Virus record (IMG/VR): IMGVR_UViG_3300030389_001758
Coordinates: 3,270-27,700 of that record
Origin: a virus
Direction: 5' to 3' (one strand)
Length of the DNA stretch: 24,431 nt
Shown here: positions 1 through 24,431 of the stretch, piece by piece
How positions within the stretch are numbered: the first letter of the stretch is position 1
Layout of the letters: the number at the start of each line of letters is the position of its first letter
Program-made: the position numbers and the translations under genes
The notes under the pieces: generated by a model
What the model was told of the DNA's origin: nothing
The model's input: the letters and a program-made list of their open reading frames with translations, nothing else
The model's database searches: none

Positions 1-462
1 GGACACGTCATTAGCAAGCTTAGAATATTGTAATGTTATTGCATCTAATCCTTCAGCTAAATCATCTGCATCTTTTTCATCAGTTATTGCTTTTGTTATC
101 TCTTCACTAAATAGTCTTTTGGCAGATAGTTCTAATTCTGTTTCGAGGACAGCTAAACTTGCCTTACGACTAGCACGACCAAAAACTGTAGTAGTATCAC
201 CTAACCTTGTTTGTATCTGATCATCAGTAAGAGATTGATTTTTTAATTCTTCTTCTGTTATTGGATTTTTAGCACCAAACTCAGCACCTTCTATTTCAGC
301 AATAGCTTCTGCTTTTTTAAAAAAGTAATTCGACATTTTATCAAGATTAGATGCCAGGACATTCATAGTACGAACAGATTGTCTTGTACCTTCGCCAGAT
401 GGTCCAGACACTCTAACGAGAGATAATCTTTCTTGAAGGGTTGGAAATCTAGGTCTAACCAT
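1..462 (-). CDS. Internal virion / DNA-ejection protein, C-terminus cut by window edge
   Basis: The frame starts at ATG 462 and stays open for 154 codons to the left edge, so only the N-terminus is visible. It begins MVRPRFPTLQERL and is rich in charged, helix-forming residues (Lys/Glu/Ala), with no signal peptide or membrane segment. It follows the gp14-like gene by 8 nt, which in T7-like phages is where the long internal core proteins (gp15, gp16) lie. I infer that it is one of these ejection proteins, which leave the capsid with the DNA and help form the channel into the cell. The ribosome site before ATG 462 is weak. Position and composition support the call; no catalytic motif is visible in this part. 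Confidence 0.6.
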   Translation of the reverse strand, partial: MVRPRFPTLQERLSLVRVSGPSGEGTRQSVRTMNVLASNLDKMSNYFFKKAEAIAEIEGAEFGAKNPITEEELKNQSLTDDQIQTRLGDTTTVFGRASRKASLAVLETELELSAKRLFSEEITKAITDEKDADDLAEGLDAITLQYSKLANDVS

Positions 463-470
463 AATACTTA

Positions 471-1037
471 TTACAATCCATCTGGATAGCTCCTAAATCT
501 TGTTTGTGAACCAGAACTTCTAAATCTTTGGCTATCACTACCAAATCTACCACTTGTATTAGATGTTGGAGTGTTTGTGTCGGCTGGTGGTCCTCCAACT
601 CTACTTGCATTCATAATACCACCACTAAGTGTACTAAGAGCATTAGCTACCCCTTGTGCCTTTGCTTCTCGACCAGCTCTCAGTAAATCTTCTACTTGAG
701 CATTTGTTTGCATCTTTATAAAGAGCTGATTATCTTTTGCAGTTTGAAAATCTCTAAATGCTGGATTGATAATATTAAATATTCCGAAGTCTACTGGTGT
801 TCCTATATTCGGTTCTAATCCACCAGACCTGGCAGTTGCAGTTATATTAGCTAATAGCTTTCTTGCATTTCTCAATGCTTCTGTGCCTTGCTCTTTTGCC
901 TTTACACTTTCTACTCGACCTTCGAGTGCTTTAAATTTTGCTTGAGATTCATATCCTTTTTTTGCTTCTCGACCAGCCTGGTACTGCATCAAAGCTGAAC
1001 CTGAAGCTAATGCTACTGCTAATGTTACTTCTGCCAT
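471..1037 (-). CDS. Internal virion protein, T7 gp14-like
   Basis: A 188-residue protein, close to T7 gp14 (196 residues) in size and place, directly after tail tube B. The N-terminus is a short hydrophobic Ala/Leu segment (about residues 5-20), followed by a charged helical region (25-70) that looks like a coiled coil. The last 35 residues are low-complexity Ser/Thr/Arg/Gly with repeated FRS and GS motifs. T7 gp14 is ejected with the DNA and inserts in the outer membrane; a similar role here is inferred from position and layout, not from a diagnostic motif. ATG 1037 follows the stop-side of its neighbour with one base between the genes. Confidence 0.65.
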   Translation of the reverse strand: MAEVTLAVALASGSALMQYQAGREAKKGYESQAKFKALEGRVESVKAKEQGTEALRNARKLLANITATARSGGLEPNIGTPVDFGIFNIINPAFRDFQTAKDNQLFIKMQTNAQVEDLLRAGREAKAQGVANALSTLSGGIMNASRVGGPPADTNTPTSNTSGRFGSDSQRFRSSGSQTRFRSYPDGL

Positions 1038-1038
1038 A

Positions 1039-3072
1039 TTATTGCCCAGTCGTTAATTTGTATTCGACAGATAATACTGTAGCGAATAGAGGTTGTGTCA
1101 TTGTAAAAGTTAGTTGTGCCGTATCACTATATCCAAGTAATGGAGCAACTCTTTTTCTTCCTGAAAATGTATTTGGTGCTGATCCTAATGTCTGAGGTAA
1201 AGTTTCAAGAGGAACTTCAAATCCATTGATTGCAATATTCTGTGTACGATCTAAAACTGGTGATGCTTCAAGTATTCTTTTCTTACGACTTACCACTACC
1301 CCTGAAGATAATCTTGGCTCGGCTGGTAAAGTTTTTACTTCTACAGAATAGGGCAATCCTACTTCAACAAAAGATGAAGGAGCTTCATCGATCGTGATTG
1401 CTCCACTTGATACAGTCTTGTCGGTCAAAACAAAATTATCTCTTACAACATCAACTGTTTCTCCTTCAAGATGAGATAGATTAGAACAAGTCGTATTACC
1501 AGGTAATGACTGATCAGGGGAAGTTGCACCTGAAAAATATTGTATGTTGGCATCGGTGGTTCTTTGATCATCAAACAGCTCAATATATCTTTTGGTTGAA
1601 CTATTGATTGTTCTTTCTGTTGCAACATAAATATCTGTTATATCAACAGCTACATCGAGAAACTTTCCATCTGTAATAAACTCTGATGGAGCAACAACAT
1701 TTTGTGATCTTAGTATAGAAAAGACAGCCATTGATCCATCTGTATCATTTGTAATCAAAAGAAGGTCACCATCGTCAGTATTAGTGGCAACTCGAAGAGC
1801 CATTGATCTAGGGGACTTCAACAAATGTGATGCCAATAAAGAGACATTGTTAGCATTATAATTAAGGTCAACATCACTAAACAAAAACTCTCTTAGAGCT
1901 TTGCCTTCACGTTGAATGAACAATGTACCACCTTCGGCTGATACTGGCTTAATGCCTTCTTTTGATCCTCGTCTTGTCGCATTTTTAATTACGATGTTTG
2001 ATGGAGTGATGGGATCAAGTGTGGCTTGTGGCACAAAGAACTCAGCATCCTGAGTAAAGATTTGTAAGTCTCTTCCTGATCTCATTGCTGTTATAGCATT
2101 TACACTATCAGTTGATATTGTAACAAAAAGACTATCATCATCAAAAGCTTCACCTGGTTTGAAATTAAAAAAGTCATCCACCTTTGATCCAAATAAACTA
2201 TTCGGTAAAGACTTTGATCCACCAAAGTACAATCTGCCTTCATGGAAGGTACAAGTTCTAGGGAAACCCCTGGTACTTGAAAAGACATCTTCATATCCTT
2301 CTTCTAACTCCCATGCACCTGAAGCAATAGCAACATCATTTTCAAAGAAAGGTATTTCTGTTACGACTTTTACAACTGTTCCTGATTCTCTTTCTACAAT
2401 CCTGGCACGACCAAAACCATTTAGTACATTGATATATTGATCAACATGAGATGATGTAAAGATAGAACTACTAGCAGTTATCTTGACTGTTCCATCTACT
2501 GCATCTGGTGTAATCGTAGCACTTGGATTTGATGTTGATGTTGAAAAAGCGTGTTTTGGAGTTGTCAAACTTATTGTTGCAAATGTCCAGGTTGAGTTGC
2601 TTCCACCTCTAACAATAGACTTTGGTGACATATCTTCATGAACTAAAATTAAAGTATCTGCACTTTGAGTAAAGTATAGACGATCTAGATCAATATCACC
2701 TAAAGCACATTCAAGATAATCATTTCCAGAACTATTTATATTTGTTATTTGTTGTGCATTGGCAAACACAAACATCCTGGTATTCGATGTAGAGTTTTTT
2801 ACAAACACAAGCATATAAGATTGTGTCGTTGAAAATTCAAAAGGAACTAATCTAATACCATCTAAAGTTGTAAATGATCCACCTAAATGAGAACTGATAT
2901 CCATCATAAATCTCAAGCCAGGTCTTCTTTCAAAACCACCTTGAGGTAATATCACAACATTCTGTGCTTTCTCCAAAGCAGAAGGATATTGCTGTAAATC
3001 AACTCTTCCAAACAATAGAGGATCAATCTCACCAACTGTAAAGCTTGACTGGTACTGAGTTATTCTTGACAC
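1039..3072 (-). CDS. Tail tubular protein B (tail nozzle)
   Basis: A 677-residue protein whose N-terminus carries the pattern typical of podovirus tail-nozzle proteins: FTVGEIDPLLFGRVDLQQY, then a run ending in PQGGFERRPG (about residues 10-52). The rest is rich in beta-forming Ser/Thr/Val/Asp residues, as expected for the stacked beta domains of T7 gp12 (794 residues). It forms the lower tail tube below the gatekeeper ring. The start is GTG at 3072, with GAGGTGA just upstream. The GTG shares one base with the TAG stop of tail tube A (TAGTG), so the two subunits are probably translationally coupled. The family call is strong. Confidence 0.9.
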   Translation of the reverse strand: MSRITQYQSSFTVGEIDPLLFGRVDLQQYPSALEKAQNVVILPQGGFERRPGLRFMMDISSHLGGSFTTLDGIRLVPFEFSTTQSYMLVFVKNSTSNTRMFVFANAQQITNINSSGNDYLECALGDIDLDRLYFTQSADTLILVHEDMSPKSIVRGGSNSTWTFATISLTTPKHAFSTSTSNPSATITPDAVDGTVKITASSSIFTSSHVDQYINVLNGFGRARIVERESGTVVKVVTEIPFFENDVAIASGAWELEEGYEDVFSSTRGFPRTCTFHEGRLYFGGSKSLPNSLFGSKVDDFFNFKPGEAFDDDSLFVTISTDSVNAITAMRSGRDLQIFTQDAEFFVPQATLDPITPSNIVIKNATRRGSKEGIKPVSAEGGTLFIQREGKALREFLFSDVDLNYNANNVSLLASHLLKSPRSMALRVATNTDDGDLLLITNDTDGSMAVFSILRSQNVVAPSEFITDGKFLDVAVDITDIYVATERTINSSTKRYIELFDDQRTTDANIQYFSGATSPDQSLPGNTTCSNLSHLEGETVDVVRDNFVLTDKTVSSGAITIDEAPSSFVEVGLPYSVEVKTLPAEPRLSSGVVVSRKKRILEASPVLDRTQNIAINGFEVPLETLPQTLGSAPNTFSGRKRVAPLLGYSDTAQLTFTMTQPLFATVLSVEYKLTTGQ

Positions 3073-3689
3073 TATCTCACCTCAGTTAAGAGATAATCAG
3101 CTATAACTGTTTTAGATTGCCCAGCTCCATCAATGTTGATTGCTTGTCTGAAATAACCACCTCTCATATTTTCTACTGGTGTTCCCAGAGCAACAGTTCG
3201 CCAATAGTCACTTTTAGTTGTTTGATCTGTAACTGGTTCTGCCAGATGCCATGCCATTTGATAAACCAGCATTTGAATAAAGTAAGAGGGCATATCTGCT
3301 TCTGCAACTAATCTTTGATAATCGAGTACAATCGTTGTTTCATTCGTTAGAAGCTGATCGCCTTGAATTTCATAATCTGTAATTTTAGGTAACGCTCCAG
3401 TTGATGTCGAAGCATAAACTGCTCGTGGTACACCTAAAAACATATCGGAAGGTAACTGATAAGCGTACAAGTAAACATTAGTTGGAGCTGTGGTTAGTCT
3501 TCCTAATTGTTGTTTGGTCAAAGTAAATGACCAGGGATACATTCCCAAAGTTTGTGATTTAACACGAGGATACAGCACAGAACAAACTGAACTCGGTGCT
3601 GTTCCATCGGCAAAAGAAGTTATTTGATTTGCTCCCAGAAGGAGGAGTGCTTGAGAACAAATCGAAACGTCTGTATCGCCTTCAGCCAT
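3072..3689 (-). CDS. Tail tubular protein A (gatekeeper/adaptor)
   Basis: A 205-residue protein with the layout of T7 gp11 (196 residues): an N-terminal helix CSQALLLLGANQITSFADG (residues 11-29), a PWSFTLTKQQL segment near residue 52 and a YQLPSDMF motif near 77, all usual in this adaptor family. It forms the ring between portal and nozzle. It lies between the capsid region and tail tube B, as in T7. ATG 3689 has a GAGGAT Shine-Dalgarno sequence just upstream. No oddities were seen. Confidence 0.9.
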   Translation of the reverse strand: MAEGDTDVSICSQALLLLGANQITSFADGTAPSSVCSVLYPRVKSQTLGMYPWSFTLTKQQLGRLTTAPTNVYLYAYQLPSDMFLGVPRAVYASTSTGALPKITDYEIQGDQLLTNETTIVLDYQRLVAEADMPSYFIQMLVYQMAWHLAEPVTDQTTKSDYWRTVALGTPVENMRGGYFRQAINIDGAGQSKTVIADYLLTEVR

Positions 3690-3708
3690 ATCCTCGCCTT
3701 TCTAAATA

Positions 3709-3984
3709 TTAGTCACTATCTGTCATAGCCACAGTTGTGCCGTTTGTTACATCGACAACCCCACTAGCATTTGATGCCACCATCACAATACTGAGTGTTG
3801 GAGTGTTGCTGTCATGTACAAAGATAACGTCACCTACAGACAAATCATCAGACATATCATTGAAATAACCCTCTGTATTAACATCAGCTATTGCATCTGC
3901 TGATGTATAAGTCCACATTTGAGGAGCTACTCCTTTTTTAGATTGACCACCTATTGGGTTCATACCAGTTCTACTAAATGCCAT
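3709..3984 (-). CDS. Small virion-associated protein between capsid and tail genes
   Basis: A 91-residue acidic protein that begins MAFSRTGMNPIGGQSKKG and continues with Asp-, Val- and Thr-rich sequence of probable beta structure (GDVIFVHDSNTPTLSIVMV, residues about 51-69). It starts 2 nt after the capsid stop. In many marine and rhizobial podoviruses a protein of this kind sits between capsid and tail genes and is thought to be a minor head or decoration protein. That role is inferred from position. No enzyme motif, signal peptide or membrane segment is visible. Confidence 0.6.
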   Translation of the reverse strand: MAFSRTGMNPIGGQSKKGVAPQMWTYTSADAIADVNTEGYFNDMSDDLSVGDVIFVHDSNTPTLSIVMVASNASGVVDVTNGTTVAMTDSD

Positions 3985-3986
3985 GA

Positions 3987-4841
3987 TTAACTCTCCCTAC
4001 AAGTTATATCCACTAGACCATTCGCATCAATTACGATTGCTCCAGCAGAATACATTGCTGTTACCAAGAAGGAAGTTTTCTCAGGGATGTAGTTGACTTC
4101 TGTTTTAGGTGGAATACCAACAGCACAACCGATAGCATCTCTGTGAAATGCTAAACAAGTTCTGTCGTTAGACCCATCCTTTGGAAGTCCACCTTCATCT
4201 CTATCACCAATCATATGCATAGTGAAACCCATGAAAGAGTTTACTTCACCTCTTACTAATGCCTGGACTTGAGCAAAGTCTGCTGAGATTGCTCTTTCAT
4301 CTCCAAGTAATGAAGCAAGAGAGTTAGCATGAATAATCATATGACGATCTGTTGGTGGTACAGATTTAGCATCCATGCCTTTCTTGGCTTCGATAATCTT
4401 ACCTACGTTTAGATCAGATGCACTTCCAGAACCTGAAGTTACGACAGTATTAGCAACTGTTGTACCAGCAGAACCAGCGATTAATGCATCGATGATGATT
4501 TGGTCTTCTCTTCTTCCTATTGCATTTCCAACTAACTTTGCAAGCTCTTGTCTTTCATCAAAGTTAATCTTTGCCTGATTAAAAATGTCTGAATATTCAG
4601 AAGCAACATAATCAGTAAGAGTTGCAGTTACACTTGAAAATGTACCATTGAGAGGAACAACATCTGTAGAAGGTGTTCTTACAGAAGCTGAACCTTTTGC
4701 CAAAATCGGAAACTTAGCAGTCGATCCCTCTACCCCAGTTCTCATACGAGCAACATTTCTTAGAGTAGCAGATGCCTGATAAGCTTGATGGACTTCGGCT
4801 TCAAACAGCGTTACAAACGCTGGACTTAAAGTTGTAGCCAT
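3987..4841 (-). CDS. Major capsid protein
   Basis: A 284-residue protein in the T7 order after the scaffold gene. It begins MATTLSPAFVTLFEAEVHQAY and has capsid-like features: an early AKFPILAKGSASVRTP segment (42-57), a DYVASEYSDIFNQAKINFDER helix region (77-97) and a C-terminal beta-rich part. It is shorter than T7 gp10A (345 residues), as is common in marine podoviruses. No slippery site for a gp10B-like frameshift product was noticed. ATG 4841 has GGAGAAG about 6 nt upstream. A 166-bp structured leader precedes it, which may allow separate, high expression. Confidence 0.88.
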   Translation of the reverse strand: MATTLSPAFVTLFEAEVHQAYQASATLRNVARMRTGVEGSTAKFPILAKGSASVRTPSTDVVPLNGTFSSVTATLTDYVASEYSDIFNQAKINFDERQELAKLVGNAIGRREDQIIIDALIAGSAGTTVANTVVTSGSGSASDLNVGKIIEAKKGMDAKSVPPTDRHMIIHANSLASLLGDERAISADFAQVQALVRGEVNSFMGFTMHMIGDRDEGGLPKDGSNDRTCLAFHRDAIGCAVGIPPKTEVNYIPEKTSFLVTAMYSAGAIVIDANGLVDITCRES

Positions 4842-5007
4842 AAAAGCTTCTCCATAGTTAAATTATTACATCGTTTGGGTTACCGAAAAATTCGACCTAA
4901 ACTTTTACTAAAGTCGATCGGCTGACGAGAGTTATCGATCTAATTTACAAGATACACCAAGATATAGTAGCTTGTAAAGCCTAGATTATATATCTAGTAT
5001 TTATACA
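4842..5007 (-). promoter_or_regulatory. Structured leader with a possible capsid promoter
   Basis: This is the longest gene-free stretch in the leftward virion operon. It holds a CTAGAT-N5-ATCTAG inverted repeat (4981-4997) that contains a minus-strand TATAAT hexamer (4985-4990), a TTTACAAG/CTTGTAAA stem with a 19-nt loop (4944-4978), and two direct TCGATC boxes (4914-4919 and 4935-4940). No good -35 box was found 17 nt upstream of the TATAAT. A promoter or processing site that boosts capsid expression is the likely use; a terminator after the scaffold is less likely because no U-run follows. Confidence 0.4.
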
Positions 5008-5799
5008 CTATCCATAAGCTTCTTGAAAAGCTTTCTCAACCTTTTGTCTGTAAACTGGATCAGTTTGATATTTAGGATCAGCCACCATTGCTTGAAGCTC
5101 TGCTTTATCAGGTCTACTGCCAGGCACAGACACAACTGGTATTTCTTGTTCTCCAATCATGTTTCTGATTTTTTGCAATACTCTTATGCCTTCAGCAGTA
5201 CCACCAAGCATTTCAATTTCGTTGTAATCGTCTTGATTGAAGATACCATCTTTAAGCATTTTGTCATTCCATCTAATATTAGATTGAATTATTTCTGGGG
5301 CATTCGGTCCAATCTTTTCTTTTTCCTTTTGAACATCCAATTCAGCTTCTTTTTCTATACCACCAGTAACCTCGATAACTTTGTTAATTAATCCAGTAAT
5401 AGATTTTTGAGAAAGCTGTTTTTCTTTTCCAAACTCTAGTACAGTTTTAACAACTGGGTCTTCAGGATCAACTTGAACTTCTGACAAATCATAATGATCA
5501 GGTGCTGTCTCTCCTAATTTTTTCTCCAAGTGAGAAATGCTTTTAGCCATGTTTTCAATGTTAGGACCATCCTTTTCATCCCAGAACTTTTCTGGAAACC
5601 AGTCTGGTCTTTCGTAGATTTCACCTTCGCCTTTTTCCTCTGCTCCAGTATTTTCATCTTGGTGCGTGTTGATGCCTTCTTCATTTGCTTCCTCACTTTC
5701 CATGTTTTCTTTTTCTTGAGCCATTAAACCTGAAGGTTGCTGTTCTTCAACAACCTCTTCGATTTGTTCTTCTTGACTTACATCTCTTTCTTCATTCAT
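5008..5799 (-). CDS. Capsid assembly scaffolding protein
   Basis: A 263-residue, strongly acidic protein. Residues 1-60 are almost wholly Glu/Gln/Asn/Gly (low complexity), followed by a RPDWFPEKFWDEKDGPN segment (about 64-80) common in T7-like scaffolds, then a long helical middle and a C-terminus ending in KVEKAFQEAYG. Scaffold proteins guide procapsid assembly and then leave the shell. Position between portal and capsid matches T7 gp9 (307 residues). ATG 5799 has GAGGTGTATCA upstream and overlaps the preceding gene by 8 nt. Confidence 0.85.
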   Translation of the reverse strand: MNEERDVSQEEQIEEVVEEQQPSGLMAQEKENMESEEANEEGINTHQDENTGAEEKGEGEIYERPDWFPEKFWDEKDGPNIENMAKSISHLEKKLGETAPDHYDLSEVQVDPEDPVVKTVLEFGKEKQLSQKSITGLINKVIEVTGGIEKEAELDVQKEKEKIGPNAPEIIQSNIRWNDKMLKDGIFNQDDYNEIEMLGGTAEGIRVLQKIRNMIGEQEIPVVSVPGSRPDKAELQAMVADPKYQTDPVYRQKVEKAFQEAYG

Positions 5800-6085
5800 T
5801 GATACACCTCTTTATACGTTGCACTATTTCTCTTACAATCGAGTTTTGACCCTCTCGTGCATAACCAAAAGAAGGCTCTGCTCCTGGTGTCCAGGCTGGT
5901 TGATCGATTGTAATGGCTTTCAAATGATCGAGGACTTTCTGACCATCTTCACTTGAAAATACTCTTGTATAGATTTTATCTATTTCGCTTGGCTCTGGGG
6001 GAAAGGGGGTTGGAGGTCCATCTATACTTTCCCATCCAGAGTTACTGTTGATCGACCTGATCTTGTTCGCTTGGTTGTTGTTCAT
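5792..6085 (-). CDS. Bbp19-like small phage protein
   Basis: A 97-residue protein with a Pro-rich stretch (PPTPFPPEPSE, 24-34) followed by a helical domain: IYTRVFSSEDGQKVLDHLK (38-56) and EPSFGYAREGQNSIVREIVQRI (70-91). This order resembles the Bbp19-type domain found after portal genes in podoviruses; the role is unknown, perhaps in head assembly. It overlaps the portal 3' end by 44 nt and the scaffold start by 8 nt, so all three are probably co-translated. Its start region lies in a CAA/AAC-rich stretch read as Gln/Asn in both frames. Confidence 0.6.
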   Translation of the reverse strand: MNNNQANKIRSINSNSGWESIDGPPTPFPPEPSEIDKIYTRVFSSEDGQKVLDHLKAITIDQPAWTPGAEPSFGYAREGQNSIVREIVQRIKRCINE

Positions 6086-7604
6086 TCATCATTCCTGACT
6101 GTTGTGCTACTTCTGTAGCTTGTTGTATTATCGCTTGTCTTTCTTCTGCTGTTGTTCTGAGTTCGGCTGGTATGCCTAAGTTCTCAGCTATAAAATCGAT
6201 TGCCTTTTCTTGATTGATAAAGAGTTGACCTTGTGGTCCTAGACTTTGTGCAATCTGCATAAAATTTAAAACTTCATTAACCTTCTCCATGTTCTGAGCC
6301 ATTGCCAAAGGAGCTGTTGGTGTTATCTTGACTTGCAGTCCATTGACCTTCAATGGCAGTTCAATCATGCCAAGATCATTCATAACTTCTAAAGTTCGTC
6401 TGACAATAGGGTACATTGTCTCAGATATTAATCTTCCAAAAGCTGATCCTAAATTTTGTGACAGTTGCTTCATACGAAACTGAACTTCAGTTGCTGACCT
6501 GGCACTCATGTTATCAGGTGGCAGACTTTCATCGAGTAGAATTGTTTTGATCGATGCAATCAAATCGTTTGATGTAAACTGAGATAGACTGGCATCACCT
6601 GATCTTGGTAAAGGTCTTAGACTTTCGCCTTGAGGTCCGCCATTTCTTGCAACTGGTATAATCGCTCCAGGCACAATACGAACTGTATTGGGATTAAGAA
6701 CGCCATCATCTGTTGCCGTAAAGACACCACCGATAGACAGAGAAGCATTTCTCAATGCAAGTTCTTTGACTTTGTTCAAAGATTTTATATCTGGCAGTCC
6801 AGTAAGAACTGGTCCTCTACCATATCTTTCTCCAGCCGTTTTCATATAGCGTGATACAACCCAAGGAAAGCTGTTTAGCTCTCGATAGACCAGCTCATGT
6901 TTTCCTGAGTAATCTATAATTTGATAATGAACAGTACCAGTTTGTTTGTCGTAGTATGTGCCTTCAATCATCTCTACCATTTCGGTTGGATCATTCTCAT
7001 ATCTTTTGACAATCTCATTTGGTATCTTAATGTCTGGGAACTCCTGGTCTAAAACCTCATAAGGTCTTTTCAGTTTTCGATATATTTTCTCAACATTACC
7101 TCTTGGTCCTTCATCGAAGGAAATCAAAAAAGTTGGTATTGCTGTATATCGGATTGGCTCAATCTCATCTCCTGGCTGAATAAGAAGCACAGCCGTTCCA
7201 ATAGCAAGCTCCATCAAGAACTCACCCATTGCCATATCAAACCTGGATTGTCTCATAACTGAGAACATCTGCTCAGAATATCGATCAAGAATTTGTTGGA
7301 CTTCTACTTTTCTTTCATCTGGTATTTCTTCTCCAGGTGTTAATCTGCACCATGCTTGTTGGGGTGGAAACAATCCAGATTGTATTCTGTTTGCAAATTT
7401 TTGTGTAGATTGTATGGCTGTTGAATCAAATACCCTGGACATCTTGTCTTGACCTGGCACATTACCTTCATAGTATCCATCATACAGATTTCGGTCAGGA
7501 AGGGCATATCGGTAAGCATCTTCGTAAATAGACCTCCAATGTGCCTTTTGTCTATCGGCTTGTTCAAATCTTTTTCTGAGTTGGTCTGGATTTAATTTTG
7601 TCAT
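6042..7604 (-). CDS. Portal protein (T7-type head-tail connector)
   Basis: A 520-residue protein close to T7 gp8 (536 residues). The N-terminus has the usual RKRFEQADRQKAHWRSIYEDA helix (10-30), then YALPDRNLYDG, a RVFDSTAIQSTQKFANRIQS segment (57-76) and LFPP. A later GERYGRGPVL motif (about 264-273) and a SARSATEVQFRMKQLSQNLG region (about 370-389) are typical of this family. The tail is Gln-rich. It forms the dodecameric ring at the packaging vertex. ATG 7604 overlaps the previous stop (ATGA). Confidence 0.93.
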   Translation of the reverse strand: MTKLNPDQLRKRFEQADRQKAHWRSIYEDAYRYALPDRNLYDGYYEGNVPGQDKMSRVFDSTAIQSTQKFANRIQSGLFPPQQAWCRLTPGEEIPDERKVEVQQILDRYSEQMFSVMRQSRFDMAMGEFLMELAIGTAVLLIQPGDEIEPIRYTAIPTFLISFDEGPRGNVEKIYRKLKRPYEVLDQEFPDIKIPNEIVKRYENDPTEMVEMIEGTYYDKQTGTVHYQIIDYSGKHELVYRELNSFPWVVSRYMKTAGERYGRGPVLTGLPDIKSLNKVKELALRNASLSIGGVFTATDDGVLNPNTVRIVPGAIIPVARNGGPQGESLRPLPRSGDASLSQFTSNDLIASIKTILLDESLPPDNMSARSATEVQFRMKQLSQNLGSAFGRLISETMYPIVRRTLEVMNDLGMIELPLKVNGLQVKITPTAPLAMAQNMEKVNEVLNFMQIAQSLGPQGQLFINQEKAIDFIAENLGIPAELRTTAEERQAIIQQATEVAQQSGMMNEQQPSEQDQVDQQ

Positions 7605-7873
7605 GATTTTTTATGCCTATTCGCAAAGTTTCTTGCACTTTCTTTTGATCTAAAACCCCAAGCTTTAAGTGCTAAAGCTAGTCTTGTTGGTCTTCCTTTT
7701 TCATCTCTTTCAGGTCCTTTCATACCAGCAAACCTCGATGCAAAAGATATTCTTCTTGGACTTGTGCCTGACTTAATCGGTCTTTTAAGATTACTTCCTT
7801 CTGTTTTTTTAAAATGTTTTCGACCAGCTTCATTTAAACCACCTTTAGGGTTTTGAAATTTTTTAGCGACCAT
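7601..7873 (-). CDS. Conserved small basic phage protein
   Basis: A 90-residue, very basic protein. Its N-terminus (KGGLNEAGRKHFKKTEGSNLKRP, residues 10-32) is a pattern I recognise from small proteins near terminase or portal genes of T7-like marine phages (DUF6321-like, from memory). It also has PRRISFASRFAGMKG and a Lys/Arg-rich C-terminus. The basic charge suggests nucleic-acid contact or packing in the head, but the function is unknown. It ends in an ATGA overlap with the portal and overlaps the zinc-ribbon gene upstream by 11 nt. Confidence 0.65.
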   Translation of the reverse strand: MVAKKFQNPKGGLNEAGRKHFKKTEGSNLKRPIKSGTSPRRISFASRFAGMKGPERDEKGRPTRLALALKAWGFRSKESARNFANRHKKS

Positions 7874-8009
7874 CGTCTTCTACTTTGCATATTGGACATT
7901 CTTTTATTTCACAACCTTCTTTTTCTACCTTGATCAATGCCACCTTACACCTCTGGCAAACCTCAAGACCTTTCTCAACTTTTCTAGGGTTACGAGGATA
8001 CGATCTCAT
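7863..8009 (-). CDS. Small zinc-ribbon-like protein
   Basis: A 48-residue frame starting at ATG 8009 and ending TAA 7865-7863. It holds two Cys pairs, VCQRCK (17-22) and ECPICK (37-42), spaced like a rubredoxin-type zinc ribbon, plus an odd Cys at 33. The N-terminus is basic (MRSYPRNPRK). It fills the space between its neighbours exactly: the ATG overlaps the upstream stop (ATGA) and the 3' end overlaps the next gene by 11 nt. Junctions and Cys pattern support a real gene; the partner or nucleic acid it binds is unknown. Confidence 0.75.
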   Translation of the reverse strand: MRSYPRNPRKVEKGLEVCQRCKVALIKVEKEGCEIKECPICKVEDDGR

Positions 8010-8284
8010 GCTCTTGGATTACGACCTGGACCTAGAGTTCTTTGTGGAGCATCAACTCCCATAGATGGATTTTCTCTCATATCAGACATAAGTTGGTTTC
8101 GTCTACTCCCTCGTCTTCGAGCAATTCGTTGCGAAGCAAGCTTTGATCTTTCCTCTCTTTCACTTTCTTCAGCTCGTCTTTCTCTTGCTGATATAGCATC
8201 TAATTCTTCTTGAGATGGTCCTGGTGGAGCTGGTGTCTTAGATAAACCTAACGCTCTACCGATTGGTCTTGTTACTGCACTCAT
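8006..8284 (-). CDS. Small Arg/Glu-rich phage protein
   Basis: A 92-residue protein with a Pro-rich N-terminal part (LSKTPAPPGPSQEELD, 14-29), a highly charged helix (ISARERRAEESEREERSKLA, 31-50) and a basic RIARRRGSRRNQ segment, ending GPGRNPRA. Similar short, helical, charged proteins sit between terminase and portal in marine podoviruses; their function is unknown. The start overlaps the GNAT-like gene by 4 nt (ATGA), and its stop overlaps the start of the zinc-ribbon gene. Confidence 0.6.
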   Translation of the reverse strand: MSAVTRPIGRALGLSKTPAPPGPSQEELDAISARERRAEESEREERSKLASQRIARRRGSRRNQLMSDMRENPSMGVDAPQRTLGPGRNPRA

Positions 8285-8769
8285 TGATATAATCTCCCAT
8301 ATGCATAATAGTCCTTGATATCAGGACCATATCGTTTTAATAATCCTTCTCGATTAAAATAACACGCTTCCATCCATTTGATGGCACGAACATTAGTAGA
8401 ACGAACATAAGTTTGTAATCGATGGAGTTTTAATTTAGCTGGAGCATATCGAAAAAAGCGTAATGCAGACTTATGAAATTTCAATTTTATATCAGTTAAT
8501 TTTTTAGATGGAAGCATCCAGGCTTCAGCTACACCTCTCCACAAAGGGTAAATCCCAAACACAATGTAAACTTCGCCTTTATACAAAACTGTATAGCTTA
8601 ATCCATCGACAGAATAATCTTCGATATGAGGTCTGCCATAACCTTCAATGATCTCTTGATCAACATCTCTAAACTCTGTCATATGTAAATGTCTTGGATG
8701 AAAAGGTACAATACGATGATAAACGCCATCGACTTTCATAACATCCATTAATTCTTCTGCTGTAAACAT
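8281..8769 (-). CDS. GNAT-like acetyltransferase-fold phage protein
   Basis: A 162-residue protein whose C-terminal half looks like a GNAT fold: a beta strand (SYTVLYKGEVYIVFGIYP, about 58-75), a WMLPS segment, then YVRSTNVRAIKWMEACYFNREGLLKRYGP (about 121-149), which matches the usual pattern of N-R-A-I-K-W-M followed by G/YF..EG..KRYG. Related phage proteins, including T7 gp13, keep the fold without clear activity, so an enzymatic role is not certain. ATG 8769 has a GAGGTGAT Shine-Dalgarno sequence. It lies 8 nt after terminase. Confidence 0.65.
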   Translation of the reverse strand: MFTAEELMDVMKVDGVYHRIVPFHPRHLHMTEFRDVDQEIIEGYGRPHIEDYSVDGLSYTVLYKGEVYIVFGIYPLWRGVAEAWMLPSKKLTDIKLKFHKSALRFFRYAPAKLKLHRLQTYVRSTNVRAIKWMEACYFNREGLLKRYGPDIKDYYAYGRLYQ

Positions 8770-8777
8770 AAATCACC

Positions 8778-10298
8778 TCATGCAAAAATATCAAAATCAG
8801 ATTTAGCCACAATCGGCTGACTAAAAGTTCTTGTTCCTCTGGTCATACGTTTCATTTCACCCCCACCAAGAAGGCAGTAGCCTAGAGCATCACCAACGTG
8901 GGAATGTTCGTTTTTATTGGGTTTATCTCTAAATCTTTCCTGACCAGCTCCGATAGCCACCCTGGTAAAATGATAACCACCTGACAAAGACTTTCTCAGT
9001 CTCATACATTTTCTATTGACCAAGAACCCAGGCTTGCCCTGAATAAGTCTATTCATTGGCATAGCAACAGCTTCTCGTCTAACTTTAAAATCATTTGTTG
9101 CTGTTGGTCTTGCTTGGATGCCATGAGTTTTTAAGAAATCAAAAGACGTTGTCTCATAGATACCATCTCTTGAAGCTCCAGCTGGATCACCCCAAACCAT
9201 AAATTCATTCTTAGGAAAACGTACAGCCATTTCAGATTTTAAAATATTTGTAAATCGATCTAGACCCATATCATACGTTACAATCTCATGGAGAACGTGC
9301 CATGCTCCTGATGGCATACGTTGAGCAAAGACAGCTGAAGGAGTAAGTCCAAAGTCTAATCCAATTTGTACTGGCACATTTTCATCGACCATAAGATCAG
9401 CTGACATGGTTGAATCATCATATTCTGACCAAACTGGTCTTCCTTCCTGGACATAAGTATATTTACCTTCAGCATAACATCTGACCCAATCTAAATTTTT
9501 TCCACCCAATAACTGTTCATAATAACCATCAGGAAGGTTATGTAAGTTCTCAGCTTTAGGATTGGTTTTGAACCACTTACCACCAGCCGATATATAACCT
9601 TGAGCTTCAGGTATTTCTTTGGGAACATCTTTGAGTGACACTTCAAGAACACCACCTGGTTGACGATAAAAATGCCAGGCAAACTTACCTTTAGGTTTTT
9701 CTTTTTCTGCCATGTTGTACATCCAATGATCATCATCACAAGGATTGCTATCCATCCAAATACCTCTCCAGGTACAGCCACCATCAGCCTTAGAAGGATA
9801 CCTACCCACTCTATGAGACAACCCATCAATAACGGCTTTTGGAAGCTCCCTCGCTTCGTTTACGAATGCCCCAGTTAGTTCCATAGAAAGCAACTTCCTT
9901 TGGTCTTTGGGTTGATCTAATGCAAGAAAAATCACTTCACAATCAATGCCTGAAGCATCTCCACGAGCTGGTAATTTTAAATGATGTTTAATCGGTGGAG
10001 ACCAATGAAGGTTACCCCAAACATTTTCAGGGAATAATTCAAGCCACGTTTTTATCGTTGTTGTTTTGAGCATAGGGTAAGAGTTTCTCACCACAACAAA
10101 CCTGGAATATCTAATCCCATCTCTTGGGGATGGTTTTTGCTGGACAGCTCTTTTAAAAACTTCAGCACATGAAGCATAGGATTTACCTGATCCTACTGGA
10201 CCAATCAATCCTCTAACAAAACTATCATCTTTTAAAAACTTCCACACAGTAGGTGAGGTACTAAAATCTAAATTTAATTTATCAGGTTTTTCTGTCAT
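8778..10298 (-). CDS. Terminase large subunit
   Basis: I choose ATG 10298 (506 residues), because it overlaps the upstream TGA as ATGA with AGGAGA nearby; a TTG 30 nt further up is also open. The ATPase half has Walker A GPVGSGKS (33-40) and a Walker B-like LTGAFVNEA with Glu148. The nuclease half has acidic residues in IGLDFG (D315), WGDPAG (D371) and HVGDALGY (D470), as in RNase-H-like terminase nucleases. It powers DNA translocation through the portal and cuts concatemers. Family call certain; the cutting mode (cos, pac or direct repeats) is not shown by sequence. Confidence 0.95.
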   Translation of the reverse strand: MTEKPDKLNLDFSTSPTVWKFLKDDSFVRGLIGPVGSGKSYASCAEVFKRAVQQKPSPRDGIRYSRFVVVRNSYPMLKTTTIKTWLELFPENVWGNLHWSPPIKHHLKLPARGDASGIDCEVIFLALDQPKDQRKLLSMELTGAFVNEARELPKAVIDGLSHRVGRYPSKADGGCTWRGIWMDSNPCDDDHWMYNMAEKEKPKGKFAWHFYRQPGGVLEVSLKDVPKEIPEAQGYISAGGKWFKTNPKAENLHNLPDGYYEQLLGGKNLDWVRCYAEGKYTYVQEGRPVWSEYDDSTMSADLMVDENVPVQIGLDFGLTPSAVFAQRMPSGAWHVLHEIVTYDMGLDRFTNILKSEMAVRFPKNEFMVWGDPAGASRDGIYETTSFDFLKTHGIQARPTATNDFKVRREAVAMPMNRLIQGKPGFLVNRKCMRLRKSLSGGYHFTRVAIGAGQERFRDKPNKNEHSHVGDALGYCLLGGGEMKRMTRGTRTFSQPIVAKSDFDIFA

Positions 10299-11143
10299 CC
10301 AGTACATTCTCCTAAGTTTGCTTGGCAAAAATATCCTTGTTGATCAAACACCCAATCACTTTGTCTTTCAACATTATCTTTGAGTAAATGCATTTTTCTG
10401 TCATGATTAAAGAAGCCATAGTCACCACGATGTTTATGTTTGCTTTCTAAGTTTAGCCACCATTCAAACTTTTCAGGAAACTCTTTGCACAACATAGCTA
10501 ATTGATCTTCAGACTTTAAAAAACATCCATCACAATTTCCATACATCGTTTTGTTTCTAACTACTGGTAAATTTAATTTAAAATTTTTTTTTGCCCAAAA
10601 ATCATCAATCATTTGTGCAGTAACTTTGGTTTCACCAAGAGGAAACCACCTGGTAAATACATCTTTTTTTTGTTTTACATTTAATCTTTTTGGCTCATCG
10701 TATCTAATACCAACAGCATTGACCCAATTTCTCCAACCTAATTCAAGTGGGTTTCGTAAATATCTTTTTGCTGTTCTTATTTTTAATTCAATCGTACAAA
10801 ATCTCATCAAAACATTCGGTAAAACTTTTTTGTACTGTATTAGTTTTTCAAAAGGCTCACCATTACGACTAGCTGTTTCGTGATTAACTTCCTTGTAAGT
10901 AACTTTACCATTTACTAAATCATATTCTAACCAGATAATATCAACATTCCATTTATCAGAACATTCCTGAACAAAATCTAAAGTCTGCTCCATCTCTCTT
11001 CCAGTATTTGTAAATATAACTTTTGCTCGATCAGGCAGTCCATTGTTAGCTTCAAGTATCTTGTAAAGCATATAACCTGAAGTCCGACCACCACTAAAAC
11101 TGATCTGTACATTTCCTTCAGGTAAAAGATAATTACTTGTCAT
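10295..11143 (-). CDS. PP-loop ATP pyrophosphatase, PAPS-reductase/DndC-like
   Basis: A 282-residue protein of the adenine-nucleotide alpha-hydrolase superfamily. PP-loop SFSGGRTSGYM is at 15-25. An RFCTIELK motif (C116) and GIRYDEPKR (145-153) are typical of PAPS reductases and their phage relatives. The C-terminal part holds C204 and C207 (CDGC), C273 and C280, which could bind an Fe-S cluster or zinc. Such proteins use ATP to activate a substrate for sulfur transfer or reduction. The phage substrate is unknown; DNA or RNA thiolation, or sulfur metabolism, are options. It overlaps both terminase genes by a few bases. Confidence 0.8.
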   Translation of the reverse strand: MTSNYLLPEGNVQISFSGGRTSGYMLYKILEANNGLPDRAKVIFTNTGREMEQTLDFVQECSDKWNVDIIWLEYDLVNGKVTYKEVNHETASRNGEPFEKLIQYKKVLPNVLMRFCTIELKIRTAKRYLRNPLELGWRNWVNAVGIRYDEPKRLNVKQKKDVFTRWFPLGETKVTAQMIDDFWAKKNFKLNLPVVRNKTMYGNCDGCFLKSEDQLAMLCKEFPEKFEWWLNLESKHKHRGDYGFFNHDRKMHLLKDNVERQSDWVFDQQGYFCQANLGECTG

Positions 11144-11546
11144 TCGGTCCTACCATATTGACTTCAATTACACTTGGCTTTTCACTCTCAGGAGTTCGAT
11201 CTAAAATACCAGCCGACTTGGCAAGCATCTGCAACACCCTGACCTTATCAATCATTTCAATCTCAACTTCAAAACTTTCACCAACTGGTCTAGCTTTGAT
11301 CTTCTTAATACTTTGTAAAGCATGTTCAGGTATATCAGATAAATCCTTAACTTTAACCTTGCCTTCGCTATCCCAATCCACCACGTCAGTAACTTTGGCT
11401 TGGCTAATCGACAATAACGCTTCTGCAAGTTTTTCCCTATTCTCAAAAATAACATCTGATCCTTTAAGCTTTTTTGATATATCACGAACACCACCTAAAT
11501 TATTTAACCTGGGAACAACTCGTTTTCTACCATGTGATTTCGTCAT
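11133..11546 (-). CDS. Terminase small subunit (Terminase_2-like), short N-terminus
   Basis: A 137-residue protein. Residues about 36-115 match the C-terminal pattern of Terminase_2-type small subunits: AKVTDVVDWDSEGKVKVKDL, an HALQSIKKIKARP helix and a strand pair, then DKVRVLQMLAKSAGIL. Small subunits bind the packaging start site and pass DNA to the large subunit. The usual N-terminal helix-turn-helix (about 50 residues) is missing: only a basic 35-residue lead remains. It lies two genes before the large subunit. It starts inside the preceding gene (20-nt overlap). Confidence 0.75.
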   Translation of the reverse strand: MTKSHGRKRVVPRLNNLGGVRDISKKLKGSDVIFENREKLAEALLSISQAKVTDVVDWDSEGKVKVKDLSDIPEHALQSIKKIKARPVGESFEVEIEMIDKVRVLQMLAKSAGILDRTPESEKPSVIEVNMVGPNDK

Positions 11547-11808
11547 CTTTTTTCTCTAAATCATTTTCAAGAGTTGCATTTGTTGTGTCGATACCTTCAT
11601 CTCTTTGATTGAAATCTTTGTCATCATATTCATAGATATTGACCCACACTTCACCTTTTTCATTTGGCAAAGGGTAACTATCAAGAACTAAACTTTTAGG
11701 CACTCCGATAATTGTATTTAAGCTTCCAACAGTTACATACTTCTTTTTCTTCTCACCATTCTGTTCCCAGGTTCTAGTTTGAACTAATTTGTATCTTTTC
11801 TTATCCAT
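11527..11808 (-). CDS. Conserved small phage protein, function unknown
   Basis: A 93-residue protein. Residues 5-65 look like a small beta domain (RYKLVQTRTWEQNGEKKKKY, VTVGSL, SLVLDSYPLPNEKGEVWVNIY). The last 25 residues are acidic and probably disordered, ending KKDDEITW. The charge split recalls small single-strand-binding or plasmid beta-barrel proteins, but I do not recognise a family with confidence. ATG 11808 has a strong TAGGAGT site. It heads the terminase block and is the first gene after the GC-rich structured gap. Confidence 0.6.
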   Translation of the reverse strand: MDKKRYKLVQTRTWEQNGEKKKKYVTVGSLNTIIGVPKSLVLDSYPLPNEKGEVWVNIYEYDDKDFNQRDEGIDTTNATLENDLEKKDDEITW

Positions 11809-11947
11809 GTAAAACTCCTATATGAAAAAATGGAAAATATTTTTGTGAGACCCCCACATGTACGCTGTAGGGTAGGGGGGCAATGGGGTCGCTTTTTTGT
11901 CCTGGCAGTAACGATATATTGTGTATGTACATAAACTAAACGACCAT
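11809..11947 (-). promoter_or_regulatory. Intergenic element with GC-rich fold; packaging-site or leader candidate
   Basis: This 139-bp gap before the terminase block contains an island much richer in GC than its surroundings (11849-11890). GACCCC (11849-11854) can pair with GGGGTC (11885-11890), and CCCCC (11851-11855) with GGGGG (11875-11880). TTTTTT follows on the plus strand (11893-11898), which would suit a plus-strand terminator, yet no plus-strand gene lies upstream. Further right are a 10-bp palindrome TATGTACATA (11924-11933) and a box shared with the operon head at 13392. A cos/pac site or a structured leader is possible. Confidence 0.45.
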
Positions 11948-12844
11948 CTAAGTTTTATACACATGAGTATATTTAGGTTTCATTTTTTTACCAAGCTCTT
12001 TTGTTATTCCTTCTGTTGTCTTAGGCTTTGGTTGCCAGTAAGCCTTGAAGTAAGCTATCGTATATGGTGGTCTTGAATATTCTTTTCTACATTGATGTAG
12101 TTTCTTTTGTACTGCTTTTCTAAATTCATGAACTGTTACTCCAAGATTAATTATCTCTTCAGCTATTCCTTCTTCTCTTTGATCCCACTTCCATTGACCT
12201 CGTGTCTGAGTGATGAGATCGAGTGCGTGTGAATACACATTTAAATATTCTTTTATTTTTTCCTTTATATAATTATTATTAGTTAAAGAAGAATAGTTCT
12301 GTACAACATCATCGTGTTGTGTCTCGGCACAACCTCTAGTGTTGTATAACTTCTTCTTATTCACAACATCAGGTTGTATCTTTTTAAGTGTTTCTTGAGC
12401 CTTTTTACTCTCGATGATGGGGTCATTTGTTTCTTTTATGAGCTGACTATCTGATATCTTTGGATCATAAATGAGACGATAAGTAGCCGTCTTTTTACCT
12501 TTTTGACGTAAGGCATTCTCGTTAATAATCTTCTTAATATAACCCCAATCAATCAGCTTAACGATCTGTCTTGAGATAGCTTGCTGGGTTCTATTTAATC
12601 TCTTTGCCAGGAGTATTTGAGATGGAAAAGCAATGCCACTTGTACCTTGAACATAGCTACACAGAACACATAAGACCTGGAGAGCTGAAGGATTATTGAG
12701 TAGTCTTTTATCATTCAAAGCTCGTGATGGTATCGCAATAAAAGCTGAAGGCGATTGTATGTCTGACACTCTATGCTTCTTTGGTGCAAGTGTAACTTCT
12801 TCTCTTGCCTTCTTTATCTGATCAACTTTATCTATCATGTTCAT
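11948..12844 (-). CDS. Winged-helix replication initiator (lambda O-like layout)
   Basis: A 298-residue protein. Residues 36-125 form a winged helix-turn-helix typical of phage/plasmid initiators: AFIAIPSRALND, ALQVLCVLCSYVQG, then PSQILLAKRLNRTQQAISRQI (74-94) and WGYIKK. A variable linker (about 130-192) is followed by a charged C-terminal domain with WKWDQREEGIAEEI. The linker DNA carries inverted repeats and an AT-rich tract, as lambda O carries ori. The likely role is to bind that origin and recruit host helicase. The start overlaps the previous stop (ATGA); ATG three codons in is an alternative. Confidence 0.75.
   Translation of the reverse strand: MNMIDKVDQIKKAREEVTLAPKKHRVSDIQSPSAFIAIPSRALNDKRLLNNPSALQVLCVLCSYVQGTSGIAFPSQILLAKRLNRTQQAISRQIVKLIDWGYIKKIINENALRQKGKKTATYRLIYDPKISDSQLIKETNDPIIESKKAQETLKKIQPDVVNKKKLYNTRGCAETQHDDVVQNYSSLTNNNYIKEKIKEYLNVYSHALDLITQTRGQWKWDQREEGIAEEIINLGVTVHEFRKAVQKKLHQCRKEYSRPPYTIAYFKAYWQPKPKTTEGITKELGKKMKPKYTHVYKT
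12243..12296. other. AT-rich unwinding tract next to the iterons
   Basis: In this 54-bp stretch I count 7 G or C bases, far fewer than in the surrounding gene. It lies on the downstream side of the iterons with respect to the initiator gene, the same side as the AT-rich part of lambda ori. It encodes Asn-, Lys-, Ile- and Tyr-rich sequence (residues about 184-201). It may be the duplex-unwinding element of a phage origin. Confidence 0.5.
12303..12377. repeat. Iteron-like inverted repeats in the initiator gene
   Basis: Three copies of ACAAC-N5-8-GTTGT lie in tandem: 12303-12320 (arms ACAACA/TGTTGT), 12329-12345 and 12363-12377. Their starts are 26 and 34 bp apart. They encode the linker of the initiator (about residues 157-182), where protein sequence is poorly constrained. 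Lambda ori has the same design, with inverted-repeat iterons in the middle of gene O. Binding by the gene's own product is inferred. Confidence 0.6.
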
Positions 12845-13146
12845 ACTTCAGTTATCCTGATCTTGTACTGAGCTTCGATCAGCTTCTTCTTGAGCTTGTA
12901 AACTGGTGTCTTTACACCTTTGACATCCTCGACAATGTATTCATCATTCTCGTAATACTCGAAGTCAGCATAGTATTTGAACATAACTTTATCATCGTAT
13001 TTAAAAGGGAAGCATGGCTGGAGTTTCAAATCTCTTATTCTTTTATGCATCTCTAATGTTTTTAAATCTAAATATCGACCAGCTTCCTTCTTGGAATCAA
13101 ATGTAATGCCATCAACCTTGGTCTTCTTTGCCTTATACTTTGTCAT
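12841..13146 (-). CDS. DUF1064-type phage nuclease (Holliday-junction resolvase-like)
   Basis: A 101-residue protein that follows the DUF1064 pattern closely: KTKVDGITFDSKKEAGRYLD (8-27) with the SKKEA helix, LQPCFPFKYDD, then YYADFEYYENDEYIVEDVKG (58-77), with Asp61 and the E-x-x-K-like VEDVKG, and VYKLKKKLIEAQYKI. These acidic and Lys residues fit a PD-(D/E)XK nuclease core. Related proteins accompany replication and recombination genes of lambdoid and other phages and may cut branched DNA. It is coupled by ATGA to the initiator gene downstream. Confidence 0.8.
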   Translation of the reverse strand: MTKYKAKKTKVDGITFDSKKEAGRYLDLKTLEMHKRIRDLKLQPCFPFKYDDKVMFKYYADFEYYENDEYIVEDVKGVKTPVYKLKKKLIEAQYKIRITEV

Positions 13147-13390
13147 TAGCTTTCACCATTGCATCGACTTGTTCAGCTATTTTAAGGTCTTTTACTTCAT
13201 CCCTGGGTGTCTCAAACATTATGTCATTCGATATAGAACGTGGCTCTCTTTTCCTTAATGCTTCTCTTAAAATGCTTTCAGTTAGTCCAGCCATTGTCCA
13301 TCGTTCCTTCTTAGCCTGACGTTTTAACATCTCATAACAACCCCTTGATAACCGACAATAAAAGGGAACTATTTCTATTTCATTATCCAT
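13133..13390 (-). CDS. Small ribbon-helix-helix-like regulator
   Basis: An 85-residue protein and the first gene of the leftward operon. Residues 6-48 fit a ribbon-helix-helix pattern: a short strand (IVPFYCRLSRGC), then helix YEMLKRQAKKER, turn WTMAGLT and helix ESILREALRKRE. The C-terminal part is charged. Such proteins repress their own promoters as dimers. The divergent promoter region upstream, with a small inverted repeat, would be its natural target. Fold assignment is by pattern only. ATG 13390 lies almost at the shared TGTACATAA box, so the leader may be very short. Confidence 0.5.
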   Translation of the reverse strand: MDNEIEIVPFYCRLSRGCYEMLKRQAKKERWTMAGLTESILREALRKREPRSISNDIMFETPRDEVKDLKIAEQVDAMVKANDKV

Positions 13391-13491
13391 GTGTACATAA
13401 CCTATTTAATTTTTTTTACCTCTAGGTCTTGTATTTTAGATATCAATCTGATATATGTATATAGAACAGTAATGAAACATAGGGGGAACAT
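13391..13491. promoter_or_regulatory. Divergent promoter/operator region
   Basis: This gap separates the leftward and rightward operons. For the rightward genes there is TTGTAT (13429-13434), a 17-nt spacer, then an extended -10 TGATATATG (13449-13457). ATATCA-ATC-TGATAT (13440-13454) is an inverted repeat that covers the spacer and the start of the -10, a natural place for a repressor. A box TGTACATAACCTA (13392-13404) next to the leftward start codon recurs with one change at 11926. A leftward promoter was not placed with confidence. Confidence 0.55.
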
Positions 13492-13725
13492 ATGAAGTTT
13501 AATATTGTTACAATCGATGAGAAAATAAATTTCGACAATGAAAAAGAGTTTGTTTCTTATTGTGAAAAGCAAGGTTTGAAAAAAACTGGAGTTCTTAAAT
13601 CAAATTTTTATGCAGAACAACTTATTAATAAACCTACATATTCTGAGTTATCAGGTCCAATGTACGATGGTGAAGATTCAGTTCGATACGAGACTTGGGA
13701 AGCTTATGAATTTTATTCAAGATAA
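13492..13725 (+). CDS. Small early protein, function unknown
   Basis: A 77-residue protein, the first of the rightward operon. It has a beta-like N-terminus (MKFNIVTIDEKINF), a short helix (EKEFVSYCEKQG) and an acidic, aromatic-rich C-terminus (YDGEDSVRYETWEAYEFYSR). ATG 13492 has a strong AGGGGG site 5 nt upstream. Leading early genes of phages often encode host-takeover proteins, but nothing in this sequence identifies a target. I do not recognise the family. Confidence 0.6.
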   Translation: MKFNIVTIDEKINFDNEKEFVSYCEKQGLKKTGVLKSNFYAEQLINKPTYSELSGPMYDGEDSVRYETWEAYEFYSR

Positions 13726-13738
13726 AGGGAGCAAGCTC

Positions 13739-14494
13739 ATGAGAGTAGTTAATACATCAGGACAAGAGCATAGTGGTATTTACTGTGCTTATGTTCGTGT
13801 CTCAACAGATGACCAGGATGTCGAAAGACAAAAACTAGAGATCAAAACCTGGCTCAATGGGGGTGATCATCAAGTCATTTGGTTTGAAGAAGAGGGTATC
13901 TCAGGCAAGATAGCACCTGAGAAAAGACCTAAACTGGCTGAGTGTATCAATACGGCTAAAGCTTCTAAAGGGTCTATCATTGTAGCTGACCTGGATCGTT
14001 TCTCCAGGACACAATGGCATACACTAAAATTCTTTGAAGAAGTCTTAGATAAAGGCAAGATCAAACTTATTGTGTGTAATGATCCTTCAATATCAGAAAG
14101 CTTTGAGCGTTTCTCCATGAAAGTTATGTTTGCAGAATTTGAAAGAAAGAAAATTTCTGAGAGAACTAAATCAGGATTAGCTCGTATTAAAAATGAGTTA
14201 AAAGAGAAGGGCATTTACAAGAGTAGGGAAGGTCGCAATGTCACCAAGCTGGGTATCCATGAGCATATGGATAAAGCAAGAGCAAGAGCTGGTGAGGTGG
14301 TCAAAGCTCAATCCGATGGATTTGCTCAGATCGTTGCACCTACTATACTTGCCTTACAAAAAAGTGGCATGAGCTATCGTGAGATTGCAACCAACCTTAA
14401 TCAAATCGGTACAACTACAGCAAGAGGTGGATCATGGTATGCTTCAACAGTTCGTAATGTTCTTAAAAGATTGGAGGGTTCAAATGAAAAATAA
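13739..14494 (+). CDS. Serine recombinase (resolvase/invertase family)
   Basis: I choose ATG 13739 (251 residues) because AGGGAG (13726-13731) lies 7 nt upstream and the catalytic domain begins right after it; the frame is open further upstream over the preceding gene, but that part does not look conserved. The nucleophile is Ser22 in YVRVST; Arg87 and Arg90 lie in DLDRFSR; EFERKKISERT is the usual long helix. The C-terminus (MSYREIATNLNQIG, GGSWYASTVRNVLKR) is a recombinase-type helix-turn-helix. It may integrate, resolve or invert DNA; no partner site was identified. Confidence 0.88.
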   Translation: MRVVNTSGQEHSGIYCAYVRVSTDDQDVERQKLEIKTWLNGGDHQVIWFEEEGISGKIAPEKRPKLAECINTAKASKGSIIVADLDRFSRTQWHTLKFFEEVLDKGKIKLIVCNDPSISESFERFSMKVMFAEFERKKISERTKSGLARIKNELKEKGIYKSREGRNVTKLGIHEHMDKARARAGEVVKAQSDGFAQIVAPTILALQKSGMSYREIATNLNQIGTTTARGGSWYASTVRNVLKRLEGSNEK

Positions 14495-14996
14495 ACTTAA
14501 AGAATTAATTGAAAATGAAATGGTTAAAGTTTTATCTGATCTTGAAGTTAAAATTTATCAGGCAAGACAAGATCGTCTAGAAACAAAAATACAAAGATAT
14601 TTTAACTCAACACCTCTTCGTAATGTCTTCTCAAGAATCTGTGTTTACGCTAAATGTGTAAAACAATTTTACACTATATCTGAAATCGCATATGAACTTC
14701 GAGCCACCAGACAATCTGTTTCTCAGATGGTTGATGAATGTGAAGAAGAAGGTTGGCTTAATGTAGAAAGATCGCCTAATCGTGTTGTTATACAAGCATC
14801 ACAATCTCTTTATGATGCTATGCTAAATTACATGGAATTAAGAAAAAAACTAGCCAAAGATGTCACTAAAGGTAAATGGAATGATCTCACCAGGATGGCT
14901 GAATTAGTGGAAAGTGATTTGACATTCTTACAAGATGATAGCGTTAAATCAGATGACATAGATCATAACAAAAAAAATGATAGGTTAGTAGGATGA
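14484..14996 (+). CDS. MarR-like winged-helix DNA-binding protein
   Basis: I choose ATG 14484 (170 residues): GGAGGG lies about 6 nt upstream, and the start overlaps the recombinase end by 11 nt. Residues 1-55 are helical and charged. Residues about 60-105 form a winged helix-turn-helix: FYTISEIAYELRATRQSVSQMVDECEEEGW, followed by a wing (LNVERSPNRVVIQ). The C-terminus is acidic. The layout suits a MarR-type transcription regulator, perhaps of the early/late switch. The stop overlaps the next start (ATGA). Confidence 0.65.
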   Translation: MKNKLKELIENEMVKVLSDLEVKIYQARQDRLETKIQRYFNSTPLRNVFSRICVYAKCVKQFYTISEIAYELRATRQSVSQMVDECEEEGWLNVERSPNRVVIQASQSLYDAMLNYMELRKKLAKDVTKGKWNDLTRMAELVESDLTFLQDDSVKSDDIDHNKKNDRLVG

Positions 14997-15391
14997 GAAA
15001 GTTAGGAAAAATTATAAAGCATAGGATTAAGCAAGCTGGTGGTAAAAAGAATTTTACTGGTGGTAATCTTGATAGTTTGCTTCCTACTTTAACTGGTCCA
15101 CAAAAAGAACAAGTGGCTAAGTCGATTTTAAATCATGAGAACTATTTAATTTATCGTGGTCATAAGACGGCTTGTCGTTTAACTATTCCAATTATGGATC
15201 GCAAGACGATGCAAATTGCATCTCAGGAACTAGCATCAGTTGCAAGAGAGATTAGATCGATATCCAGGAACTCAAAGCTCCCCATGTTAGAGCGTGTCAT
15301 TCAGGCACAAAATGTTTTAACAATGTGTGGATTTAAGATAAAATCAAGAAGTAACTTTGATATCCTTTATGGTGTACATGGATTGAGATAA
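14993..15391 (+). CDS. Hypothetical phage protein
   Basis: A 132-residue basic protein. The N-terminal 30 residues are Lys-rich (MRKLGKIIKHRIKQAGGKKN), with a helical body (DRKTMQIASQELASVAREIRSI, about 69-90). I recognise no catalytic motif, signal peptide or membrane segment. It is coupled by ATGA to the winged-helix gene and stands before the recombination genes, so a DNA-related role is plausible but not shown. Confidence 0.55.
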   Translation: MRKLGKIIKHRIKQAGGKKNFTGGNLDSLLPTLTGPQKEQVAKSILNHENYLIYRGHKTACRLTIPIMDRKTMQIASQELASVAREIRSISRNSKLPMLERVIQAQNVLTMCGFKIKSRSNFDILYGVHGLR

Positions 15392-15510
15392 TGAATAATA
15401 AATGCAATAAAAACAATCGTCTTAATTTAAAATTACTACATTTAGGGGGTGTTTTGTCATGCCCATCTAAGGTGAGTACACAATCAAACAATTTATTAAG
15501 GAGTATAACT
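15392..15510 (+). promoter_or_regulatory. Gap with weak promoter-like boxes
   Basis: If the membrane gene starts at 15511, this 119-bp gap is non-coding. It holds TTGTCA (15454-15459), a 17-nt spacer and TACACA (15477-15482): the first box is close to a -35 consensus, the second a poor -10. A tiny frame MPI-stop also sits here behind AGGGGG. It could drive the recombination genes separately; the support is weak. Confidence 0.25.
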
Positions 15511-15756
15511 ATGATTGTATATCAAACACTTAGAGATAATATGAAGAATAGTGTCAGGAGTTTGTCGCATAATATATATTGTGGCACACTAAATTTCCTA
15601 CGAATTCGTCATATACCTCTAGAACTTATAATAGTTTTAAAGGCATTAGGCTATCTAATGACCACAGTTCTAACTATGGTATCTATATACTACATACTAC
15701 ATATAGTATGCCTGATCAATGATCGATGTTACAACTTTTATTTTGGGGGTTTATAA
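15511..15756 (+). CDS. Small membrane protein, function unknown
   Basis: I choose ATG 15511 (81 residues) because AAGGAG (15498-15503) lies 7 nt upstream; an in-frame ATG at 15391 would add 40 poorly patterned residues but has a weaker site. Residues about 38-70 (ELIIVLKALGYLMTTVLTMV, SIYYILHIVCLI) form one long or two short membrane segments. The stop shares one base with the next start (TAATG). Its DNA carries two short palindromes. It could modify the host membrane, but no family was recognised. Confidence 0.45.
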   Translation: MIVYQTLRDNMKNSVRSLSHNIYCGTLNFLRIRHIPLELIIVLKALGYLMTTVLTMVSIYYILHIVCLINDRCYNFYFGGL

Positions 15757-16688
15757 TGGCTAAATTCTCAGATGATAGATTTGAAATTGGAGCATCAAGA
15801 GTTCCAGCTCTTGTTTTAGGTCAGACCAAATTTTCTACCAATGAACGAGAGAGACAAAAAACAATTCATGCTCAACAAGGTATACCAACTATTGAAAGTG
15901 ACTTCGGAAAAGATGCCAAGAAAAGAGGTAACTATCTTGAAGCTGGTGTAACTGAATGGGCAAGAGATGAACTTGAAGTTATGGCAGATGGTAAAGCTGA
16001 TATCAGACTAGCCAAAGTTGACCAGGGATTTCGCATGGATGAATACAAACTTTGTGCTTCACTCGATGCTATCTTACAAATTGATGGATCAATGCTGGTT
16101 CAAGACCCAAAGACTAGAGGTCAAATGGAGCTTACTGGTTTTGGTGCATTAGAAATTAAGACAAGTGTCCTGGATGATTTTCCAAGACATGATCAGATCA
16201 TACAACTTCAAACACAACTCATGTGTTCAGGTTTTAAGTGGGGTATCATTGCTGTTTTTGGCAAGTCTCAAAGATTAACTCTTACACCTTTTAAAGCTGA
16301 TAAAGAGTTATTTAAAATAATAAAAGATAAGGTCAAAGAGTTTTGGGAAAAGGTCGAGAAGGATGAGCCTTACCCACCTCTTGATAATGGTCAAAGACCT
16401 TACACCATAAACCTGGATCATCTCAAGACTAAGAATGAAGTCATTCAAATTGGCATGGATTGGATGAAGGCTAAATCTGAAGTCGAAGCTTGGTCAAAGA
16501 CAATGCAAGAATGCCAAGAAGCATTAGAGATAGTTATGCAAGAACATGACGCTGAAGTAGCTGAGATAGGTGAGTATCGTATCTTAAATAAAATTGTGAA
16601 AAGAAAAGCACAACCTGAGAAGATTGTTCAAGCTAAACCAGCCAGTTGGCATAGAAGATTTAAAATTGAAAGGAAAGAAAATGAATAG
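15756..16688 (+). CDS. YqaJ-type viral exonuclease (recombination nuclease)
   Basis: I choose ATG 15756 (310 residues), after a TGGGGGT site and in TAATG overlap with the previous gene. The core pattern of lambda-exo/YqaJ nucleases is present: RGNYLEAGV (Glu62), LCASLDAIL (Asp104), ALEIKTS (Glu133, Lys135) and HDQIIQLQTQLMCSG (146-159). It would degrade one strand of double-stranded DNA to give 3' tails for the annealing protein encoded next, with which it overlaps by 8 nt. Together they form a Red-like two-component recombination system. Confidence 0.88.
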   Translation: MAKFSDDRFEIGASRVPALVLGQTKFSTNERERQKTIHAQQGIPTIESDFGKDAKKRGNYLEAGVTEWARDELEVMADGKADIRLAKVDQGFRMDEYKLCASLDAILQIDGSMLVQDPKTRGQMELTGFGALEIKTSVLDDFPRHDQIIQLQTQLMCSGFKWGIIAVFGKSQRLTLTPFKADKELFKIIKDKVKEFWEKVEKDEPYPPLDNGQRPYTINLDHLKTKNEVIQIGMDWMKAKSEVEAWSKTMQECQEALEIVMQEHDAEVAEIGEYRILNKIVKRKAQPEKIVQAKPASWHRRFKIERKENE

Positions 16689-17574
16689 TTTACCAACACT
16701 TAATCCAACGAATATGACAGAAGCTATGGAGTTCTCCAAGTTCCTATCAATATCAAGTAATATTCCTGATCAATTTAAAGGTAAACCAAATGATATCTTG
16801 GTAGCTATACAATGGGGATATGAGATTGGACTAGCTCCAATGCAATCCCTACAGAACATTGCAGTCATCAATGGCAGACCTTCTTTATGGGGTGATGCTA
16901 TGATTGCAGTATGTAAAGCTCATCCTGATTGGGGTGGAATGAAAGAAGAGTATATCGAGGAAGAAGCTAAAGCAGTATGCACAATCAAAAGAAAAATTAG
17001 AGGGGGTGAGATTGAAGAAACCACTTCGTCTTTTTCTTATGAGGATGCTAAACGAGCTGGTCTTACTTCCAAGAGAGGACCTTGGCAACAATATCCATCT
17101 AGGATGTTACAACTAAGGGCAAGAGGTTTCGCTCTCAGGGATGCATTTCCTGATGCGATCAAGGGATTAATCACAGTTGAAGAAGCACAAGATTATCCAA
17201 CTCAAAAACAAGGCGATATAAAGGTCGCACAGAGTCCAAAAGAGGTTAATGTGATAGATGACATCAAAAATAAAGTTAAGTCTATAGAGGACTCTGAAAA
17301 AGCCATTAAATACACTATGCATTTTATTGGCAAGAAAAGTCCTATCGTTTATGCCAATGCTAACGATTTCGTAACAAAATACATGGAAGTTGTAGCTGAG
17401 ATATACAATTCAGAATTTACTGATGAAAAAAAATCTCAGTTCATGGATGAGTTAAGAACAAAGAACATGGCAACAATAAGTAGTCTTAATGAAATACTTC
17501 AATCTGAAATGGAAATACAAATGGGAGAGTTCAATGTCTCAGGTAAAAATACCAATGACCAAAAAGCAGAATAG
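16681..17574 (+). CDS. RecT-type single-strand annealing protein
   Basis: I choose ATG 16681 (297 residues), after an AAAGGAAAG site; the frame is open upstream but overlaps the exonuclease. The N-terminal half fits RecT proteins very well: DILVAIQWGYEIGLAPMQSL (39-58), QNIAVINGRPSLWGDAMIAV (59-78), an AHPDW segment, TSKRGPWQQYPSRMLQLRAR (about 123-142) and GFALRDAFPDAIKG. The C-terminus is charged and variable. It coats and anneals single strands made by the exonuclease. No single-strand-binding protein gene was recognised nearby. Confidence 0.9.
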   Translation: MNSLPTLNPTNMTEAMEFSKFLSISSNIPDQFKGKPNDILVAIQWGYEIGLAPMQSLQNIAVINGRPSLWGDAMIAVCKAHPDWGGMKEEYIEEEAKAVCTIKRKIRGGEIEETTSSFSYEDAKRAGLTSKRGPWQQYPSRMLQLRARGFALRDAFPDAIKGLITVEEAQDYPTQKQGDIKVAQSPKEVNVIDDIKNKVKSIEDSEKAIKYTMHFIGKKSPIVYANANDFVTKYMEVVAEIYNSEFTDEKKSQFMDELRTKNMATISSLNEILQSEMEIQMGEFNVSGKNTNDQKAE

Positions 17575-17776
17575 TATTTATAACTTTATTAAGACATACA
17601 AAAACACTCATGATGTTTGTCCAACATACCAAGAGATTGCAGATCACTTTGGTCTTAAATCCAGGTCAACAATCCATAACCACATTCATAAGATTGAAAG
17701 AAGGGGATGGATCAAAAGAATACCTGGAGCAGAAAGAGCTATAGCTCTAAGTGATAGCTTGCATTCTTCTAACTAA
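17534..17776 (+). CDS. LexA-like DNA-binding domain protein without protease
   Basis: I choose ATG 17534 (80 residues) with GGGAGAG upstream; it lies within the annealase 3' end (41-nt overlap). It matches the N-terminal domain of LexA: MTKKQNSIYNFIKTYKNTH, then CPTYQEIADHFGLKSRSTIH (29-48), HIHKIERRGWIKR and PGAERAIAL. The C-terminal S24 self-cleaving domain is absent; only a 10-residue tail follows. It may bind host SOS boxes or phage sites without responding to RecA. It overlaps the opposing lysozyme gene by 30 nt. Confidence 0.8.
   Translation: MSQVKIPMTKKQNSIYNFIKTYKNTHDVCPTYQEIADHFGLKSRSTIHNHIHKIERRGWIKRIPGAERAIALSDSLHSSN
17735..17748. repeat. 14-bp perfect palindrome at convergent gene ends
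   Basis: AGAGCTATAGCTCT reads the same on both strands. It lies where the rightward and leftward operons meet, across the lysozyme stop codon and within the coding end of the LexA-like gene. It has no loop and no U-run, so it is a poor terminator. Confidence 0.5.
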
Positions 17777-18190
17777 TCTATCGGCTCTCGTTATTACTTG
17801 TTTGTACCAGCGAGAGTCCATCATCTGATTACCAGCTTCAATCCAATCACGACCATCAACTGCTTGTTTCATTTTGTGAAACCTGGACAACCTGGGTCTA
17901 CCCATATTGAACATCATATTAGCTATGATCTGTTGTGCTTCTTCTGGAAGATCATCGAAGTCATTGTAGAGTAAACGACATTCGCCAAGAGTTACTTGTA
18001 CATCCTGGTCAAATAATTCATTTACTCTTTCATCATCGATATGTGTGCCAACTTCCAACCCATGTTCAGGATCATCTTCTGTAATCAAATGACCTATGCC
18101 ACAAGTAGGTAAACCTAAATGATCTAAATAGATTTCATTCTTGACACCTTCATCAACCTTCAAAGTCTCTCGAAGCTGATCAATATCCAC
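17747..18190 (-). CDS. Endolysin, T4-type lysozyme
   Basis: A 147-residue muramidase of the T4 lysozyme family (164 residues in T4). The catalytic triad fits exactly: Glu14 in DEGVK, Asp23 in YLDHLG and Thr29 in LPTCGIGHL, with the same 9- and 6-residue spacings as E11-D20-T26 of T4. NMMFNMG is near 91-97. There is no signal peptide, so it needs a holin to reach the peptidoglycan. The start is GTG 18190, sharing one base with the upstream TAG; no strong Shine-Dalgarno site was seen, so coupling is likely. Confidence 0.9.
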   Translation of the reverse strand: MDIDQLRETLKVDEGVKNEIYLDHLGLPTCGIGHLITEDDPEHGLEVGTHIDDERVNELFDQDVQVTLGECRLLYNDFDDLPEEAQQIIANMMFNMGRPRLSRFHKMKQAVDGRDWIEAGNQMMDSRWYKQVITRADRLVRRMQAIT

Positions 18191-18327
18191 TATGCCATCG
18201 CTTTCTTTTTTTTCTTCTTGAACATTCTAAGCTTGGCAAAATCAGATGCTTCCATCTTCTTTTTATTGCCTGACATTTTGGCTATCTTTTTTTGTTTTGG
18301 AGAATAACTCCCATAGTTACCTGGCAT
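18190..18327 (-). CDS. Very basic small protein next to lysozyme
   Basis: A 45-residue frame from ATG 18327 to TAG. The start MPGNYGSYSPKQKK is followed by Lys-rich sequence and ends MFKKKKKKAMA. It is joined to the lysozyme start by TAGTG and follows the split gene by 4 nt, filling the space exactly. Short Lys-rich proteins like this are common in the lysis regions of marine podoviruses; the role is unknown. No membrane segment is visible. Confidence 0.6.
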   Translation of the reverse strand: MPGNYGSYSPKQKKIAKMSGNKKKMEASDFAKLRMFKKKKKKAMA

Positions 18328-18331
18328 AATT

Positions 18332-18487
18332 TTATCCTTTCTTTAATAAATCTTTATCTGCCTTTCTTGCTCCACCTTTACCTGAAACAAAACTTTTCAC
18401 ACGACCCATTGCCCAAGCATGAGCTGATGTTTTGGGTCTACTACCTGACGAATAATATGCACCTAGAATACCCCCCAAGGGGGTCAC
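18332..18487 (-). CDS. Small conserved gene, second part after hairpin segment
   Basis: A 51-residue frame from GTG 18487 to TAA. After a short lead encoded by the hairpin (MTPLGGIL) comes GAYYSSGSRPKTSAHAWAMG, then RVKSFVSGKGGARKADKDLL. That order resembles a family of small phage proteins with a GAY..SGSRP....W...RV.SF pattern (from memory). The GTG overlaps the upstream stop (GTGA), and GGAGGGG ends about 4 nt before it, so re-initiation is possible. Joined through CTG/CTA, both parts give a plausible 69-residue protein. Confidence 0.55.
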   Translation of the reverse strand: MTPLGGILGAYYSSGSRPKTSAHAWAMGRVKSFVSGKGGARKADKDLLKKG

Positions 18488-18494
18488 AGACCCC
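18467..18494 (-). promoter_or_regulatory. Alternative hairpins and 20-nt coding gap
   Basis: On the minus strand GGGGTC-TGT-GACCCC (18494-18480) forms a 6-bp stem that hides the ribosome site GGAGGGG and the GTG start. The overlapping CCCCC-TT-GGGGG (18483-18472) forms a second stem that excludes the first. The 20 nt from 18486 to 18467 begin with TGA and lie between CTG (18489-18487) and CTA (18466-18464). The GC content is far above that of its surroundings. Confidence 0.6.
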
Positions 18495-18564
18495 TCCGAT
18501 AAACTTTATTTAATGTAGCTTCACTAAATCGTGAAGCACCTGGAACACTACTAAATTTAGCCAT
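18484..18564 (-). CDS. Small conserved gene, first part before hairpin segment
   Basis: Reading from ATG 18564 gives 26 residues, ending NKVYRRGL and then TGA (18486-18484). The ATG shares a base with the upstream TAA (TAATG), as at many junctions here. The sequence stops in the middle of what looks like a conserved motif (VYRRG-x-GAY..SGSRP), whose second half is encoded 20 nt downstream in another frame. Either this is the first part of a bypassed or broken gene, or a leader peptide that couples translation to the second part. See the finding on 18332-18564. Confidence 0.55.
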   Translation of the reverse strand: MAKFSSVPGASRFSEATLNKVYRRGL

Positions 18565-18773
18565 TATCCTTTACTCCTTTGCTTGCTAATTCTATCCATC
18601 ATTGCTGGTGTAAGCTTTCCTTCTTTATATAACCTGGCAGTTCTTTTTATTTCTGCTTCTCTAGCTGAAGGGTTCTTTGCACCAGCTACATATTTTATTG
18701 GTACTCCTTTTTTAGTCTTAGGAACTTTAGCAAATTTTCTCTTAAAATTTTTTTTGGGATATGGTTTTTTCAT
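18564..18773 (-). CDS. Small basic conserved phage protein
   Basis: A 69-residue protein with a Lys/Arg-rich N-terminus (MKKPYPKKNFKRKFAK), then VPIKYVAGAKNPSAREAEIK (24-43) and a short helix pair RTARLYKEGKLTPAMMDRIS. I recall similar KYVAGAKNPSARE-type proteins in many marine phages; no function is established that I know of. It overlaps the holin by 4 nt and is joined to the split gene by TAATG. Confidence 0.6.
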   Translation of the reverse strand: MKKPYPKKNFKRKFAKVPKTKKGVPIKYVAGAKNPSAREAEIKRTARLYKEGKLTPAMMDRISKQRSKG

Positions 18774-19165
18774 TTAGTCAAACCTTTCTGCTTCTCATAG
18801 GTTCTAAGTGAACCGATACCAAGCATGCCACCAAGAACAGTCAAAAGTGTACCCATATCAAAACTTGGTAGTTCAGGTATTGTTACACCAGCCATAGCAC
18901 AACCAAATATTATAAGGTCTTTAAGGATAAAGTGGTATAGGAAAGCAATCGCACATGTCCAGCCAACTGCTGGTCTCCAGCCACCCTTGAATAAAGAACC
19001 TGATTGTGCTTCAGCTTTATTAAGTTCTATCTGAGCAAGGGCAAGTTGTTGAGCATGTTTCTCAGCCATCGTACTTAACTCAAAGGCGATCTTCTGCTTA
19101 GTATCTTTGTCTTCTATAAATTTTCCAAGTAGCTTAGTTGCTGGACCTATCAATGCTTGAATCAT
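18770..19165 (-). CDS. 3TM-type holin
   Basis: A 131-residue protein. An N-terminal hydrophobic/amphipathic segment (IQALIGPATKLLGKFI) is followed by a charged helix (18-52), then KGGWRPAVGWTCAIAFLYHF (60-79), ILKDLIIFGCAMAGV and LLTVLGGMLGIGSLRTYEK (106-124). The GGWRP..GW and GIGSLRTYEK motifs are typical of the three-TM phage holin family. It would make the membrane lesion that releases the lysozyme encoded three to four genes downstream. Start ATG 19165. Confidence 0.85.
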   Translation of the reverse strand: MIQALIGPATKLLGKFIEDKDTKQKIAFELSTMAEKHAQQLALAQIELNKAEAQSGSLFKGGWRPAVGWTCAIAFLYHFILKDLIIFGCAMAGVTIPELPSFDMGTLLTVLGGMLGIGSLRTYEKQKGLTK

Positions 19166-19326
19166 TTTCCTACCTTCTTTTGTGCTTCTTTGTGCGCATC
19201 TGTAAATGACATTCCTTGAAGCATCTTAGTTCTCATGAACTTCATATGCTTAGATGAATGATGCTTTGAATGCTTCTTCATTGTAGTTTCTTGTCTCTTA
19301 CTAAGACTTTTCTTTTTGTGTTCCAC
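19162..19326 (-). CDS. Small His/Lys-rich protein before holin
   Basis: I choose GTG 19326 (54 residues) because GGAGGT lies 5 nt upstream; a longer frame from 19365 and a shorter one from ATG 19281 are possible. The core MKKHSKHHSSKHMKFMRTKM is followed by LQGMSFTDAHKEAQKKVGK. Short His/Lys-rich proteins ending in SFT.AHK.A.KKVGK recur in marine phage lysis regions; their role is unknown. It overlaps the upstream gene's 3' end by 26 nt and the holin by 4 nt. Confidence 0.6.
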   Translation of the reverse strand: MEHKKKSLSKRQETTMKKHSKHHSSKHMKFMRTKMLQGMSFTDAHKEAQKKVGK

Positions 19327-19534
19327 TTGACACCTCCTTATGTTCGTGACCCATCCATATTCCAAACACTCCAGTCATAACTCCCATGACTACAGATACG
19401 AAAGCTGATTGAGAAGCAGTTGGTTCTTCCAATGCCATAAACCATTCTGCGCATCTCCAGGACATAGCTGTCGATAACAGCATCATGAACCTGGGTAATA
19501 TCTTCCACTTCAAAAATCTTTCTACAGTAATCAA
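19301..19534 (-). CDS. Small membrane protein of the lysis block (TTG start)
   Basis: A 77-residue protein with a hydrophobic segment at about 13-34 (PRFMMLLSTAMSWRCAEWFM) and another at 43-62 (SAFVSVVMGVMTGVFGIWMG), then GHEHKE. The W...EWFMAL and TGVFGIWMGHE motifs recur in small membrane proteins of marine phages. It may be a holin partner or antiholin. The start is TTG 19534, overlapping the upstream TGA (TTGA), with GAGG 5 nt before; the same 16-bp context occurs at 20169. Confidence 0.65.
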   Translation of the reverse strand: MITVERFLKWKILPRFMMLLSTAMSWRCAEWFMALEEPTASQSAFVSVVMGVMTGVFGIWMGHEHKEVSSGTQKEKS

Positions 19535-19544
19535 TACAACCTCA
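19529..19544 (-). repeat. 16-bp repeat over a TTG start, copy 1
   Basis: The minus-strand TGAGGTTGTATTGATT contains a GAGG ribosome site and a TTG start codon for the small membrane protein at 19534. An exact copy, with the same role, is at 20169-20184, 640 bp away. Confidence 0.6.
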
Positions 19545-19725
19545 TACCTTTATTTACTTTGACCAGCTTTATGTAGCAGTCATACTTTTTACGTTCTGTT
19601 CCAATTTGAATCTCTTGATTATCTAAAAACTTCTTGAAGTAGTCTGCATTCTTTATGTTGCTGAAGTGCAAAATTCCTGATGGCTGTCCAGCCAGGTAGC
19701 ATAGCAAAACGAAGGCTGGTTTCAT
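19531..19725 (-). CDS. Small protein with signal-like N-terminus
   Basis: A 64-residue protein. MKPAFVLLCYLAG (1-13) is hydrophobic after one Lys and looks like a signal or lipoprotein-type peptide with a Cys at 9, but no clear lipobox follows. The rest (YFKKFLDNQEIQIGTERKKY) is charged. An outer spanin or other envelope protein is possible from its place in the lysis block; the evidence is thin. It overlaps both neighbours by 4 nt. Confidence 0.5.
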   Translation of the reverse strand: MKPAFVLLCYLAGQPSGILHFSNIKNADYFKKFLDNQEIQIGTERKKYDCYIKLVKVNKGMRLY

Positions 19726-20174
19726 AAGTCACCTTTTAAATATAAAGCATAATAATATATACCAACAAAACCTAACAATGCCACAACGATTGCAACTGTT
19801 GTTTTTACAAATATATCTCTTTGCCTGGCTCTCTCTTCTAATGCCTTTTTATGTTCAGCTCTAGCTTGAGCAATCGTAGCTTGTAATCTTTCCCATTGCC
19901 CAGGCGATCCATACAATCTAAATATTGATCTTAATTCTTCCTTCAATCTTTTTTGTTCTTCTTCCTTAAAATGTTTATCGATAGCATCATCCATGACACC
20001 ACCGAATATACTTTTCTTTTTTCTCTCTTTACCAAAACCTAGTTCAGCTTCTCCCTTGGCATATTGCATAACAGCATTTTGCGCTGAGCTTAAATCACGA
20101 CCCATCTCTACACATTTTTTTATTGTTTTATGTGCTGATACTATTAATCCAAATGCACTTACTGGATCAATCAA
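19722..20174 (-). CDS. Coiled-coil protein with C-terminal membrane anchor
   Basis: A 150-residue protein: an N-terminal helical region (MIDPVSAFGLIVSAHKTIKK), a basic middle (GKERKKKSIFGGVMDD), a long charged helix (about 70-125, EEEQKRLKEELRSIFRLYG) and a C-terminal membrane segment (KTTVAIVVALLGFVGIYYYA, about 124-143). Proteins of this design are common in marine phages; an inner-membrane spanin-like role is possible but unproven. The start is TTG 20174, 7 nt after the upstream stop, with GAGG before it. Confidence 0.6.
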   Translation of the reverse strand: MIDPVSAFGLIVSAHKTIKKCVEMGRDLSSAQNAVMQYAKGEAELGFGKERKKKSIFGGVMDDAIDKHFKEEEQKRLKEELRSIFRLYGSPGQWERLQATIAQARAEHKKALEERARQRDIFVKTTVAIVVALLGFVGIYYYALYLKGDL

Positions 20175-20184
20175 TACAACCTCA
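20169..20184 (-). repeat. 16-bp repeat over a TTG start, copy 2
   Basis: Exact copy of the sequence at 19529-19544. Here TGAGG includes the stop codon of the XhlA-like gene, and TTG starts the coiled-coil membrane protein. Confidence 0.6.
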
Positions 20185-20337
20185 CATAAACATCTGTGTT
20201 ACAAGAAGCATAATGATAGAACCCATACCAGCAAACAGCCAACTCTCAATCCTTCTCAGAGAAGTTTTAAGTTCTTGGACAATCTCTTTAAGATTATCTA
20301 TCTCAGCTTTTAGACTTGTCATCGTTGGCTTGCTCAT
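20182..20337 (-). CDS. XhlA-like small coiled-coil membrane protein
   Basis: A 51-residue frame from ATG 20337 to TGA. Residues 8-32 form a coiled coil with heptad Leu/Ile (SLKAEIDNLKEIVQELKTSL), followed by RRIESWLFAGMGSIIMLLVT, a C-terminal membrane segment. This helix-plus-anchor design resembles haemolysin XhlA, a lysis helper of phage PBSX. It overlaps the gene before by 35 nt and feeds into the 16-bp TTG start context. Too short for ordinary gene calling, but its pattern is distinctive. Confidence 0.65.
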   Translation of the reverse strand: MSKPTMTSLKAEIDNLKEIVQELKTSLRRIESWLFAGMGSIIMLLVTQMFM

Positions 20338-20431
20338 CTTTCACTTTCTTAGGTCTGCCCTTCTTAACTTCAGGCGCTTCTTCTTTTGGCTTTGGTTTTA
20401 AATGTGGATTTAAATCATATATATGTGGCAT
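20303..20431 (-). CDS. Small Pro/Lys-rich protein with AT-hook-like motif
   Basis: A 42-residue frame from ATG 20431 with GGAG 6 nt upstream. MPHIYDLNPHLKPKPKEEAP is followed by KKGRPKK, which resembles an AT-hook (GRP flanked by Lys), and a charged tail. It starts 4 nt after the chaperone stop and overlaps the XhlA-like gene. The clear ribosome site and close packing support translation; DNA binding is only suggested by the GRP core. Confidence 0.55.
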   Translation of the reverse strand: MPHIYDLNPHLKPKPKEEAPEVKKGRPKKVKDEQANDDKSKS

Positions 20432-20434
20432 ACT

Positions 20435-20710
20435 TTACTCCGATGGTTTCTCAGGAAACTTAAAATCTTTATCATTCATGCTTTTGAATGTTTTAGTAAT
20501 GTCTCTTAAATCTTGTCTGTATTTTTTCCAAGCATCTGACATTGTAACATCTGATAAAGCAAGATAATCTGTTTCTTGTAGCAAAATATTTCTTTCTCTT
20601 CTTAATGCTTCTAATCTCCAAGAAGCCGTTGGTGATTGTCTTTCTTTTAGTTTATCAGCTTCTTCTTTTGATAAATCTTGTAAACCCTTACCTTCAATAA
20701 AAATTTTCAT
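20435..20710 (-). CDS. Tail fibre assembly chaperone, copy 1
   Basis: A 91-residue protein. The C-terminal half (LRRERNILLQETDYLALSD, then WKKYRQDLRDITKTFKSMND, FKFPEKP) fits the phage tail-assembly chaperone pattern R..RN.LL..TD......W..YRQ.LRDIT....FP..P. It is likely to help fold or trimerise the fibre encoded just upstream (4-nt overlap). A second copy at 22608-22811 shares nearly all of the last 30 residues, so the cassette has been duplicated. It has a longer N-terminal part than copy 2. Confidence 0.75.
   Translation of the reverse strand: MKIFIEGKGLQDLSKEEADKLKERQSPTASWRLEALRRERNILLQETDYLALSDVTMSDAWKKYRQDLRDITKTFKSMNDKDFKFPEKPSE
20511..20530 (-). repeat. 20-bp direct repeat in chaperone gene, copy 1
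   Basis: An exact 20-bp match, in the same orientation, to 22684-22703. It lies in the part of the two chaperone genes that encodes WKKYRQ.LRD. Flanking bases differ at third codon positions, as expected for diverged paralogues. Confidence 0.7.
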
Positions 20711-21300
20711 TTATTTATTCCATATATCTTTTGTTTTACAACTGTAATATTCCCATTGGTAACTGCATATCTCATAGCTGTAACTTGCTTATTAGGTGTA
20801 TACATATTACTATGTCCATGAAAACCTCCAAAGTCACTACCACTTGTACTATTACCACTTAATTCATGAAATATAGATGGATGTCCGCCAGTATTTCCTC
20901 TAAAGTTTGTGCAATGCAAAGTACCAGTCCAAAGTTTTGTCATTAGATTTGTTGTTACAAGTTCCATATTATCAACAGCATTTATATTTCTCCTTGTACC
21001 ATTATCTATTAATTCATTTGCGGTACTATATGGTGTAGAAGCACCATCATCTAAAACATCATTTAATTTTAATTTTAAATCCCAATTTTCACTTGTAGAA
21101 GTTGAATCACCACTAAATCTTTCAATTATAATTAAAAAAGAATCATAATCATCATAATCCATTGTAAATTCATATGTAGTAGCATTTGGTGTTGCATCTA
21201 TTGTTGCTAATAACTCAAGACCAGTACCAGTAACAGTACCAGTAAATGCAAATGAATCTGCTAAATTTATTCCTTCTGCTTGTGTCTTTGTTAATGGCAT
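20707..21300 (-). CDS. Tail fibre-like protein (adhesin tip candidate)
   Basis: A 197-residue protein that begins MPLTKTQAEGINLADSFAFTGTVTG, a motif frequent in fibre or spike proteins of marine phages, followed by a beta-rich globular region (YEFTMDYDDYDSFLIIIERF, about 43-62; KLWTGTLHCTNFRGNTGGHP; ITVVKQKIYGINK). It is followed directly by a tail-fibre chaperone gene. It may be the distal receptor-binding piece. No signal or membrane segment. Function inferred from context. Confidence 0.6.
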   Translation of the reverse strand: MPLTKTQAEGINLADSFAFTGTVTGTGLELLATIDATPNATTYEFTMDYDDYDSFLIIIERFSGDSTSTSENWDLKLKLNDVLDDGASTPYSTANELIDNGTRRNINAVDNMELVTTNLMTKLWTGTLHCTNFRGNTGGHPSIFHELSGNSTSGSDFGGFHGHSNMYTPNKQVTAMRYAVTNGNITVVKQKIYGINK

Positions 21301-21303
21301 AAT

Positions 21304-21606
21304 CTACCCACCTATCAATGCTGTTATTTCATCGTCAGACAAACCTAAATCTTTTAATTTTTGTTTACCTTTATCTTTATCACTCATATTTTTTTCTGCT
21401 GTTTCTAATTCAGTTTTCTTTTCTTTTATTTCCGACCAGGTAACACCAAACTTTGATTCATCATCACTTAATATTGCAGAGCCATTTGAATCTTCTCCAG
21501 TAACTTTTTTAAAAGATTTTTTAAATTCTGCTTCAGTTGTTGGCTCTCCAGTTAGTGTCCAATCTTTTATGCCTAATGCAACTAATGTCTCTGCTATTTT
21601 TGCCAT
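21304..21606 (-). CDS. Small phage protein in tail fibre block
   Basis: A 100-residue protein: IAETLVALGIKDWTLTGEPT (4-23), EAEFKKSFKKVTGEDSNGSA, then an acidic, Lys/Glu-rich helix and LKDLGLSDDEITALIGG at the end. Similar proteins (GIK.W.L.GEPT.EAEF) lie next to tail fibre genes in other marine phages, perhaps as chaperones or connectors. That likeness is from memory. It lies 9 nt from the fibre gene upstream and 3 nt from the next. Confidence 0.55.
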   Translation of the reverse strand: MAKIAETLVALGIKDWTLTGEPTTEAEFKKSFKKVTGEDSNGSAILSDDESKFGVTWSEIKEKKTELETAEKNMSDKDKGKQKLKDLGLSDDEITALIGG

Positions 21607-21615
21607 ATTATTATC

Positions 21616-22605
21616 CTATGTTAAAACTGATGAAGCTATTTCCATTATTGTAAATGATGAAGTACAAGAATTTATTTGTGCATATGATGGTCCAGCACTT
21701 AAAGGTCTATGCCTTAAATCATATGTAACTGAACTTGTAGTATTTGGATTGTCTAAAATCATAGCACTTATATTTTGTGGGTATGGTCCATATGAATATC
21801 CAAATCCATAATTAGTACCAGTTGCAAGATTTGTTGAATCTCTATAAACTGTTAATGAAGAAACTCCATTTCCACCACCATATAAAGGAACACTAAATAA
21901 AACTAAAATTTTATTTGAACTAGATGATGGTGTAATACTTAAACTTGAAATTCCAGCATTAACATAAGTTCCACTTGATGTAGAAGTTTCTGTTGAATAA
22001 GTTGTGCCTTTAACTTGCAGTATTCCACCAGCACTTCCAAAAGCTAGTTGTCCAACAGCAGTTGTTCCAGAACCACTAATACTATCAACTGTCAAAGCTG
22101 TTCCAGCAGTTACATTACCAGTTGGAAACTTGAGTGTATAAGATTGACCAGCCGAATGAGCTGGTGATTCTAATTTTATTCCATGACTATTATTGCTACA
22201 ATTTAATTGTAACACACCACCAGTTCCACTTGATGTTCCGTCACCTTTTATTGATAGACCAGCACTTGAAGAACTTGAAACAAAATTAGTCTTTGCATTT
22301 GTTACTGTGCTATCACTAGGAGTGCCAATGTCTAATACATTACCAAGAACCATTATAAAGTCTATGGTATCAGAAGAAGACAAAGTGCCACTACTAGGCA
22401 AAAATGTAATAGTAGAACCTGACACACTAAAAGCAGTTCCTGGAGCTTGTATCACGCCATTAAGACTTACAATCATATGATTGGCAGACTCTGGTGTAAA
22501 TGCTACACCACCATTTAATAGATTATATGTATTTGTACTAGATGTTGATATTGTATCTAGCTTAACAAAGTTTCCTACTGTTGGTGTTTTTCCTATATAT
22601 GACAT
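21616..22605 (-). CDS. Tail fibre protein
   Basis: A 329-residue Ser/Thr/Gly-rich protein. The N-terminal domain (MSYIGKTPTVGNFVKLDTIS; SLNGVIQAPGTAFSVSGSTI, about 48-67; FIMVLGNVLDIGTPSD) is typical of marine phage fibre modules. The middle repeats Ser/Gly/Thr strands, and the C-terminal domain (NKILVLFSVPLYGGG, SSLTVYRDST) is like the C-terminal domain of the 190-residue fibre at 22811. It is likely a receptor-binding fibre or collar fibre. Shared domain order suggests duplication. Confidence 0.7.
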   Translation of the reverse strand: MSYIGKTPTVGNFVKLDTISTSSTNTYNLLNGGVAFTPESANHMIVSLNGVIQAPGTAFSVSGSTITFLPSSGTLSSSDTIDFIMVLGNVLDIGTPSDSTVTNAKTNFVSSSSSAGLSIKGDGTSSGTGGVLQLNCSNNSHGIKLESPAHSAGQSYTLKFPTGNVTAGTALTVDSISGSGTTAVGQLAFGSAGGILQVKGTTYSTETSTSSGTYVNAGISSLSITPSSSSNKILVLFSVPLYGGGNGVSSLTVYRDSTNLATGTNYGFGYSYGPYPQNISAMILDNPNTTSSVTYDLRHRPLSAGPSYAQINSCTSSFTIMEIASSVLT

Positions 22606-22607
22606 AA

Positions 22608-22811
22608 TTAATCCGTTGGTTTCGTTGGAAATTTAAAGTCTTTGTCGTTCATACTTTTAAAAGTCTTTGTTATATCTCTAAGTTCTTGTCTGTATTTTTT
22701 CCATGATGTTGGTACTGCTTCATTAGCTTCTAAATGTTTTGTAACAACCCAATCAGATTCTTGTAAAAAGCTATCTCTTCGTTGCCTTAAGTCATTTAAT
22801 TCATCTGACAT
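22608..22811 (-). CDS. Tail fibre assembly chaperone, copy 2
   Basis: A 67-residue paralogue of the protein at 20435-20710. The C-terminal 30 residues (WKKYRQELRDITKTFKSMND, FKFPTKP) are almost identical, while the N-terminal part is shorter (MSDELNDLRQRRDSFLQESD). It starts one base inside the stop of the fibre upstream (TAATG) and is followed by another fibre gene. Each chaperone probably serves its own fibre. The DNA match is broken mainly at third positions, so both are under protein-level selection. Confidence 0.75.
   Translation of the reverse strand: MSDELNDLRQRRDSFLQESDWVVTKHLEANEAVPTSWKKYRQELRDITKTFKSMNDKDFKFPTKPTD
22684..22703 (-). repeat. 20-bp direct repeat in chaperone gene, copy 2
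   Basis: An exact 20-bp match to 20511-20530, in direct orientation, about 2.17 kb away. Recombination between the copies would delete the fibre gene and small gene between them and leave a hybrid chaperone. Confidence 0.7.
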
Positions 22812-23383
22812 TATTGTTTAATCTCCAAAGCTGTTAGAACTGCTGGTACTCCACTATATGTATAATGAGCATTTCCAGTTCCAGTTGATTTTCCTTGCAC
22901 TTTATATATAACAGCAGTTGTTGTACTTGGACTATCATACAATGTTGCAGACCTTGAATAAGCATATGCACCTTGAACATAATGCTCATATTCAATTTCA
23001 TCAACATCTGTGAATGAAGCACCATCAATACTTCTTACTATTTTTAAACTACTAATACCATTCGTGGTTGTGTAACTAATTCTTGTGCCAGTAAGCATAA
23101 GTAAAATTTTTGAAGTAGAAAGTTTTGGTGTTATTGTAACTTGATGTCCACCACTAGGAATATCTGCATATGTAGATGATGTCATCACTTGATTTGCTGT
23201 ACTTGTAGATACAACAGTTTGAATAACTGTACCACTTGGTAATTTACCAACTGTTATAGCATCATCTGCAATCTTTGCTGTGCTAACTGCTGTGTCTGCA
23301 ATCTTTGCTGTTGTTATAATACCATCTGTAATATCTGATGATGTTAAAGGAACTGTTGCTGGTTGTACTCCGATAAATCCCAT
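22811..23383 (-). CDS. Tail fibre-like protein with KIADxAV repeats
   Basis: A 190-residue protein. Residues 1-50 hold short helical/beta repeats (TTAKIADTAV, STAKIADDAITVGKL), a pattern frequent at the shaft of marine phage fibres; the DNA shows the repeat as well (about 23250-23320). The C-terminal domain (HQVTITPKLSTSKILLMLTG; SSLKIVRSIDG) resembles that of the 329-residue fibre. It is likely a short fibre or spike. It precedes chaperone copy 2. Confidence 0.65.
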   Translation of the reverse strand: MGFIGVQPATVPLTSSDITDGIITTAKIADTAVSTAKIADDAITVGKLPSGTVIQTVVSTSTANQVMTSSTYADIPSGGHQVTITPKLSTSKILLMLTGTRISYTTTNGISSLKIVRSIDGASFTDVDEIEYEHYVQGAYAYSRSATLYDSPSTTTAVIYKVQGKSTGTGNAHYTYSGVPAVLTALEIKQ

Positions 23384-23390
23384 ATTCTAC

Positions 23391-23756
23391 CTAATCTATT
23401 TCTAAAACTGATAAAGAGCCTGAAAGTTTATCTGCTACTGAACAATCTATTCTCAGAGCATCACCAGCTTCTAAAACTACTTTACCACCAGTTAATAATT
23501 CTAAAGTTGATCCATTTGGTATGCTTACATCTTTAACTAAAAATGATGTGCCATTTGCTACATTATTTGCACCACCTCTATTTGCTGTTGTGGATACAAG
23601 TTCTACTTCTGTTGTTACAGATGTTGTATGAATATTAGTAAGCATTAAACCAATCACTATCGCTGTTTTCCCTGAAGCTACTGTATACATGACATAAGGT
23701 GTACCAGCCGAATTTGGTTCTGCTGAAAAGTTAATTTGTTTGAAGGTGTTTGCCAT
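23391..23756 (-). CDS. Small beta-rich virion or fibre-associated protein
   Basis: A 121-residue protein of Val/Thr/Gly-rich strands with few charged residues: TPYVMYTVASGKTAIVIGLM (19-38), LTNIHTTSVTTEVELVS, GTSFLVKDVSIPNG and GDALRIDCSVADKLSGSLSV. The pattern recalls small beta-sandwich fibre or decoration proteins found downstream of fibre genes in marine phages. No motif gives a clear role. A TAAGGAGAT-type site precedes the ATG at 23756. Confidence 0.55.
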   Translation of the reverse strand: MANTFKQINFSAEPNSAGTPYVMYTVASGKTAIVIGLMLTNIHTTSVTTEVELVSTTANRGGANNVANGTSFLVKDVSIPNGSTLELLTGGKVVLEAGDALRIDCSVADKLSGSLSVLEID

Positions 23757-23766
23757 TTATATCTCC

Positions 23767-24431
23767 TTATCCAAGTCCAATCGCAAAAGCTATTGGATCA
23801 GCAGTTACAGCAATTGTTACAGTATCAGTTGCGCTTGCAGTTGTTGTTATCCCATCACCTCCAGCAATAGTTAATGTATTACCATTAGTTATAGTTTGAT
23901 TTGAACCTGATGATCCAGCTACAGTAAAACTGTCAAATGTTCCAGTTCCATCTGCTCCATCTGCTCCATCTGAACCAGCAGGACCAGTTGCTCCAGTAGC
24001 ACCAGTTGGTATACCTAAAGTAAAAGCAACTGTACCATTTGAAACAGAGACAGAAGCAGTTGCACTTGCTCCAGCACTAAGAGTGCTTACTGTAACAGTT
24101 GCATTTGTAAGAGTTTCTGTGGCTTCAGGATTGCCACTTGAAGAATTAAATCCTAACACCTTGCCTAATCTTGATGCTTTTACTGGCAATGTCATATCAG
24201 CGCCTGATATCACATCATGTTCTGCTAATCTTAATGACCGATCTATTTCTTCATTCGTCTGTTGGTGTATGAACATATTTGTATCAAAGTCAGATTCTAA
24301 AGAAGCTGAAGTTAATTGACCACCAGAAGTATAAACTGAAGTTCTTGATAAAGGTATTGATCCTAATATTGTTATAGTCTGACTGTCAGTAGGATGGTTA
24401 CCAGTTGTAAATGAAATAGTACCAGCTCCAG
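23767..24431 (-). CDS. T7-type tail fibre protein, N-terminus cut by window edge
   Basis: The frame is open past the internal ATG at 24276 right to the window edge (about 220 residues visible). The part upstream of that ATG (GNHPTDSQTITILGSIPLSR, SLESDFDTN) runs into MFIHQQTNEEIDRSLRL, as in T7-like fibre N-terminal domains that dock to the tail. Then come Ala/Ser/Thr-rich repeats, a collagen-like run (PTGATGATGPAGSDGADGAD) and a beta-rich end. The gene therefore starts beyond the window, and 24276 is not the true start. Confidence 0.8.
   Translation of the reverse strand, partial: GAGTISFTTGNHPTDSQTITILGSIPLSRTSVYTSGGQLTSASLESDFDTNMFIHQQTNEEIDRSLRLAEHDVISGADMTLPVKASRLGKVLGFNSSSGNPEATETLTNATVTVSTLSAGASATASVSVSNGTVAFTLGIPTGATGATGPAGSDGADGADGTGTFDSFTVAGSSGSNQTITNGNTLTIAGGDGITTTASATDTVTIAVTADPIAFAIGLG

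Follow-up and report, generated by a model that had tools for sequence, protein, structure and literature searches.

The stretch of DNA analysed here (the window, 24,431 nucleotides) comprises bases 3270-27700 of the virus record IMGVR_UViG_3300030389_001758, which totals 27,700 bp. Comparison of portal, terminase and tail genes places its phage near the marine podovirus MEP301, a Methylophilales phage whose hosts are OM43 methylotrophs (PMC8024684). MEP301 is the nearest cultured phage, at 58% for the portal and 67% for the terminase. Judging from the MEP301 gene order, the missing part of the record should hold structural genes.

The locus of interest is a gene on the minus strand (11948-12844) encoding a replication initiator of 298 amino acids, recognized by an HTH_36 match (E 9e-9) and by weak matches to PHROG families. 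It consists of a winged-helix domain (Pfam HTH_36, residues 51-103; 12536-12694, minus strand), a linker whose coding DNA contains the candidate origin, and a C-terminal domain (residues 191-287; 11984-12274, minus strand). The last of these, delimited by alignment, is conserved in all full-length members of the family and is helical in a low-confidence model. On one side, the initiator gene is flanked by a DUF1064 resolvase-like gene, and on the other by a small gene, unassigned or SSB-like, beyond which lies the small terminase gene, about 0.8 kb downstream of the repeats described below. In the records examined, the large terminase gene lies within about 3 kb of the initiator gene.

Other genes of the window include a phosphoadenosine phosphosulfate reductase-like gene (10295-11143, minus strand) between the small and large terminase genes; at least one of four relatives in an alignment has a gap in this stretch. 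A serine recombinase (13610-14494, plus strand), with a resolvase domain and part of a PF07508 recombinase domain, is possibly an integrase or invertase; MEP301 was reported to lack the second of these domains (PMC8024684). A 95-residue protein resembling the LexA DNA-binding domain (17489-17776, plus strand) is encoded after RecE/RecT-like genes.

A first-pass annotation, made from the sequence alone, had described three ACAAC/GTTGT inverted repeats in the linker-coding part of the initiator gene, and these are present, with spacers of 5, 7 and 8 nucleotides. In gene order, all on the minus strand, they are iteron 1 (12363-12377; ACAACCTGATGTTGT in the gene, ACAACATCAGGTTGT as window sequence; spacer N5), iteron 2 (12329-12345; ACAACACTAGAGGTTGT in the gene, ACAACCTCTAGTGTTGT as window sequence; spacer N7) and iteron 3 (12303-12320; ACAACACGATGATGTTGT in the gene, ACAACATCATCGTGTTGT as window sequence; spacer N8). 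As that annotation had predicted, the pattern ACAAC-N5-8-GTTGT clusters here only: the whole 27,700-bp record contains three copies, all at this site and none elsewhere, against a Markov expectation of 0.11 per genome of this size. None of 300 Markov-simulated genomes contained a cluster of three repeats within 80 bp.

Directly beside the iterons is an AT-rich tract (12243-12296), a probable DNA unwinding element, in which we counted seven G/C among 54 bp, the figure originally estimated. The minimum over the whole sequence is six G/C per 54 bp, reached by stretches that start at 12232-12242. Because the initiator gene is on the minus strand, the order in its 5'→3' direction is iterons and then AT-rich DNA, and the proposed match to the order in lambda ori therefore holds. 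When lambda gene O was passed through the same script, it returned the iterons and placed the lowest-GC 54 bp directly after iteron 4. The window phage and the lambda control agree in having an AT-rich tract that directly adjoins the repeats, and in the window's record several repeats of initiator-site type lie inside the initiator gene and nowhere else. GC skew tracked the direction of transcription and was uninformative on origin position.

Relatives of the protein with a repeat-free linker and an origin mapping elsewhere had been named as a result that would speak against an origin at this site. We found 17 related contigs, and among the clade-1 loci covering the spot, 15 of 15 keep the repeats at the same spacing (the contig of L010 ends after two of them), while more diverged relatives keep other repeats. 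In clade-1 codon alignments, synonymous difference was 0.5% in the iteron codons versus 24.5% in the rest of the gene, and none of 100,000 random draws gave a value as low. The interval with frozen synonymous sites (12269-12379; codons 155-191, counted from 0) covers the iterons and the start of the AT-rich tract. Two subgroups of clade 3 each showed the same effect (3-4% inside versus 27-32% outside), as did the group with ATAAC half-sites (0% inside versus 26% outside). A contiguous-block test was less extreme (block p 0.004-0.11), because the freeze extends beyond the iterons themselves. Judged by these comparisons, the iterons are under selection at the DNA level. Raw nucleotide identity along the replication region, also tried as a marker, did not single out the candidate origin, because the DNA of the large terminase gene is equally conserved; the synonymous-site test alone picked it out.

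The layout recurs in diverged relatives with different repeats. In all clade-1 relatives, the 60 bp after the last iteron contain 12-17% GC. In clade 2 (about 50% protein identity), the same linker contains three or four repeats, which differ from those of clade 1 in spacing and in linker amino acids and are followed by a tract with a minimum of 13-17% GC; in part of this clade, every repeat reads ATAAC-N7-GTTAT. Clade 3 (about 30% protein identity) carries ACAAG-N6-CTTGT two to four times, mostly three, and its AT-rich tract is milder (20-28% GC). A fourth clade has four or five copies of TGTWAC-N7-GTWACA and then a tract of 11% GC. Across the clades, linker amino acids, linker length and repeat number vary freely, and in all clades checked the most AT-rich DNA of the gene comes after the repeats.

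Some members depart from the common arrangement. The repeats of L113 (2551-2690) are mostly direct (GTAAC-N7-GTAAC), whereas those of its sister L114 are inverted (GTAAC-N7-GTTAC), the two differing in the middle base of a near-palindromic half-site. In L009-L019, and also in clade 2, an extra domain lies between the winged helix and the iterons, about 73 codons before iteron 1; it is missing from the window protein and from L004-L007. MEP301 gp55 (L022, 34057-34662, minus strand), annotated as hypothetical, is a distant winged-helix homologue of the initiator (E 3e-4 over 123 aa) that is shorter and lacks the C-terminal domain. No repeat cluster is visible near it, so that the in-gene layout is not universal in the group. 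A first scan of bacterial genomes returned no relative, and the single find of an alignment-based scan was a contig binned with Flavobacteriaceae (L080, CAKZOO010000071.1), which resembles phage DNA, encodes the initiator of this phage family and is probably phage DNA itself.

If the winged helix recognizes the iterons, the two should change together. Two natural recombinant pairs, L062/L063 and, on a different background, L067/L073, are 92-100% identical at the nucleotide level across the insert that separates winged helix and repeats and 90-100% across the C-terminal domain, whereas the winged helix and the repeats are mostly 58-85% identical. In L062/L063 the insert is 92-98% and the C-terminal domain 90-98% identical, and downstream, across the SSB-like gene, the small terminase gene and the early part of TerL, the DNA is 90-100% identical, while the winged helix is mostly 65-85% and the repeats are mostly 57-78% identical; the half-sites are ATAAC in one member and ACAAC in the other. 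Among nine members, distances between winged helices correlated with distances between repeats (r 0.58, p 0.002), more strongly than did those of the insert (r 0.28, p 0.08) or the C-terminal domain (r 0.33, p 0.05), and the partial correlation for the winged helix, given the other two, was 0.50. Although the comparison covers a small number of related sequences, and the same donors may have contributed to both swaps, this joint change is strong indirect evidence for cognate recognition, and we infer that the winged-helix domain binds the iterons.

The winged helix of L080 is a mosaic, with an ATAAC-type recognition helix and an ACAAC-type wing half, and its iterons are ACAAC. This points to the second half of the winged-helix region as the determinant of specificity, although, coming from a metagenome bin, it counts as one suggestive case. 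A rule that QP in the recognition helix denotes ATAAC iterons held for six loci and failed for L080. The Asp in the motif PLRDRG tracks ATAAC better than QP does, over few independent events.

Sites resembling DnaA boxes accompany the iterons. In the window, TTATTCACA (12357-12365, plus strand) overlaps iteron 1 and is conserved in clade 1; because TTATNCACA has two matches in the window versus 1.8 expected by chance, the site is suggestive only when taken alone. In six relatives, all copies of TTATNCACA in the record are inside the initiator gene. Upstream of the first iteron and close to it, many clade-3 members carry one or two perfect TTATCCACA boxes, and in four whole clade-3 records six perfect boxes lie at the candidate origin and two elsewhere. 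Since the loci behind the all-in-gene count (17 versus 0) are non-independent, and two perfect boxes lie elsewhere, we treat the boxes as support rather than proof; host DnaA is probably a helper in some relatives at least.

Several other explanations of the repeats were considered. They might merely reflect a conserved protein sequence of the linker, the amino acids of which are indeed conserved within clade 1. However, synonymous codons are frozen too, and across clades the linker varies freely in amino acids, length and number of repeats; the synonymous-site test refutes this explanation. Alternatively, the inverted repeats could form hairpins in the initiator mRNA that act in attenuation or translation control. 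In three clades they fold more stably than shuffled sequences (z-scores -3.9, -2.8 and -4.5), but any inverted repeat folds in this way. Moreover, all half-site copies change in concert, and jointly with the DNA-binding domain, the mostly direct repeats of L113 would give no proper hairpin, and the AT-rich tract and DnaA boxes would be left unexplained. We consider a function in RNA highly improbable.

About equally improbable is a pac or cos packaging site bound by the small terminase. Such sites often lie near terS, and here both terminase genes are close, the small one about 0.8 kb downstream and the large one within about 3 kb of the initiator in the records examined. Nevertheless, in L062/L063 the half-sites differ (ATAAC versus ACAAC) while downstream, up to and including the small terminase gene, the DNA is 90-100% identical; the winged helix, and not the terminase gene, changes with the repeats, which argues against packaging. 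A more serious alternative, although still an unlikely one, is that the repeats are operators, that the winged-helix protein regulates transcription only, and that the origin lies elsewhere. The winged-helix domain also resembles MarR-type regulators, and co-divergence shows recognition but not its purpose. However, the site is in the middle of the gene rather than at its start, the most AT-rich DNA of the gene follows it in all clades checked, and in clade 3 it has DnaA boxes beside it. Iterons often serve as both operator and origin, so that an operator role need not exclude an origin.

We also asked which replication enzymes the phage might supply. The first reading had seen no DNA polymerase gene, and this was borne out with wider scope: DNA_pol_A and DNA_pol_B were found neither in this record nor in MEP301 and 12 related IMG/VR records, although, as records may be incomplete, a polymerase gene could still be missing from them. 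The DnaB_C family and the DnaC-like IstB family were likewise absent from the 13 IMG/VR records and MEP301. The MEP301 paper reports no DNA polymerase (PMC8024684).

Our favored interpretation, to which we assign a probability of about 0.9, is that this phage uses the element as its replication origin and carries it within the gene that encodes its initiator. In the simplest case, a dimer of the winged-helix domain would bind the inverted half-sites of each of the three iterons, and the initiator-iteron complex would strain and open the adjoining AT-rich tract. The conserved C-terminal domain, proposed as the recruitment site, would then bring in the host helicase and the host replisome, since the phage has no recognizable polymerase, DnaB helicase or DnaC-type loader; host DnaA would assist, at least in some relatives. 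Binding, melting, helicase recruitment and use of DnaA are all steps that we infer from comparative evidence.

A more far-reaching proposal, which we offer tentatively and think rather less likely than its negation, is a compact one-protein start system. Its one initiator, which has no sequence relation to lambda O, would carry the iterons, the DnaA boxes and the unwinding tract within the linker and would recruit the host helicase alone. Recombination across a middle domain that is not itself exchanged would swap the DNA-binding domain together with the iterons, and new origin specificities could in this way arise quickly, perhaps under pressure from co-infecting relatives.

The kinship of the initiator was also addressed. 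It weakly matches the phage replication initiation families phrog_270 and phrog_12720, and its homologues match PHROGs for replication initiation and phrog_186 (DnaD-like helicase loader). Nine of 18 members gave a weak DnaD_N match (best 8e-4), and none in the initiator family matched the DnaD C-terminal domain. No match to Phage_rep_O (PF04492) was obtained up to E 10 in nine records, BLASTP against lambda O revealed no similarity (best E 0.45), NCBIfam had no family for the initiator, and a sequence search of solved structures gave chance-level matches only. Foldseek searches of the PDB with two AlphaFold models (pLDDT about 57) returned nothing with E ≤ 0.001, because the models were of low confidence. 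The winged helix belongs to the broad HTH_36 group and is weakly linked to DnaD and to other phage initiators. The original description of the origin as lambda-like is thus apt for its layout and its probable mechanism, but not for kinship.

These results provide a precise candidate origin for uncultured marine phages related to MEP301, for whose replication host dependence was all that had been described. The natural swaps amount to a ready-made specificity experiment, and a search that pairs frozen synonymous sites with co-divergence of the DNA-binding domain could reveal further in-gene origins among uncultured phages.

One of the closest known systems is lambda ori in gene O, where inverted-repeat iterons of about 18-19 bp lie mid-gene in the linker and are followed by AT-rich 3' DNA; the repeats here are roughly 15-18 bp. 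Iteron number also varies among lambda relatives, with four in lambda and six in Stx phages (PMC7466680). Unlike in lambda, the spacers vary within one origin (N5, N7, N8), the window iterons are further apart, the initiators have no detectable sequence relation, some relatives of the window phage have DnaA boxes next to the iterons, and no DnaC-type loader was found in a search for IstB/DnaC. SPP1 oriL in gene 38 similarly has repeats and an AT-rich unwinding element inside the initiator gene, and SPP1 DNA is synthesized by host polymerases (PMC6316719). However, SPP1 has direct repeats and a second origin, oriR, and encodes the helicase loader gp39 and the DnaB-type helicase gp40, neither type of which was found here. 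Iteron plasmids of the P1, RK2, R6K and pSC101 type share the iterons, AT-rich tract and adjoining DnaA boxes (PMC5043065), but the lambda O pattern, with dimers on inverted repeats, fits the window repeats better than the plasmid pattern of monomers on direct repeats (PMC5043065, PMC7466680). On these comparisons, the best reading is an in-gene iteron origin that would work like lambda ori, with an initiator that is no shown relative of lambda O.

Follow-up and report, generated by a model that had tools for sequence, protein, structure and literature searches.

Is the DUF5824 gene of this marine phage still decoded into one protein, given that a stop codon interrupts it and that its reading resumes only farther on? 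In the window (i.e., the whole 24,431-nt stretch of IMG/VR record IMGVR_UViG_3300030389_001758 that was analysed), the gene begins on the minus strand with ATG at 18564 and runs for 26 codons to CTG (18489-18487), directly after which stands TGA. Reading resumes 23 nt on, in another frame, at GGT (18463), which follows CTA (18466-18464); 20 nt lie between the two Leu codons, and 23 nt, including the proposed landing codon, would be skipped. The second half opens with GGT GCA TAT TAT (GAYYSSGSRP...), and its stop ends at 18332. The joined gene has 69 codons, and the break falls directly after VYRRGL. An interrupted gene of this kind, with VYRRGL followed by TGA and reading resumed past 20 nt, was described in the original prediction and is confirmed by the coordinates and by relatives. 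The best explanation, which we consider probable and which is inferred from sequence and not from experiment, is that one gene yields one protein by a programmed forward ribosome hop. The features concerned are given below, where haplotype counts refer to 11 broken haplotypes, i.e., six with a 23-nt gap, four with a 2-nt gap and one with a 1-nt gap.

18487..18564, minus strand: first part of the DUF5824 gene, 26 codons, MAKFSSVPGASRFSEATLNKVYRRGL; homologous to residues 1-26 of unbroken relatives
18493..18498, minus strand: internal Shine-Dalgarno-like CGGAGG, 3 nt before the proposed take-off codon
18487..18489, minus strand: proposed take-off codon CTG (Leu26); CTN in 11 of 11 broken haplotypes
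18484..18486, minus strand: stop TGA adjoining the take-off codon; a stop in all six 23-nt haplotypes
18470..18484, minus strand: predicted hairpin ACCCCC-TTG-GGGGGT in the skipped cassette; CCCC/GGGG kept in 6 of 6 23-nt haplotypes
18464..18486, minus strand: putatively bypassed 23-nt segment TGACCCCCTTGGGGGGTATTCTA, which contains the landing codon; 10 other contigs have the gap, with variants
18464..18466, minus strand: proposed landing codon CTA (Leu; not re-read); CTA or CTT in 6 of 6 23-nt haplotypes
18332..18463, minus strand: second part of the DUF5824 gene, GAYYSSGSRPKTSAHAW...KKG and stop
18485..18487, minus strand: rival start GTG overlapping TGA (4-nt GTGA overlap); GTG in 4 of 11 broken haplotypes

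The two parts belong together as a protein. The joined product scored 43.2 bits against PF19141 (DUF5824), above the cut-off of 25, and two unbroken relatives used for comparison scored 42.5 and 44.1 bits; the second half alone reached 24.7 bits, under the cut-off, and the first half alone had no Pfam match. A scan of IMG/VR with the joined protein returned at least 569 confirmed relatives, and VY[RKS]RGLGA[YF]Y was found in one ungapped piece in all of the best 80, which were kept. This figure does not depend on a motif pattern, but the loci were picked by similarity. The two scans for relatives gave at least 599 stretches, with 80 loci kept from each; because they yield only the best loci, the unbroken set is not a census. 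It should also be noted that the 85 unbroken haplotypes were gathered by a pattern demanding Y.RG. before and GA[YFW]Y..GSRP after the junction, so that the presence of RGLGA[YF]Y in 85 of 85 is partly built in. With the gap skipped, RGLGA[YF]Y is obtained in 11 of 11 broken haplotypes. R24, G25, L26, G27 and A28 do not vary among 30 relatives, and the junction falls inside a predicted helix (residues 15-31) in the model of the unbroken relative L015 (block pLDDT 91-92). Among GenBank phages, 16 records (pelagiphages, cyanophages, Roseobacter phages and others) contained a relative, each matched in a single piece, and none matched at the DNA level. In the nine distant records of these 16 that were checked residue by residue, the R-G-x-[GA]-A stretch is continuous (9 of 9), indels lie elsewhere and none occurs between residues 26 and 27. 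The earlier claim of a conserved 69-residue joined reading was borne out at the sequence level, both by its Pfam score and by the unbroken motif of the best relatives.

We scanned viral contigs for relatives in which the RGL stretch is immediately followed by a stop (TGA, TAA or TAG), and also for any gap of 23 nt. The patterns defining the broken set ([ND]KVY..RG[L/F] followed by a stop, or the motif with a 23-nt gap) were not tied to the letters of the cassette; because they were specific, genes with a different first part and a different gap length may have escaped them. A 23-nt gap was found in ten other viral contigs (L082, L086-L091, L163, L164 and L166), a 2-nt gap in five (L167-L171; CTT/TA/GGT) and a 1-nt gap in one (L185; CTT/T/GGC), all at the identical codon boundary. 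The 1-nt form rests on that single contig, where a base error could be involved and is not excluded. A scan for R-F-S-E-x-T-L-N-K-V-Y alone gave 16 stretches, namely the 15 known ones and L185, and 16 of 16 contigs with such a first part were broken at this junction; they bear 16 different data-set numbers, and one gene sequence is common to five of them (L086, L087, L088, L090 and L091). Including the window, there are 17 broken copies, every one at one codon boundary. One further match to the TAA pattern (L165) was an unrelated chance match and was dropped, and none of 13 pattern matches in bacterial genome contigs had a DUF5824 continuation. The alignment of homologues over the 20 nt, which had been proposed as a check, gave either an unbroken gene, or a 23-nt gap kept with variants, or a 2- or 1-nt gap.

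Four cassette sequences fill the 23-nt gap: TGACCCCCTTGGGGGGTATTCTA in the window and L082, TGACCCCTTTGGGGGATACACTT in L086, L087, L088, L090 and L091, TGACCCCTTCGGGGGATACACTT in L089, and TAACCCCTTCGGGGGATACACTT in L163, L164 and L166. All four keep the length, a stop, the CCCC and GGGG runs and a Leu codon at the end, while the loop, the spacer, third bases (also that of the landing codon) and the choice of stop change. The stop right after the take-off codon, already described for the window as TGA, holds in 6 of 6 23-nt haplotypes (TGA in four and TAA in two), and the landing codon CTA or CTT directly precedes GGT/GGA in all six. In the 2-nt forms (CTT TAG GTG CA, resuming GGT GCA) the stop is TAG in 4 of 4 haplotypes, and the 1-nt form (CTT TGG CGC A, resuming GGC GCA) has TGG, which is no stop. 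The cassette is single in the window (1 match, 0.00 expected), with no near-copy found elsewhere in it, and an exact 20-mer search hit the same gene in one viral contig (the records searched may lack those closest to the window). A mobile cassette in other genes was rejected on these two results.

The codon comparisons indicate purifying selection on both halves. When the window is compared with L096 (the same contig as L163), the 42 codons of the second half show 19 synonymous changes and 1 non-synonymous change, and the first half shows 11 and 5, respectively; between L096 and L164, both of which lack a standard start, the second half shows 4 synonymous and 0 non-synonymous changes. In all 55 pairs of broken haplotypes, pN of the second half is at most about 0.38 of pS. 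Three of the 85 unbroken rows, whose second part was under 126 nt, were left out of the codon comparison. An insertion that broke the gene, another alternative considered earlier, is contradicted by this selection on both halves; the TCT repeat cited for it does exist in the window and in L082 but is absent from the other three cassettes (GGACTG or GGACTA ... ACACTTGG).

Upstream of the junction, broken and unbroken genes differ. Of the broken haplotypes, 10 of 10 have GGAGG or AGGAG in the 15 nt that precede the Leu codon, versus 0 of 85 unbroken ones, and the 1-nt form L185 also has AGGAGG there. The hexamer is AGGAGG or CGGAGG in nine haplotypes, whereas L086 and L089 have the weaker AGGAGA; in 11 of 11, its distance to the Leu codon is 3 nt. 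Computed anti-Shine-Dalgarno energies average -10.0 kcal/mol in broken and -5.4 in unbroken haplotypes, but the two ranges overlap, L086 and L089 (-8.0) being no stronger than the best unbroken ones (to -8.7). According to the available part of a review (PMC5009743), +1 shifts have a spacing of 3 nt and -1 shifts one of 9-14 nt, and RF2 genes conserve the first base of CUU only where the shift is in use. The broken haplotypes likewise have a conserved first base, with CTN alone at this position, unlike the unbroken ones, 27 of 82 of which use TTA or TTG. Because the broken haplotypes are related, they are not independent trials. This RF2-like spacing and the relatives with 1- and 2-nt gaps at the same place go beyond what had been noted originally. 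A further difference is residue 15, which is Glu in all 11 broken haplotypes and in none of the 85 unbroken ones, although L185 was found by a pattern requiring it; Glu15 as part of a nascent-peptide signal is only a lead.

In the proposed hop, CUG would occupy the P site and UGA the A site at take-off. The AGGAGG/CGGAGG element would pair with 16S rRNA and the hairpin would stand at the A-site side, together weakening codon-anticodon pairing, so that the peptidyl-tRNA-Leu might detach at the stop or slow codon while the mRNA slides by 23 nt. The tRNA would then re-pair at CUA/CUU, translation would go on with Gly27, and the output would be the whole DUF5824 protein of 69 residues, along with some 26-residue product of termination at the stop. 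In the 2-nt relatives the same process would lead from CUU to UUA, past UAG, and in the single 1-nt contig from CUU to UUU, at UGG. The take-off and landing pairs are CTG-CTA, CTG-CTT and CTA-CTT over 23 nt, CTT-TTA over 2 nt and CTT-TTT over 1 nt, and a forward hop of peptidyl-tRNA-Leu is inferred to account for all three gap forms with one product. As far as the text of PMC5009743 is available, tRNA-Leu slips from CUU to UUA in Ty1 and from CUU to UUU in RF2; the 2- and 1-nt landings therefore have precedents as pairings. The claim of matched take-off and landing codons holds in that both are Leu codons with equal first and second bases, but not at the third base, which differs in 6 of 6 cases, and this limited match counts against the hop. 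That one tRNA reads both CUG and CUA is an assumption, because the host and its tRNAs are unknown. A phage-encoded tRNA aiding the shift was rejected, no tRNA gene being found in the window or in 15 loci of the contigs with broken copies (several are fragments, and L185 was outside the scan).

The hairpin of the window cassette has -10.6 kcal/mol when folded alone, and its stability does not exceed that of shuffles of the same letters (z -0.89; -0.89 to -1.60 among the cassettes, each folded alone). In a 44-nt context it is part of the best structure for only two of the four cassettes; in the window and L096 the C-run prefers pairing with the 5' G-run. At 18470-18495 of the window, GGGGUC of this 5' G-run pairs with GACCCC, which is mutually exclusive with the hairpin of the C-run and the 3' G-run. 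The alternative pairing recalls the refolding stem-loops of T4 gene 60 and might be relevant to sliding, for which there are no experimental data. No Rfam match was found over 18000-18900 of the window.

Bypassing like that of T4 gene 60, the reading preferred originally, remains the best supported by inference, with homologues that are unbroken or carry gaps of 23, 2 or 1 nt. The window shares with T4 gene 60, where 50 nt are bypassed, a stop directly after take-off, a proposed landing codon adjoining the resume codon and, on the inferred hop, a net frame change that gives one protein from two ORFs; T4 has a stem-loop at the take-off site, where the window has only the predicted hairpin described above (PMC11194080, PMC5009743, each as far as its text is available). 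Unlike in T4, the gap is 23 nt in the window and 2 or 1 nt in relatives, the tRNA would be tRNA-Leu and not tRNA-Gly, the codons match at two of three bases versus GGA-GGA, a strong Shine-Dalgarno-like element precedes take-off, and the gene is unrelated, with no nascent-peptide signal shown for it. The autoregulatory +1 frameshift of RF2 (prfB), as covered by the same partly available review (PMC5009743), is alike in the Shine-Dalgarno-like element 3 nt before CUN and a stop, and in the CUU_U found in the 2- and 1-nt forms. Of the features expected of an RF2-type site, the 3-nt spacing is met in 11 of 11 haplotypes, but CUU_U with a net shift of +1 is not met in the window (CTG_T, net +23), and only L185 has CTT_T and +1. 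The system differs further from RF2 in that the net shift is +23 (window) or +2, the stop is not fixed to UGA, a hairpin cassette is present, and the product is a phage protein of unknown function.

The alternative that we regard as possible but unlikely is a frameshift without long bypass, in which ribosomes shift by +2 (or -1) at the Leu/Gly codons and the cassette is translated as 7-8 residues, giving RRGL-TPLGGIL-GAYY or RRGSVTPLGGI-LGAYY at the junction (GLTPLGGILGAYYSSGSR for the +2 read-through product). Both 23 and 2 are 2 mod 3, as a common -1/+2 shift with a translated insert would give, which also counts against the hop; the cassette is open in the resumed frame, and the Gly codon before Leu can re-pair one base back, at its first two bases, in 8 of the 10 23- and 2-nt haplotypes. 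Such a product would, however, have 7-8 residues inserted inside the predicted helix, in a motif that is invariant in 30 relatives and without indels in the nine distant phages examined, and translating the cassette lowers the Pfam score from 43.2 to 32.5 or 28.9 bits. Codon changes in the translated cassette are also unlike those of the second half (3 non-synonymous to 2 synonymous versus 1 to 19 between the window and L096; Fisher p 0.016), although the ratio compared with the whole gene gave p 0.061. The 3-nt Shine-Dalgarno spacing is that of forward shifts in the available part of PMC5009743, a +2 slip in the 23-nt form would, by inference, land on GUG/AUA with a first-base mismatch to the Leu anticodon, and the single 1-nt form requires +1. 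Slippage by -1 was rejected for want of a usable heptamer: no X_XXY_YYZ site with an open -1 frame was found in the window, and none was usable in the haplotypes. Eight haplotypes (L086, L089, L096, L164, L122, L139, L169 and L170) have U_UUA_AAU in the zero frame 27 nt before the junction; the -1 frame meets TAA directly after it, and a slip there could yield a short truncated product.

Two translationally coupled genes, raised in the original prediction, we likewise regard as unlikely, and slightly more so. A 26-aa peptide would be made first, and ribosomes would re-initiate at the GTG that overlaps TGA behind GGAGG, giving (M)TPLGGILGAYYSSGSR in the window. The window does have a good restart site, CGGAGG followed by GTG with the GTGA overlap, which counts against the hop, and the GTG is kept in 4 of 11 broken haplotypes. 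Re-initiation would fail in the other seven because no ATG, GTG or TTG lies between the last stop and GGN: the TAA haplotypes have ATA at the GTG position, and the 2- and 1-nt forms have no ATG, GTG, TTG, ATT, ATC, ATA or CTG in the resumed frame before GGN. A conserved standard start at the junction is thus absent in 7 of 11, and coupled genes therefore cannot explain the whole set, remaining possible for the four TGA haplotypes, including the window. Second halves are conserved even in haplotypes without a start. Starting at the next standard start, in 11 of 11 an ATG that lies 18 codons inside the second part, would lose GAYYSSGSRP, and with two genes the motif that runs on without a break in 80 of the 80 best of at least 569 relatives would be divided.

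Decay of a broken gene through random indels is very improbable in our judgement: most relatives among the matches listed are unbroken and the gap length varies between lineages, but 17 broken copies share one codon boundary, the codon counts and the purifying selection on both halves disfavour it, and the Shine-Dalgarno-like element of broken copies is absent from unbroken ones. RNA-level correction by polymerase slippage on G/C runs, or else a sequencing error, for which the C5 and G6 runs of the window might speak, can be practically dismissed, given that runs are shorter in other haplotypes with the gap length unchanged, that the stop precedes the C-run, and that the break occurs in contigs of 16 different data-set numbers, error being still possible for L185. 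The homopolymer error suspected earlier, and assembly error with it, was rejected for the 23-nt form by the same gap in ten other contigs and for the 2-nt form by five contigs.

If the forward hop is accepted, the three gap lengths might reflect a standing launch site, an idea on which we remain evenly divided. The Shine-Dalgarno-like element 3 nt before CUN, perhaps with a nascent-peptide signal, would release the peptidyl-tRNA-Leu so well that 1, 2 or 23 nt before a Leu-like codon and Gly are skipped, and bypassing would have arisen step by step, through insertions at this site, out of an RF2-like frameshift. The candidate signal, RFSE[AS]TLNKVYRRGL, was found only in broken copies. If true, this would be a natural series linking frameshifting to bypassing.

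In an IQ-TREE analysis of 96 rows, the label "broken" requires at least two changes. The 23- and 2-nt rows group together without strong support (FastTree support 0.605), and L185 is placed among unbroken rows with starred support (97/98). Despite this placement, the first part of the 1-nt form (L185 3086-3300; RFSEATLNKVYRRGL) equals the protein of the window, and it is possible, to judge from these sequences, that this part and its Shine-Dalgarno-like element were exchanged together long ago. In the 2-nt forms L122, L139, L169 and L170, mean pS is 0.10 in the first part versus 0.52 in the second, and unbroken pairs of similar divergence show the opposite trend (N/C ratio 1.29); either recombination or an RNA-level signal upstream of the junction may underlie the low value. 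The terminase of L082 is 92 percent identical to that of the window, yet its broken gene differs by one silent base, which suggests recent exchange of this segment.

Few cases of natural programmed bypassing are known. The available part of the review names T4 gene 60, a yeast mitochondrial genome, a putative case in a Streptomyces phage and an unconfirmed one in Prevotella, and states that shorter counterparts have long been presumed to exist (PMC5009743). A phage short-gap case told in that text also concerns a phage gene with a Shine-Dalgarno sequence 5' of the gap, but in another gene and at another codon (UUA-linked). The byp elements of Magnusiomyces capitatus mitochondria are alike in that short inserts are skipped and imperfectly matched codons occur; as described there, they are mitochondrial, lie at 81 sites in many genes and are seemingly independent of mRNA context (PMC5009743), whereas the present family has one site in one gene family with a conserved context. 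Our literature search found no description of this case in titles or abstract openings. If the hop is real, ribosome jumping would gain a new natural family, in which 1, 2 or 23 bases are jumped. It would be a compact comparative case, in which a 23-nt cassette has natural variants of stop, loop, take-off and landing codon, and the sister genes shifting by 2 or 1 nt at the same codon add to that value; the relation between Shine-Dalgarno-driven frameshifting and longer bypassing could be tested with naturally occurring stretches some 60 nt long. In marine phages, automatic gene prediction would then report such genes in pieces or cut short.

In the window the gene order is holin, a 69-aa gene, the DUF5824 gene, a 45-aa gene and lysozyme, and among cultured phages Methylophilales phage MEP301 has the nearest terminase (66 percent). 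As to the function of DUF5824, a literature search found no paper containing this word, and there was no solved relative and no PDB fold match (best E 4.1). DUF5824-like stretches also occur within longer proteins: in Roseobacter phage CRP-831 (L160 1578-4201), one is embedded in a CDS annotated as major capsid protein and about 974 codons long, and in HTVC008M (L187), another is found close to the end of a CDS of some 596 codons.
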